Of a DNA stretch of 64,000 nt, positions 1 to 64,000 are shown one piece after another. The notes beneath the pieces are model-generated. The model did not search any database and had not been told where the DNA came from. It was given only the letters and a program-made list of their open reading frames with translations. The stretch is from Actinobacteria bacterium OV320 (GTDB taxonomy: Bacteria; Actinomycetota; Actinomycetes; Streptomycetales; Streptomycetaceae). A program made the translations under genes and the position numbers. The stretch is from NCBI GenBank assembly GCA_001298545.1, contig LJCX01000019.1:124001-188000 (forward strand), given 5' to 3'. The number at the start of each line of letters is the position of its first letter. Position 1 is the stretch's first letter.

Positions 1-13
1 CCGCCACCTCCGC

Positions 14-31
14 TTGTGAACGCGTACACAC
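14..31. promoter_or_regulatory. Candidate Rex operator, upstream copy
   Basis: The sequence TTGTGAACGCGTACACAC is close to the Streptomyces Rex operator consensus TTGTGAANNNNTTCACAA. The left half-site is perfect and the right half has one substitution within TTCACA. Rex is the NADH/NAD+-sensing repressor of respiratory genes, and the nuo operon is a reported Rex target in Streptomyces coelicolor. This copy lies over 400 bp from nuoA, so it could serve a distal nuo promoter or a gene to the left of the window. Confidence 0.55.
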
Positions 32-325
32 GTCCACACCCCGGCCCCTCCTCCCTCTGATGTGTGAATGCGTGCCTCTATCAGGGCCCTGCGTCCATCA
101 CCAATTTGCATGCAAGGGAAGCCTCTTGATATGGAGACGACTCTCGATTCCTGCGGTGACGAGCGCAAATGTCACTTCTTGTGATCACTCTGACGCTTCA
201 CGTATGAAGATCACTGTCGATATGACTTCATGATCCTTCGTCAGGTGGTGGAGATCACAAAGCTTGTGTAATACCCCGTGTCGCAGATCACAGAGCGGCG
301 GGCATAAGATGCGAGGCAGTTGGGC

Positions 326-343
326 TTGTGACCTGCTTCACAT
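326..343. promoter_or_regulatory. Candidate Rex operator, promoter-proximal copy
   Basis: TTGTGACCTGCTTCACAT matches the Rex consensus TTGTGAANNNNTTCACAA except at position 7 and the last base. It lies 15 bases downstream of a TAAGAT hexamer (305-310), a position where bound repressor would block initiation or early elongation. The nuoA start is 102 bases further on. Together with the copy at 14-31 it suggests that complex I synthesis here follows the NADH/NAD+ ratio. Confidence 0.6.
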
Positions 344-444
344 GTTCGCGATCTTCGCCGGGACGGGCGGGGTTCGGGTGCCTGGGGCCGCAGAGTCCGA
401 CGTCATCGCCAGCAGTCAGTGCCGACTGAGAGGAGCGAGGAGCG

Positions 445-804
445 GTGAACGCGTATGCGCCCATCCTCGTACTGGGAGCCCTCGGGGCAGGCTTTGCGAT
501 CTTCTCCGTGGTCATGGCCACGTTGATCGGGCCGAAGCGGTACAACCGCGCCAAGCTCGAGGCCTACGAGTGCGGTATCGAGCCGACCCCCACGCCGGCC
601 GGCGGCGGGCGCTTCCCCATCAAGTACTACCTGACGGCGATGCTCTTCATCGTCTTCGACATCGAGATCGTCTTCCTCTACCCCTGGGCCGTCACCTTCG
701 ACGCCCTGGGTGTTTTCGGGCTCGTGGAGATGTTGCTCTTCGTGCTCACCGTCTTCGTCGCGTACGCGTACGTATGGCGGCGCGGCGGCCTGGAATGGGA
801 CTGA
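445..804 (+). CDS. nuoA: NADH-quinone oxidoreductase subunit A
   Basis: Membrane subunit A of proton-pumping complex I (119 aa). There are three hydrophobic segments at about residues 5-27, 63-83 and 88-110. The first loop carries the conserved E-C-G element (YECGIEP), and the second helix the [12 protein letters not shown] signature typical of NuoA. The GTG start at 445 is preceded by AGGAG at 431-435. It is the first gene of a 14-gene operon and is followed after 13 bases by nuoB. It acts in the cytoplasmic membrane near the quinone site, at the junction with the peripheral arm. A second nuoA begins at 63862. This copy heads the complete operon. Confidence 0.97.
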
Positions 805-817
805 GGGGCCTTTAGCC

Positions 818-1372
818 ATGGGACTCGAAGAAAAGCTGCCGAGCGGATTCCTGCTGACCACCGTCGAGCAGGCCGCGGGCTGGGTGCGCAAGGCGTCCGT
901 CTTCCCCGCCACGTTCGGCCTCGCCTGCTGTGCCATCGAGATGATGACCACCGGCGCCGGCCGCTACGACCTGGCGCGCTTCGGTATGGAGGTCTTCCGG
1001 GGTTCGCCCCGCCAGGCGGACCTGATGATCGTGGCCGGCCGGGTGAGCCAGAAGATGGCGCCGGTGCTCCGGCAGGTCTACGACCAGATGCCGAACCCCA
1101 AGTGGGTCATCTCCATGGGCGTGTGCGCCTCCTCCGGCGGCATGTTCAACAACTACGCGATCGTCCAGGGCGTCGACCACATCGTGCCCGTCGACATCTA
1201 CCTCCCGGGCTGCCCGCCGCGCCCCGAGATGCTGATGGACGCGATCCTCAAGCTCCACCACAAGATCCAGAACGGCAAGCTCGGCGTGAACGCCGAGGAG
1301 GCGGCCCGCGAGGCGGAGGAAGCGGCGCTCAAGGCCCTGCCCATGATCGAGATGAAGGGGCTGCTGCGGTGA
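818..1372 (+). CDS. nuoB: NADH-quinone oxidoreductase subunit B
   Basis: Peripheral subunit (184 aa) that carries the terminal [4Fe-4S] cluster N2, the immediate electron donor to menaquinone. The four cluster cysteines are visible: the adjacent pair C37-C38 in [11 protein letters not shown]103 in GVCASSGG and C132 in LPGCPPRPE. The arginine-containing [13 protein letters not shown] segment follows the pair as expected. The ATG at 818 is preferred over an upstream in-frame start at 710, which would bury the gene inside nuoA. The stop overlaps the GTG start of nuoC by four bases, implying translational coupling. Confidence 0.97.
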
Positions 1373-2151
1373 GCGACGCAAACGGCACCCACGGCGCGAA
1401 CGGCCCCGCGAACGGGGCGAACGGGTCGAACGGGGTGAACCCCGAGAAGGATCTCTCCGCCTCCAACCTGCCAGGTCAGCGCGGCCAGGGCGGTGAGGAG
1501 GTCCGCGTCCAGCGCGGCATGTTCGGCGCCAACAACGGCGGCGACACCTCCGGATACGGCGGCCTGGTCCGCTCCGTCCGGCTCCCGGGAGCGGCGAGCC
1601 GGCCCTACGGCGGCTGGTTCGACGAGGTCGCCGACGAACTCGAGGGCGCGCTGGAGGAGCAGGGTCTGCTCCCCGCCAACGCGATCGAGAGGACGGTCGT
1701 CGACCGCGACGAGCTCACCTTCCACATCGAGCGCGAGCACCTGCTCCGGGTGGCCCGCACCCTGCGCGACGACCCGGCCCTGCGCTTCGAGCTCTGCACC
1801 GGCGTCAGCGCCGTGCACTACCCGAACGACAAGGGACGTGAGCTGCACGCCGTCTACCACCTGCGCTCGATCACCCACAACCGGTTGATCCGCCTGGAGG
1901 TCAGTGCCCCGGACGAGGACCCGCACATCCCGTCCCTGGTCTCCGTGTATCCCACGAACGACTGGCACGAACGCGAGACCTACGACTTCTTCGGGATCGT
2001 CTTCGACGGTCACCCGGCCCTGACGCGGATCATGATGCCGGACGACTGGCAGGGCCACCCGCAGCGCAAGGACTACCCCCTCGGCGGCATCCCCGTCGAG
2101 TACAAGGGCGCCCAGATCCCGGCTCCGGACCAGCGGAGGTCGTACTCATGA
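1369..2151 (+). CDS. nuoC: NADH-quinone oxidoreductase subunit C
   Basis: Complex I 30-kDa subunit of the peripheral arm (260 aa). It docks with NuoD beside the quinone pocket. The GTG start at 1369 overlaps the nuoB stop. The first 25 or so residues are an unusual Asn-Gly-Ala tract (ANG triplets in tandem). The conserved 30-kDa domain runs from about residue 100 to the end, with the family signature [16 protein letters not shown] followed by [16 protein letters not shown]. The gene encodes NuoC alone, not the fused NuoCD of enterobacteria. Its last four bases overlap nuoD. Confidence 0.96.
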
Positions 2152-3470
2152 GCACGCAGTCAGCATCCGCCCGTGAGACCACCGAGGGCACTGTATATAC
2201 GGTCACCGGTGGCGACTGGGACGAGGTCGTCCAGTCCGCGACCCGCGCCGACGACGAACGCATCATCGTCAACATGGGTCCCCAGCACCCCTCCACTCAC
2301 GGGGTGCTCCGCCTGATCCTGGAGATCGAGGGCGAGACGGTCACCGAGGCCCGCTGCGGCATCGGCTACCTCCACACCGGCATCGAGAAGAACCTCGAGT
2401 ACCGCACGTGGACCCAGGGCACCACGTTCGTGACGCGCATGGACTACCTGACGTCCTTCTTCAACGAGACCGCCTACTGTCTCGCCGTCGAGAAGCTCCT
2501 CGGTATCGAGGACCAGATCACCGAGCGAACCAAGATCATCCGGGTGCTCCTGATGGAGCTGAACCGGTTGTCCTCCCACCTGGTGTGCATCGCCACCGGC
2601 GGCATGGAACTCGGTGCCACCACGATCATGATCTACGGATTCCGTGATCGTGAAATGATTCTCGACATCTACGAGCTCATCACGGGCCTGCGGATGAACC
2701 ACGCGTACATCCGCCCCGGCGGACTCGCCCAGGACCTGCCGCCCGGCGCGGTGGACCAGATCCGCGAGTTCGTGAAGAAGATGAAGAAGAACCTCCCCGA
2801 GTACGACAAGCTCGCCACCGGGAACCCCATCTTCAAGGCCCGTATGCAGGACGTCGGCTATCTCGACCTGGCCGGCTGCATGGCCCTCGGTGCCACCGGC
2901 CCGATCCTGCGGTCCACCGGCCTCCCGCACGACCTGCGCAAGGCGCAGCCGTACTGCGACTACGAGACATACGACTTCGATGTCCCGACCGCCGACTCCT
3001 GCGACTCCTACGGCCGCTTCCTGGTCCGCCTGGAGGAGATGCGCCAGTCGCTCCGGATCGTCGAGCAGTGCCTGGACCGGCTGCAGCCCGGCCCCGTCAT
3101 GGTCGCCGACCGGAAGATCGCCTGGCCCGCCCAGCTCGCTCTGGGCCCCGACGGTCTGGGCAACTCCCTGGACCACATCAAGAAGATCATGGGCACCTCC
3201 ATGGAGGCCCTGATCCACCACTTCAAGCTGGTGACCGAGGGCTTCCGCGTCCCGCCGGGACAGGCGTACGCGGCCGTCGAGTCACCCAAGGGCGAACTCG
3301 GGGTGCATGCCGTCTCCGACGGAGGCACCCGCCCGTACCGGGTCCACTTCCGGGACCCGTCCTTCACCAACCTTCAGGCCATGGCAGCGATGTGCGAGGG
3401 CGGCCAGGTCGCCGACGTCATCGTCGCCGTCGCCTCCATCGACCCCGTTATGGGAGGCGTCGACCGGTGA
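2148..3470 (+). CDS. nuoD: NADH-quinone oxidoreductase subunit D
   Basis: Complex I 49-kDa subunit (440 aa), which forms the quinone-reduction pocket with NuoB. After about 35 residues of variable N-terminus comes the hallmark [15 protein letters not shown], whose histidines line the quinone site. Further conserved segments are [10 protein letters not shown], the central helical region and the C-terminal DPVMGGVDR, where the aspartate-arginine end is typical. The ATG at 2148 overlaps nuoC by four bases. The stop at 3470 overlaps the GTG of nuoE, so translation of nuoB to nuoF is coupled in a chain. Confidence 0.97.
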
Positions 3471-4363
3471 CCACCTCTTCTTCCGAGCGGGGCGTCAGCC
3501 TGGGTATGCCCGAACTGCCCGCGCCCGCCTACCCGGACGACGTCCGGGCCCGGCTGGAGGCGGATGCGCGCGAGATCATCGCCCGCTATCCCGACTCCCG
3601 GTCCGCGCTCCTGCCGTTGCTGCATCTCGTGCAGTCGGAGGAGGGGCACGTCACGCGCACCGGGATGCAGTTCTGCGCGGACGTGCTGAAGCTGACCACG
3701 GCCGAGGTCACCGCGGTCGCCACCTTCTACACCATGTACCGGCGCCGCCCCAGCGGTGACTACCAGGTGGGTGTCTGCACCAACACGCTGTGCGCGGTGA
3801 TGGGCGGCGACGCGATCTTCGAACAGCTCCAGGAGCACCTGGGCATCGGCAACGGCGAGACCACCGACGACGGCAAGATCACCCTGGAGCACATCGAGTG
3901 CAACGCGGCCTGTGACTTCGCGCCGGTCGTGATGGTCAACTGGGAGTTCTTCGACAACCAGACCGTGCAGAGCGCGAAGCGCCTGGTGGACGACCTGCGG
4001 ATCGGTCACACCGTCTCGCCGACGCGTGGTGCGCCGCTGTGCACCTTCAAGGAGACCGCCCGGATCCTGGCGGGCTTCCCCGACGAGCGGGACGGGGCCG
4101 TCGAGGCGAGCGGCAGTGCGGGACCGGCGTCGCTGGTGGGTCTTCGCCTGGCAAGGGGAGAGACCGCACCCGCGCGCGTGGTCCACCCGCGGGACGGCGG
4201 GCCGCACGAAGAGCCGCACGACGAGCCGCAGGACGAGCCGCAGGACCGGGCGGTGCACGAGCCGTCGCCCGCGGAGCACCGGAGTTCGCACGACGCGCCA
4301 CAGGACACGTCGGCCTCCGACCCGGCTCACCCGGCAGGGCCTACCGCCGAGGAGGGGGAGTGA
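3467..4363 (+). CDS. nuoE: NADH-quinone oxidoreductase subunit E with C-terminal tail
   Basis: 24-kDa thioredoxin-fold [2Fe-2S] subunit (298 aa) of the NADH-oxidising module. The four N1a ligands appear as CTNTLC (CX4C) and CNAAC (CX3C). The conserved domain ends around residue 200. The remaining ~100 residues form a hydrophilic tail with repeated Asp-Glu-Pro-Gln and His-Glu-Pro units, absent from standard NuoE proteins of about 165-240 aa. The tail DNA stays in frame without stops and probably encodes a disordered extension. The GTG start overlaps the nuoD stop and the TGA overlaps the nuoF ATG by one base. Confidence 0.95.
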
Positions 4364-5712
4364 TGACCTTGGCACCCGAGTTGAAGGGCAGCAGCCCGGA
4401 GAAGCTGCTCGCACCCGTGCTGTCGGCCTTCTGGGACGAGGACCGGTCCTGGAGTCTGGACGTCTACCGAAGGCACGAAGGGTACGAGGGCCTCCGCAAG
4501 GCGCTCGCCATGTCGCCGGACGACCTGATCGCGTACGTCAAGGACTCCGGTCTGCGAGGGCGGGGCGGCGCGGGATTCCCGACGGGAATGAAATGGCAGT
4601 TCATTCCGCAGGGTGATGGAAAGCCGCACTATCTAGTTGTCAACGCCGACGAATCGGAGCCCGGGACCTGCAAGGACATCCCGCTCCTCTTCGCGAACCC
4701 GCACAGCCTCATCGAGGGCATTGTGATCGCGTGCTATGCCATCAGGTCGTCTCATGCCTTCATCTATCTGCGTGGTGAAGTCGTTCCCGTTCTGCGGCGG
4801 TTGCACGAGGCCGTGCGCGAGGCCTACGCGGCGGGTTACCTCGGCGAGAACATCCTGGGCAGCGGACTCGACCTCGAACTCACCGTGCACGCCGGCGCCG
4901 GCGCGTACATCTGCGGTGAGGAGACCGCGCTGCTCGACTCGCTCGAAGGCCGCCGTGGCCAACCGCGGCTGCGCCCTCCTTTCCCTGCTGTCGCGGGCCT
5001 CTATGCGTGCCCGACTGTGGTGAATAACGTCGAATCGATCGCGTCAGTTCCCGCGATTCTGCAAAACGGCAAAGAATGGTTCAGGTCGATGGGAAGCGAG
5101 AAGTCCCCGGGCTTCACGCTCTACTCGCTCAGCGGCCATGTCGCCGGCCCCGGCCAGTACGAGGCCCCGCTCGGTATCACCCTCCGCCAGCTCCTCGAGA
5201 TGAGCGGCGGCATGCGACCCGGGCACCGGCTCAAGTTCTGGACACCGGGCGGCTCCTCTACGCCGATGTTCACCGAGGAACACCTCGACGTCCCTCTCGA
5301 CTACGAAGGAGTGGGTGCCGCGGGTTCCATGCTCGGCACCAAAGCTCTCCAGTGTTTCGACGAGACGACCTGCGTCGTCCGGGCCGTCACCCGGTGGACC
5401 GAGTTCTATGCCCACGAGTCCTGCGGCAAATGCACCCCGTGCCGTGAAGGGACGTACTGGCTGGTGCAGTTGCTGCGGGACATCGAGGCCGGCAAGGGAG
5501 TCCTCTCCGACCTCGACAAGCTCAACGACATCGCCGACAACATCAACGGCAAGTCCTTCTGCGCCCTCGGCGACGGCGCCGCCTCGCCGATCTTCTCCTC
5601 GCTCAAGTACTTCCGTGAGGAGTACGAGCAGCACATCACGGGCCGCGGCTGCCCCTTCGACCCGGCCAAGTCGACGGTCTGGGCCGACAAGCACACGGAG
5701 GTGAACGCATGA
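4363..5712 (+). CDS. nuoF: NADH-quinone oxidoreductase subunit F (FMN and NADH binding)
   Basis: 51-kDa subunit (449 aa) that oxidises NADH through FMN and passes electrons to cluster N3. The glycine-rich nucleotide segment [13 protein letters not shown] is at about residues 67-79. The FMN region follows ([12 protein letters not shown]), then the [15 protein letters not shown] block. The N3 [4Fe-4S] ligands are in [11 protein letters not shown] with the fourth cysteine in [10 protein letters not shown]. The ATG lies inside the nuoE stop (TGATG), the tightest overlap in the operon. NuoE, NuoF and NuoG together form the NADH-dehydrogenase module. Confidence 0.97.
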
Positions 5713-8213
5713 CGGTGACCACCAGCGCTCCCTCCGGAGGCGGCGAGGCGGCGGTCCCGCCGGAAGATCTCGTGACGCTGACGATCGACGGCGCCGAGAT
5801 CAGCGTGCCCAAGGGCACCCTGGTCATCCGGGCCGCCGAGCAGCTGGGCATCGAGATCCCGCGCTTCTGCGACCATCCCCTCCTCGATCCGGTCGGCGCG
5901 TGCCGGCAGTGCATCGTCGAGGTCGAGGGCCAGCGCAAGCCGATGGCGTCCTGCACGATCACGTGCACGGACGGCATGGTGGTGAAGACCCAGCTCAGCT
6001 CACCGGTGGCCGAGAAGGCACAGCACGGTGTGATGGAGCTGCTCCTCATCAACCACCCGCTGGACTGCCCGGTCTGCGACAAGGGCGGTGAGTGCCCCCT
6101 GCAGAACCAGGCCGTGTCGCACGGCCAGGCCGAGTCCCGCTTCGAGGGCAGGAAACGGACGTACGAGAAGCCCCTGCCGATCTCCACGCAGGTGCTGCTC
6201 GACCGTGAGCGGTGCGTGCTGTGCGCGCGCTGCACCCGGTTCTCCAACCAGGTGGCGGGCGACCCGATGATCGAGCTGATCGAGCGGGGCGCGCTCCAGC
6301 AGGTGGGCACCGGCGAGGGCGATCCCTTCGAGTCGTACTTCTCCGGCAACACCATCCAGATCTGCCCGGTCGGCGCGCTGACCTCGGCGGCGTACCGATT
6401 CCGCTCCCGGCCCTTCGACCTGGTGTCCTCGCCGTCGGTCTGCGAGCACTGCTCCGGCGGCTGCGCCACGCGCACCGACCACCGGCGCGGCAAGGTCATG
6501 CGGCGCCTGGCCGCCAACGACCCCGAGGTCAACGAGGAGTGGATCTGCGACAAGGGGCGGTTCGCGTTCCGGTACCCCCAGCAACGGGACCGGCTCGAAA
6601 CGCCTCTGGTGCGCGACGCCGAGGGGGACCTCGTACCGGCTTCCTGGCCGGAGGCGTTGCAGATCGCGGCCCAGGGCCTGCTGGCGTCACGCGGCAGGAC
6701 CGGTGTCCTGGCCGGTGGCCGCCTCACCATCGAGGACGCGTACGCGTACAGCAAGTTCACGCGCGTGGCGCTCGACACCAACGACATCGACTTCCGCGCG
6801 CGCGTGCACAGCAGTGAGGAGGCCGACTTCCTGGCCGCCCACATCGCCGGCCGCGGCCGTGACCTCGACGGTACGGGCGTCACGTACACCTCGCTGGAGA
6901 AGGCGCCCGCCGTCCTGCTGGTCGGGTTCGAGTCGGAGGAGGAGGCGCCCGGCGTCTTCCTGAGGCTGCGCAAGGCCTGGCGCAAGCACGGACAGCGGGT
7001 GTTCTCGCTGGCCACACACGTCACGCGGGGCCTGGAGAAGGCGGGCGGCACGCTGCTGTCGGCCGCCCCGGGCACCGAGACCGAATGGCTGGACGCGCTC
7101 GCGGGCGGCGTGGGCCTGGAGGACGCGGGCGGCAAGGCCGCCGAGGCGCTGCGGGCCGAAGGCGCGGTGATCGTCGTCGGCGAGCGGCTGGCCGGTGTGG
7201 CCGGCGGTCTCACCGCCGCCGTGCGGGCCGCCGCGGCGACCGGCGCCCGACTGGTGTGGATCCCACGCCGGGCGGGCGAGCGGGGCGCGATCGAGGCGGG
7301 CGCTCTGCCGTCGTTGCTGCCGGGCGGCCGCCCGGCGACCGACCCACGCGCGCGTGAGGAGGTCGCCGCGGCCTGGGGACTGGCCGAACTTCCGCACCGC
7401 TACGGCCGGGACACCGGGCAGATCGTCGAGGCCGCCGCGTCCGGCGAACTTCAGGCGCTGCTCGTCGCGGGCGTCGAGGTCGCGGACCTGCCCGACCCGG
7501 CACGCGCGCGTGCGGCGCTGGCCGAGGCGGGCTTCGTCGTGTCGCTGGAACTGCGGCCCGGCGAGGTCACCGAGCACGCCGACGTCGTCCTCCCGGTGGC
7601 CGCGGTCGCCGAGAAGGCCGGCGCCTTCCTCAACTGGGAAGGCAGGGTCCGTTTCTTCGAGGCGGCACTGAAGCCCGACCAGATGACACGCCGACCGGCG
7701 CCCGCCGACGCGCGCGTGCTCCAGATGCTCGCCGACGCCATGGACGTCCACCTCGGCCTGCCGGACCTGCGCACCGCGCGCGCGGAGCTCGACCGGCTCG
7801 GCGCGTGGGACGGGCCCCGGGCCTCCGAGTCCCTGGAGACCGCCGCCCATCTGCCGCGTCCCGCCGCGGGGGAGGCCGTCCTCGCCGGACACCGCCTGCT
7901 GCTCGACCAGGGTGTCCTCCAGCAGGGGGACGAGGCGCTCGCCGGGACGCGGCACGCCGCACACGCGCGCGTGTCGCCCGCCACGGCCGCCGAAGTCGGC
8001 GTCAAGGACGGCGACATCCTCGCCGTGACCGGGCCCGCGGGGGCGGTCGAACTCCCGTTGCTGATCACGCAGATGCCCGATCGGGTCGTCTGGCTCCCGC
8101 TGAACTCCACGGGCAACGGCGTCGCCTCCGACTCCGGGGCGACGCCCGGCGCCCTTGTCCGCATCGGCCCGGCGACGCTCATCGCCGACGCGCCCAAGGA
8201 GGTGGAGGCATGA
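5709..8213 (+). CDS. nuoG: NADH-quinone oxidoreductase subunit G
   Basis: 75-kDa iron-sulfur subunit (834 aa) that relays electrons from NuoF towards NuoB. The N-terminal ferredoxin-like [2Fe-2S] domain has cysteines in RFCDHP and GACRQC. Next come [17 protein letters not shown] for N5 and [10 protein letters not shown] for N4. A further motif, C245-x2-C248-x3-C252 with C280, matches the extra N7 cluster found only in some bacteria. The rest is the molybdopterin-oxidoreductase-like domain, with a short C-terminal MopB_CT-like segment (residues ~750-830). A GGAGG Shine-Dalgarno precedes the ATG, which overlaps the nuoF stop. Confidence 0.96.
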
Positions 8214-9571
8214 GCCCGTACCTCGCCGCTGAAGACCTCTCGATGTTCGGCCACGACCCCTGGTGGCTGGTCGTCGTCAAGGCCGTCTTCTGCTTCGCCT
8301 TCCTGATGGTGACCGTGCTGTTCTCCATCGTCTGGGAGCGCAAGGTCGTCGCCTGGATGCAGCTGCGGGTCGGCCCCAACCGGCACGGTCCCTGGGGCAT
8401 GCTCCAGTCCCTCGCCGACGGCATCAAGCTGATGCTGAAGGAAGACCTCATCGTCAAGCGCGCGGACAAGGCCGTGTACATCCTCGCGCCGATCATCGCG
8501 GCCATCCCGGCCTTCATGGCGATCGCGGTGATCCCGTTCGGCCCGGCCGGCAACGAGGTCTCGATCTTCGGCCAGCGCACCACGATGCAGCTGACCGACC
8601 TGCCGATCGCGATGCTCTACATCCTCGCCGTCGCCTCGATCGGCATCTACGGCATCGTGCTGGCGGGCTGGAGTTCCGGTTCCACCTACCCGCTGCTGGG
8701 CGGACTGCGGTCCTGCGCGCAGATGATCTCCTACGAGATCGCGATGGGCGCCGCGTTCGCCTCGGTGTTCCTCTACTCGGGGTCCATGTCGACGTCGACG
8801 ATCGTCGAGCAGCAGCAGGACCGCTGGTACATCCTGCTGCTGCCGGTCTCCTTCATCCTCTACATCGTCACGATGGTCGGCGAGACCAACCGCGCCCCCT
8901 TCGACATGCCGGAGTCCGAGGGCGACCTGGTCGGCGGCTTCAACACCGAGTACTCGTCGATCAAGTTCGCGCTGTTCATGCTCGCCGAGTACGTGAACAT
9001 GGTGACGGTCTCCGCGGTGGCGACCACGCTCTTCCTCGGCGGCTGGCGGGCTCCCTGGCCGATCAGCACCTTCTGGGAGGGCGCGAACCACGGCTGGTGG
9101 CCGATGCTCTGGTTCGTCGTCAAGGTGCAGCTGCTGTTGTTCTTCTTCATCTGGCTGCGCGGCACGCTTCCCCGCGTCCGCTACGACCAGCTGATGAAGC
9201 TCGGCTGGAAGGTCCTGATCCCCGTCTCGGTGACGTGGCTGATGCTCGTCGCGACCGTACGGACCCTGCGCAACGAGAACTACGACTTCGCCGAGATCGC
9301 TCTCTACGTCTGCGGCGGCGTCCTGACCCTGTTGCTGCTCTCCTTCATCGCGGACATGTTCCGCAACGCGGGCAAGGAGGCGCAGGCCCCCGCCGAGCCT
9401 GCCGGCTTCGACCCGATGGCGGGCGGATTCCCCGTACCGCCACTGCCGGGACAGGAGTTGCCGCCGGTGCCCCGACGCCGCCCCCACCAGGAGCGAGAGC
9501 TCATTGTCAGTGGTGGAGTGGACACTGTGAGTGACGGATCGCTGGATGGAAAGGAGACGTCCGATGGCTGA
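8210..9571 (+). CDS. nuoH: NADH-quinone oxidoreductase subunit H
   Basis: Membrane subunit (453 aa) that connects the quinone site to the proton pumps. There are eight or so transmembrane helices from about residue 15 to 390. Family signatures include [21 protein letters not shown] and the acidic loop [27 protein letters not shown]. The C-terminus carries a ~60-residue proline- and glutamate-rich cytoplasmic tail, longer than in E. coli NuoH (325 aa). The ATG at 8210 overlaps nuoG. The end overlaps the start of nuoI by eight bases. Confidence 0.97.
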
Positions 9572-10214
9572 GGAGCCCAAGGAGGCCGGGCAGCCGAAGC
9601 CTGGCTTCCAGAACCCCGTGGCCGGCTTCGCCGTGACCTTCAAGGCCATGTTCAAGAAGCGGCTGACCGAGCAGTACCCGGAGGAGCAGAAGACCACAGC
9701 TCCCCGCTTCCACGGACGGCACCAGCTCAACCGCCATCCGGACGGCCTGGAGAAGTGCGTCGGCTGTGAGCTGTGCGCCTGGGCCTGCCCCGCCGACGCC
9801 ATCTATGTCGAGGGCGCGGACAACACCGACGAGGAGCGCTACTCCCCGGGCGAGCGGTACGGGCGGGTCTACCAGATCAACTACGCCCGCTGCATCCTGT
9901 GCGGCCTGTGCATCGAGGCATGCCCCACGCGCGCGTTGACGATGACCAACGAGTTCGAGCTCGCCGACTCCAGCCGCGCCAACCTGATCTACACCAAGGA
10001 ACAACTGCTCGCCGGCCTCGAAGAGGGCATGGTCGACTCGCCCCACGCGATCTACCCGGGTACGGACGAGCAGGACTACTACCGGGGTCTGGTGACGGAG
10101 GCGGCGCCCGGCACGGAACAGCAGGCGGCCGTCTCCAAGGGCGAGGACCCGCAGCAGGCCGCCGCCACGTCCGGCACGGACGAGCCGACGTCGCAGGAGG
10201 TGATCGGTCGATGA
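9564..10214 (+). CDS. nuoI: NADH-quinone oxidoreductase subunit I
   Basis: Peripheral ferredoxin-type subunit (216 aa) with clusters N6a and N6b. Both [4Fe-4S] motifs are intact: [12 protein letters not shown] and [13 protein letters not shown] chose ATG 9564 over the in-frame GTG at 9531 because AAGGAG at 9551-9556 sits at ideal spacing. After the domain a ~40-residue acidic and Gln-rich C-terminal extension follows. The stop overlaps the nuoJ ATG (ATGA). Confidence 0.96.
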
Positions 10215-11053
10215 GCGCGCAACTCGCCGCCTACTCCACCTCGACCGGCGAGGCCTTCCAGTTCTGGGTGCTCGGCACCGTCGCGGTGATCGGCGCCCTG
10301 TGCACCGTCTTCATGAAGAAGGCCGTGCACAGCGCGCTCTGCCTGGCCGGCACCATGATCGTCCTGGCGGTGTTCTACCTCGCCAACGGCGCCTACTTCC
10401 TCGGCATCGTGCAGATCGTCGTCTACACCGGCGCGATCATGATGCTGTTCCTGTTCGTGGTGATGCTCGTCGGCGTCACCGCGGCGGACTCGCTGAAGGA
10501 GACCATCAAAGGCCAGCGCTGGCTGGCGCTCGTCAGCGGCCTCGGCTTCGGCATCCTGCTGATCGCCGGCATCGGCAACGCCTCCCTGACGGAGTTCAAC
10601 GGCCTCGCCGAGGCGAACGCGAACGGCAATGTGGAGGGCCTCGCCGCCCTCATCTTCACCAAGTACGTCTTCGCCTTCGAAATCACCGGCGCCCTGCTCA
10701 TCACGGCCACGGTCGGCGCGATGGTGCTCACCCACCGCGAGCGCACCGAGCGGGCCAAGACCCAGCGGGAGCTGGCCGAAGAGCGTGTCCGTGAGGGCAA
10801 GCACGTTCCGCCGCTGCCCGCGCCCGGTGTGTACGCGCGGCACAACGGCGTGGACATCCAGGGTCTGCTGCCCGACGGCACCCCCTCGGAGCTCACGGTC
10901 AGCAAGACGCTGCGCGACCGCGGTCAGATCCGGGACGTGTCCGCCGAGGCGCTGAACGACCTCAAGGCCCTGGAGCAGCGCGCCGAGGAGCGCCTGGAGC
11001 GGGCCGCGATCGAGCCGCCACACCTGAAGCGGACCGAGGAGGCGTCGAAGTGA
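10211..11053 (+). CDS. nuoJ: NADH-quinone oxidoreductase subunit J
   Basis: Membrane subunit (280 aa) with five transmembrane helices in its first ~185 residues. It includes the third-helix region [24 protein letters not shown], which holds the pi-bulge helix important for coupling. Beyond residue ~185 is a charged cytoplasmic tail of about 95 residues with many Glu and Arg, which E. coli NuoJ (184 aa) lacks. The ATG overlaps nuoI and the stop overlaps the GTG of nuoK. Confidence 0.95.
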
Positions 11054-11349
11054 ACCCCGTCAACTACCTCTATCTCGCGGCCCTGTTGTTCACGATCGGT
11101 GCGACCGGCGTGCTGATCAGGCGCAACGCGATCGTCGTCTTCATGTGTATCGAGCTGATGCTCAACGCCTGCAACCTCGCGTTCGTCACCTTCTCCCGGA
11201 TGCACGGCAATCTCGACGGGCAGATCATCGCCTTCTTCACGATGGTCGTCGCCGCCGCGGAGGTCGTGGTCGGACTCGCGATCATCGTGTCGCTGTTCCG
11301 TTCCCGCCACTCGGCCTCGGTCGACGACGCCAGCCTGATGAAGCTGTAA
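11050..11349 (+). CDS. nuoK: NADH-quinone oxidoreductase subunit K
   Basis: Small membrane subunit (99 aa) of the proton channel. It has three transmembrane helices at about 5-22, 30-50 and 62-84. The buried glutamates needed for proton transfer are present in [15 protein letters not shown] and in the third helix ([12 protein letters not shown]). The length equals that of typical NuoK proteins. The GTG start overlaps the nuoJ stop. It is followed after 15 bases by nuoL. Confidence 0.97.
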
Positions 11350-11364
11350 GGGGTCGGAAGAATC

Positions 11365-13278
11365 GTGGAGAACCTGATTGCGCTGCTGATCGCGGCGCCC
11401 CTGCTCGGAGCGGCCGTCCTTCTGGTCGGCGGCCGCTGGCTCGACGCCGTCGGCCACTGGATCGGCACGCTCCTGTCGTCCGTCTCCTTCGTGTTCGGTG
11501 TCATCCTCTTCAGCGACCTGCTGAGCAAGGACGCCGAGGACCGGACGCTGACGCAGCACCTGTTCAGCTGGATCCCGGTGGAGGGCTTCCAGGCGGACGT
11601 CGCCTTCCGCCTCGACCAGCTGTCGATGACGTTCGTGCTGCTGATCACGGGCGTCGGCTCGCTGATCCACCTGTACTCGATCGGGTACATGGAGCACGAC
11701 GAGCGGCGCCGCCGCTTCTTCGGCTATCTGAACCTGTTCCTGGCGGCGATGCTGCTGCTCGTCCTCGCCGACAACTATCTGCTGCTGTACGTCGGCTGGG
11801 AGGGCGTCGGGCTCGCGTCCTACCTGCTCATCGGCTTCTGGCAGCACAAGCCCAGCGCCGCCACCGCCGCGAAGAAGGCCTTCCTGGTCAACCGCGTCGG
11901 CGACATCGGCCTGTCGATCGCCATCATGCTGATGTTCACCACCTTCGGGACCTTCGCCTTCGGCCCGCTGCTGGGGGCGGAGGGCGAGCCCGGCATCGCG
12001 GGTGACGCGAGCGAGGGCAAGCTGACCGCCATCGCCCTGATGCTGCTGCTCGCCGCCTGCGGCAAGTCGGCCCAGGTGCCGCTCCAGTCCTGGCTCGGGG
12101 ACGCGATGGAGGGCCCGACCCCGGTCTCGGCCCTCATCCACGCGGCGACGATGGTGACGGCGGGTGTGTACCTGATCGTCCGCTCGGCGGCCGTCTTCAA
12201 CGGCGCACCCGACGCGCAGCTCGTCGTCACCGTCGTCGGTGCCGTCACGCTGCTGTTCGGTGCGATCGTCGGTTGCGCGAAGGACGACATCAAGAAGGCG
12301 TTGGCCGGCTCGACCATGTCGCAGATCGGCTACATGGTGCTGGCCGCGGGCCTCGGCCCCATCGGCTACGTCTTCGCGATCATGCACCTGGTGACGCACG
12401 GCTTCTTCAAGGCCGGGCTGTTCCTCGGCGCGGGTTCGGTCATGCACGGCATGAACGACGAGGTCGACATGCGCAAGTACGGCGGCCTGCGCACGTACAT
12501 GCCGATCACCTTCGTCACCTTCGGACTCGGCTACCTCGCGATCATCGGCTTCCCGGGCCTGTCCGGCTTCTTCTCCAAGGACAAGATCATCGAGGCGGCG
12601 TTCGCCAAGGGCGGTACCGAGGGCTGGATCCTCGGCGGCTGCGCCCTGCTCGGCGCGGCCATCACCGCGTACTACATGACGCGCGTGATGCTGATGACGT
12701 TCTTCGGTGAGAAGCGCTGGCAGCCCGACGCGGACGGCCACGAGCCGCACCCGCACGAGTCCCCGAAGTCCATGACGATCCCGATGATCGTGCTGGCGTT
12801 CGGATCGGTCTTCGCCGGTGGGTTCTTCAGCATCGGTGACCGCTTCCTGCACTGGCTGGAGCCTGTCACGGGCCACAGCCACGGCGACTCCCCGGTCAGC
12901 GCCCTGACGGTCACCCTCGCCACCATGGTGGTGCTCGTGATCGGCGTGGCGATCGCCTACGCCCAGTACGGCCGTCGCCCCGTCCCGGTCGTCGCCCCGC
13001 GCGGGTCGCTGCTCACCCGGGCCGCCCGGCGTGACCTCTACCAGGACGACTTCAACCACGTCGTCCTGGTCCGCGGCGGCGAGCACCTCACGCGCTCCTT
13101 GGTCTACGTCGACCACACCCTGGTCGACGGAGTCGTCAACGGCACGGCGGCCTCGGTCGGCGGCCTCTCCGGGCGCCTGCGCCGGCTCCAGAACGGCTTC
13201 GCGCGGTCGTACGCGGTCTCGATGTTCGGCGGTGCGGCGCTCCTCGTCGCCGCGACCCTGCTGATGAGGGCGGTCTGA
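11365..13278 (+). CDS. nuoL: NADH-quinone oxidoreductase subunit L
   Basis: Distal antiporter-like proton pump (637 aa) with about 16 transmembrane helices and the long C-terminal lateral helix expected of NuoL. Conserved blocks are [18 protein letters not shown] (essential Glu), [37 protein letters not shown] (Lys and His of the channel) and [13 protein letters not shown]. The GTG start at 11365 has GGAAG just upstream. A His-rich stretch near 455-470 ([10 protein letters not shown]) lies in a loop. Only five bases separate the stop from nuoM. Confidence 0.97.
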
Positions 13279-13283
13279 TACCG

Positions 13284-14855
13284 ATGTCCTTTCCTCTGCT
13301 GACAGCGACGGCGGCGCTCCCGGCGATCGGGGCGGTCGCCACGGCCGCCGTACCGGCCGCCCGGCGCAACGCCGCCAAATCGCTGGCCCTGGTGTTCTCT
13401 CTGGCGACACTCGCCCTGGCGATCGTCGTCCTGGTCCGCTTCGACCCGGACGGCGGCCGCTACCAGCTCACCGAATCCCACTCCTGGATCGCGGACTTCG
13501 GGGTCAGGTACGAGCTGGGCGTGGACGGCATCGGGGTCGCGCTCGTCGCGCTGACCGCGCTGCTGATCCCGTTCATCATTCTCGCGGGCTGGCACGACGC
13601 CGACCCGCTGGAGACGGGCAGCAAGCGCTGGCGGCCGACCCAGGGCTTCTTCGCCCTGATCCTGGCCGTCGAGGCGATGGTGATCATCTCCTTCGAGGCG
13701 ACCGACGTCTTCCTCTTCTACATCTTCTTCGAAGCCATGCTGATCCCGATGTACTTCCTCATCGGCGGCTTCGGGGACCGTGCCCACGAGCACGGCGAGG
13801 AGGTGGCGTCCACGCAACGGTCGTACGCGGCCGTGAAGTTCCTCCTGTACAACCTGGTCGGCGGTCTGATCATGCTGGCCGCGGTGATCGGCCTCTATGT
13901 GGTGGCCGGGAACTTCTCGCTCACGGAGATCGCCGAGGCCCGCGCCAACGGAACGCTCGACATGGCGACGAACACCGAACGCTGGCTGTTCCTGGGCTTC
14001 TTCTTCGCCTTCGCCGTGAAGGCACCCCTGTGGCCGCTGCACACCTGGCTGCCCAACGCCATGGGTGAGGCGACCACCCCGGTCGCCGTGCTCATCACGG
14101 CGGTCGTCGACAAGGTCGGCACCTTCGCGATGCTCCGGTTCTGCCTCCAGCTGTTCCCGGAGGCGAGCAAGTGGGCGACGCCCGCCATCCTCGTCCTCGC
14201 GGTGATCAGCATCATCTACGGGGCGCTGCTCGCCGTGGGCCAGCGGGACATCAAGCGGCTGGTGGCGTACGCGTCGATCTCGCACTTCGGATTCATCATC
14301 CTGGGTATCTTCGCGATGACCAGCCAGGGTCAGTCCGGCGCGACGCTGTACATGGTCAACCACGGCATCTCGACAGCCGCCCTGATGCTGGTCGCGGGCT
14401 TCCTGATCTCCCGGCGCGGCTCGCGGCTCATCGCCGACTACGGCGGGGTGCAGAAGGTCGCCCCGGTGCTCGCCGGCACGTTCCTGATCGGCGGTCTGGC
14501 GACGCTCTCGCTGCCGGGACTCGCGCCCTTCGTGAGCGAGTTCCTGGTCCTGGTCGGCACGTTCGCGCGCTATCCGGCGATCGGCATCATCGCCACCTTC
14601 GGCATCGTCCTCGCCGCGCTCTACACGCTGGTCCTGTACCAGCGGACGATGACGGGTCCGGTGAAGCCCGAGGTCTCGGCGATGCCCGACCTGCGCGCGC
14701 GTGAGCTCGTGGTCGTCGCCCCGCTGATCGTGCTGTTGATCTTCCTGGGCGTCTATCCGAAGCCCGTCACGGACATCGTGAATCCGGCGGTCAAGCAGAC
14801 CTTGTCCGACGTACACAAGAAGGACCCCCAGCCCGAGGTGGAGGCGGCCAAGTGA
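13284..14855 (+). CDS. nuoM: NADH-quinone oxidoreductase subunit M
   Basis: Antiporter-like proton pump (523 aa) with 14 predicted transmembrane helices. Family landmarks are the essential Glu in YIFFEAMLIPMYFLIGGFG, the Lys-containing KAPLWPLHTWLPNAMGEATTPVAVLI segment, and DIKRLVAYASISHFGFI. The ATG at 13284 follows nuoL closely without a strong Shine-Dalgarno of its own, so it may depend on coupling. The stop overlaps the GTG of nuoN (four bases). Confidence 0.97.
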   Translation: MSFPLLTATAALPAIGAVATAAVPAARRNAAKSLALVFSLATLALAIVVLVRFDPDGGRYQLTESHSWIADFGVRYELGVDGIGVALVALTALLIPFIILAGWHDADPLETGSKRWRPTQGFFALILAVEAMVIISFEATDVFLFYIFFEAMLIPMYFLIGGFGDRAHEHGEEVASTQRSYAAVKFLLYNLVGGLIMLAAVIGLYVVAGNFSLTEIAEARANGTLDMATNTERWLFLGFFFAFAVKAPLWPLHTWLPNAMGEATTPVAVLITAVVDKVGTFAMLRFCLQLFPEASKWATPAILVLAVISIIYGALLAVGQRDIKRLVAYASISHFGFIILGIFAMTSQGQSGATLYMVNHGISTAALMLVAGFLISRRGSRLIADYGGVQKVAPVLAGTFLIGGLATLSLPGLAPFVSEFLVLVGTFARYPAIGIIATFGIVLAALYTLVLYQRTMTGPVKPEVSAMPDLRARELVVVAPLIVLLIFLGVYPKPVTDIVNPAVKQTLSDVHKKDPQPEVEAAK

Positions 14856-16510
14856 GCGCATCAGCCGTCCACAGCCTGTGGACAACGGCGGCAACCGCGG
14901 CCGAACCGATCTCGAAGATCGACTCACCGAAGATCGAGTACGGGCAATTGTCGCCCACCTTGATCGTCTTGGGTGCGGCGATCATCGGAGTGCTGGTCGA
15001 GGCGTTCGTGCCGCGCAAGCACCGCTACTACGCACAGTTGTTCGTATCCGTGGTGGCGCTGGCCGCCGCCTTCGCCGCGGTGGTCGCGCTGGCGGAGGGC
15101 GGATACGGCACCACGAAGGCGCGCATCGCGGCCATGGGCGCGATCGCGGTCGACGGACCGGCCCTCTTCCTTCAGGGCACGATCCTGCTGGCCTCCCTCG
15201 TCGGCCTGTTCACCTTCGCCGAACGGCGCCTCGACCCCGAGGTGCACGGCAACCGGGTGGACTCCTTCGCCGCCCAGGCGGCCTCCGTGCCCGGCAGCGA
15301 CAGTGAACAGGCCGCGGTCAAAGCCGGGTTCACGACGACCGAGGTCTTCCCGCTGCTGCTGTTCGCGGTCGCCGGCATGCTCGTCTTCCCGTCGGCCAAC
15401 GACCTGCTGACCCTGTTCATCGCCCTGGAAGTCTTCTCGCTGCCGCTGTACCTCCTGTGCGCACTGGCCCGCCGCAAGCGGCTCATGTCGCAGGAAGCCG
15501 CGGTCAAGTACTTCCTCCTCGGCGCGTTCGCCTCCGCGTTTACCCTCTTCGGTATCGCCCTGCTGTACGGGTATGCGGGCTCGGTGTCCTACGGCACGAT
15601 CGCGCAGGTCGTCGACGGCACCGTCCAGAACGTGAACCCGGCGCTCGCCGACACCATGGGCAACGACGCGCTGCTCCTCGTCGGCGCCGCGTTGATCGTC
15701 ATGGGGCTGCTGTTCAAGGTGGGCGCGGTGCCGTTCCACATGTGGACACCCGACGTCTACCAGGGCGCGCCGACCCCGGTCACCGGCTTCATGGCCGCGG
15801 CGACCAAGGTGGCCGCCTTCGGCGCGCTGCTGCGTCTCCTCTATGTCGTCCTGCCCGGCCTGCGCTGGGACTGGCGGCCGGTCATGTGGGGCGTCGCGAT
15901 CATCACCATGCTGGGCGGCGCGATCGTCGCGATCACGCAGACCGACATCAAGCGGCTGCTGGCGTACTCGTCCATCGCGCATGCCGGATTCATCCTCGCG
16001 GGTGTCATCGCGACCACCCCGGACGGCGTCTCGTCGGTTCTCTTCTACCTGGCGGCGTACTCGTTCGTGACGATCGGCGCGTTCGCGGTGGTCACCCTCG
16101 TGCGCGACGCCGGTGGCGAGGCGACCCACCTGTCCAAGTGGGCCGGTCTCGGGCGCAGGTCACCCCTGGTGGCGGCCGTGTTCGCGGTGTTCCTGCTGGC
16201 CTTCGCCGGTATCCCGCTGACCTCCGGGTTCGCCGGTAAGTTCGCCGTGTTCAAGGCGGCGGCGGAGGGCGGCGCGGCCCCGCTGGTCGTGGTCGGTGTG
16301 ATCTCGTCGGCGATCGCGGCGTTCTTCTACATCCGCGTGATCGTGCTGATGTTCTTCAGCGAGCCGCGGCCCGAGGGCCCGACCGTCGCCGTTCCGTCCC
16401 CGCTGACGATGACGGCGATCGCGGTCGGTGTGGCGGTCACGCTGGTGCTCGGCGTGGCGCCGCAGTACTTCCTGGACCTGGCGAACCAGGCGGGAGTGTT
16501 CGTTCGCTGA
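14852..16510 (+). CDS. nuoN: NADH-quinone oxidoreductase subunit N
   Basis: Third antiporter-like pump (552 aa) and last gene of the operon. About 14 transmembrane helices are present. Diagnostic segments are ALEVFSLPLYLLCALARR, KVGAVPFHMWTPDVYQGAPTPVTGFMA and DIKRLLAYSSIAHAGFI. The GTG start overlaps nuoM and is preceded by GGTGGAGG. The sequence between residues ~75 and 165 is longer than in E. coli NuoN, with a charged loop around 115-160. A strong hairpin 40 bases after the stop ends the operon. Confidence 0.96.
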   Translation: MSASAVHSLWTTAATAAEPISKIDSPKIEYGQLSPTLIVLGAAIIGVLVEAFVPRKHRYYAQLFVSVVALAAAFAAVVALAEGGYGTTKARIAAMGAIAVDGPALFLQGTILLASLVGLFTFAERRLDPEVHGNRVDSFAAQAASVPGSDSEQAAVKAGFTTTEVFPLLLFAVAGMLVFPSANDLLTLFIALEVFSLPLYLLCALARRKRLMSQEAAVKYFLLGAFASAFTLFGIALLYGYAGSVSYGTIAQVVDGTVQNVNPALADTMGNDALLLVGAALIVMGLLFKVGAVPFHMWTPDVYQGAPTPVTGFMAAATKVAAFGALLRLLYVVLPGLRWDWRPVMWGVAIITMLGGAIVAITQTDIKRLLAYSSIAHAGFILAGVIATTPDGVSSVLFYLAAYSFVTIGAFAVVTLVRDAGGEATHLSKWAGLGRRSPLVAAVFAVFLLAFAGIPLTSGFAGKFAVFKAAAEGGAAPLVVVGVISSAIAAFFYIRVIVLMFFSEPRPEGPTVAVPSPLTMTAIAVGVAVTLVLGVAPQYFLDLANQAGVFVR

Positions 16511-16550
16511 GCCGCTCCGAGCAGGTGTGCAGACCTGCGCGTGCCTGCAC

Positions 16551-16587
16551 GACGGGCCCGGTTCCCCAGGCGGGGGCCGGGCCCGTC
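16551..16587 (+). terminator. Hairpin terminator of the nuo operon
   Basis: GACGGGCCCGG (16551-16561) pairs perfectly with CCGGGCCCGTC (16577-16587) across a 15-base loop. It lies 40 bases after the nuoN stop. There is no U-tract, as is usual for Streptomyces terminators. A stem of 11 G/C-rich pairs is a good candidate to separate nuo from recQ. Confidence 0.75.
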
Positions 16588-16735
16588 GGCGTCGTACAGA
16601 CGATCGAGTTCGGGGATTCCCCCGCACCCGTCACCCGGAGTCACTGGAACGAGCCTGTGGATAACTCCGGCGCTGTCAGTCCGGACCCCTATCGTGGAGG
16701 CAGTGGTCGAGGGACGACGTACGGGGGACCAGACG

Positions 16736-18796
<2,061 letters not shown>

Positions 18797-18830
18797 TCCG
18801 GCAGTCCCGGTCCGCCGCCGGATTGGTGTC

Positions 18831-21713
18831 TCACAGAGCGCGGGTCGCGTACGCCCTGACGTCCGCGTCGGAGTCCGTCGTCGCCGTGGCGAGGGCCGCG
18901 CGGGCGGCTTCCGAGGACCGGTGCCGGGTCAGGGCCAGGACGGCGGCCTTGCGGACGTCGGCGTTCGGGTCGGCCAGGGTCTTGGCGAGGACGGGGAGGG
19001 CAGTGTCGGGGTGGGCCACCGACAGCGCGGTGGCGGCACCGGCGCGGACCTGCCAGGCGGGGTCGGCCAGGGCGGTCACGGCCCGCGCGGCGAGTGGCAC
19101 CGGGCAGCCGGTGGTGCCCAACGCTCCGTAGGCGGCGGCGCGTACCAGGGCATCGGGGTCGTCGACGAGCCCGACGAGGGCCGCGTGGACGGCGTCGTGC
19201 TCGACGGAGACACCTGCGTCGGAGCTGGAGCTGGAGCTGGAGCTGGAGCTGGAGCCGGAGCTGAGCGCGGCGCTGGGGTCGGCGTCGGCCGGTGGGGTTT
19301 CGTTCAGCCGTCCGGCCGCCACCGTGGCCAGGGACTTGGCGATCGTGACGCGGACCTCGCGGGACGGGTCGGCGGTCGCCGCCCGGGCCAGTTCCTCGGC
19401 GGCGTCGACGGAGACCAGGGCGCGGACGGCCTCGATACGGACGGCGATGTCGGCGTCGGTGAGCGAGCCGGCGAACAGGGCGGCGTCGCCGAGGCGCAGG
19501 GCGCGCAGCACGTCCAGGGCCGCGGCGCGGACGACGGGGTCGGGCTCGGCCAGGGCGGCGGCGAGGCCGTCGCGCAGGTCGGGTTCCGCCGGCAGGGTCT
19601 CGACGAGTTCACGCAGCGAGGCCGCCGCGGCGGCGCGCACCTCGGCGGAGGGGTCGCGCAGCGTCTCGGCGAGAGCCGGACCGGTGCCCGACGGCACGGT
19701 CTCGGTGAGGACGGCGACGGCCTCGCGCCGGACAGCGGGCACCGCGTCGGTCAAGTAGGGCAGCAGGGAGTCGAGTTCGGGCTCGGCCTCGGCGAGGGCG
19801 ACGAGTTCGAGGAGACGCACGGCCGACTGGGGGGAGGACCGATCGAGGGCGGGTTCGGGCGTCGGAGGCGCAGAGCTGTCCGTGACCTGCGGGGCGGCTG
19901 CCTCGGCCCCGGTGGCGAGGGGTGCCACGTCCCGTGAACCGGCCGTGGCCACGTCCTCGGGGTGGACTTCGCCGAGCGGCCGGGAGGGGCCGCCGACGGG
20001 GGCGAACTCGTCGACCGGAACCAGATAGGGAGCCACGGGACGGGCCGTGAACTCCATCGCACCAGAGGGGGACTTGTGCAGATCGAGGTGATGGAACCAG
20101 GAGTCGTCGTCGCGGCGAGGGTGGTCGAGGCGGTCGTGGTAGAGGCCCCAGCGGGACTCGGTACGGGCCAGGGAGGCGCGCGCGGCCATCTCCGCGCAGT
20201 CACGGATGAAGGAGACCTCGGCGCACCGCATCAGCTCGTGCGGGGTGCGGGCACCCATCTCGGCGATGTCGTCGCGCATCCGCTCGAAGGACTCCAGGGC
20301 CAACGACAGCCGCGCGCCGGACTTCGGCGGGGCCACGTAGTCGTTCACGAAACGGCGCAGCTTGTACTCGACCTGGGGCTGCGGCGGGCCCTCCGGGTTG
20401 CGCAACGGGCGGTAGATCAGCTCGTGCGCCTCGCGCAGCTGGTCGGCGGGAAGCTCACCGTCGTACGCCTTGTACCGGGCCGCGTCCGAGCCGGCCAGGT
20501 CGCCGAAGACGAACGCGCCGATCATGTAGTTGTGCGGGACGCAGGCCAGGTCACCGGCGGCGTACAGGCGGGGGACGGTCGTGCGGGCGTGCTCGTCGAC
20601 CCGTACGCCCGAGGCCGAATGGCCGCCGCACAGGCCGATTTCCGAGATGTGCATCTCGATGTCGTGCGTGCGGTAGTCGTGACCGCGTCCGGAGTGGAAG
20701 GTGCCCCGGGTCGGACGCTCGGTGGAGTGCAGGATCGACTCCAGGGCCGAGATCGACTCCTCGGGGAGGTGGCTCAGCTTCAGGTACACCGGGCCCCGGT
20801 CGCTGGCGACCTCCGCCGCGAACTCGGCCATCATCTGGCCCGACCAGTAGTCGGAGTCGACGAAGCGTTCGCCGTGCCGGTTGACCTGGTAGCCGCCGAA
20901 GGGATTGGCGACGTAGGCGCAGGCGGGACCGTTGTAGTCCTTGATCAGCGGGTTGATCTGGAAGCACTCGATGCCGGTCAGCTCGGCGCCCGCGTGATAG
21001 GCCATGGCGTAGCCGTCGCCCGCGTTGGTGGGGTTCTCGTAGGTGCCGTACAGGTAGCCGGAGGCGGGCAGGCCGAGGCGGCCGCAGGCCCCGGTAGCGA
21101 GGACGACCCCGCCCGCGCGGACGGTGACGAACTGCCCCGTGCGGGTGTTGAAGCCGACCGCCCCGATGGCGCGCCCGTCCTCGGGAGAGGTCAGCACACG
21201 CACCGGCATCACCCGGTTCTCGATGCGGATCCGCTCCCGCATCTCGCGCCGCCGCAGCTGCCGGTACAGCACCTTCTTGACGTCCTTGCCCTCCGGCATG
21301 GGCAGCACATAGGAGCCGGAACGGTGGACCTGGCGGACCGCGTAGTCGCCGTGCTCGTCCTTCTCGAACTTTACGCCGTACGACTCCAGGCGCTGCACCA
21401 TGGCGAAGCCGCGGGTGGCGGTCTGGCGGACGGTGGACTGGTCGACGATGCCGTCGTTGGCGCGGGTGATCTCGGCGACGTAGTCGTCGGGCTCGGCGCG
21501 GCCGGGGATGACCGCGTTGTTGACGCCGTCCATGCCCATCGCGAGGGCCCCGGAGTGGCGGACATGGGCCTTCTCCAGGAGCAGGACGTCCGCGCCGTGC
21601 TCGGCGGCGGTCAGGGCCGCCATGGTGCCGGCGGTGCCGCCACCGATGACGAGGACGTCGCAGGTCAGCTCCTCGGCGTCGCCGAGCGCGGGGATCTGGA
21701 GGAGGGTGTCCAC
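18831..21713 (-). CDS. AprA/fumarate-reductase-like flavoprotein fused to HEAT repeats
   Basis: 960 aa. Residues ~18-600 form an FAD-dependent oxidoreductase of the succinate dehydrogenase/fumarate reductase/adenylylsulfate reductase alpha class. The dinucleotide motif GGGTAG is at 24-29, GACGRLGLPASGYLYGTYENPTNAGDGYAMAYHAGAEL follows in the middle, and RLYAAGDLA is the second FAD segment. From about 640 to the end are Ala/Leu/Asp-rich HEAT-like helical repeats (RREAVAVL, VRAAAAASL, VRKAAVLAL and similar), broken by a polyserine linker near 816-834. The GTG start is 11 bases beyond the ATPase gene of the same operon. The resemblance to AprA plus an adjacent AprB-sized ferredoxin suggests a heterodimeric reductase or oxidase. 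The substrate is unknown, and sulfur chemistry is only an inference from the transporter. Confidence 0.8.
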   Translation of the reverse strand: MDTLLQIPALGDAEELTCDVLVIGGGTAGTMAALTAAEHGADVLLLEKAHVRHSGALAMGMDGVNNAVIPGRAEPDDYVAEITRANDGIVDQSTVRQTATRGFAMVQRLESYGVKFEKDEHGDYAVRQVHRSGSYVLPMPEGKDVKKVLYRQLRRREMRERIRIENRVMPVRVLTSPEDGRAIGAVGFNTRTGQFVTVRAGGVVLATGACGRLGLPASGYLYGTYENPTNAGDGYAMAYHAGAELTGIECFQINPLIKDYNGPACAYVANPFGGYQVNRHGERFVDSDYWSGQMMAEFAAEVASDRGPVYLKLSHLPEESISALESILHSTERPTRGTFHSGRGHDYRTHDIEMHISEIGLCGGHSASGVRVDEHARTTVPRLYAAGDLACVPHNYMIGAFVFGDLAGSDAARYKAYDGELPADQLREAHELIYRPLRNPEGPPQPQVEYKLRRFVNDYVAPPKSGARLSLALESFERMRDDIAEMGARTPHELMRCAEVSFIRDCAEMAARASLARTESRWGLYHDRLDHPRRDDDSWFHHLDLHKSPSGAMEFTARPVAPYLVPVDEFAPVGGPSRPLGEVHPEDVATAGSRDVAPLATGAEAAAPQVTDSSAPPTPEPALDRSSPQSAVRLLELVALAEAEPELDSLLPYLTDAVPAVRREAVAVLTETVPSGTGPALAETLRDPSAEVRAAAAASLRELVETLPAEPDLRDGLAAALAEPDPVVRAAALDVLRALRLGDAALFAGSLTDADIAVRIEAVRALVSVDAAEELARAATADPSREVRVTIAKSLATVAAGRLNETPPADADPSAALSSGSSSSSSSSSSSDAGVSVEHDAVHAALVGLVDDPDALVRAAAYGALGTTGCPVPLAARAVTALADPAWQVRAGAATALSVAHPDTALPVLAKTLADPNADVRKAAVLALTRHRSSEAARAALATATTDSDADVRAYATRAL
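19221..19256. repeat. Hexanucleotide microsatellite coding a polyserine linker
   Basis: A GGAGCT hexamer is repeated six times or nearly so. On the coding (minus) strand it reads AGCTCC, giving alternating serine codons and a Ser-rich linker within the HEAT region of the flavoprotein. Because the unit is a multiple of three, repeat slippage would change linker length without a frameshift. Confidence 0.8.
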
Positions 21714-21724
21714 CGGGGTGCCTT

Positions 21725-22535
<811 letters not shown>

Positions 22536-22552
<17 letters not shown>

Positions 22553-23411
22553 CGCGCGCCTCCGCGGGTTCGGGTCCGGTGGGGACGGCGGACGAGGCCG
22601 CCGGTGCGGCCGGTCGGGGACTCTTGGGCCGGGCCCGGCCGGTGGGGACGTACGAGGTGCGGGGCAGCCAGCGGGTGAGGCGGCGGCCGAGGAGTTCCAC
22701 GGCCGTGGACGTGGCCCAGCCGAGCACGCCGATCGTGACCATGCCGACGAACACCCCCGGGTAGTCGACGACCGTGTAGTCCTGCCAGGTGCGGTAGCCG
22801 ACGCCGTACTGCCCGGAGATCATCTCGGCGGAGATCACACAGATCCACGACACCCCGATGCCGACCGACAGGCCGCCGAAGATGCCCGGCAGCGCCCCGG
22901 GCAGGACGACCGAGGCGAGGATCCGCCACCGGCCACCGCCCATCGTGCGGACCGCCTCCTCCCATCCGGGGGTCAGCGCGCGGACGGCGTGCCGGGTGGA
23001 GACCAGGACCGGGAAGAAGGCGGCGGTGAAGGTGATGAAGACGATGCCCTGCTCGTTGGAGGGGAAGAGCAGGATCGCGACGGGCACCAGGGCGATCGCC
23101 GGAATCGGGCGGACGACTTCGAGGATCGGCCCGAGCAGGTCCTCGGCGAGACGCGAGCGCGCCACGAGCACGCCCGTGGCCACACCCAGGACGGCGGCCA
23201 GCAGGAAGCCGGTGACGATGCGGGTGAGGCTGTCGGTGAGGTCGGTCCAGTAGTCGTCGCCGGCCAGGCGGTCGGCGAAGGCGCGGGCCACGTCGGCGAC
23301 CGTGGGGAACTGCGAGAAACGCAACCACAGGTCGACGTCCAGGCTGGTCAGCAGCTGCCACAGGCCGAGGGCGGCCGCCACCGAGGCCACCCGCAGCGCA
23401 TACCGGGTCAC
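22536..23411 (-). CDS. ABC transporter permease, sulfonate/nitrate type
   Basis: Inner-membrane permease (291 aa) of the SsuC/TauC/NrtB family with six predicted helices. The EAA-like loop reads GWEEAVRTMGGGRWRILASVVLPGALPGIFGGL. I chose the GTG at 23411 because it overlaps the binding-protein stop (GTGA) and begins right before the first helix (RYALRVASVAAALGLWQLL). The longer in-frame opening upstream would start with an Arg-rich shadow segment. A Pro/Ala-rich C-terminal extension of ~35 residues is cytoplasmic. Confidence 0.9.
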
Positions 23412-24748
23412 GACGCCCGCCCCAGCGCGTCGGCGTACGTGACGACGCGGGCGCCGCCGTGGGCGTCGACGTAGGCCCGTGCGGTCGCCGGGGCGACGAA
23501 CGGTACGAGCGTCGTGCCGTCGGCCACCCAGACGGCCTGGTCGGCGAACCACAGGGTGCCCGTGGTGGCGTCGGGGACGTAGGCGGCGCGGATGCCGTCC
23601 TTGTGCTGCGCGACGTAGGCCAGCAGCTCGGCGGGCGTCTTGAAGGTACGGGTCTGCGTGGCGCCCTTGGGCCAGACCTCGCTCGCGGCCGGTGCGGGGG
23701 CGGCGGCGAGCTGCTTCGCGTAGGTCGGGCCGAGCGCCTTCTTCACGTACCGGTCGTCGACGAAGGAGTCCACGTCGACGTCTCCGGTCAGCTTGGCCGC
23801 CTTCAGGATCGAGACGTCCTCCTTGAGTGCGGCGACGAGCTGCGGCTTGACGGCCGGGTCGAAGGTGGAGATGCCGTGGGCGCCGTTGTAGAGGTAGACG
23901 ACCTCGGCGGGCAGGCCGGTGGCTTTGGCGACCTTCTCGGCGGCGGCCACCGGATGCGTGTCGAGGTATCCGGTGGCTTCCGACTGCGCCTTCAGGAACG
24001 CCTCCAGCACGGCCGGGCGCTTCTTCGCGAAGTCCTCGCGGGCGGTGACGCCGTGGAAGGTCGGCAGGTCCAGCTGGGCGCCGTCGTACAGGGCCTTCGC
24101 TTTGCCCTGGTAGGCGAGCAGGCCGGGCCAGGCGACGAACTGCGAGAGCGCGTCGGCACTGCCCGCGGAGAGGGCAGAGGCCCCGACGGCAGGCTGCTGG
24201 TTGAGCTTCTCGATGCCCTTGGCCGGGTCGATGCCGGCGCGCTGCAGGGCCCGTACGAGGGTGCCGTCGGCGGCGGAACCGATGCTGGTGGAGACCTTCT
24301 TGCCCTTGAGGTCCTCGATGGAGGCGAGCTTGGAGTCGGGCGCCGTGACGATGGTGTTGAGGCCGCCGCGCAGGTTGTAGCCGGTGACCGAGACGAGGTG
24401 GGTGGGCTTGCCGAGCTGTTTGCCGCGGGCCGCGTTGATGAGGAGCGGGAAGTCGCCCATCGAGCCGATGTCGATCTTCCCGGCGGTCATCTGCGCGGTG
24501 ATGGGGGCGCCGGTGGCGTAGTCCTGCCAGTCCACTTTGTAGGTCGTGCCGTCGCCGAGGGCGTTCAGCTCCTTCTCGAAGTAGCCGAGCGAGCGCAGGA
24601 GGGTGCCGGCCGTGACGGTGTTGATGGTCTTGGACTGGTAGCCGACGGTGACGGTGACCGTGGAGCCGCTACCGGCCTCGGCGCTGCCGCATCCGGTGAG
24701 GGGGAGCAGGAGAAGGGCGGCGGACGCGGCTGTCGCTTTGGGTTTCAT
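23408..24748 (-). CDS. Substrate-binding lipoprotein, sulfonate/nitrate/taurine type
   Basis: 446-aa extracytoplasmic binding protein of the SsuA/TauA/NrtA fold. A lipoprotein signal peptide ends in the lipobox LTGC with the lipidated cysteine at residue 20. The fold begins with VTVTVGYQSKTINTVTAGTLL and contains MTAGKIDIGSMGDFPLL, the family's anion-site region. It is longer than typical SsuA (~320 aa): the last ~90 residues (TFKTPAELLAYVAQHKDGIRAAYVPDATTGTLWF) form an added domain that I do not recognise. The gene sits between the ferredoxin and permease genes, 15 bases after the ferredoxin stop. Confidence 0.88.
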   Translation of the reverse strand: MKPKATAASAALLLLPLTGCGSAEAGSGSTVTVTVGYQSKTINTVTAGTLLRSLGYFEKELNALGDGTTYKVDWQDYATGAPITAQMTAGKIDIGSMGDFPLLINAARGKQLGKPTHLVSVTGYNLRGGLNTIVTAPDSKLASIEDLKGKKVSTSIGSAADGTLVRALQRAGIDPAKGIEKLNQQPAVGASALSAGSADALSQFVAWPGLLAYQGKAKALYDGAQLDLPTFHGVTAREDFAKKRPAVLEAFLKAQSEATGYLDTHPVAAAEKVAKATGLPAEVVYLYNGAHGISTFDPAVKPQLVAALKEDVSILKAAKLTGDVDVDSFVDDRYVKKALGPTYAKQLAAAPAPAASEVWPKGATQTRTFKTPAELLAYVAQHKDGIRAAYVPDATTGTLWFADQAVWVADGTTLVPFVAPATARAYVDAHGGARVVTYADALGRAS

Positions 24749-24763
24749 GGAGGTTCGGGCCTT

Positions 24764-24991
24764 TCACCGGAGCAGGTAGGGCATGTTGACCGTGACGGCA
24801 CCGGTGGGACAGCGAGCCGCGCACGGGCCGCAGTACCAGCACTCGTCGACGTGCATGTAGGCCTTGCCGTTGCTCTCGTCGATGGCGAGGGAGTCCAGCG
24901 GGCACATGTCCACACAGAGCGTGCAGCCGTCGATGCACTTCGACTCGTCGATGGTCACGGGCACGTCGGCCCGCTGGGGTGCCAGGGTCAT
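24764..24991 (-). CDS. Small 2x[4Fe-4S] ferredoxin, AprB-like
   Basis: 75-aa ferredoxin with two cluster motifs: C19-x3-C23-x2-C26-x3-C30-P and C51-x2-C54-x2-C57-x3-C61-P. The ATG at 24991 has GGAGA seven bases upstream. A longer in-frame reading would add 41 residues with shadow-like composition. The enlarged first motif (CIDGCTLC) resembles AprB, the partner of adenylylsulfate reductase alpha, and the gene shares an operon with an AprA-like flavoprotein. It most likely passes electrons to or from that flavoprotein. Confidence 0.88.
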   Translation of the reverse strand: MTLAPQRADVPVTIDESKCIDGCTLCVDMCPLDSLAIDESNGKAYMHVDECWYCGPCAARCPTGAVTVNMPYLLR

Positions 24992-25155
24992 GGCTGTCTC
25001 CAGAAAAGTCCCGAGAAATTCTGAGAAATCCTGCTCGGCGATGAACCGATGAGGCCGTGCCGAGCGATGAAGGGTTGAGGGCGGAGAAGAGGACAAGCGA
25101 GAGGGCGCGAGCATGAGGGCGGAGAAGGGGGCGAAAGCGATGCCGGTGGGAGAGG
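24992..25155 (-). promoter_or_regulatory. Intergenic region ahead of the ferredoxin/ABC/flavoprotein genes
   Basis: 164 bases between the GntR stop and the ferredoxin start. The plus strand shows a direct repeat GAGAAATTCT-GAGAAATCC at 25013-25031, just upstream of the Shine-Dalgarno, and two CGATGAA words at 25039-25074. These are possible operator elements, but no clear -35/-10 pair was found. The genes on both sides run in the same direction, so read-through from the regulator gene is also possible. Confidence 0.35.
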
Positions 25156-25956
25156 TCAGAGCGAGCGGTGCAGCAGGCCGCTCATCGAGATGCGGTCTCC
25201 GCGGAAGCGGATGAACTCCAGGTCCACCGGGCGGCCGTCCGCGAGGTGGGTGAGACGTTCGAGCATCAGGACGGCAGCGCCACGAGGCGCCTCCAGTACG
25301 GCGGCGGAGTGGGCGTCCGCCGTCACCGCCTCGAGCGTGATCTCGGCGTGGCCGAGTCGCTGCCCGGTGACGGCCTCCAGGAGCCGGAACACATCGGTGT
25401 TCTCCAGGTCGGCGCCGAGCAGGGCGGTGCCGATGTCGAGCGGGATGTAGGTGAGGTCCAGAGAGAGGGGGAGGCCACCCAGCCGGCGCAGGCGTTCGAT
25501 GTAGAGCACGTCGGTGCCGGGCGGGACGTGGAGGCGGTCGGCCACCGGGGCGGGCGCGGCGACGGGGCCCATCGTGCGGACCTCGTTGGTGACGTGGCCG
25601 TGCTCGTGCAGGGTCTCTGCGAGGCCCATCAGACGGTCCAGGCCGTGCGGGTACTTCTGCGCCACGACGACCGTGCCGACGCCCGGCAGGCGCTCCACCA
25701 GTCCCTCGGCCCGGAGCAGGTCGAGAGCTTGGCGGACGGTGTTGCGGGAGGCGCGGTAGTCGGTCGCGAGGGACGACTCGTGGGGGAGCGTGCCGTCCGG
25801 AAAGCCGTCGGTGAGCAGCTGGCGGCGCAGGAGGTCCGCGAGTTGTCGGGCCTGGTCCGCGCGCAGCCGACGCCGCGCACGGTGGGCGGCGACGGTGGTC
25901 GCGCCCTGGCCGGCGTGGTCTCGGATGCGGTCGGTGGGTGGCATGTTTCGAACCAT
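25156..25956 (-). CDS. GntR-family transcriptional regulator with UTRA domain
   Basis: About 266 aa. The N-terminal winged helix (residues ~20-95) contains TLPHESSLATDYRASRNTVRQALDLLRAEGLVERLPGVGTVVV, a clear GntR signature. The C-terminal half (~110-255) is a UTRA effector domain of the HutC subfamily, with YIERLRRLGGLPLSLDLTYIP and PVDLEFIRFRGDRISM. It lies directly upstream of and co-oriented with the ferredoxin/transporter/flavoprotein genes and is the natural candidate for their control by a small-molecule ligand. The start is uncertain: ATG 25956 and ATG 25944 are both in frame and neither has a convincing Shine-Dalgarno. Confidence 0.88.
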   Translation of the reverse strand: MVRNMPPTDRIRDHAGQGATTVAAHRARRRLRADQARQLADLLRRQLLTDGFPDGTLPHESSLATDYRASRNTVRQALDLLRAEGLVERLPGVGTVVVAQKYPHGLDRLMGLAETLHEHGHVTNEVRTMGPVAAPAPVADRLHVPPGTDVLYIERLRRLGGLPLSLDLTYIPLDIGTALLGADLENTDVFRLLEAVTGQRLGHAEITLEAVTADAHSAAVLEAPRGAAVLMLERLTHLADGRPVDLEFIRFRGDRISMSGLLHRSL

Positions 25957-26077
25957 AGCGAGCCAGTAGGAAAAGCGGTGTTGCCGGAGTGTTGCGCCAC
26001 CTGCGGGGGCGTCAGAGAAGGAGCTGACCTGGGAGAACAGGACCGACGTACACAAGATCTGCCAGGTCGGGACGACA

Positions 26078-26172
26078 CGGTCTGGCCAAGGCCGTCTGGC
26101 TAGGGCCGTCTGGTTGGGGCTGTCAGAGCAACGCCGTCGGGACGACGCCGTCAGGCCAACGCCGTCAGGCCC
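26078..26172. repeat. GCCGTC-based direct repeats between GntR and M56 genes
   Basis: Words of the form GGCCGTCTGGC and ACGCCGTCAGGCC recur about five times between 26089 and 26172, running into the 3' end of the M56 gene. The rest of the 25957-26150 spacer shows no gene. The function is unknown. It is perhaps a repeat-expanded terminator region. Confidence 0.45.
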
Positions 26173-27089
26173 GGGGCGAAGGTGATCAGCAGGGGCAGCA
26201 GCGGGACCAGCGTGGCCACCGTCGTCGCCAGCGCCCGCTGTCTGCGGAGCAGGCGCGGGGGTGGCTGGAGCAGGCGGTCGACCCGCTCGCCCAGGAGACG
26301 GTTGCTGGAGGCGCAGGACAGGACGCCTCGGTGCTGGTTCAGCTCGATCAGGGCCAGCGCCGTGGTCAGGTGACCGCAGCGGCGCGACGCCGTGTCGTCG
26401 GCGGCGAGTTCGACCAGGCGGTGGGTCTGGTCGCAGAAGTGGGAGAAGAGCGGAACACGGGGGAAGCCGGTGGCGAGGGCGGTCGACAGGTGGAGCAGCC
26501 AGTCATGGTGGGCGCGGGCATGGCCACGCTCATGGGTGAGGACGGCGTCCAGCTGGTGGGAGGTGAGGCGGTGCAGGGCGCCGGTCGTCACGATCAACTG
26601 GGGTGGGTTGCCCGGCATCCACCAGGCGTCCGGGTACTCGTCCTCCAGCACCAGCAGCGGGCCCCGCGCGGACGGCAGGCCCGCGGGCAGGTCGGGGGCG
26701 CGTTCACGCAGGTGGGCCCTGGCCCGGCCGCGGCGCCGGCGGGCCTCGACGAGTTCGCGGGCCAGCATCGCGGTGGTCCAGGCGGCCCCGCAGGCCAGCA
26801 GCAAGGTCAGGGCAGCGGCCCACACGGGGGCGGCGGAGAGGTCGTACGCCTCGGAGACCCCGGGCGGTGCGGGGGCGAAGACCCGGGCGCGCACTGTGTG
26901 GAACACGGCGGCGGCGCCCAGGGTCAGGGCGGTCAGGCAGCACAGCAGGACCGTGGCGACCAGGCACTGCCACACCCACAGCCCGATCACCGGCTCCCGC
27001 TCGGGCCAGGCGGACCGGGTGAGCGCGCGTGGAGCCGGCACGGCGGCGGACAGGGCGACGACGCTCAGCAGGAGCAGGCAGAGAGTCAT
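26151..27089 (-). CDS. M56-family membrane metallopeptidase (BlaR1-like)
   Basis: 312-aa membrane protease. Hydrophobic segments lie at about 1-19, 37-63, 88-110 and 286-306. The zinc motif HERGH is at 186-190 with a downstream ELAADD segment supplying the third ligand region. M56 proteins cleave regulators of the BlaI/MecI type in response to cell-wall stress. In actinomycetes they are usually preceded by a blaI gene, but I see none in the 400 bases upstream. No extracellular penicillin-sensor domain is fused, so this is the short form of the family. Confidence 0.87.
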   Translation of the reverse strand: MTLCLLLLSVVALSAAVPAPRALTRSAWPEREPVIGLWVWQCLVATVLLCCLTALTLGAAAVFHTVRARVFAPAPPGVSEAYDLSAAPVWAAALTLLLACGAAWTTAMLARELVEARRRRGRARAHLRERAPDLPAGLPSARGPLLVLEDEYPDAWWMPGNPPQLIVTTGALHRLTSHQLDAVLTHERGHARAHHDWLLHLSTALATGFPRVPLFSHFCDQTHRLVELAADDTASRRCGHLTTALALIELNQHRGVLSCASSNRLLGERVDRLLQPPPRLLRRQRALATTVATLVPLLPLLITFAPGLTALA

Positions 27090-27489
27090 GCCATGGGCTC
27101 CGGATCCTGGTCGGGAAGGGGGCGTGGGCCATGTGCGCGCGGCGTGCGTACGGAGTACCCGCGTGCGTGCGGCCTGCCATGGGCGGCGGGCTCGGCACGA
27201 GGACCGTGCCCGCCGTCAGTATGACGGCGGTTCCGCCGGGAGTCAGCCCACGACGACGCCCCGATTCAGCCCCGTCCGCCCCGACTCGGCGGCCTCGCCA
27301 CGGTCGGCCACCCCACCACCGGGTTGGTCACCGACCCCGACCCCGACCCCGACACTGACTCCGACACCGGCACTAACTCCGGCACCGGCACCGACCCCCA
27401 CCCCGGCTCCGACTCCGACTCCGACACCGGCACCGGCACCGACCCCGGCACCGGGTCCGCTCTCGGCACCGGGTCCGTCCCAGGCCGCT
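27090..27489. repeat. Low-complexity spacer of CCGAC/CCGGCAC units, no confident gene
   Basis: 400 bases between the M56 start and the fumarylacetoacetase stop. From about 27320 to 27480 the plus strand is a run of degenerate six-base units (GACCCC, GACTCC, GGCACC). A minus-strand ORF of 75 codons (27266-27493) begins with a GTG that overlaps the fumarylacetoacetase stop and would encode a Pro-Val-Ser-Glu repeat peptide. I do not call it as a gene because its composition simply follows the repeat. The remainder may hold the M56 promoter. Confidence 0.5.
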
Positions 27490-28713
27490 TCACCCGGCGG
27501 TCAGTTGTCCGCTCACCTGGCCGGTCACCTCTCCCAGGCCCACTCGCGTGCCGCCGGGGCCGGGAGCCCAGGCGGACAGGGTCACCACGTCGCCGTCCTC
27601 CAGGAACGTGCGCTTGCCGTCGGGGAGTTCCAGCGGGTCACGGCCGTTCCAGGTCAGTTCCAGCAGGGAGCCGCGCTCGTGCGGGTGGGGGCCGCTCACC
27701 GTGCCCGAGCCGTACAGGTCGCCGGTGCGCAGGGAGGCGCCGTTGACCGTGAGGTGGGCGAGTTGCTGGGCGGCCGTCCAGTACATGGTGGAGAAGGGCG
27801 GATCGGAGATCACCTGACCGTTGAGCGCGACGGAGATGCGCAGGTCGTAGCCGCCGGGCTCGGCGGCCGCGTCGTCCAGGTAGGGGAGGAGGGGGTGGGT
27901 CCGCTCCGGGGGCGCCACCCGCGCGCTCTCCAGGGCCTCCAGCGGGGTGATCCACGCCGACACCGACGTGGCGAACGACTTGGCGAGGAACGGGCCGAGA
28001 GGGACGTACTCCCAGGCCTGGAGGTCGCGGGCGGACCAGTCGTTGAGCAGGCACAGACCGAAGACGTGCTCGCGGAAGTCGGCCAGCGCGACCGGGCTGC
28101 CCTGCCGCGAGGGCACGCCGACCACGAAGCCGACCTCGGCCTCGATGTCGAGCCGCACGGAAGGGCCGAAGACGGGCGCCGGCTGGTCGGGAACCTTGCG
28201 CTGGCCGGAGGGGCGGACGACGTCCGTGCCGGAGACCACGACCGTGCCGGCCCGGCCGTGGTAGCCGATCGGCAGGTGCTTCCAGTTGGGCAGGAGGACG
28301 TCACCGGCGTCCGGACGGAAGATCGCTCCCGCGTTCCGGGCGTGGTGCTCGGACGAGTAGAAGTCGACGTAGTCGGCGACCTGGAAGGGAAGGTGCAGCG
28401 TCACGCCGGAAAGGGGATGGAAGAGCGGCTCGACCGTGGGCCGGTGGGCTTGGTCGGTCACCCACTCCGTCAGGGCGCGGCGCACCTGCGACCAGGTCGT
28501 GCGACCCGCCGCCAGCAGCGGGTCGAGCGTCGGCGAGGCGAGGAGGCCGACGTGTGGCGAGCCGAGCGCGCGGGCCGCCGCGCCCGCGTCGAGGACATGG
28601 TCGCCGAGCCGGACGCCGACGGTCCGCTCCGTGGAGCCCGGGAGGGAGAAGACGCCGTACGGGAGGTTGTGCGGACCGAAGGGGTCGCCCTCGGGAAGGT
28701 CGAAGGGGGGCAT
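27490..28713 (-). CDS. fahA: Fumarylacetoacetase
   Basis: 407 aa. It hydrolyses fumarylacetoacetate to fumarate and acetoacetate, the last step of tyrosine and homogentisate breakdown. Active-site residues known from the mammalian enzyme are visible: D117-x-Y119 in [14 protein letters not shown] with the catalytic His just after, E191-x-E193 in DIEAEVG, and D225, R229, Q232 and K245 in [24 protein letters not shown]. The ATG at 28713 begins [20 protein letters not shown], the normal family start, with GAGAGG upstream. An ATG at 28755 is in frame but less likely. No hmgA or maiA neighbour is present in the window. Confidence 0.95.
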
Positions 28714-29014
28714 CGGGTACTGCCTCTCTTTCGTGCGCTCTTTGGTGCTCGCCATGTAGGGCTCGCCGGACCTCGAACGGGTGTCGCGCGGGTGCGCCGA
28801 GCCGCGCCACACGTTACGGCCGACATCGGGGAAGCGACACGGGGGCCGGGCCGGCGAAGCACCACGGCCGGCAGCTCTCCGCTTCCGGTCGCTCACCCGA
28901 AGTCGTCCACCGGCCGGTACGCAATCTTGACGGAGCGGTGCGAAACGGGAGACTCTGGGCGGGTGCTGGAAGGCCTCGGGGAGGGGGCCTTCCCCTGGCA
29001 CAACTGGGGGGCGG
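28714..29014. promoter_or_regulatory. Divergent intergenic region, possible promoter for the glycan locus
   Basis: 301 bases between divergent fahA and the DegT aminotransferase gene. On the plus strand TTGACG at 28927-28932 is followed after 16 bases by GAGACT (28949-28954), a fair match to a housekeeping -35 with a weak -10, and would drive the aminotransferase. I found no gene within the region. Confidence 0.35.
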
Positions 29015-30250
29015 ATGGCCATAGGGGAGGCCGGCCTCGGGTCGGCGCGGCGTGGCTCACGGCCGAAACGGCTGGAAGCGACCATGCGCGACAGACTCGG
29101 CCGGGAATGCGTGTACGTACCGTCGTGCAGATTCGGGCTGTACGTGGCCTTGCGCCACTGGTGCCCGCCCGGCGGACGGGTACTGATGTCGCCGGTCAAC
29201 GACGACGTGATCTTCTTCGTGCTGCTGGCGGCGGGACTGCGGCCCGTGCAGGCGCCGTTGAACCCGCTGGACGCGTCGATCGACGTCGATGCCGTGCCCG
29301 ACGAGGTGTGGGGCTCGCTCTCCGGCGTCCTTACGACGAATCTGTACGGCAACCCGGACGACACACCCCGCCTGCGGGAGAAGTGCGACACGCTGGGCAT
29401 CCCGTTGTTCGAGGACGGGGCGCACGCCATCGGCAGCGAAGTGGGGGGCAGACCGGTCGGGGCCTGGGGGGACGCCTCGGTCTTCAGCCTTTCCAAGCAT
29501 GTCGGTGCCAAGGCCGGCGGATTCCTGGCCTGCGCCGACCCGGGACTGCGCGAGGCCCTGGCGAAGGCCTGCGAGGACCTGCTGCTGCCGGGACGGTTCA
29601 CGGCGGAACTCGCCTACACCGTCCGGCCCTACGCGGAGGCGACCGTGCGGGGGCTGCGGCTGCGGCGGGCGGCCTGGGCCACGATGCGGCTGCTCGGGCT
29701 GATGGAGCGGGAGGAGATCCGGATGCCGCTGCGGCCGGCCGAGTTGGCCCGCGCCGTCGACGCGGCGCCGGACCTCACCGCGCACGACCCCTGGGTCCGC
29801 GTCGACATGCACGACTACCGGCTGCGTTCGGGGCCGCTGAGAGCGGGCCGCATCGGCCGCAGGCTCGACCACCTGGACGAGGTGCTGGCGGCCTGCCGGG
29901 CAGGCACGGAGCTGCTCCTGTCCACACCGTGGGCGCGGCCCGGCGCGGCCCGCGCCGACCGGGTCCAACCCCTTTTCCGCGTCCCCCTGTTCGTCGCCGA
30001 CCGGGACGCCGCGAGGGCGGCGCTCGCGCGGCGGGGCATCGTCGTCGGGTACCTCTATGACCCGCCTCTGGACGACTACGCGGGTGCCGCCTTCACCGAC
30101 CCGTCGCCCGATCCCGCCGGGGCCCGCTGGTTCGCCCGGCACGCGTTGCCCGTGGATCCGCTGCGGGCCCGGCAGGTCGTCGAGGTGCTCCAGGAGTCCG
30201 GCGTACGGCCGGCCGAGGCGCCGGGAGGGCTGGAGCCGACCCGTGGCTGA
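29015..30250 (+). CDS. DegT/DnrJ/EryC1-type sugar aminotransferase
   Basis: 411-aa PLP enzyme of the family that makes amino sugars from keto-sugar nucleotides. The cofactor lysine is K161 in VFSLSKHVGAKAGGF, and the PLP-stacking and ring-nitrogen segment is FEDGAHAIGS (about 132-141). The C-terminal half is less typical, lacking the usual tight sequence after residue 300. The ATG at 29015 is the first in-frame ATG. The stop overlaps the GTG of the flippase-like gene by eight bases, so the two form an operon. Its context suggests an amino sugar in a surface glycan. A role in an antibiotic sugar pathway cannot be excluded. Confidence 0.82.
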   Translation: MAIGEAGLGSARRGSRPKRLEATMRDRLGRECVYVPSCRFGLYVALRHWCPPGGRVLMSPVNDDVIFFVLLAAGLRPVQAPLNPLDASIDVDAVPDEVWGSLSGVLTTNLYGNPDDTPRLREKCDTLGIPLFEDGAHAIGSEVGGRPVGAWGDASVFSLSKHVGAKAGGFLACADPGLREALAKACEDLLLPGRFTAELAYTVRPYAEATVRGLRLRRAAWATMRLLGLMEREEIRMPLRPAELARAVDAAPDLTAHDPWVRVDMHDYRLRSGPLRAGRIGRRLDHLDEVLAACRAGTELLLSTPWARPGAARADRVQPLFRVPLFVADRDAARAALARRGIVVGYLYDPPLDDYAGAAFTDPSPDPAGARWFARHALPVDPLRARQVVEVLQESGVRPAEAPGGLEPTRG

Positions 30251-32618
30251 GACGCAGGCCGAGATCCAGGTACCTGAACCCTCGGCGCCGCCCGTCGGCA
30301 AGGAGGCGGCGGGCACGGCGCCGGCCGACGACACGCGCGGCTCCGACTCCCTGTTCAAGAACGCCTACTTCCTGATGCTCAGCACGGGCGTGTCCGCCGT
30401 GCTGGGCCTGGGCTTCTGGCTGGTGGCCGCGCGCTACTACTCGGAGGAGGCCGTCGGCCAGGGCTCGGCCGCGATCGCGGCGATGCGGCTGCTCGCCAGC
30501 ATCACGGCGACGACGATGATCGGGGCCGTCGTCCGCTTCGTGCCGCGCGCGGGGCGGGCCACGGGCTCGCTGGTGTGGCGGGCGTACGCGGCCAGCTCGG
30601 TGGTCGTGACCGTCGCCGCCTTCGTCTTCCTGCTCACCCTGGACCTGTGGGGGGCGACGTACGCACCGCTCGGCACGGCCGCCGCGGGCACGGCGTTCGT
30701 CGTCGCGTGCGTGGCCTGGGCGCTGCTCACGCTCCAGGACGGGGTGCTCACCGGCCTGCGCAGATCGGGCTGGGTGCCCGTCGGCAACGCGGTGTTCTCC
30801 GTCGGCAAGCTGATCCTGCTGGTCGTGTGCGCGACCGCGCTGCCGGCGCTCGGGATCTTCGTTTCCTGGGCCGTCGCGATCGCGTTCTCGACGCTGCCCC
30901 TGGGCTGGTTGATCTTCCGCCGGCTGATCCCGCGCCAGGCCGCCGCCGACCGCGACCTGGAGCCTCCGCAACTGCGGGAGATGGGCCGCTTCCTGGCCGG
31001 GGACTCGCTGGGCGCGCTGTTCAGCCTGGCGATGATCAACCTGCTGCCGGTGATGGTCGCGGTCCGCTTCAGCGCGGCGGAGAACGGCTACTTCTACGTG
31101 GCGTACACCGTCGGCGGCACGATGGAGTTCATGGCCATCAACATGGCCTCCTCCCTCACCGCGCATGCCTCGCACGATCCGCGCCGGCTCGCCGAGGGAG
31201 TGCGCGGGGCGCTGCGCCGGATGACGCTGCTGCTGGTGCCGGTGGTGCTGGTCCTGGTGGTGTTCGCCCCGCAGATCCTGCTGCCGTTCCACGAGGACTA
31301 CGCCGAGCACGGCACCACCGTGCTGCGGCTGCTGGCCGCCGGGGCGCTGCCCCGGGTGGTGGTCGAGCTGTACATCGGGGTGCTGCGCGTGCAGGGCCGT
31401 ACCGGGGTGCTCGCCGCGCTCCAGGGCGCCATGTGCACGCTCGTGCTGGGCAGCGCCGCCCTGCTGTTCGCCCCGGCCGGGATCGACGGCGCGGGCTGGG
31501 CGGTGCTGATCAGCATGACGCTGATCGCCGCCGTCTCCGCCGTCGGCCTGCGGTCCGCGCTGCGTCGCAACGACCGTCCGCCCGTCGGCCGTTCCTCCGC
31601 CGCCCCGGCCTACGGCACCCATTGGGCACGGCTGAACGCCACCGCCGGATACGGCACCAACTGGGCGCGCCGGGCGGCGTACGAACGCGACGGCGTCGAC
31701 GAGGACACGGTCACCCTGTTCATAGGACGTCCCGGGTACGAACGCGAGGCGCTGCAGGCGGACACGCTGGCGCTGATAAAGCGGCACCCGCACGACTCCG
31801 ACGCAGGCAGGACAAGCAAGGGGACCGGGGGGACCGGGGGGCGGGACGAGTCGGCTCGGGAGGTCGCGCGGGGCCGGGCCCCTCGGTCCCCTCAGGCCGG
31901 CAGCCGGGAGCGGTGGGTCGCGGGCGGACTGTGGGGTCTGCTCGGCGTGGCCACCGCGGCCTTCTGGACGGTGGCGCTGCGCCGGCTGCCGTGGCTCGAC
32001 GGCCCGTCCGAGGAAGTACTGACCGGACGTCAGCTGCTGGCGGCGCTACCGCTCATGGCGTTGGTCGCCGGCGGCCTGCTGCTGGTGGTGTTCGTCGGCG
32101 CGGTGACGCTGCGCGCGACGCGCGGCGCGTTGCTGCCGGGAGCGGCGCTGGGTTCGGCGCTGATCGCCCTGTACGCCGTACCTTTCGCCTTCGGCCGGGA
32201 GCCGTCACCGGTCGGTGGGGCGTGGTACGCGAAGGCGGCCGGTTTCCTCGCGGAGGGGACGGGACTCGACGGCCCCGAGCCGCTGCTGCGCTGGGCACCG
32301 CCGGCCGTGCAGCTGCTGGGCCTCGTACCTCTGTGGCTGCTGCTCGCCGGCGCGGACCGGTGGCTGACGTGGCCGGGACGCTGGGGCGTCCTGTATCTCG
32401 TCGCGGTGGGCGGCTGGGTGTGGCGGCAGGAACTCGCGCCGGCGGCCGTGCCCCTGTTCGTCGTGCTCGTCGCCGCCGCCATGTTCCTGCCGCTCGTCAC
32501 CCGTGGCCGGGTGCGCGCCGGACAGCCGCGCGGCGCGGTCAGCGGGGCGGCACGGGCTGGTGGAAGTAGCCGTTCCTCCCCGCCTCCCGGTAGCCCTCGA
32601 GGCCCGGGCCCTCGTTGA
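30243..32618 (+). CDS. Polysaccharide flippase-like membrane protein with extra C-terminal membrane domain
   Basis: 791 aa. Residues ~40-430 hold 12-14 transmembrane helices of the MVF/MATE-like lipopolysaccharide flippase class (Wzx/RfbX-like), beginning KNAYFLMLSTGVSAVLGLGFWLVAARYYSEEAVGQGSA. A hydrophilic stretch (~430-560) carries a near-repeat, YGTHWARL then YGTNWARR, and a Gly/Arg-rich run. A second membrane region (~565-770) has five or six more helices and no match I recognise. The GTG start overlaps the aminotransferase. The last 80 bases overlap, tail to tail, the end of the minus-strand GH26-like gene. The Arg/Ser/Pro-rich end (SSRSSPPPGSPRG) could be a read-through extension. Confidence 0.8.
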   Translation: MAETQAEIQVPEPSAPPVGKEAAGTAPADDTRGSDSLFKNAYFLMLSTGVSAVLGLGFWLVAARYYSEEAVGQGSAAIAAMRLLASITATTMIGAVVRFVPRAGRATGSLVWRAYAASSVVVTVAAFVFLLTLDLWGATYAPLGTAAAGTAFVVACVAWALLTLQDGVLTGLRRSGWVPVGNAVFSVGKLILLVVCATALPALGIFVSWAVAIAFSTLPLGWLIFRRLIPRQAAADRDLEPPQLREMGRFLAGDSLGALFSLAMINLLPVMVAVRFSAAENGYFYVAYTVGGTMEFMAINMASSLTAHASHDPRRLAEGVRGALRRMTLLLVPVVLVLVVFAPQILLPFHEDYAEHGTTVLRLLAAGALPRVVVELYIGVLRVQGRTGVLAALQGAMCTLVLGSAALLFAPAGIDGAGWAVLISMTLIAAVSAVGLRSALRRNDRPPVGRSSAAPAYGTHWARLNATAGYGTNWARRAAYERDGVDEDTVTLFIGRPGYEREALQADTLALIKRHPHDSDAGRTSKGTGGTGGRDESAREVARGRAPRSPQAGSRERWVAGGLWGLLGVATAAFWTVALRRLPWLDGPSEEVLTGRQLLAALPLMALVAGGLLLVVFVGAVTLRATRGALLPGAALGSALIALYAVPFAFGREPSPVGGAWYAKAAGFLAEGTGLDGPEPLLRWAPPAVQLLGLVPLWLLLAGADRWLTWPGRWGVLYLVAVGGWVWRQELAPAAVPLFVVLVAAAMFLPLVTRGRVRAGQPRGAVSGAARAGGSSRSSPPPGSPRGPGPR

Positions 32619-34011
32619 CGGTCAGGTCGCACACGGGCTTCTCGGAGGTCGGCCGGTTCCAGTGCACCAGCGCCTTCACCTTCGGGAGCTTCTTCACGGC
32701 GGCGGGGATCCCGGTGTACCAGTCGCGCTGGCGTTGCGGGGCGTCGGCGTCCGGTGCGGTGGCGAACTCCGCGAGCATCACCGGCTTTTCGTCGCTGATG
32801 TTCTCGCGCAGCCACTCGTAGCTGGGCCGCTGGCTGCGCAGGAAGTCCTTCCAGTCCGTGGTGCCGTGGCACTGGTAGTAGTTGTACTGGTCCATGGCGA
32901 TCCAGTCGACGTACTCGTCCCCCGGGTAGAGCGCCTTCATGTCGGCCGCGCTGCCGAGGTAGCCGGAGACGGTCCACACCCACACCACGTTGTCGGCGCC
33001 CAGTTCCCGGAACCGGTCGCGGACATGGCGGTACGCGGCGACGAAGTCCTCCGGGGTACCCGCGCCTTCCTCGATGCGGGCGTCGGTCTCCTGGTCGAAG
33101 GAGAGGAAGACGCGTTTGCCGTAGGCCTTGATACGCCGGATCTGCGGATCGAGGATCTTCTCGTCGAGCCTGCCGGAGGCGATGTTCTTCCAGCCGAGCT
33201 GGGTCTCCGTCCAGTTCTCGTGGTGCGGCTCGGTCCAGACGGTGGACTCCCAGGCCAGCATGAGCAGCCGGTCCTTGCCGAGTTCCTGTTCGTCGGGGGT
33301 GAGCAGTTCTCCGTCGAGCCGGGTGCCCGACATGTCGTGGTAGTTGTAGACGAGGTCCAGCTTGCGGCCGATCCTCTTCTCGAAGCCGTGCACGGCGTCC
33401 TTGAGCGAGCCGTCCTCGGCGTACGGCACGGCGGCGCCCCACCAGGCGCCGCAGGGCGGGACCAGCGTGTCGGTGGGGGCGCAGGGTCCGGTGGGCAGCT
33501 CACCCGAGGCCGCGTTGTCGGGCAGAGCGTCCGCCCCGGAATCCGGGTCCTCGGAGCGGCCGGCCCAGATGCCGAGCCCGGCGAGCAGCGCGGCCACCGC
33601 CACCATCGCGACAGCCATGTAGGTGCGCCTCGCGCTTCGCAGGTCGTTTCCCTGGGTGTTTCTCGGGGCGCTCGCCGGGTCGTCTGTTGGGGCGTCCGCC
33701 GGGGCGCTCGCCGGGTTGTTTGTCGGGGCGTCCGCCGGGGCGCTCGTCGGCGAGTTTCTCGGGGCGTCGGCCGGGGCGCTCCTCGGGTCGTTTCCCGGTC
33801 CGTCGTCCCCCGAGCTGTGGCCCAAGCCGTCCCCCGGCCCCTCGTCCCCCGAGCTGTGGCCCAAGCCGTCCCCTAACCCGTCCCTCAACCCATTCCCCAA
33901 GCCGTCCCCCAAGTCGTCCCTCAACCCGTCCCCCGTGTGGTTCTCCACGTCACTCGGCCTGTCCGGTTCGGCCGGCTTGCGTGGCCCGCGCAGCCGATGC
34001 CGCCCCGTCAT
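32539..34011 (-). CDS. Membrane-anchored GH26-like glycoside hydrolase
   Basis: 490 aa. The first 128 residues are a hydrophilic repeat region (GDGLG and APADAPT units). One transmembrane segment is at 131-150, and a catalytic (beta/alpha)8-type domain spans ~185-485 outside the cell. Candidate catalytic glutamates are E308 in LSFDQETDA (acid/base) and E415 in VMLAEFATA (nucleophile), with VVWVWTVSGYLG between them, as in GH26 and related mannanase or glucanase enzymes. The ATG overlaps the stop of the preceding membrane gene. The likely role is trimming or releasing the glycan made by the locus. The GH family is an inference from motif order. Confidence 0.75.
   Translation of the reverse strand: MTGRHRLRGPRKPAEPDRPSDVENHTGDGLRDDLGDGLGNGLRDGLGDGLGHSSGDEGPGDGLGHSSGDDGPGNDPRSAPADAPRNSPTSAPADAPTNNPASAPADAPTDDPASAPRNTQGNDLRSARRTYMAVAMVAVAALLAGLGIWAGRSEDPDSGADALPDNAASGELPTGPCAPTDTLVPPCGAWWGAAVPYAEDGSLKDAVHGFEKRIGRKLDLVYNYHDMSGTRLDGELLTPDEQELGKDRLLMLAWESTVWTEPHHENWTETQLGWKNIASGRLDEKILDPQIRRIKAYGKRVFLSFDQETDARIEEGAGTPEDFVAAYRHVRDRFRELGADNVVWVWTVSGYLGSAADMKALYPGDEYVDWIAMDQYNYYQCHGTTDWKDFLRSQRPSYEWLRENISDEKPVMLAEFATAPDADAPQRQRDWYTGIPAAVKKLPKVKALVHWNRPTSEKPVCDLTVNEGPGLEGYREAGRNGYFHQPVPPR
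33690..33960. repeat. Tandem repeats inside the 5' part of the GH26-like gene
   Basis: Two repeat types are visible on the plus strand. Around 33685-33790 a ~36-base unit with the words GGGGCGTCCGCC and GGGGCGCTCG recurs three times or more. At 33806-33870 the word CCCGAGCTGTGGCCCAAGCC occurs twice about 42 bases apart, followed by shorter CCGTCCC repeats to 33930. All stay in frame with the gene and give its APADAP and GDGLG peptide repeats. Copy number may vary between strains. Confidence 0.7.
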
Positions 34012-34595
34012 GAGTCACTGCCGCCGGAAGGCCTGCGCCTGACCTTGGCGCGCTCGACCGCGCCGCGCCGAGCGGCGGGCAGCGGCAGCCCCGGCAGAGC
34101 CGCGGTGACCGTGGTGAAGCAGGCGAGCGAGATCAGGAAGGCGGACATCGAGAAGGCCTTCACCAGGAACAGCGAGGTCGCGGTGAGCACGCCGAGCGAG
34201 AGGCTGATGGGCGCGGCCAGCGCGACCGCCTCCAGTCTGGCGCCGGAGGCCAGGCGTCCTGGCTGCGGATACAGCGCCGCGCAGCCAGGACCGAACAGGA
34301 CGAACAGCAGCACCAGGATCCAGCGCAGCGGAGAGGGGCCGGGTACGGCGGTGGCGGCCAGCGCCGACCAGCCCGAAGCCGCGACGAGGACTCTCAGGTG
34401 CGTCGAGGTGAACCTGCTGCCCTCGCCCCCTTCGGCCTCGCCGATGATCCCGGCGTCCACACCCACACCCACACCCGCGCCCCCGGGCCCTGCGCCCCCG
34501 GGCCCCACGCCGCGGCGGCCCTTGTCGGTGGTGTTCTCGTTGTCGATGTCCTCGGAGTCTGTGGTCGTCACTTCGATCACCTTGTGGTCATTCAT
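34008..34595 (-). CDS. Small membrane protein of unknown function in the glycan locus
   Basis: 195 aa. The N-terminal ~65 residues are hydrophilic, with a Gly/Val/Pro run ([20 protein letters not shown]). Four hydrophobic segments follow at about 68-85, 88-105, 120-140 and 142-165, and a basic C-terminus. Both ends overlap neighbours by four bases (ATGA), so it is translated with the large membrane protein upstream and the GH26-like hydrolase downstream. I do not recognise a family. It could be an accessory subunit of the polymerase or glycosyltransferase. Confidence 0.7.
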   Translation of the reverse strand: MNDHKVIEVTTTDSEDIDNENTTDKGRRGVGPGGAGPGGAGVGVGVDAGIIGEAEGGEGSRFTSTHLRVLVAASGWSALAATAVPGPSPLRWILVLLFVLFGPGCAALYPQPGRLASGARLEAVALAAPISLSLGVLTATSLFLVKAFSMSAFLISLACFTTVTAALPGLPLPAARRGAVERAKVRRRPSGGSDS

Positions 34596-36577
34596 CGGGT
34601 GGCCGGGCGGTACTCCAGGACGACGCCGTACGGATGGCTCTCGACGGTCCGGAAGAGGGGCGAGGCGGACAGCTTCGAACGCAGGGTGTCGAAGCCGCCG
34701 GGCGGCAGCAGACCCTCGCCGGCGGTGTAGATGTCCTGGGTGCGGGTGAGGACGACGTACGCCTTCGTACCCGGTGGGATCCCGTCCGCGAGATAGCCGG
34801 CCGGGTCCTTCAGCATCTTCTCGTTCTCGGGCAGCGCCTGTTCGGCGAAGAACCAGTGCTCGAGACGGTCGTAGCGGTGCAGTGCCTGCGGGAAGGAGCC
34901 GCTGGTGGCGAGGATCAGGGAGCCGTCGGGAGCGTTGTCGAGGGCCCTGGTGACCAGGGCGGTCTCGTCCGGCGGCGTGTAGAACATCTTCTCCTTGCCG
35001 TAGTACGACGGCAGGAAGCCGGCCAGCAGCACCAGCAGGACGGCGGGCAGCGCGAAGGCCGCCGTCCTGCGCCGCAGTGCCTTCGCCCTGCTGCGGTGGG
35101 TCCCCGCGACGGCCGGCACGAGCGCGGCGGCGGCGAAGAAGGCCGCGCCGGGCAGGGCGAACAGATAGACACGGAAGAGCATTTCGCCGCCGTAGTCGTT
35201 GACGGCGAACAGCGGTACCGGGGCGACGGACACCAGCAGCAGGGGCAGCGCGCTGCGGGTCAGCCGTCGCCGCAGCACGACGGCGGTCCCGGCGAGGACG
35301 GCGACCGCGAGCACCATCGCCACGTTGGCGGTGCCCGCGAGTTCCGGCCCGGGCCCGGTGAGCTGCCCCGCGTAGCCCGCGCGGGAGTTCTCCGTCAGCT
35401 CGCCGATCGACTTCCTGATGGTGGAGAGCGTCTCGACGAACAGCGGCCGCCCCATGGTCAGGTCCCAGGTGAGCATCAGCAGCGCGGCGACTACCAGCAG
35501 CCCGTAGTTGCGGTAGCGGCGGGTGAGGCTGAGCGCGACCAGACAGATGGTGAGCATCACCGGGGTGAGCTGGTGCGTGGCGTTGATGGCGGCGATCAGC
35601 GGGGCCAGGATCACCACGCACACCGCGCGCTGCTTCCTCCCCGTCGGCGGCGGGACCGGCGCGGCCACCGGGTCGAGGAAGGTGCGGTCGCGCAGCCGTC
35701 CGGCGGACCCGGGCCGCACGAAGTGCCGCAGTACCACCGCGAGGACCGTCAGATGCAGCAGGTACGCGAGCGCCTGCGGGGCGAAGTAGTCCTGGCCCAC
35801 CCAGTTGGCGAGCTGGAAGATCCACACGGCGGTCCAGATCAGCCGCCAGTCCTCGCAGAAGGTGCGGTAGATCAGGACCAGCACCGGCATCATGAGCAGG
35901 CCGACGACGATCGGGGCCCAGTTGGCGTACACGGCGGCGTTCTCCACGCCGAAGGCGCGCACCAGGCCCGCGTCGAGGGTGAAGAAGCCGGGCCACTGGT
36001 CGTACGCGGACATGTTGCCCGACAGTGCCGCGCCCGGTCGCAGCTCACCGTTGGCGAGCAGCGTGTCGACGATGGCGTCGTGCTTGGAGGCCCACGGGTA
36101 GCGCACCGCGTCGTACAGCACCGCAGGCGGCGCCTTCAGTGCCAGGAGCAGCGCGCCGCAGTGCGCGGCCGGCCACCAGGGCGCGGTGCCCGCGCGCCGC
36201 AGACTGAGGACGAAGCCCGCGGTGAGGACCAGCAACGAGAGGTAGTAGGCGACCGGCAGCCGGTCCAGCAGGCCGTAGTCGCCCATCTCGCGGAAGCCGA
36301 TGCGGGGCAGCGCGTACACCCACAGCCCGGCGGCGAGCAGCAGCGTCAGCAGGCCGGCGTCCGGTGGACGGCGCGGGATCCGCCAGGGTCTGCGATCACC
36401 GCCGGTGACCGGCCCCGGACTACCCGGACTACCCGGACTACCCGAACCAGCCGAACCACCTGGACCACCCGGATCAGCCGGACTGCCCGGAGCGCCGGGG
36501 CTTCCCGGTCCGGTGGAGAGGTCAGGGGTGGGCAGCTCGCTGCTCTCGGTGCTCGGTACGGGCACGTGTTGATGCAC
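34592..36577 (-). CDS. Large multi-pass membrane protein, glycosyltransferase or polymerase-like
   Basis: 661 aa with about 12-14 transmembrane helices after an N-terminal Gly-Ser-Pro repeat tail (PGSPG units, residues ~20-55). Features such as YPWASKHDAIVDTL, GVENAAVYANWAPI and a periplasmic C-terminal domain (NAPDGSLILATSGSFPQALHRYDRLEHWFFAEQ) suit a GT-C fold mannosyl- or arabinosyltransferase or an O-antigen ligase/polymerase-like protein. GTG 36577 is preferred because GGGGAG lies seven bases upstream. A TTG at 36598 is the in-frame alternative but would place the Shine-Dalgarno inside the gene. It is the first gene after a 60-base AT-richer promoter region and is coupled to the two genes downstream. 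Confidence 0.75.
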   Translation of the reverse strand: MHQHVPVPSTESSELPTPDLSTGPGSPGAPGSPADPGGPGGSAGSGSPGSPGSPGPVTGGDRRPWRIPRRPPDAGLLTLLLAAGLWVYALPRIGFREMGDYGLLDRLPVAYYLSLLVLTAGFVLSLRRAGTAPWWPAAHCGALLLALKAPPAVLYDAVRYPWASKHDAIVDTLLANGELRPGAALSGNMSAYDQWPGFFTLDAGLVRAFGVENAAVYANWAPIVVGLLMMPVLVLIYRTFCEDWRLIWTAVWIFQLANWVGQDYFAPQALAYLLHLTVLAVVLRHFVRPGSAGRLRDRTFLDPVAAPVPPPTGRKQRAVCVVILAPLIAAINATHQLTPVMLTICLVALSLTRRYRNYGLLVVAALLMLTWDLTMGRPLFVETLSTIRKSIGELTENSRAGYAGQLTGPGPELAGTANVAMVLAVAVLAGTAVVLRRRLTRSALPLLLVSVAPVPLFAVNDYGGEMLFRVYLFALPGAAFFAAAALVPAVAGTHRSRAKALRRRTAAFALPAVLLVLLAGFLPSYYGKEKMFYTPPDETALVTRALDNAPDGSLILATSGSFPQALHRYDRLEHWFFAEQALPENEKMLKDPAGYLADGIPPGTKAYVVLTRTQDIYTAGEGLLPPGGFDTLRSKLSASPLFRTVESHPYGVVLEYRPATR

Positions 36578-36636
36578 GTCGAGGCTCCCCTCCCTCAAGT
36601 CAACTATAGGAATTTTCTCTTCTTTTCACACCAAAA

Positions 36637-36651
36637 TCGTCGAATCGACGA
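36637..36651. promoter_or_regulatory. 15-base palindrome in the promoter region of the large membrane gene
   Basis: TCGTCGAATCGACGA is a perfect inverted repeat around a single central base. It lies 60-75 bases upstream of the GTG at 36577 in an AT-rich stretch unusual for this window (36600-36640). A TATAGT hexamer on the minus strand lies between it and the gene. The position suggests an operator. The regulator is unknown. Confidence 0.45.
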
Positions 36652-36658
36652 ACTCGGA

Positions 36659-37522
36659 TCAACCTGCGAACACCGGCCCCTGTACGGCGGCGCGGGCGCG
36701 GCGGTACCAGCGCCAGCCGACCGTCTTCGGTCCGTCGCGGTACGGGGCGACACGGGCACCGGATCCCGCCAGCCAGCCCCGGACGTCGGCGACGGTGTGA
36801 CCGCGGCGCACGATGAGCCGGGCGATGCGGTAGTGCTCGTCGCGGTCCGAACTCAGCGCGTGTCGAACGGCGGTGGCGGTCTCGTAGCCCGCGGCCGCCG
36901 CCGTTCGCCGTACCCGGCCGCTGTTGTAGCCGTGCGGGTAGGCGAGATGGCGGACCTGGTGGCCGAGGGTGTCCTCCAACACCGAGCGGGACACCCGCAG
37001 TTCGTACGCGAGCGCCCGCGGCGCGAGAGTGTCCAGCTGGGCGTGGGTGACGGTGTGGCTGCCGATCTCCATTCCGTACCGCTCGAGTCGCGCCGCCTGC
37101 TCCAGCGTCATCATCGGGGCGGGCGGCAGCAGGCTGCGCCCGCCGCGGGTGATCGCTCCGGTGGTGAGGTAGGCGGTCGCGGACAGCCCGCGCCCGGCCA
37201 GCGCCTCGGCGGTCGGACCGGGCAGATCGGCGAAGCCGTCGTCGAAGGTGAGCAGTACCGGCCGGGGCGGCAGCGGCGCCCGCCCCGCGAGGTGGTCGGC
37301 GAGCGCGCTGATCGTGACGGGCGTACGGCCGCTGTCCACGACGGCGTCCAGATGCTCGCCGAACTGCTGGGGGCTGACGGTGAACTCGGCGATCCAGCCG
37401 GGCGGTTCCTCCATCACGGCGTGATACAGAAACACGGGGATACTTCCGTTGCCGCCGCCGTTACTGCCGACGTTGCTGTTGCCGTCGCTGCTTCCGCCGG
37501 TTCTGTGTGCGGACGCCGTCAT
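36659..37522 (-). CDS. Polysaccharide deacetylase (NodB/CE4 family)
   Basis: 287-aa carbohydrate esterase 4 domain protein that removes N- or O-acetyl groups from glycans. The catalytic and metal-binding motif TFDDG is at 92-96 (D94, D95), and the second motif SHTVTH at 155-160 supplies H156 and H160. A later LAYPHGYNSG segment fits motif 3. No signal peptide is seen; the N-terminal ~27 residues are a Gly/Asn/Ser-rich linker, so it may act in the cytoplasm or leave by another route. The ATG overlaps the glycosyltransferase stop, which couples the two. Confidence 0.9.
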   Translation of the reverse strand: MTASAHRTGGSSDGNSNVGSNGGGNGSIPVFLYHAVMEEPPGWIAEFTVSPQQFGEHLDAVVDSGRTPVTISALADHLAGRAPLPPRPVLLTFDDGFADLPGPTAEALAGRGLSATAYLTTGAITRGGRSLLPPAPMMTLEQAARLERYGMEIGSHTVTHAQLDTLAPRALAYELRVSRSVLEDTLGHQVRHLAYPHGYNSGRVRRTAAAAGYETATAVRHALSSDRDEHYRIARLIVRRGHTVADVRGWLAGSGARVAPYRDGPKTVGWRWYRRARAAVQGPVFAG

Positions 37523-39072
37523 CGCGCAGCACCTCGCAGCGCGCGCCGGGCCCGCAGATAGCCCACCGGCCCGTAGAGCATGCCGCGCCGCTGGAGCCGG
37601 GAGAGCCGGGCGGGCCAGGCGTGGGTCCGGGCGTCGTGACCGCCGGGCGCGCCGTCCGTCGCGGACTCCGCCTCCCGGCTCGCCGTCAGCGTCCGTGCGT
37701 GGGCGATCCCCCGGGGCAGCCGGGCCAGGAACGCGGGCAGCAGGCCGGGCCGGTTGACGAGGATCGCCGTGAGGTAGGCGGTGAGGCCGGCGCCGTAGCC
37801 GTACGCCTGGGTCTCCAGGTCCCGCCAGGTCTCCCGGTGGTGGTGCCAGACCAGGGCCAGCGGGGTGTAGTGGAGCCGATGGCCCCCGGCGAGGACCCGG
37901 ACGAACCCGTAGAGGTCGTCGCCGCCCCGCGCGAGCGTCCCCGCCCCGGTCGCGGGGTCGAAGCCGCGGGCCGCCCGCAGCACCTCCGCACGGAAGGCCA
38001 TGTTGGCGCCGGAGCCGAAGCGGCCCGCGGTGAACGGGAACAGCGGTTCGTCGGCGGGCGGATCCTGCGGGTCGTACGTACGGGCCGTGAAGCCCTTGGC
38101 GAAGCCGCCGTGGCTCTCCAGAAGGACCTGGGCGGGGGTCCGCAGCCGGGCCGGCAGGATCAGGCCGGTGGTGCAGCCGAGGCCCGGGTCGGCGGTGAAG
38201 GGCGCGGTGAGTTCCGTGAGCCAGCGCGGGTCCGCCACGACATCGTCGTCGGTGAACGCGATCACCTCGCCGTGGGCGGTCTCCACGCCCTTGTTGTGCG
38301 CGACGGCGAGACCGGGCGCCGGTTCGGTGACGTACCGCACGCGCTCGGCGTACTTGCGTTCGATCAGGTCCCGGGTCGCGTCCGTCACGGGCGCGTTGTC
38401 GACGACGACGATCTCGAAGTCCGGATGATCCTGGGCGAGCAGCGAGTCGAGAGCGAGCGCGAGCTTCTCGGCGCGCTCACGGGTGGCGACGACGACGGTG
38501 GTGAACGGGACGGCGGCAGCCGGGGCGGGCGCGCCGGCGGCCTGGTCCACGGCGGTTGGGACGGCGGCAGCCGAGGTGGCGGTGGTCGGAGCCGTGGCCG
38601 TCGGGGCGGCGGTGGCCGAGGTGGTGGCGGCCTGGGCCGTGGCCGTCGGGCGGGCGCCGGCCGAGGCGGTTTCGGCCTGTGCGAGGACGGTGGGGACGGT
38701 GGGGATGGTGGCGTTCGGGGCGGTCTCGGCCTGGCCCTTGGCGGTCGTGGTCATGACGGCCTGGGCCGAGGTGGCCGGGGCTGCCCCTTCCATGGGCCCC
38801 GTGGAAGGGGTGGCCCCGGGGGCCTGCTCGCGGGTGGCCAGGTCCATGAGGACGGTCTTCGGGTCCGCTCCCTCCGGTACGGACCCAAGTAGCGTCCCGA
38901 TCGGCCGCCCGCCCCTTCTGACCAGCACGAACACCTCGCCGTGCGTGACGGGTGGACTTCCCGGCCCCGGGCTGAGGACACCGCCGTCGTCCAGTTCCAG
39001 CTCGGCGACCTGCACCGGATCGATGTCCAGGAACCTCTGTATCTCCTGCTGTGCACGTGCAGCGCGGTACAT
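37519..39072 (-). CDS. Family 2 glycosyltransferase with N-terminal extension
   Basis: 517 aa. Residues ~170-420 form a GT-A domain: FTTVVVATRERAEKLALALDSLL, VDNAP, GEVIAFTDDDVVADPRW (metal-binding DDD) and ARGGDDLYGFVRV (acidic acceptor motif). The N-terminal ~85 residues are a separate small domain (RPIGTLLGSVPEGADPKTVLMDLA), joined by an Ala/Thr/Pro repeat linker of ~75 residues. The ATG at 39072 follows AAGGGGGG. Further upstream the reading frame runs into a Thr-Gly-Val repeat that I regard as non-coding. It probably adds sugars to the surface glycan of this locus. Confidence 0.88.
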   Translation of the reverse strand: MYRAARAQQEIQRFLDIDPVQVAELELDDGGVLSPGPGSPPVTHGEVFVLVRRGGRPIGTLLGSVPEGADPKTVLMDLATREQAPGATPSTGPMEGAAPATSAQAVMTTTAKGQAETAPNATIPTVPTVLAQAETASAGARPTATAQAATTSATAAPTATAPTTATSAAAVPTAVDQAAGAPAPAAAVPFTTVVVATRERAEKLALALDSLLAQDHPDFEIVVVDNAPVTDATRDLIERKYAERVRYVTEPAPGLAVAHNKGVETAHGEVIAFTDDDVVADPRWLTELTAPFTADPGLGCTTGLILPARLRTPAQVLLESHGGFAKGFTARTYDPQDPPADEPLFPFTAGRFGSGANMAFRAEVLRAARGFDPATGAGTLARGGDDLYGFVRVLAGGHRLHYTPLALVWHHHRETWRDLETQAYGYGAGLTAYLTAILVNRPGLLPAFLARLPRGIAHARTLTASREAESATDGAPGGHDARTHAWPARLSRLQRRGMLYGPVGYLRARRALRGAAR

Positions 39073-39084
39073 GAACCCCCCTTG

Positions 39085-39175
39085 TCTCACGCCCGTCACA
39101 CCGGTCACGCCTGTCATACCGGTCACACCCGTCATGCCGGCCGGTCACACCCGTCATGCCGGCCGGTGCCGCCCG
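39085..39175. repeat. Tandem repeats of CGTCAC/CGGTCAC words
   Basis: Nine-base units such as ACCGGTCAC, GCCTGTCAT and ACCCGTCAT alternate over about 60 bases. They are followed by two copies of the 22-base period containing GGTCACACCCGTCATGCCGG. The tract fills the spacer between the GT2 start and the acyltransferase stop. Nothing else is visible in it. Confidence 0.7.
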
Positions 39176-40261
39176 TCACGGTCGGCGCAGTCGGCCCGCG
39201 CCCTTCAAGGTCCGTGCGGCCGCCGCGGCGAGCATCGGCCGGCTGCGCACGAAGTGATGCGCCCGGCGGGACGGCTCACGGCTGAGCCAGTGGAGCGCGG
39301 CACCCACCCCCGGACGCGACCACGCCCCCTCGTACACGGGGAGCTCCCCGGTCTTCAGCGAGTCCTTGTACTCGGCCGCGCCCCGCCCCAGGTCGAGCAG
39401 GCCGATACCCTCGGCGGCGGCCGACTCGGCCATCCGCAGATGCAGCACCAGGCCCGGCGAGAACTTCGCCAACTCCGGTTCGTACGCGGGAAACCAGCAG
39501 GCGAGGACGGCCGACGAACGCAGTCCGAAGTGCGCGGCGATCGGCTGGTCACCGGCGTACAGGACGGAGAGCGTGCCGGAGCACTCCGGCGCGCGGGTCC
39601 CGGAGAGCGCGTCCACGAGCCGGGTGATCCACTCCTGTGCGAACCGGTCCCGGCGGCCGGTCCTGCGGTACTGCGCGGACTTCCACGCCATGAGCGTGCG
39701 CAGCGCGGCCGGATCGCGCTCGTCGAACACGAACCGCACCTCCCCGACCTGGCGGCCGAGCCTGCGCTCCTTGGCCAGCGTCGTCTTCAGGAACTTCGGC
39801 GACTGGGCGCGCAGCACGGTCTCGTAGGTCTCGTAACCCTTTTCGACGTCGATGACATAGGAGGCGTACTCCTCGGCCGCCTGCGGGACGAACAGCCCCT
39901 GCTCCGCCTCCAGGTTGTCGAAGGCGAAGCTCGACAGGCCGCACGCCCGCATCAGTTCGTCGGCGTTCAGCCCGAGGCCCGGGGCCAGCACCGCGCCCTG
40001 CGCGTCCGAGACGCCGTACGCGAGGGCCTGGCCCTGTCCGAGCCGGCCCCGCTCGTGGGGCAGGAAGCCGACCGGCTCACGCCCCTCGTACACCACCGCC
40101 ACCCGCGAGCGTGGCCGTACCAGGCCCACGGCATCGGTGAACTCCGGTTCCATGAAGGGGTTTCGCGGCAGCGTCGACGCGCCACGCAGCGCGCGCCACC
40201 GCTCCCTCTCCCCCTCGCCGAGGTCCTGCGGCCTCAGCACACGAATACGCCCACTGCTCAA
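39176..40261 (-). CDS. FemAB/CelD-like GNAT acyltransferase
   Basis: About 361 aa, with a tandem GNAT arrangement resembling BcsL/CelD or FemAB proteins of exopolysaccharide clusters. Landmarks are RNPFMEPEFTDAVGLVRPRSRVAVVYEGREPVGFLPHERG in the first half, and GTLSVLYAGDQPIAAHFGLRSSAVLACWFPAYEPELAKFSPGLVLHLRMAESAAAEG plus LDLGRGAAEYKDSLKTGE in the second. The start is uncertain. TTG 40261 with GGGGGG upstream is my choice; an in-frame TTG at 40351 would add 30 residues. It probably decorates the glycan with an acyl or aminoacyl group. Confidence 0.8.
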   Translation of the reverse strand: MSSGRIRVLRPQDLGEGERERWRALRGASTLPRNPFMEPEFTDAVGLVRPRSRVAVVYEGREPVGFLPHERGRLGQGQALAYGVSDAQGAVLAPGLGLNADELMRACGLSSFAFDNLEAEQGLFVPQAAEEYASYVIDVEKGYETYETVLRAQSPKFLKTTLAKERRLGRQVGEVRFVFDERDPAALRTLMAWKSAQYRRTGRRDRFAQEWITRLVDALSGTRAPECSGTLSVLYAGDQPIAAHFGLRSSAVLACWFPAYEPELAKFSPGLVLHLRMAESAAAEGIGLLDLGRGAAEYKDSLKTGELPVYEGAWSRPGVGAALHWLSREPSRRAHHFVRSRPMLAAAAARTLKGAGRLRRP

Positions 40262-40531
40262 CCTGACCCCCCGATCAAGTCCCCCCTGGACACCTGGACG
40301 GTACCGGTCCACCCGGGCATCGCGGTAGGTAGCGTCGTATGTTGTTGCCAATCGGTGCAGAGGCCTTTAACCGCCCGCTACCCGGCGATGTGCCAGAAAG
40401 CCGTTTCATTGCGTCGGTCGGCAGCCAGGTGTGAGCCAGGCGTACAAGGGGAGTTGGCAGAACCGGACAGGACTTGGACGTCGGCCGGTTCGCGTCGAAC
40501 CCGGGGGGCGCGGGATCCGTATTCTCTGATC
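40262..40531. promoter_or_regulatory. Divergent promoter region between acyltransferase and HAD genes
   Basis: 270 bases with no gene. TATTCT at 40520-40525 lies only six bases before the HAD ATG, and no Shine-Dalgarno is present there. That arrangement would suit a leaderless transcript for the HAD gene. No convincing -35 accompanies it. Confidence 0.3.
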
Positions 40532-41356
40532 ATGGCCGCACCCACCGCATATGCCGCGCGCACCGCGTACTCCCTCATCGCCACCGACCTGGACGGCACG
40601 CTGCTCCGCGGCGACGACACCTTCTCCGACCGGTCGCTCGACGCGCTCGCGCGGGTGGCGGCCGCCGGCGCACGCCACCTGGTGGTGACGGGACGGCCCG
40701 CGCCCCGGGTGCGTCCGCTGCTCGACCGGCTGCACAGCAGGGGGCTCGCGGTGTGCGGGCAGGGCGCGCAGTTGTACGACGCCGGCGCGGACCGTCTGCT
40801 GTGGTCGGTCACCCTGGACCGGGAGCTGGCCGAGACCGCGCTCGGCAAGATCGAGGCGGAGGTCGGGCAGCTGTACGCGGCCGTCGACCAGGACGGTGTC
40901 GACGGGCTGACGCTCATCGAGCCGGGCTACCGGATGCCGCACCCGACGCTGCCCGCCCTGCGCGTCGGCCGGCGCGACGACCTGTGGTGCGAGCCGATCA
41001 GCAAGGTGCTGCTGCGCCATCCCACGCTGTCCGACGACGAGTTGGCGTCGACGGCCCGCTCGGTGGTCGGCTCGCTGGCCACGGTCACCATGTCGGGGCC
41101 GGGCACGGTCGAACTCCAGCCCTGCGGGATCACCAAGGCGACGGGGCTGGCCCTGGCCGCCGAACACCTGGGGCTGCGGCCCGAGGACACCGTCGCCTTC
41201 GGGGACATGCCCAACGACATCCCGATGTTCGACTGGGCGGCCCGGGGCGTCGCCATGGCCAACGCGCATCCGGAGCTCAAGGCGGTGGCCGACGAGGTGA
41301 CGACGTCGAACGAGGACGACGGCGTGGCCGTCGTCCTCGAACGTCTGTTTCCGTAA
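40532..41356 (+). CDS. HAD-superfamily Cof-type sugar phosphatase
   Basis: 274-aa cytoplasmic phosphatase of the Cof/YbiV subfamily with a type IIB cap. The nucleophile motif TDLDGTLL is at 18-25 (D19, D21), motif II is VVTGRP, the Lys of motif III lies in the SKVLL-to-GITKATGL region, and motif IV is GDMPNDIPMF. These enzymes hydrolyse sugar phosphates or flavin/pyridoxal phosphates. The substrate cannot be told from the sequence. There is no Shine-Dalgarno in front of the ATG. A strong hairpin follows. Confidence 0.9.
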   Translation: MAAPTAYAARTAYSLIATDLDGTLLRGDDTFSDRSLDALARVAAAGARHLVVTGRPAPRVRPLLDRLHSRGLAVCGQGAQLYDAGADRLLWSVTLDRELAETALGKIEAEVGQLYAAVDQDGVDGLTLIEPGYRMPHPTLPALRVGRRDDLWCEPISKVLLRHPTLSDDELASTARSVVGSLATVTMSGPGTVELQPCGITKATGLALAAEHLGLRPEDTVAFGDMPNDIPMFDWAARGVAMANAHPELKAVADEVTTSNEDDGVAVVLERLFP

Positions 41357-41390
41357 CCGGCTACCGGCTACCGGCTACCGGCTACCGGCT
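41356..41390. repeat. Five tandem copies of ACCGGCT
   Basis: Exactly five head-to-tail copies of the heptamer ACCGGCT begin at the last base of the HAD stop codon and end at the terminator stem. Slippage at this site would not affect the coding region but could move the terminator. Confidence 0.85.
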
Positions 41391-41424
41391 GTCGGCCGCC
41401 GAGCCCCGGGCCCCGGCGGCCGAC
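41391..41424. terminator. Bidirectional hairpin terminator between HAD and SLT genes
   Basis: GTCGGCCGCCG (41391-41401) pairs with CGGCGGCCGAC (41414-41424) around a 12-base GC-rich loop. The convergent HAD and transglycosylase genes end on either side, so the hairpin can serve both. Confidence 0.75.
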
Positions 41425-41456
41425 AACCGGTGACCGGTGACCGGCCGGCGGGACGG

Positions 41457-41930
41457 TCAGTACGCGCCGAACACGTTGTCGATCGAGCCGTAGCGCGCGG
41501 CCGCGTAGTTGCAGGCGGCGGTGATGTTCGCGACCGGGTCGTACGAGTCCCACGACGTGCCGTTGACGTGGTAGGCGCGGAAGGTCGGGTCGATGACCTG
41601 GAGCAGTCCCTTGGACGGGATGCCCGCGGCCGCGTTGGAGTCCCAGAGGTTGATGGCGTTGGGGTTGCCGGAGGACTCGCGGATGACGTTGCGGTAGATG
41701 CCGTTGTACGTCCCCGGGATGCCGTGCTGCCCCATGACCTGGAGGGAGGCGCGGATCCAGCCGTCGAGGTTGTTGGCGTAGCCGAGGCTGGTGGCCGTGG
41801 AGACGGCCGGGGTCGCCGCGGAGGCGGTGGTCGCCCCGAGGACGGGGAGAGCGAGCACGGCCGCGCCGGTGGCGGCGACGGCGAGCGTGCGGATGAAACG
41901 GTTGCGGCGCGGCTGAGCGGCAGCGGGCAT
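41457..41930 (-). CDS. Secreted lytic transglycosylase (SLT domain)
   Basis: 157-aa peptidoglycan-cleaving enzyme. A Sec signal peptide covers ~1-39 (PRRNRF, a hydrophobic core, then TTASA-A). The mature part is a single SLT domain with the catalytic glutamate in NVIRESSGNPNAINLWD, then GIPSKGLLQVIDPTFRAYH and a YDPVANITAACNYAAARYGS end. This is the size class of small Streptomyces SLT and resuscitation-type wall hydrolases. GGAGAGGA upstream of ATG 41930 is the Shine-Dalgarno. The gene is preceded by a c-di-AMP-type riboswitch, so expression should fall when c-di-AMP is high. Confidence 0.92.
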   Translation of the reverse strand: MPAAAQPRRNRFIRTLAVAATGAAVLALPVLGATTASAATPAVSTATSLGYANNLDGWIRASLQVMGQHGIPGTYNGIYRNVIRESSGNPNAINLWDSNAAAGIPSKGLLQVIDPTFRAYHVNGTSWDSYDPVANITAACNYAAARYGSIDNVFGAY

Positions 41931-41939
41931 GTCGAATTT

Positions 41940-42170
41940 CCTCTCCGGCGCCTGCGAGGTGAGCTGTCGGGTTCGGGCGGGAGCTGCCCGGTCGCGTCCT
42001 GACGGTCGCGGCTTTACCCCAAGCCGTACGGCCTGTCCGAAGCGTCTTGCATGTCCAAGACGTCCGGAAATTCCGTTTCGGCGACTTACCTGGTTCCCCC
42101 GCTCCTGCCGAGCGTTATCGATGGGTGTTCGGGCGGCGGCAGGATTCGGCGTTCCGCCCGACAGGCCGGG
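41940..42170 (-). promoter_or_regulatory. ydaO/yuaA-type cyclic di-AMP riboswitch
   Basis: On the minus strand, conserved ydaO-type elements appear in the right order and spacing: GAACGCCGAATCC (42154-42142), CAGGAGCGGGGGAACCAGGTA (about 42106-42086, quoted in parts as GAGCGGGGGAACCA), TTGGGGTAAAGCCG (near 42023-42010) and finally CGAACCCGACAGCTCACC with CTCGCAGGCGCCGGAGAGG, which ends at the Shine-Dalgarno of the transglycosylase. The same leader class precedes rpf and other wall-hydrolase genes in Streptomyces. The ligand is c-di-AMP and the switch is normally off when bound. Edges are approximate. Confidence 0.85.
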
Positions 42171-42341
42171 AACGTATGCGAGAGCACATGTCCGAAACAA
42201 GTACCGGATTCACAGATGACCCCTATTGACCTTGGTCTGTGGCCTATGGGGTGCTTGATCCTTTGTGGGTGCAAAGCTTCAACTTGCTTGAGGGGTGCGG
42301 AGAATCGGTGCACGGTGAAGCCGGACGGGATCTCTGCGGGG

Positions 42342-42357
42342 AGTGAGCCAACTCACC
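42342..42357. promoter_or_regulatory. BldD-box-like inverted repeat
   Basis: AGTGAGCCAACTCACC matches the reported BldD operator form AGTgA-(n)-TCACc with a six-base spacer, and the core GTGAG/CTCAC is a perfect inverted repeat. BldD is the c-di-GMP-dependent repressor of sporulation genes. The site lies about 190 bases upstream of the riboswitch start (minus strand) and 450 bases upstream of the synthase. Confidence 0.4.
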
Positions 42358-42597
42358 AGCGTTCACAAGAGCGGCGAAACGGGCATTAGCCCCAACTCAT
42401 TGTTAAAGCACCGGCAATGGGTGGCGGAGGAGGCGCAGGGGATTCGCCTTCCTTCGTGCCCGACGCGTCGCGGGGGAAGGGTGAAGGGAATGCGTGATCG
42501 TCGTCACGTGGGGGAGAGGGTCGGGCGGGCCTTCGGCTCGACGAGGGCCTCGGTCCGGGACATGAATCTCCAGTTCCCGGAAACTCTCTCCATGTCC

Positions 42598-42609
42598 GCT
42601 CATATGAGC
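42598..42609. promoter_or_regulatory. 12-base palindrome GCTCATATGAGC
   Basis: GCTCATATGAGC is a perfect palindrome, followed directly by an AT-rich GATCAAAAACATTT tract. It lies 196 bases before the polyprenyl synthase start and is a possible operator. No regulator is suggested by the sequence. Confidence 0.3.
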
Positions 42610-42804
42610 TGATCAAAAACATTTCGGGCGTGATCCGATGGCGCCTGGCCTGCGAGGGCCTCCCGGGCGAGTCCATTCGAGCCCGCGGGACGTGGGGGCT
42701 ATCGGTGATCGAAACGTGACCGGATACGCTGACTTGAGTGATGGCAGAGACCTATCGACAAACCGCGTAATCGCCAGTAGACACCAGCAGACAGGAGACC
42801 CCTC

Positions 42805-43815
42805 GTGACCGTCGTCGGGCCGTTCGGGCTGAGCGTGCGGGACCAGGCTCTGGAAGCCGATGTCCAGGCCGGATTGGCGGCTGTCGAGGAAGGCTTGCTC
42901 GAGGCCACCAAGAGTGCGGTCCCGTTCATCACGGAGGCCGCCCAGCACCTCGTACGCGCGGGCGGGAAGCGGTTCCGGCCGCTGCTCGTGGTGCTCGCGT
43001 CGCAGTTCGGGGACCCGTACGCGCCGGGTGTGGTGCCCTCGGCCGTCGTGGTGGAGCTGACCCACCTGGCCACGCTGTACCACGACGACGTGATGGACGA
43101 GGCTGCCGTGCGGCGCGGGGTGTCCAGCGCGAACACCCGCTGGGGGAACTCCGTCGCCGTCCTCACGGGTGACTTCCTCTTCGCACGGGCCTCCCACATC
43201 CTGGCCGACCTCGGGCCCGAGGCGGTGCGGGTGCAGGCGGAGGCGTTCGAGCGGCTGGTCACCGGGCAGATCCTGGAGACGGCGGGGCCGACGGACGGGC
43301 GGGACCCGGTCGACCACTACCTCGACGTGCTCGGCGGCAAGACCGGCTCGCTGGTGGCCGTGGCCTGCCGCTTCGGGGCGATGATGTCCGGCGCCGACGA
43401 GACGGTCGTCGACGTGCTCACGCAGTACGGCGAGCGGCTCGGCGTCGCCTTCCAGCTGGCGGACGACGTCCTGGACATCGCCTCCGACTCGCACGAGTCG
43501 GGCAAGACGCCGGGGACGGACCTGCGCGAGGGCGTTCCCACGCTGCCGGTCCTGCGGCTGCGGGAGCGGGCGGCGCGGCTGTCGCTGCCCGAGGACATCG
43601 CCCTGTGCGAGCTGCTGGACTCCGACCTGACCGACGACGCCCGGCACACCGAGGCCCTTCAGGCGCTCCGGGCCCACCCGGCGCTGGAGCAGGCCCGCCG
43701 GGACACCGTGCGGTACGCGAAGGAAGCGCGGTCCGCGTTGGCTCCGTTGCGGGAGTGCGACGCGAAGGCGGCGCTGATGGAACTCTGCGACGCGGTGGTC
43801 CACCGGGCGGGCTGA
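42805..43815 (+). CDS. Long-chain polyprenyl diphosphate synthase
   Basis: 336-aa trans-isoprenyl diphosphate synthase. It has GGKRFRP (53-59), the first aspartate-rich motif DDVMD (94-98) with small residues five positions before it (ATLYHDD), which favours long products, and the second motif DDVLD (220-224). The GTG start at 42805 follows AGGAG. In an organism with menaquinone-linked complex I the product is probably the octa- or nonaprenyl diphosphate side chain of menaquinone. A shorter-chain carotenoid or terpene role is less likely. It is a single-gene unit followed by tandem hairpin-like repeats. Confidence 0.9.
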   Translation: MTVVGPFGLSVRDQALEADVQAGLAAVEEGLLEATKSAVPFITEAAQHLVRAGGKRFRPLLVVLASQFGDPYAPGVVPSAVVVELTHLATLYHDDVMDEAAVRRGVSSANTRWGNSVAVLTGDFLFARASHILADLGPEAVRVQAEAFERLVTGQILETAGPTDGRDPVDHYLDVLGGKTGSLVAVACRFGAMMSGADETVVDVLTQYGERLGVAFQLADDVLDIASDSHESGKTPGTDLREGVPTLPVLRLRERAARLSLPEDIALCELLDSDLTDDARHTEALQALRAHPALEQARRDTVRYAKEARSALAPLRECDAKAALMELCDAVVHRAG

Positions 43816-43894
43816 CCCCGGGGACCCCTACGGGTTTTGGGTTGATCCCGGGGACCCCTACGGGTCCCGGGCTGACCCGGGGACCCCTACGGGT
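43816..43894. repeat. Three 30-base-period repeats CCCGGGGACCCCTACGGGT
   Basis: Copies of CCCGGGGACCCCTACGGGT lie at 43817-43835, 43847-43865 and 43876-43894, separated by similar 10-11 base linkers. Each can fold into ACCC-loop-GGGT or CCCGGGG-type small hairpins. They follow the synthase stop immediately and may act as a composite terminator. The rest of the spacer to 44100 (285 bases) holds only the presumed promoter of the next gene. Confidence 0.8.
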
Positions 43895-44100
43895 CGGATG
43901 CCGCCTCGTCACCTTCGTGTCATACCGCAGGCGTATGTGGAGTTGAGCCCTCGGGTTGACGCTTCCCCATGGCTGATTTGGTCAGATGGGAACCACGGAA
44001 AACACCACTCCTCACCGATTCGGGTGAGAATGGCGGCTTGGGGTGGGGACGTTCAGGCGTGAGATGACCAGCCGCCGCCGACGACGGAGGTAAGGCACAC

Positions 44101-45378
44101 ATGGCACCGAAGGCATCCGACGACACCACGACCGGCGGGGAGTCGACCGGCGCGGAAGCCGAGGACCTGCGCCTCGGACGGCGCAAGGCCGCACGGTACA
44201 TCGTCCCGGTCACCGTGATCGGTGTGGCGGCGGCGACGATCGGGCTGGTCCCGGCGCTCGCCGACTCCGGCGACCCGGACCTGCCGAAGATCACCGCCCA
44301 GCAGCTCCTCGACAAGATCGCCGCTTCGGACGTGCAGCAGCTGTCCGGGACGGTGAAGATCAGCACCGATCTCGGGCTGCCCGACCTCGGCGGGCTGGAG
44401 AGCGGGCTCCTCTCGGGGGCCACCCAGGGCGGCGACGGTTCGTCCGCCGACCCGTCCACCAAGCTCACCGAACTCGCCGCCGGCACGCACACCCTGCGCG
44501 TCGCCACCGACGGCCCGGACCGCCAGAAGCTCTCGCTGCTGGAGAACGCCGCCGAGTACAGCGTCATCCACAACGGCAAGGACTTGTGGGGGTACGACAG
44601 CGCCTCCAACGAGGTCTACCACTCGACCGCAGACGAGAGCTCCGACAAGGGCTCCGGCAAGGGCGGCACGGCGGAGACCCCGGTCCCCGCGACGCCCGAG
44701 GAGCTCACCGAGGAGGCCCTGAAGGCGGTCGACGACACGACCTCCGTGACCGTCGACGGCACCGTCCAGGTCGCCGGCCGTGACGCCTACAAGCTGCTGG
44801 TCAAGCCGAAGCAGTCCGGTTCCACGGTCGGCGCGATCAGTGTGGCCGTGGACGCGAAGACGGGCCTGCCGCTGAAGTTCACGCTGACCCCGGCGAGCGG
44901 TGGCGCCGCCGTCGTGGACGCGGGCTTCACCCAGGTCAGCTTCGCCAAGCCCGCCGCGTCCACCTTCGACTTCACCGCCCCCAAGGGCGCGAAGGTCACC
45001 GAGGGCGACGAGGCGGGGGAGAGCGCCCCCGGGCACTCGGGCAAGCCCGGCGACCTCACGAAGGACCTCGAGGGCGGCGAGGGCGTCAAGGGTGCGGAAG
45101 GCCTTGAAGGCCTCGACGGACTCAATGTCCTCGGCGAGGGCTGGACGTCCGTCGCCGTCTTCGACACCGGTGGCGAGGGAATGCCCTCGGGCGCGGAGGC
45201 CGGCGGAGACCTCGGCGGCTTCCTCGGCTCGTTCGGCGACAAGGTGACCGGCAAGTTCGGCTCCGGCACCGTCTTCTCCACCCGCCTGATCAACGCCCTG
45301 ATGACGGACGACGGCAAGGTCTACGTCGGCGCGGTCACCAAGGACGCCCTGGTGAAGGCGGCGAACGCGGCGAAGTAG
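44101..45378 (+). CDS. Exported LolA-fold (DUF2092-like) protein
   Basis: 425 aa. After a charged N-terminus, a hydrophobic segment at ~33-55 acts as signal anchor (VPVTVIGVAAATIGLVPALA). The exported part shows the half-barrel pattern of outer-membrane-lipoprotein-sorting-like proteins: LLDKIAASDVQQLSGTVKISTDLG, TLRVATDGPDRQKLSLLENAAEYSVIHNGKDLWGYD, then GRDAYKLLVKP and GLPLKFTL. A Glu/Gly-rich linker (~300-345) precedes a short C-terminal domain. Gram-positives have no Lol pathway, so the role is unknown, perhaps lipid or lipoprotein handling. GGAGG upstream supports ATG 44101. An ABC-2 exporter follows 122 bases later and may be functionally linked. Confidence 0.82.
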   Translation: MAPKASDDTTTGGESTGAEAEDLRLGRRKAARYIVPVTVIGVAAATIGLVPALADSGDPDLPKITAQQLLDKIAASDVQQLSGTVKISTDLGLPDLGGLESGLLSGATQGGDGSSADPSTKLTELAAGTHTLRVATDGPDRQKLSLLENAAEYSVIHNGKDLWGYDSASNEVYHSTADESSDKGSGKGGTAETPVPATPEELTEEALKAVDDTTSVTVDGTVQVAGRDAYKLLVKPKQSGSTVGAISVAVDAKTGLPLKFTLTPASGGAAVVDAGFTQVSFAKPAASTFDFTAPKGAKVTEGDEAGESAPGHSGKPGDLTKDLEGGEGVKGAEGLEGLDGLNVLGEGWTSVAVFDTGGEGMPSGAEAGGDLGGFLGSFGDKVTGKFGSGTVFSTRLINALMTDDGKVYVGAVTKDALVKAANAAK

Positions 45379-45500
45379 GCCAAGCGGCCGAAGCATGCGC
45401 AGTGGTCGAGTGGTGAAGTGATGAAGTGGCGGCGCGGGTGACGTAGGGCAGAGGCCGGCCTCCGGACACCGGAGACCGGACGAGCCGGAGGGGGAAGCCG

Positions 45501-46553
45501 ATGGGGGAGCCAGCGCGGGAGCCCGTGCCGGAGTCAGCGCGGGAGTCCGTGCGCGAGCCCGTGCCGGAGCCCGTAAGGGTGCCTGTGCCGGAGTCCGTAA
45601 GGGTGCCGGTGGACGACGGCGCCGTCATCCACACCCGCGGCCTCACCAAGCGCTATCGCGGCGGACAGCTTGCCGTGGACGGACTCGACCTGACCGTCCC
45701 GGCCGGCAGCGTCTTCGGCTTCCTCGGCCCCAACGGCTCCGGCAAGACCACCACCATCCGCATGCTGATGGGACTCATCGAGCCCACGGCCGGCTCGGCC
45801 CGCGTCCTGGGGCAACCCATGCCGCGGGCCGCACGGGCCGTACTGCCCCACGTCGGGACCCTCATCGAGGGACCCGCTCTCTACGGCTTCCTCTCCGGCC
45901 GCGACAACCTGCTCCGCTACGACGCCGCCGACCCGACCGCCGATCCGCACACCCGGCGGGCGCGGGTCTCGGCGACGCTGGAGCGGGTGGGCCTGACGGC
46001 CGCCGCAGGCAAGAAGGCGAAGGCGTACTCCCTCGGTATGAAGCAGCGTCTGGGCCTCGCTGCCGCCCTGCTCCAGCCCCGTCGGTTGCTCGTCCTCGAC
46101 GAGCCGACCAACGGCCTGGACCCGCAGGGCATGCGGGAGATCCGCTCGCTGATCCGCGAGCTGGCCGCGGAGGGCACGACCGTCTTCCTCTCCTCGCACC
46201 TGCTCGACGAGATCGAGCAGGTGTGCACGCACGCGGCGGTGATGGCACAAGGCCGGCTGCTCGTCCAGGGCCCGGTGGCCGACCTCGCCGCGGGGACACG
46301 CGGCCGACTGGTCGTGACGACGCCGGACCCGGCGGACGCGGCCCGGGTGCTGAAGGAGCAGGGGGCGGACGACGTCGTCCTCGGTGAGGACCGGGTGAGC
46401 GCCGAGGCCCCGCCCCCGGACCGGGATCTCGCCGACCTGAACGCCGCGCTGGTGTCGGCGGGCGTCCGCGTCCGCGGCTTCGCCGTCGAGCGGGCCTCCC
46501 TGGAGGACGCGTTCGTGGCTCTCACGGGGGAGGGATTCGATGTCGCGGGCTGA
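45501..46553 (+). CDS. ABC-2 type exporter ATP-binding protein
   Basis: 350-aa ATPase of the DrrA/CcmA-like drug and lipid exporter class. The N-terminal ~38 residues are an odd Glu-Pro-Val-Arg repeat (VPESVR and REPVPE units) encoded by near-repeats GAGCCCGTG/GAGTCCGTG. Then come Walker A GPNGSGKTT (76-84), signature YSLGMKQRLGLA, Walker B LLVLDEPTNGLDP and the H-loop SSHLLDEIEQ. The ATG at 45501 has GGAGGGGGA just upstream. If the true start were after the repeats, GTG 45610 would be a candidate. Its end overlaps the permease gene by 14 bases. Confidence 0.9.
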   Translation: MGEPAREPVPESARESVREPVPEPVRVPVPESVRVPVDDGAVIHTRGLTKRYRGGQLAVDGLDLTVPAGSVFGFLGPNGSGKTTTIRMLMGLIEPTAGSARVLGQPMPRAARAVLPHVGTLIEGPALYGFLSGRDNLLRYDAADPTADPHTRRARVSATLERVGLTAAAGKKAKAYSLGMKQRLGLAAALLQPRRLLVLDEPTNGLDPQGMREIRSLIRELAAEGTTVFLSSHLLDEIEQVCTHAAVMAQGRLLVQGPVADLAAGTRGRLVVTTPDPADAARVLKEQGADDVVLGEDRVSAEAPPPDRDLADLNAALVSAGVRVRGFAVERASLEDAFVALTGEGFDVAG

Positions 46554-47487
46554 CACGGTGGACGACCGGAACCGGACACCGGCGTCGACGACGGCACCGG
46601 AACCGGCATCGACCTCGACGTCGGTGCGGACGGCGAACTGGACCTGGACCTTCGGGCTGCTCCGCAGCGAACTGCTGACCACCTTCCGGCGCTGGCGCAC
46701 CCTCGCGCTGCTGGGCGTGCTCGCGGCCGTGCCGGTGCTGGTCGGGATCGCCGTGAAGATCGAGACGAGCGACGGCTCGTCCGGCGGACCCGGCGGGGGA
46801 GGGGGCGGTGGCGAGGGCCCGGCCTTCATCTCGCAGGTGACCAACAACGGGCTGTTCCTGGTCTTCACCGCGCTCGCCGTGACCCTGCCGTTCTTCCTGC
46901 CGATGGCGATCGGCGTCATCGCGGGCGACTCGATCGCCGGCGAGGCGAACGCGGGCACGCTCCGCTACCTGCTGGTCGCCCCGGCCGGCCGCACCCGGCT
47001 GCTGCTCGCCAAGTACGCGACCGTCATGATCTTCTGCCTGGTGGCCACGCTGGTGGTCGCGGTCTCGGCGCTGACGGTCGGAGCGCTGCTCTTCCCACTG
47101 GGCGACCTGACGACGATCTCCGGCACCCGGATCGGCTTCGGCGACGGGCTGCTGAGGGCGCTGCTGATCGCCCTGGTCGTCGCCGCCTCCCTGACCGGCG
47201 TGGCGGCGCTCGGACTGTTCGTCTCCACCCTCACCAGCAGCGGCATCGCGGCGATGGCGACGACGGTGGGCCTGCTGATCACGGTTCAGATCCTCGACCA
47301 GATCCCCCAACTGCACGCCTTGCAGCCGTACTTCTTCTCACACCACTGGCTGTCCTTCGCCGACCTGATGCGCGAGCCGGTCTACTGGGACGACCTGGAG
47401 AAGAATCTCGGCCTCCAGGCCCTGTACGCGGCCGTCTTCGGCTCGGCGGCCTGGGCACGCTTCACGACGAGGGACATCACGGCGTAG
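46540..47487 (+). CDS. ABC-2 type exporter permease
   Basis: 315-aa membrane subunit partnering the ATPase just upstream. Six hydrophobic segments are visible from about residue 48 to 310. A glycine run (GGPGGGGGGGEGP) in the first extracytoplasmic loop at ~80-93 is unusual. The segment GDSIAGEANAGTLRYLLVAPAGRTRLLLAKY is the hallmark cytoplasmic loop of ABC-2 permeases. The ATG lies within the ATPase gene end, indicating coupling. The transported molecule is unknown. Confidence 0.9.
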   Translation: MSRADTVDDRNRTPASTTAPEPASTSTSVRTANWTWTFGLLRSELLTTFRRWRTLALLGVLAAVPVLVGIAVKIETSDGSSGGPGGGGGGGEGPAFISQVTNNGLFLVFTALAVTLPFFLPMAIGVIAGDSIAGEANAGTLRYLLVAPAGRTRLLLAKYATVMIFCLVATLVVAVSALTVGALLFPLGDLTTISGTRIGFGDGLLRALLIALVVAASLTGVAALGLFVSTLTSSGIAAMATTVGLLITVQILDQIPQLHALQPYFFSHHWLSFADLMREPVYWDDLEKNLGLQALYAAVFGSAAWARFTTRDITA

Positions 47488-47604
47488 ACATCCCAGCCTC
47501 AGGCGTCCCGCCGTAGGCATCACGGCACAGACGTCACGGCCTGGGCAGCACGGCCCTGAAGCAGCACGGCGTAGGCAGTGCGGTGTAGGCGTCGGGCGCA
47601 GGTC

Positions 47605-48192
47605 TCAGCGGGTTTCCCACAGGAAGCGCGCCGCCGGCGTCTCTCCCGCGAAGAACGTCTTCGCGCGGGTCAGCGCCTCCGTGTCCCTGAGGACGTCACC
47701 GGGCTTGCTGCCGTTGCCGAGCAGCACCCCGCCGAAGGACATCCCCATGTACGCGGCCGAGTTGTTCAGCGTCCCGACGAGCGGATCGGCGACCACGGGC
47801 TGGTCGTCGGCGAGCGCGGTGACGCCCCAGAGGGTGCGCCCGGCGAGCGTCGCCTTGAAGTCGAGGCCGGGGGTGCGCAGCCAGCCCGACCAGTGGTCCA
47901 GGTAGCGCTTGGTCTGGCCGGAGACCGAGTACCAGTACAGCGGGGACGCGATCACGATGTCCGTCGCGGCGAGCGTGGCGTCGAGCAGCAGCGCCGTGTT
48001 GCCCTCGGTGGGGCGGACGTGGTCGCTGTCGTGCCGCTGGTCCTCGAAGTCGGGCAGCGGGTGCCGGGCCAGGCTGATCCACGTCTGCTCGACGTCGGAG
48101 GGCAACTGCTCGGCGGCCGCGCGGGCCAGCGACTCGGTGTTGCCGTCCGGACGGCTGCTGCCCAGCACGAACAGGAAACTGCGACGGGTCAT
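47605..48192 (-). CDS. NAD(P)H-dependent FMN reductase / flavodoxin-like oxidoreductase
   Basis: 195-aa flavodoxin-fold protein. The phosphate-binding loop is LGSSRPDGNTESLA (10-23), and the second FMN loop is ASPLYWYSVSGQTKRYLDHW (about 81-100), typical of the NADPH-dependent FMN reductase and azoreductase-like family. It reduces flavin or quinone-type substrates in the cytoplasm. GGGGGATGG precedes ATG 48192. The gene is convergent with the ABC exporter, with a 117-base spacer of CACGGC and GTAGGC word repeats and no clear hairpin. Confidence 0.88.
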   Translation of the reverse strand: MTRRSFLFVLGSSRPDGNTESLARAAAEQLPSDVEQTWISLARHPLPDFEDQRHDSDHVRPTEGNTALLLDATLAATDIVIASPLYWYSVSGQTKRYLDHWSGWLRTPGLDFKATLAGRTLWGVTALADDQPVVADPLVGTLNNSAAYMGMSFGGVLLGNGSKPGDVLRDTEALTRAKTFFAGETPAARFLWETR

Positions 48193-48239
48193 GATCCATC
48201 CCCCAGGTAGTCGGCGTACGAGGATAGTCTGCACCTGCA

Positions 48240-49454
48240 TTATATGTGTGCGCAAGTATTGGCGGCCTGGGCGGCCTGAGCGGCTCGGGCGGCTTGGGCG
48301 GCTCGCGCGGCTGTCAGGAGTGCCGTCTCCCCGCCGTGTGCCGCGACCAGTTGCAGCCCCACGGGGCAGCCGTCCGCGCCGACCCCCGCCGGGATGCTGA
48401 TCGCCGGATGCCCGCTCAGGTTGAACGCCCAGGTGAGCGCGGTCGAGTACCGGTCGCCCGGGCCCTCGTGACCGTGCGCGGCGTTCGGCGTCGTCGGGGT
48501 CAGCAGCAGGTCGGCGCGGGCGAAGAGGCCGGCCAGCAGACCGTCGTTGAGGTTCCGGACGCGTTCGGCCGCGCGGAGGTCCGAGCCCGGGGTGCGCAGC
48601 GCGAGCCAGGCGGTTGCGGGGTCCGCCAGCCGCAGGGGCGCGTCGGAGGGCGGCAGCAGCCGCACGACACCCGCCTCGGCGAGGCGTCCGGCGGCGGCAC
48701 GGGCCAGGGCGAGCGGCTCCGGGTCGGGATCGGCGAAGCCGAGGTCGGCGGAGAAGACGGCGACCGGCGGGACACGACCCGGTGAAGGTAGGGGGCGCGC
48801 CCCCGCCCTCGGTGCCATGACCTGCCAGTACGCCTCGGCGTCCGCCGCGTGGTGTACGAGTACGCCGGGCGCCGCCAGCCCCGTACGGTCCCGGGCGGCC
48901 GGTGCCGATACCTCCCCGGGCGGCGGGCGGCGGTTCGTGGTCTTCAGGCCGATCACGCCACACCAAGCGGCCGGGATCCGCACCGAGCCCGCGCCGTCGC
49001 TGCCGGTCGCCAGCGGGACCATGCCGGCGGCCACCGCCGCCGCGGACCCGGCCGAGGAGCCGCCCGGCGTGCGGTCGGCGCGCCAGGGGTTGACGGTCCG
49101 GCCGTGGGCGCCGAGGCCCCAGGTCTGCCAGGGGGTGCCGGGTCCCGGTACGGCCGTGGCCCCCACCGGCACGCATCCGGCGGCGACCAGCGGGCCCGCC
49201 GCGCGCAGTCCGTGACGCCCCTTCACGCCGATCGGCACCCCGGCCAGCGGCAGCCGCTCGCCCGCGGCGACCCGGGCGTCGACCTCATGCGCCCAGGCCC
49301 GCGCCCGCTCCTCCCACACCTCGGCGAAGGCGCACAGCGAACGGTCGATCCGCGCGAGCGCCTCGCCGGTCACGGCCACGGCGGACGCCCGCCCCGCCCG
49401 CACGGCCGCGGCGATCTCCACGGCCGGCGGCCACGCCAGGGGACCGGACGCCAC
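48240..49454 (-). CDS. Amidase-signature hydrolase
   Basis: About 404 aa. The amidase-signature triad is present: Lys78 in [10 protein letters not shown], a Ser in [16 protein letters not shown] (133-134) and nucleophile Ser157 in [14 protein letters not shown] 49454 is my start choice ([20 protein letters not shown]). The much longer frame upstream overlaps the neighbouring gene and has Arg-rich shadow composition. The protein is some 60-80 residues shorter than most family members. The end is an Ala-Gln repeat tail (AARAAQAA) from a short GGCGGCCTG DNA repeat. Substrate unknown; candidates are aliphatic or aryl amides. Confidence 0.82.
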
Positions 49455-49474
49455 CCCCGTCGTCCCGCGCCCGG

Positions 49475-49978
49475 TCAGTGTGCGCCGGTGAGCCGGGACA
49501 GCGGTTCCGTCTCGCGTGGCGGGGTCCCGCCCAGTTCGCCGAGGCGCCAGTTCGTCACCCACGGGACGCGGTACACGTCGACGACCGATTCGATCACCTT
49601 CACCCGCTGGACGAGCGGCCGGGGCAGCCGGCCCGGCGCGTCCGCGACGAGCACCACCGCGTCCAGGTCGAGCCCACGCGGAGCCTCGCCGCGCCGGAAG
49701 ACCTCCAGGGTCCGCAGCACGGAGTCCAGTCCGGCCGCGTGGGTGCGGGCGACCAGCAACACGGACGGGGGATCCCCGGCGCCCGGCCACGCGCGTCCGC
49801 AGTCGTGGCCTCCGTAGACGGAGGCGAGCGTGGAGCCACCGGCCCCGCCGTGCGTGCAGACCCAGGAGAAGCGCCGGGGCGCGGCGGTGGAGGCGTACGG
49901 CATCGGTACCGGATCCGGTGCGGCCACCGGCCCGCGGATCCAGATCTCCGGCCCCCGCTGCCCGTCCGTCGTCCCCAT
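49475..49978 (-). CDS. Uncharacterised protein with degenerate P-loop-like motif
   Basis: 167 aa. The only strong motif is HGGAGGSTL at residues 43-51, which resembles a deviant Walker A of the ParA/MinD kind. A later hydrophobic strand, [27 protein letters not shown], resembles the Walker B region of the same fold. I believe it belongs to an actinobacterial domain of unknown function (DUF6668-like), but this is from memory. GGGAGG precedes ATG 49978. It is divergent from the Pro-rich TPR-like gene at 50194, with which it may form a functional pair, and is 20 bases ahead of the amidase gene. Confidence 0.7.
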
Positions 49979-50193
49979 GACCCGTGTTCCTCCCAGTCGT
50001 CGCCGTCCCCCGGGACGCCCCTGATCATGGTGGTCCCGGAGCTGCCCCGGGAGCGGGGCGTGGGTTCCTGGAACGAGGCTGTGACGTCGCGGTGACGCGT
50101 GGACCGGGAGCGCTCGGAGAGACTCAACAGTACGTGTCCACGTACACGTGCCTGGACGACCGGATCGTGACGACGCATCCGAGTGAGGAACCG

Positions 50194-51831
50194 ATGTCTC
50201 GACTCAGCCGCGAGAAGAAGCGGGAACAGAAGTACGCCGGCCCCACGGCCGTCGTGGTGGCCCCGCTCGATGTCCATGTCCGCGGGGGCGGGACGGCGAC
50301 GATAGGCGGTGTCCCGGTCGTGGCGGCCGAGGGCGAGGAGATCCAGCGCGCCGTCCTGAGCCACCTCCACCGCATCGCCCTCGCCACCGGACACCCGGTC
50401 CTCGCCACGGTCCACGACGAACGCATCGGTTACGTCGTCGCCCTGCGCGTGGACCCGGACGGTTCCAGCCACTTCACGGCGGATCCCCTGCGGACGCCCG
50501 CGGCCACGCCCCCGTCGGCGGCGGCACGGGCGGAGACCGCACCGGACACGCGGAGCCCCGCGCCCACCGGCCCGCCGGAGCCCACTGCCACGGCCCCGCC
50601 GGCCGTCCCCCCCGCGCCCGCCCCGGCTGTCACGCCTGGGCCAGCCCCGGTCGGCACGTCTGCGCCCGCCCCGGCCGGCATGCCCGCGCCGGTCGCTGCC
50701 CCGGCCGCCGCGCCTGCGCCCGCCGCAGGCTTCGCGCCCGCCGACCTGCCTGCGCCCGCCGACCTGCCTGCGCCCGCCGGCACGCCTGCGTCCGCCGCGG
50801 GTCCCGAGCCCGCCGACACGCCGGTGCCCGTCGAGGACGTACAGTCCGCTCGGCCGCGAGGCGACAAGGCCACGCATTTCCTGCGCCCGGTGTCCGAACC
50901 GGTGCGGGACGCGGCCCCGACGTTCCCGTTGCGCGCGGTGCCCGAGCAGGAAGCGGAGCGGGAAGCCCGGTCGGCACCGGCACCGGCACCGGTGCCAACA
51001 CCCGGGTACGCGGCGGGGGACACCCCGGCTCCCGGTACGGTCAGCGCCCCGACGGGTGTGTTCGGCCCGCCTCCGACGATGGACGGGCAGCCGCCCCAGG
51101 ACGCGGTGCCCACCTCGACCCCTACTGCGACCCTGACCCCGGTCCCCACCTCGGCCCCGATCCCGCTGCCGCTCCCGACGCCCGCCTCCGGCCCCACGCC
51201 GACCACCAGGTCCGGCGCCACGCCGACCCCGTTCCTCCCCGACGACCTCATCTCCGACGCGGCCCTCGACCCTGACCCCGGCTTCAAGCCCACCCCCGCC
51301 CGGGGCTTCGACGCCGTCGCGGAGGCGGTGCTCGGGGACGACCTCCGTACCCTCCACGGCGACGGCGGCACCCCGGCCCTCCTCGCGGAACCGCTCGCGC
51401 GGATCAACGAGGCCGTGCGGGCGGGCCGTACGGACACGGCCGCCGCGCTCGCCGAGCGGACCGTCCTGGAGGCGTCCGCGACGCTGGGACCGGAGCACCC
51501 CGAGGTGCTGCGGCTGCGCGAACTCACCGCATACATCGCCTACTTGGCAGGCGACCCGCTGCGCTCCTTCCACACCTCCCTCGACCTGGCCCGCATCCAC
51601 CGCCGCACCCCGGACGCGGAGGCCGCGTACGGCAACGTGCAGAGCGCGGCGACGGCCTGGCGTGCCGTACGCGACCCCTTGCAGGGACTGAACCTGGGGA
51701 CCGAACTCCTCGGCCTGTGGACGGAGCTCACCACCGAGGAGGGCCCGGCCGCGGACGACGTCGAGGAACTGGAGTCGGCCCGCGCGCGCATGCTCCGGCT
51801 GGCCGAACGCGCCCGGAAGTCGGGCGCGTAG
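50194..51831 (+). CDS. Pro/Ala-rich protein with N-terminal conserved and C-terminal TPR-like domain
   Basis: 545 aa. The basic start MSRLSREKKREQK leads into a compact domain (~15-95) with TIGGVPVVAAEGEEIQRAVLSHLHRIALATGHPVLATVHDER. Residues ~100-370 are a low-complexity Pro/Ala/Thr linker with PAPA and PTPT repeats. The last ~150 residues are helical and TPR-like, with TLGPEHPEVLRLRELTAYIAYLAGD, the usual TPR_12-type wording. ATG 50194 has GAGG at the right distance. The 215-base divergent gap to the degenerate P-loop gene suggests a shared promoter. No enzymatic motif is seen. It may be a scaffold or a regulator of secretion. Confidence 0.75.
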   Translation: MSRLSREKKREQKYAGPTAVVVAPLDVHVRGGGTATIGGVPVVAAEGEEIQRAVLSHLHRIALATGHPVLATVHDERIGYVVALRVDPDGSSHFTADPLRTPAATPPSAAARAETAPDTRSPAPTGPPEPTATAPPAVPPAPAPAVTPGPAPVGTSAPAPAGMPAPVAAPAAAPAPAAGFAPADLPAPADLPAPAGTPASAAGPEPADTPVPVEDVQSARPRGDKATHFLRPVSEPVRDAAPTFPLRAVPEQEAEREARSAPAPAPVPTPGYAAGDTPAPGTVSAPTGVFGPPPTMDGQPPQDAVPTSTPTATLTPVPTSAPIPLPLPTPASGPTPTTRSGATPTPFLPDDLISDAALDPDPGFKPTPARGFDAVAEAVLGDDLRTLHGDGGTPALLAEPLARINEAVRAGRTDTAAALAERTVLEASATLGPEHPEVLRLRELTAYIAYLAGDPLRSFHTSLDLARIHRRTPDAEAAYGNVQSAATAWRAVRDPLQGLNLGTELLGLWTELTTEEGPAADDVEELESARARMLRLAERARKSGA

Positions 51832-51846
51832 CGGCCACCCGGCCGA

Positions 51847-52944
<1,098 letters not shown>

Positions 52945-52970
52945 TCACATAGCGAAGCCCTTGGTGTCCC

Positions 52971-53456
52971 TCAGTGCACGCAGAACTCGTTGCCCTCCGG
53001 ATCCGCCATGACCACCCACTGCCCGGACGGCTCCTTCACCTCGCGCAGCACGCTCGCCCCCAGCGCCGTCAGCCGCTCGACCTCTCCTGCGCGCAGCTCC
53101 GCACCGGGATGCAGATCGAGGTGGAGCCGGTTCTTCACGGTCTTCGCCTCCGGGACCCGCTGGAACAGCAGCCGCCGTCCGAGCCCGGTCCCGCTGTCGG
53201 GGTCGAACGGGTCGTCGGGATGGCGTACGGCGATCAGGTCCCGGAAGGCCGGGCGGCCGTGGAACTCCAGCGTCGCCGCCCCCGGCAGCGCGCCGAGCTC
53301 CAGCAGCCGCTCGATGAGCGCGCTGTTGTCCTCGACCTCGTAGTGCAGCGCTCCGGCCCAGAAATCGGCCTGCGCGTGCGGGTCGGCTGAGTCGACGACG
53401 AGCTTCCAGTGCACGGGCGTGGGCCCGGCCTCGGGTACTCCAGATGTCTCGGTCAT
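52971..53456 (-). CDS. VOC-superfamily (glyoxalase-like) protein
   Basis: 161 aa with two beta-alpha-beta-beta-beta modules. The first starts VHWKLVVDSADPHAQADFWAGALHYEVED and the second at KNRLHLDLHPGAELRAGEVERLTALGASVLREV, ending WVVMADPEGNEFCV, the diagnostic glyoxalase/bleomycin-resistance-like finish. Metal-binding positions are plausible at His17, His115 and Glu157. The substrate cannot be inferred. It is followed by a short GAC-repeat spacer and lies in the same direction as the RarD-like gene upstream. Confidence 0.87.
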   Translation of the reverse strand: MTETSGVPEAGPTPVHWKLVVDSADPHAQADFWAGALHYEVEDNSALIERLLELGALPGAATLEFHGRPAFRDLIAVRHPDDPFDPDSGTGLGRRLLFQRVPEAKTVKNRLHLDLHPGAELRAGEVERLTALGASVLREVKEPSGQWVVMADPEGNEFCVH

Positions 53457-53573
53457 GCAGCCACTTCTAGCAGGCCCGCCCCGGGTCGTCCTCCCGCGCG
53501 CCGTACGCCGTCACCCATGGCGATGACGGCGATGACGGAAGCGACGGAAGCGACGGGGGGGCGGTGACGGCGT

Positions 53574-54731
53574 CTACGGCTTGGTGAGGGGAGGGACTCC
53601 CGCCTCCGGAGCGGGGGCGCCGGCCGCACCGGTGACGGCGACGACACCGGAGACACCGGGGTCGGCAGCGCTCGCGGAGGCACCGGGGGCCACGCTCTCC
53701 ACCTCCGGAACGGCCCCGGCAGGGCCGGTGGCCCCAGCAGCGCCGACCGCGACAGCCGCGTCGACCGCGCCCGTCGAACCGGCGGCCACGCCGGACACCT
53801 TCGCCCTGCTCTCGGTGATCGCGGGGCCGAGTGTGCGGGCCGCCCGGCGTGAGGTGCGCAGCGCGTCGCCGGTGAGCAGCACCAGCGCCAGCCACACCAG
53901 CGCGAAGCCGGCCCAGCGCTCGGGGGGCATGGCCTCGCCGAAGTAGAGGACGCCGAGCAGGAACTGGAACACCGGCGCCAGGTACTGGAGCAGACCCAGC
54001 GTGGACAGCGGCACGCGGATCGCCGCCGCGCCGAAGCAGACGAGGGGGAGCGCGGTGACGAGACCGGTGGAGGCGAGCAGGGCCGCGTGTCCGACGCCCT
54101 CGGTCGCGAAGGTGAGGCCGCCGTGCGCGGACAGCCACAGCAGGTAGCCCAGCGCGGGCAGGAACTGGATGGCGGTCTCGGCGGCCAGTGACTCGACCCC
54201 GCCGAGGTTGACCTTCTTCTTCACCAGCCCGTAGATCGCGAAGGAGAAGGCGAGGGTGAGGGAGATCCACGGCGGGCGGCCGAAGCCGATGGTCAGGACC
54301 AGTACCGCCGAGAAGCCGATGCCGACCGCCGCCCACTGTGCGGGCCGCAGCCGTTCCTTGAGGATCAGCACACCCATGGCGATGGTGACCAGCGGGTTGA
54401 TGAAGTAGCCGAGGGAGGCCTCGACGACGTGACCGCTGTTCACGGCCCAGATGTAGACGCCCCAGTTCACGGTGATGACGGCCGCGGCGATCACGACGAG
54501 CCCGAGCCGGCGCGGCTGCCGCAGCAGCTCACCGGCCCACGCCCAGCGCCGCACGACGAGCAGCGCGGCGGCGACGAAGGCCAGGGACCACACCATGCGA
54601 TGGGCGAGGATCTCGGTCGCCCCGGCCGGCTTGAGCAGGGGCCAGAAGAGGGGGACCAGCCCCCACATCCCGTACGCCGCGAGGCCGTTCAGCAGGCCTG
54701 TCCGGCCTTCACTCTTCGACGTCCCGGCCAC
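53574..54731 (-). CDS. rarD: EamA/RarD-family transporter
   Basis: About 385 aa with ten transmembrane helices in two EamA halves. It starts LLNGLAAYGMWGLVPLFWPLLKPAGATEILAHRMVWSL, the RarD signature, and later WGVYIWAVNSGHVVEASLGYFINPL. The GTG at 54731 is preceded by AAGGAGG five bases upstream, an ideal Shine-Dalgarno. An ATG at 54758 lacks one. Beyond residue ~305 is an 80-residue Ala/Gly/Val low-complexity tail absent from E. coli RarD (296 aa). The transported compound is unknown. A 54-base palindrome lies upstream. Confidence 0.88.
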   Translation of the reverse strand: MAGTSKSEGRTGLLNGLAAYGMWGLVPLFWPLLKPAGATEILAHRMVWSLAFVAAALLVVRRWAWAGELLRQPRRLGLVVIAAAVITVNWGVYIWAVNSGHVVEASLGYFINPLVTIAMGVLILKERLRPAQWAAVGIGFSAVLVLTIGFGRPPWISLTLAFSFAIYGLVKKKVNLGGVESLAAETAIQFLPALGYLLWLSAHGGLTFATEGVGHAALLASTGLVTALPLVCFGAAAIRVPLSTLGLLQYLAPVFQFLLGVLYFGEAMPPERWAGFALVWLALVLLTGDALRTSRRAARTLGPAITESRAKVSGVAAGSTGAVDAAVAVGAAGATGPAGAVPEVESVAPGASASAADPGVSGVVAVTGAAGAPAPEAGVPPLTKP

Positions 54732-54780
54732 GGGCCCCTCCTTCTCACGTTCAGGCATGCGTGGACGAAGGTAACGCCGA

Positions 54781-54834
54781 CCACCCCTGTCTGTCATGCC
54801 CGTATCGCCATACGGTCATGACAGACAGGGGTGG
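54781..54834. other. 54-base near-perfect palindrome (nested inverted repeat)
   Basis: CCACCCCTGTCTGTCATG (54781-54798) is the exact reverse complement of 54817-54834. Inside it, CCGTAT (54800-54805) and ATACGG (54810-54815) pair around CGCC, with only the 54799/54816 pair mismatched. The whole can form one 24-pair hairpin. It lies between the end of the NmrA gene (minus) and the RarD start. It may be a terminator for the former, an operator for the latter or a remnant of a mobile element. Confidence 0.9.
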
Positions 54835-54884
54835 CGTGGTGTGGGGCCGCGCGAGGGCCCTCGGGGGAGGGCCGGCCCTTGAGG

Positions 54885-55739
<855 letters not shown>

Positions 55740-55806
55740 GGCTCAGAACTCCTAGTGGGGGCTGCGGGTCTGCCACTGACCCTAGGAGAAGCACTAACCA
55801 AGCGAA

Positions 55807-55843
55807 AGTACCCACTTTGAAGTAAGGTACTAGCATGGTAGTA
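55807..55843. promoter_or_regulatory. Overlapping inverted repeats at the HxlR start, candidate operator
   Basis: AGTACC (55807-55812) pairs with GGTACT (55826-55831), and TACTA (55828-55832) pairs with TAGTA (55839-55843). The elements overlap the regulator's start codon and sit between the divergent genes. This is the expected position for an autoregulatory HxlR operator that also represses the quinone reductase gene. Confidence 0.5.
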
Positions 55844-56245
55844 AGTATGCAGGTGGGTACGGTCGAAGCGGAGGGCATGTGTCCGCACCGACTCGTCCTC
55901 GAACATGTCACCAGCCGCTGGGGTGTCCTGGCACTGATCGAGCTGCTCGACCGCTCGCACCGGTTCAGCGAGCTGCGCCGGGCGATCGGCGGCGCGGTGG
56001 GCCGGCCGGTCAGCGAGAAGATGCTCACCCAGACCCTCCAGACCCTCGAACGCGACGGCCTGGTGCACCGTGACGCCAAACCGGTCATCCCCCCGCGCGT
56101 CGACTACTCCCTGACCGACCTCGGCCGGGAGGCGGCCGAGCAGGTGCGCGCGCTCGCCCTGTGGACGCACACCCGGATGCCGGACGTGGAGCAGGCCCGC
56201 CGGACATACGACGAGGCCCGGGAACTCCGCTCCCGGGCCTCGTGA
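55835..56245 (+). CDS. HxlR-family transcriptional regulator with conserved Cys16
   Basis: 136-aa winged-helix regulator. The family core is LEHVTSRWGVLALIELLDRSHRFSELRRAIGG followed by VSEKMLTQTLQTLERDGLVHRD and VDYSLTDLGREA. A single cysteine at position 16 (MCPHRLVL) sits where HypR and QorR carry their redox- or electrophile-sensing thiol. AAGG seven bases upstream supports ATG 55835. Divergent from the QorB-like gene, which it most likely represses until the cysteine reacts. The 3' end of the gene folds into a strong hairpin. Confidence 0.9.
   Translation: MVVSMQVGTVEAEGMCPHRLVLEHVTSRWGVLALIELLDRSHRFSELRRAIGGAVGRPVSEKMLTQTLQTLERDGLVHRDAKPVIPPRVDYSLTDLGREAAEQVRALALWTHTRMPDVEQARRTYDEARELRSRAS
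56212..56242. terminator. Hairpin at the HxlR 3' end, between convergent genes
   Basis: CGAGGCCCGGGA (56212-56223) pairs perfectly with TCCCGGGCCTCG (56231-56242) around a seven-base loop. The stem lies in the last codons of the HxlR gene and only 17 bases from the end of convergent korB, so it can terminate both. Confidence 0.75.
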
Positions 56246-56258
56246 ACCGCTCCGCGCC

Positions 56259-57330
56259 TCAGCCGACGACCGTCCAGGTGTCGCCGCCCGCCAGCAGCGC
56301 CCCCAGATCGCCCTTGCCGTGCTGCTCGATCGCCGCGTCCAGCTGGTCCGCCAGCTGGGTGTCGTAGACCTGCCGTTCGAACGAGCGCAGCACACCGATC
56401 GGCGTGTGGTGCAGGGTGTCCGGGTCGGCCAGCCGGGACAGCGCGAAGGCGGTGGTCGGGGACGCGGCGTGCGCGTCGTGGACCAGCACGTCCGCCTCGT
56501 TCTCCGGGGTCACCGTGACGACCCGCAGATCGCCGCTCGCCGGATCGCGCACGACGCCCCGCGCGCGGTCCGCCCCGAACCGGATCGGCTGTCCGTGCTC
56601 GAGCCGGATCACCGCCTCCTCCGCCGACTGCCGGTCCTTCAGCGCCTCGAACGCGCCGTCGTTGAAGATGTTGCAGTTCTGGTAGATCTCGACCAGCGCC
56701 GTGCCGGGGTGGGCGGCGGCCTGGCGCAGCACCTCCGTCAGATGCTTGCGGTCGGAGTCGATGGTCCGCGCCACGAACGACGCCTCCGCGCCGAGCGCCA
56801 GCGACACCGGGTTGAAGGGCGCGTCCAGCGAGCCCATCGGCGTCGACTTGGTGATCTTGCCGATCTCCGAGGTGGGCGAGTACTGGCCCTTGGTGAGCCC
56901 GTAGATCCGGTTGTTGAACAGCAGGATCTTCAGGTTCACGTTCCGCCGCAGCGCGTGGATCAGATGGTTGCCGCCGATGGACAGCGCGTCGCCGTCGCCC
57001 GTGACCACCCACACGCTCAGATCCCGCCGGGAGGCGGCGAGGCCGGTCGCGATGGCCGGCGCCCGACCGTGGATGGAGTGCATGCCGTACGTGTTCATGT
57101 AGTACGGGAAGCGCGACGAGCAGCCGATGCCCGACACGAAGACGATGTTCTCCTTGGCCAGCCCCAGCTCCGGCATGAAGCCCTGGACGGCGGCCAGGAT
57201 CGCGTAGTCGCCGCAGCCGGGGCACCAGCGCACTTCCTGATCGGACTTGAAGTCCTTCATGGACTGCCGGGCCACGGCCTTGGGGACGAGCGAGAGCGCC
57301 TCGATCGTGCCCGTGCCTTCCGTCGAGGTC

Positions 57331-57338
<8 letters not shown>
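56259..57338 (-). CDS. korB: 2-oxoglutarate:ferredoxin oxidoreductase subunit beta
   Basis: 359-aa thiamine diphosphate-binding beta subunit. The [4Fe-4S] cysteines include WCPGCGDY (C39, C42), GIGCSSR and QNCNIF. The ThDP/Mg motif runs from VVTGDGDALSIGGNHLIHALRRN to LLFNNRIYGLTKGQYSPTS. It decarboxylates 2-oxoglutarate with KorA to succinyl-CoA and passes electrons to ferredoxin. ATG 57338 overlaps the korA stop by eight bases. The form with ~350 aa beta and fused gamma-alpha subunits is the oxygen-tolerant actinobacterial and mycobacterial type. Confidence 0.96.
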
Positions 57339-59277
<1,939 letters not shown>

Positions 59278-59308
59278 TGAACTGGACCTCCCTCGAGGTG
59301 GCTGTCCC

Positions 59309-59332
59309 GGACGGCCTTCCCAAAGGCCGTCC
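59309..59332 (-). other. Leader hairpin upstream of korA
   Basis: GGACGGCCTT (59309-59318) pairs with AAGGCCGTCC (59323-59332) around a four-base loop, 32 bases before the korA GTG. In the transcript it would sit just upstream of the Shine-Dalgarno and may affect mRNA stability or translation. Confidence 0.5.
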
Positions 59333-59352
59333 ACGGATCAACCCTACGTCTG

Positions 59353-59369
59353 TAAGGGTCGCCTTACCT
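59353..59369. promoter_or_regulatory. Iron-box-like inverted repeat upstream of korAB
   Basis: On the minus strand AGGTAAGGCGACCCTTA agrees at 13 of 17 positions with the actinobacterial iron-box core AGGTTAGGCTAACCTAA. It contains a perfect inverted repeat GTAAGG-gtcg-CCTTAC (59352-59367). DmdR/IdeR proteins bind such sites with ferrous iron. It lies 76 bases upstream of korA. Assignment is by eye only. Confidence 0.4.
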
Positions 59370-59544
59370 CGGCCATTCGTATGACGGTCGTTGTCCCGAG
59401 ACGGCCCGGCACCCCCGCTTTTCATGATTTCCCGCCGCCCGGCGCGAATCCGGTAGACGCTCCGGATCACACCACGGTTCTCCACCACCCGTTCGCCGCC
59501 TCCACCGAGTTCCCCCGCTCGACGAAAGGCACAGTGCCACTTCG

Positions 59545-60216
59545 CTAGGAATTGAGATAGGTGAGGACCGCCAGTACGCGGCGGTGATCCCCGTCACTCG
59601 GCGACAGGCCGAGCTTCAGGAAGATGTTGCTGACATGCTTCTCCACGGCCCCGTCGCTGACGACCAGCTGCCGGGCGATCGCGGAGTTCGTCCGCCCCTC
59701 GGCCATCAGCCCCAGGACCTCCCGCTCCCGTGGGGTGAGCCCGGTCAGCACATCCTGCTTCCGGCTCCGCCCGAGCAACTGCGCGACGACCTCCGGATCG
59801 AGGGCGGTACCGCCCTGCGCGACCCGCACCACGGCGTCCACGAACTCCCGCACCTCGGCCACGCGATCCTTGAGCAGATACCCGACCCCGCGACTGGAAC
59901 CGGCCAACAGTTCGGTGGCGTACCTCTCCTCCACGTACTGCGACAACACCAGCACCCCGAGCCCCGGATGCGCCTTGCGCAGCTGTACGGCGGCCCGCAC
60001 CCCTTCGTCGGTGTGGGTCGGCGGCATCCGCACGTCCGCGACGACGACATCGGGCAACGCGCCCTCGTCGCCGAGCTCCGTGATCGTCTTGACCAGAGCG
60101 TCCGCATCCCCGACCCCGGCCACCACCTCATGCCCCCGGTCGGTCAGCAACCGGGTCAGCCCCTCCCTCAACAGCACCGAATCCTCGGCGATGACCACCC
60201 GCACCCTGTCCTCCAC
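59545..60216 (-). CDS. LuxR/NarL-type response regulator
   Basis: 223 aa. The receiver domain has the acidic pocket E11-D12, phospho-acceptor D61 in VVVADVRMPP, and the Lys in GYLLKDRV. The output HTH (~155-223) reads LTPREREVLGLMAEGRTNSAIARQLVVSDGAVEKHVSNIFLKLGL, the LuxR signature. The GTG at 60216 is the start. It lies downstream of two paralogous histidine kinases of the DesK type in the same direction. A 497-base repeat-rich gap separates it from the nearer kinase, so it may have its own promoter. Confidence 0.93.
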   Translation of the reverse strand: MEDRVRVVIAEDSVLLREGLTRLLTDRGHEVVAGVGDADALVKTITELGDEGALPDVVVADVRMPPTHTDEGVRAAVQLRKAHPGLGVLVLSQYVEERYATELLAGSSRGVGYLLKDRVAEVREFVDAVVRVAQGGTALDPEVVAQLLGRSRKQDVLTGLTPREREVLGLMAEGRTNSAIARQLVVSDGAVEKHVSNIFLKLGLSPSDGDHRRVLAVLTYLNS

Positions 60217-60713
60217 GATCCTCGGCCCCCCAGCCGTCCACCCCGTTGGCAGAACCAGTCAAGCATTCCAGCAACGAGGCCGTCTGTACCCGCCGAGGAG
60301 CCCGACCACGACGAGGACGGCGCGAATCAGGCCTTGACCCACCCGATTTCGGCCTCGCAACGAGCCACCCCGCACGACGACCCCAACCCGCCCGGACGCA
60401 ACCCCGACCGGGGTCCGCACGTCTGGGGCTCATGGGGCCGTGGGTCTGGGCCGGGGGCCGGGGGCAGGGGGCGCGTGGGTCTGGGCCGGGGAGGCTTGGC
60501 TCGTGGGTCTGGGCCGGCGGAGGCGTGGGCCCGTGGGCCTGAGCCGCGGTCCGGGGGTTCCGGGGTCCCGGGGTCCGGGGCGGCGGAGGCGTGGCCCGTG
60601 AGCCGGGTCCGGGGTCCGGGGTCCGGGCCGGGGAGGCTGGGTTCCGGGGGGCTGGGGGCGGTAGCCCCCAGGGTGGGAAGGGCAGGGGCGGCGGGGGCGA
60701 AGAAACCCGCCCC
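60217..60713. repeat. Repeat-rich spacer between response regulator and kinase
   Basis: 497 bases without a convincing gene. From about 60425 to 60665 the plus strand is G-rich and repetitive, with TGGGTCTGGGCCGGGG words (about four copies between 60440 and 60520) and GGGGTCCGGGG words (60550-60640). G-runs of four or more could form quadruplexes on this strand. The left part (60217-60424) is ordinary spacer and presumably carries the response-regulator promoter. Confidence 0.65.
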
Positions 60714-62108
60714 TCAGACCCCGTTCCCGCGCCAGGGCAACTCCGCGGTCACCCGGGTAGGCCCGCCCGCCGGCGAATCGACCACCAGAATCCCGTCCAC
60801 CGCGTCCAACCGCCCCGCGAGCCCGGCCAACCCCGACCCCCCGCCGGAGGCATCCGCTCCGCCCACCCCGTCGTCCACCACCTGCAGCATCAACCGATCC
60901 TCCACCCGCCACACATCGACCGAGGCCGACCGCGCCCCACTGTGCTTGCTGATGTTCTGCAGCAGCTCCGAGACGGTGAAGTACGCGATCCCCTCGATCG
61001 CCGGCGCCGGCCGCTCCACCAGATCCACATCCACCCGTACCGGCACCGTGCACCGCGACGCCACCGCCGACAGCGCCGCGTCCAGCCCCCGGTCCGTCAA
61101 CACCGCCGGATGGATCCCGCGCGCCAGGTCCCGCAGCTCCTGCAACGCCGTCTTCACCTCGCCGTGCGCCTCGTCCACCATCCGCGCCGCCTCCCGCGGA
61201 TCCTCCCGCAGCTTCTCCTTCGCCAGCCCCAGATCCATCGCCAGCGCCACCAGCCGGGCCTGCGCCCCGTCGTGCAGATCACGCTCGATGCGCCGCAGAT
61301 CGGCGGACGCCGTGTCCACCACGACCCCCCGGTCGGACTCCAGCTCCACCACCCGCGCCCCCAGCGACGACGGTCCGAGCAGCCCGTGCACCAGCAGCCG
61401 GTCCACCGTCGTCAGCGCCCGAACGATCCACGGCGTGGCCAGCGTGATCAACAGCCCCACCAGCGCCGTCACGGTGATCTCGAACGGGTTGTCGAGGTAG
61501 ACGCTGTGCTGCTCGTCGCCGTACAGCTGAAGGCCGCCCTGACCGCCGTACATCGGGAAGACCCAGAACCACAGCGGGTACGTGAGCATGGTCCAGCCGA
61601 ACGACCACACGGTCAGCGCGACGCAGAAGGAGAACACCGCCCACGGGAACTGCACCACCGCGTACAGCGCCTGCCGCCACGACGTTCCGCTCTTGAGGAC
61701 GGCGGCCATCCAGGCCATCGCGCCCTTGCCCCGAGGCCGCAACGGCTCGGGATCGGCGACCTCCAGGCCGAGCAGCCCACGCGCCCGGGCCCGTTCCAGC
61801 GCTCCGAAGCCCCGGCCCGCGGCCAGTCCCGCGGCCAGCACCGGAATGCCGAGGAACGTCACCAGGAGGCCGGCCCCCAGCGACAGCATCGTGATCGTGA
61901 AGGTGAACAGCACGATGCCGATCGGCAGGCCGAGCAGGACATAGACGAGTTCCCGCCAGTGGCGCGCCGTGAGCGGCTCACGCAGCCCCGTCGGCAACAG
62001 GTGACGGCGCCCGCCGTCGCGATGCCCGTACCCCGGGTCGTACTGGTCATGGCGCCCGTACTGCCCGTACTGGTCAGGCTGCCCGTACTGCCCGTACTGC
62101 GTGGCCAT
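60714..62108 (-). CDS. DesK/LiaS-type sensor histidine kinase, copy 1
   Basis: 464 aa. The N-terminal ~30 residues are Gln/Tyr/Gly repeats (QYGQYGQ). A membrane sensor region with four helices (~55-290) is of the PF13796-like 'putative sensor' type, starting HWRELVYVLLGLPIGIVLFTFTITML. The dimerisation and phospho-acceptor box is RRIERDLHDGAQARLVALAMDLG, the HisKA_3 form. The ATPase domain has TVSELLQNISKHSGA (N box), DDGVGGAD and GGGSGLAGLAGRLDAVDG (G boxes). ATG 62108 was chosen where the repeat begins. It is strongly similar to copy 2 at 62319-63662. Confidence 0.92.
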   Translation of the reverse strand: MATQYGQYGQPDQYGQYGRHDQYDPGYGHRDGGRRHLLPTGLREPLTARHWRELVYVLLGLPIGIVLFTFTITMLSLGAGLLVTFLGIPVLAAGLAAGRGFGALERARARGLLGLEVADPEPLRPRGKGAMAWMAAVLKSGTSWRQALYAVVQFPWAVFSFCVALTVWSFGWTMLTYPLWFWVFPMYGGQGGLQLYGDEQHSVYLDNPFEITVTALVGLLITLATPWIVRALTTVDRLLVHGLLGPSSLGARVVELESDRGVVVDTASADLRRIERDLHDGAQARLVALAMDLGLAKEKLREDPREAARMVDEAHGEVKTALQELRDLARGIHPAVLTDRGLDAALSAVASRCTVPVRVDVDLVERPAPAIEGIAYFTVSELLQNISKHSGARSASVDVWRVEDRLMLQVVDDGVGGADASGGGSGLAGLAGRLDAVDGILVVDSPAGGPTRVTAELPWRGNGV

Positions 62109-62318
62109 CGGCGTCGTCCGTTCTACTCGTCCTGCTCGTCGCGCAGCTGTCGATCCGTACCTCCCACCCTGCTCGGCGGCGAGCGCGTGGACCATGGAGT
62201 CCGTCGGCGTCTTGGCAGGGGGGTTTTCCCTACCCCCCACCCCGAGCCGCCCTGTCCGCTGCCCGCCGTCTGCTGACCGCTGTCCGCCCTGTCCGCCGTC
62301 CGCCGTCCGCCGTGCCGA

Positions 62319-63662
62319 CTATCCGTTCTGTCCGCGATTGCGCCAGGGCAACTCCGCGGTCACCGTCGTGGGACCACCCACCGGCGACTCCACGATGAAC
62401 AGCCCGTCGACGGCGTCCAGCCGCTCCGCCAGTCCCCGCATCCCCGACCCGCCGTCGAGCCGCGCCCCGCCCCGGCCGTCGTCCCACACCTGGATGAGCA
62501 GCCGGTCGTCGGTCCGCCACACGTCGACCGAGGCCGACCGCGCCGCGCTGTGCTTGCTGACGTTCTGGAGCAGCTCGGAGACGGTGAAGTAGGCGATGCC
62601 CTCGATGGCCTGCGCAGGTCGGGACGTCAGGTCGGCGGTGACCTTCACCGGCACCGTGCAGCGCGAGGCCACGGAGGACAGCGCCGCGTCCAGCCCCCGG
62701 TCGGTCAGGACGGCCGGATGGATCCCGCGTGCCAGGTCGCGCAGCTCCTGGAGCGCGAGCTTCACCTCGCCGTGCGCCTCCTCCACCATCGCCGCCACGA
62801 CGTCGTCGGCCTGCCCCTCCAGCAGCTTCTCCTTCGCCAGGCCCAGCCCCATCGCCAGGTTGACCAGCCGGGCCTGCGCCCCGTCGTGCAGGTCACGCTC
62901 GATGCGCCGCAGATCGGCGGCCGCCGTGTCGACCACGACACCCCGGTCCGACTCCAGCTCCGCGATCCGCCGCTCCAGCTCGTCGGAGGGGGACAGCAGG
63001 GCCCGCACCATCGCCCGGTCCGCGTTGGTCAGCCCGCGCACCACGAACGGCAGCACCGGCCACAGCACGAACAGCGAGGGAACGACCACGCTGAACGTCA
63101 GGACTCCCCAGGGCAGCCGGATGAGGTCGTACAGCACCGTGCGCCAGGCCACCGGGTCCTTCAGCACCAGCCACAACCGCTGGAAGAGCCCGCCCGCCCT
63201 GCGCAACGGCAGCGGGCTCGGCTCGTCGATGCGCACCCCGAGCAGCAGCCGCGCCCGCCCCCGCTCGAACCGGCCCAGCAGCCGCGCCCCGGCCAGCCCG
63301 AGCGCGAGCAGCGGGAACCCGATCACGGTGACCGTCATCGCGGCGCCGGTGACGATCACCGTCATCACATAGGTGAACCCGATCAACGACATCGGCAGGT
63401 TCGTCAGAAGGTGCGCGATCTCCTTCCACGTCTGCGGGTCGTAGGCGAGCCGGGCCGGAGGCAAGCGCTCGGCGTCCCGCCCGGCCGTGCCCGGCACAGC
63501 GGTCATGAGGGGAGCGGCTCTCGGGTGGGAGCCGCCCGGCTGAAAGCCGTCCGGGTGGGAACCCTCCTTGTTGGAGCGGTTCGGGTCGGAGCGGTTCGGG
63601 TCGGAACGGTTCGGGTCGGAACGGTTGGGATCGAAGGCGGATCGGCTGGCGGAAGCGGTCAT
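62319..63662 (-). CDS. DesK/LiaS-type sensor histidine kinase, copy 2
   Basis: 447 aa, a paralogue of copy 1 with the same order of parts: a membrane sensor (starting TWKEIAHLLTNLPMSLIGFTYVMTVIV), the HisKA_3 box RRIERDLHDGAQARLVNLAMGLG, N box TVSELLQNVSKHSAA and G boxes DDGRGGARLDGGSGMRGLAERLDAVDG. The first ~25 residues contain four DPNRS repeats from a 15-base DNA repeat. ATG 63662 is the start. Only one response regulator is nearby, so the two kinases may form homo- or heterodimers feeding it. 210 bases of CCGTCCGC-type repeats separate it from copy 1. Confidence 0.92.
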   Translation of the reverse strand: MTASASRSAFDPNRSDPNRSDPNRSDPNRSNKEGSHPDGFQPGGSHPRAAPLMTAVPGTAGRDAERLPPARLAYDPQTWKEIAHLLTNLPMSLIGFTYVMTVIVTGAAMTVTVIGFPLLALGLAGARLLGRFERGRARLLLGVRIDEPSPLPLRRAGGLFQRLWLVLKDPVAWRTVLYDLIRLPWGVLTFSVVVPSLFVLWPVLPFVVRGLTNADRAMVRALLSPSDELERRIAELESDRGVVVDTAAADLRRIERDLHDGAQARLVNLAMGLGLAKEKLLEGQADDVVAAMVEEAHGEVKLALQELRDLARGIHPAVLTDRGLDAALSSVASRCTVPVKVTADLTSRPAQAIEGIAYFTVSELLQNVSKHSAARSASVDVWRTDDRLLIQVWDDGRGGARLDGGSGMRGLAERLDAVDGLFIVESPVGGPTTVTAELPWRNRGQNG

Positions 63663-63721
63663 ATGGGCTAGCCTGCCGCGCCGCACGGCGCCGCGCCATG
63701 AGGTCTGCTGCCTTCCTCGGC

Positions 63722-63737
63722 CGGGGGAAAACCCCCG
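63722..63737. other. Small perfect hairpin between divergent kinase and nuoA2 genes
   Basis: CGGGGGAAAACCCCCG forms a six-pair stem with an AAAA loop. It sits 60 bases upstream of the kinase start in the 199-base divergent region, which also contains TAGACT at 63788-63793, a fair -10 for the rightward second nuoA gene. Confidence 0.4.
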
Positions 63738-63861
63738 CCCCGCAAGACGAGGCGTGACGGGCTGCTTACCGTCCCTTTATCAGGGCCTAGACTCCCGTGC
63801 GTACAGATCGTCGAACGGGCCTGTCGTCGAAGAGACTGAGGTCAGGGAGCGAGGGACGGGC

Positions 63862-64000
63862 GTGCGGGAACGGACCGTCGATGTCGCGGCGGAATTCGCG
63901 GCGGACTACTTCCAGTCCTACTCCGTCGTCGGGCTGCTCGCTGTCGTCGGCGTGCTGTTCGTCGCCGTGGCGTTCGGCGCCGGGCGGCTGCTGCGCCCGG
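63862..64000 (+). CDS. nuoA2: Second NADH-quinone oxidoreductase subunit A, partial at window end
   Basis: Only the first 46 codons are inside the window, and the frame is open to the edge. The translation begins RERTVDVAAEFAADYFQSYS and continues with a hydrophobic helix (SVVGLLAVVGVLFVAVAFGAG) and RLLRP, the pattern of the NuoA N-terminus up to the first loop. GAGGGA precedes GTG 63862. It differs from NuoA at 445, so it is not a duplicate of the same gene. In S. coelicolor a second, incomplete nuo cluster lies a short distance beyond the complete one. This gene probably opens the equivalent. Confidence 0.7.
   Translation, partial: MRERTVDVAAEFAADYFQSYSVVGLLAVVGVLFVAVAFGAGRLLRP

Follow-up and report, generated by a model that had tools for sequence, protein, structure and literature searches.

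A conserved palindrome in Streptomyces may nest a putative rarD promoter-operator inside an nmrA terminator

Introduction

What is a near-perfect palindrome of 54 bases doing between an nmrA-like gene and the transporter gene rarD? The palindrome lies at positions 54781..54834 of a 64,000-nucleotide stretch of Actinobacteria bacterium OV320 DNA (contig LJCX01000019.1, family Streptomycetaceae), referred to here as the window. The original prediction offered four readings of this structure: a terminator, an operator for rarD, a REP-like element or the remnant of an insertion site. We asked which of these fits the structure of the palindrome, its occurrence among related genomes and its relationship with the genes on either side.

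Results

The palindrome has no strand of its own and consists of two 25-nt arms (54781-54805 and 54810-54834, 96% complementary) separated by a 4-nt loop. These form 24 of 25 possible Watson-Crick pairs, with the outer 18 being exact and the inner six making up a second repeat, so that the description of a nested palindrome with exact 18-base arms and a single mismatch was accurate. The half-sites CTGTCATG and CATGACAG, to which the original prediction had drawn attention as its paired ends, were also found. When the window was scanned for stems (loops of 3-20, one mismatch allowed) the palindrome ranked first with 24 pairs, followed by stems of 17, 14 and 14 pairs, and it is indeed far longer than any other hairpin in the window; the best stems in five block-shuffled windows had 11-15 pairs. 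Folded as RNA (80 nt), it reached −53.1 kcal/mol (z = −6.15), which was equalled by 0 of 200 shuffles, and the minus-strand fold of the region (130 nt) gave a z of −6.77, with 0 of 200 shuffles as good. The second-longest stem in the window (17 pairs, 41384-41431) sits within a 44-nt inverted repeat (77%) at 41364-41451 which contains CCGGCTA-type repeats. A search against Rfam returned seven matches, none of which were above the gathering threshold and six of which placed microRNA models on the palindrome, and a consensus scan listed neither a promoter nor a terminator there.

The order of transcription on the minus strand is a korB-like gene (56259-57365), the nmrA-like gene, which encodes an NAD(P)-binding protein (54885..55739; PF13460, PF05368), the palindrome, rarD and a glyoxalase-like gene (52971-53456), while between korB and nmrA an hxlR-like gene (55835-56245) runs the other way, on the plus strand. 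The stop codon of nmrA precedes the palindrome by 50 nt, and a second, weaker hairpin was predicted between the two on the minus strand (54853-54879). The product of rarD (53574..54731, minus strand) is an EamA-family transporter, matching TIGR00688 with 209.5 bits against a cut-off of 130.15 and, on a longer frame, PF00892. This longer frame starts at 54797, inside the palindrome; the likely start, judged by eye, is the GTG at 54731 behind AGGAGG. It should also be noted that hxlR carries at its 3′ end a 14-bp hairpin (56211-56243) which reaches the hxlR stop codon and faces korB, and which is likely to be a terminator shared by these two genes. According to PMC7244524, SCO4590 of S. coelicolor is a glyoxalase, from which the rarD of that species would be SCO4591. 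We found no mention of SCO4591, SCO4592 or SCO4593 in the open-access papers searched.

We found the palindrome at a single place in its own 10.1-Mb genome, where a search for a second site matching the core (≤ 3 mismatches) again yielded only this one place. At the same threshold, 185 of the 293 genomes searched from the order had the 30-bp core, namely 185/273 in the genus of the window and 0/20 outside it. No genome had more than one match in either direction, forward and reverse matches being the same palindrome read both ways; the control for this search gave no match in the 293 genomes. A search of 296 genomes of the class found the core in 21, all of them from the 28 which belong to the genus, and among the matches listed from named records (at least 117 stretches) 80 of 80 were Streptomyces, with one match each. 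The rarD gene itself was present in 291 of the 293 genomes of the order. The original prediction had proposed conservation in relatives as a check: 229 of the 279 whole loci searched (loci from one genome can overlap) contained the strict site, once per locus, and in 227 of these 229 a rarD start followed 48-159 bp downstream (median 71 bp), the other two being pieces without a rarD match. The “unique, unconserved” occurrence which had been named as the adverse outcome was therefore only half observed, as the palindrome is unique but strongly conserved.

The inner 32 bp of the palindrome (54792..54823, minus strand), which read TGTCATGACCGTAT-GGCG-ATACGGGCATGACA on the rarD strand, form a dyad which is conserved at rarD and which we regard as a putative operator. 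Within its rarD-proximal half-site lies ATGACA (54792..54797, minus strand), a putative −35 hexamer for rarD, followed after an 18-bp spacer (54774-54791) by TACCTT (54768..54773, minus strand), a putative −10 hexamer. We measured the distance from ATGACA to TANNNT in 199 distinct sites, which were sought near rarD matches only (20 loci without a rarD match and 26 without a site at the cut-off were left out, as were duplicates and loci near an end); it was 18 bp in 181 sites and 17 bp in 17, and was not found in one. The hexamers are thus spaced as in a promoter, falling within 16-18 bp of each other and at a constant distance among relatives. Conservation by column was near maximal at GTCATGACCGTAT and ACGG-N-CATGAC, low at two loop positions and upstream of the core, and climbed again at the −10 region, GGCG(T/C)TACC(T/G)TC. 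The most conserved part of the dyad was the distal half-site, which lies outside the hexamers. The nmrA side showed low conservation and, by eye, no −10 hexamer, and the idea of a symmetric bidirectional promoter was dropped.

The single mismatch was itself conserved, with pairing at this position in 0 of the 199 distinct sites: the left base was A in all 199, this A having belonged to the retrieval patterns, and the opposite base, which was left free, was G in 125, A in 70, C in 4 and T in none. This indicates that the two half-sites are not equivalent, and a reason for this may be that one of them doubles as the −35 hexamer.

Since most loci were retrieved using the core, its conservation is partly a product of selection. 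We bypassed this by examining 48 genomes from which the strict core is absent (40 of 88 such genomes within the genus and 8 outside it), in which rarD was located by its protein. ATGACA (≤ 1 mismatch)-N17/18-TANNNT was found upstream of rarD in 40 of the 40 diverged congeners, and 39 of them also had a GTCA-like upstream half-site at the right distance; outside the genus, promoter and dyad were both found in 3 of 8 genomes. Among shuffled upstream sequences, promoter or dyad occurred in 0 of 2400. Judged by eye, the deep form of the site is TGTCAnnnCCrT-N8-ACGGnnnTGACA. These results suggest that the arrangement of promoter and paired half-sites is old and that part of the genus has refined it into the near-perfect palindrome. 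As the half-sites stay in diverged forms while the inner pairs break, it appears to be as DNA, and not as an RNA stem, that the core is maintained. In three diverged genomes (L232, L244 and L256) the distal half-site appeared by eye to be duplicated 18-23 bp farther upstream, as if a regulator could bind there in tandem.

We also looked for further targets of such a regulator, and for its gene. A part of the core with 16 specified bases was matched, with 3 mismatches allowed, 25 times in the forward and 16 times in the reverse direction, and its backward control 16 and 18 times, which is background. With a relaxed dyad, the rarD site was the only one with < 2 mismatches in 8 of 8 genomes, and total matches exceeded the control in all 8. 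A recurrent match with 2-3 mismatches was rejected as an operator, being the coding start of a gene for a protein beginning MIDHAHDL in the three of these 8 genomes in which it was looked at; the surroundings of the start codon of this gene (L280:1000-1300) are conserved almost letter for letter in three aligned genomes. No regulator gene was found next to the site in 10 scanned genomes without an adjacent nmrA, which came from 12 such loci examined for upstream frames; the upstream gene was korB-like in 8, TauD-like in one and of no family in one. HxlR is the nearest candidate reader of the dyad, but an unlikely one because the dyad persists where korB and not nmrA adjoins rarD. Across the divergent starts of nmrA and hxlR lies another inverted repeat (55803-55865), whose 13-nt arms (GTACCCAC/GTGGGTAC) are 85% complementary and separated by 37 nt; it is likely to be an HxlR operator and would suit HxlR better than the dyad does. 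We found no printed account of the site in the open-access papers searched, the word “RarD” was absent from the main text of two ArgR papers, and in the one Streptomyces paper among the listed matches to the letters of the sequence these belonged to a primer. We know of no regulator which fits the half-site TGTCAnnnCCrT.

Outside the dyad, the palindrome is completed by two 11-nt outer arms, one on the rarD side (54781..54791), which also lies in the promoter spacer, and its partner on the nmrA side (54824..54834). The ten positions which flank the core on either side are variable yet pairing, and the two arms co-vary. In the 157 sequences where nmrA lay within 150 bp, each of pairs 1-10 was Watson-Crick in 84-133, and pairing dropped sharply thereafter, to 29 and 50 at pairs 11 and 12. 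The types of pair also varied: pair 9 was A-T in 45, G-C in 21 and C-G in 18, and pair 2 was C-G in 65, G-C in 30 and T-A in 11. Among 71 tree-independent genome pairs we counted 23 compensatory double changes in register at pairs 4-10, versus 0, 7, 5, 3, 5 and 3 when the arms were slid by −3, −2, −1, 1, 2 and 3 positions; counting against pairing, 35 double changes in register broke pairs and there were 150 single changes.

The length of the outer stem was associated with nmrA. At least 8 of the 10 outer pairs were formed in 89 of 161 sites with nmrA nearby versus 5 of 32 otherwise, after six rows with too little upstream DNA had been dropped. In 18 tree-independent near/far contrasts the stem was longer with nmrA in 13, shorter in 3 and tied in 2, which is of only moderate significance (sign test: P = 0.021; Wilcoxon: P = 0.029); before these rows were dropped there were 22 contrasts, with 15 versus 5 (P = 0.041 and 0.051). 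Separate hairpins of ≥ 11 pairs showed the reverse, being found at 18 of 38 sites without an adjacent nmrA versus 7 of 161 with nmrA nearby (4/38 and 21/161, respectively, after shuffling), in an unfiltered set in which some loci short of upstream DNA were counted as lacking nmrA. Such a pattern would be expected of an outer stem which serves nmrA as its end signal.

With a stable GC-rich stem-loop which follows the nmrA stop codon by 50 nt, the palindrome looks as a U-poor terminator would, and compensatory change was seen in the outer stem only. The palindrome is not followed by a classical U-run, with 3 T in 10 bases. According to two sources (PMC12207403, PMC8269248), Streptomyces terminators often lack U-tracts and contain 3-4 U among the first 10 nt, and their hairpins are the longest and most stable and show significant co-variation.

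Discussion

We regard the palindrome as a real, conserved and functional-looking element in which two ordinary functions overlap. The reading which we favour, and which we consider probable on the evidence of sequence comparison, is that of a rarD promoter-operator nested inside a U-poor nmrA terminator. Two of the four originally predicted readings would thus apply together, the rarD operator to the inner 32 bp with their promoter and the terminator to the outer ~10 bp with nmrA upstream, while the REP-like and insertion-remnant readings fall away. The inner dyad, together with TACCTT 18 bp downstream, would be the promoter of rarD, with the −35 hexamer supplied by the rarD-proximal half-site and the distal half-site positioned about two helix turns further upstream. 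A putative transcription factor, probably a dimer, would bind both half-sites and control the access of RNA polymerase, whether by repression or by activation. In the RNA, the outer ~10-11 bp would pair, with the core as apex, and give the nmrA mRNA a long 3′-terminal stem, which may act as a U-poor terminator of the Streptomyces type (or as a 3′-end stabiliser) and keep nmrA transcription out of rarD.

The alternative which survives best, though we think it rather unlikely, is that only the promoter-operator is functional and that the outer stem is a by-product of template-switch repair, which is known to perfect quasi-palindromes and does not require selection to do so. It can account for the 72 of 161 nmrA-adjacent sites which have < 8 outer pairs; under the favoured reading, since few of the 161 have separate strong hairpins, the terminator there would have to be dispensable or of another kind. 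It can also account for the excess of pairing over re-shuffled partners at sites without an adjacent nmrA (5.26 vs 3.99 pairs, n = 31). Counting against it are the link between stem length and nmrA in the tree-independent contrasts, the separate hairpins at sites without an adjacent nmrA and the sharp end of pairing after pair 10.

A promoter without a dedicated regulator, in which the dyad serves RNA polymerase or a nucleoid protein as an extended recognition sequence, would explain why there is one site per genome and why no regulator gene adjoins it in the 10 scanned genomes without an adjacent nmrA. We consider this improbable, as the hexamers leave out the distal half-site, which is the best conserved part of the dyad and is kept in nearly all of the diverged congeners.

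More improbable still is a terminator alone, with a long hairpin ending the nmrA mRNA and a core conserved by accident or for RNA stability. The palindrome is the most stable stem of the window, is well placed after the nmrA stop codon and has a co-varying outer stem. Against this, the core persists at sites which lack an adjacent nmrA and have an unpaired outer stem, diverged forms hold the half-sites and the distance to the −10 hexamer though inner pairs break, and the mismatch never becomes a pair. A REP-like element or mobile-element remnant, as which a palindromic and intergenic sequence might be read, is effectively ruled out by the single place in the genome (at most one per genome in 293) and by the same sequence preceding rarD at one fixed position across the genus.

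Beyond the nested arrangement itself, the two functions could be coupled, although we consider this doubtful. The same DNA would then serve as operator and terminator, with the bound rarD regulator forming a roadblock which sharpens nmrA termination and nmrA transcription evicting the regulator, so that rarD answers to its neighbour; the regulator would be a previously undescribed one, present throughout Streptomyces and with a single chromosomal target.

If the favoured reading of a nested promoter-operator and terminator is correct, this is a regulatory site found across the genus, with a single target, in front of a transporter gene which is nearly universal, and one 54-bp palindrome can hold both a promoter-operator and a terminator in a GC-rich genome. 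We found no description of its putative regulator as far as we searched, and the 32-bp dyad is a ready bait for finding it. The locus is of interest chiefly as an orphan operator and for its compact nested design, and is also a caution that a near-perfect hairpin between two genes is not necessarily a terminator alone.

Dyad operators in bacteria can generally overlap a −35 element. The rarD dyad resembles these in that its half-sites are inverted, lie about two helix turns from each other and keep a fixed distance from the −10 hexamer, with one of them overlapping the −35 hexamer, and differs in that there is one site per genome and the half-sites are not equivalent. Terminators which overlap the signals of a downstream gene also have a precedent in E. 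coli, where the frd terminator is the ampC attenuator. In both cases the signal which ends a gene overlaps those which start its downstream neighbour, but the dyad described here is nested in the stem, upstream of the −10 hexamer, and is not in the leader. With the U-poor (I-shaped, “HS-U-lack”) terminators of Streptomyces, as described in PMC8269248 and PMC12207403, it shares a long, stable, GC-rich and co-varying stem, a short loop and 3 U in the first 10 nt. It differs from them in that its apex is the sequence-conserved dyad of the next gene’s promoter.
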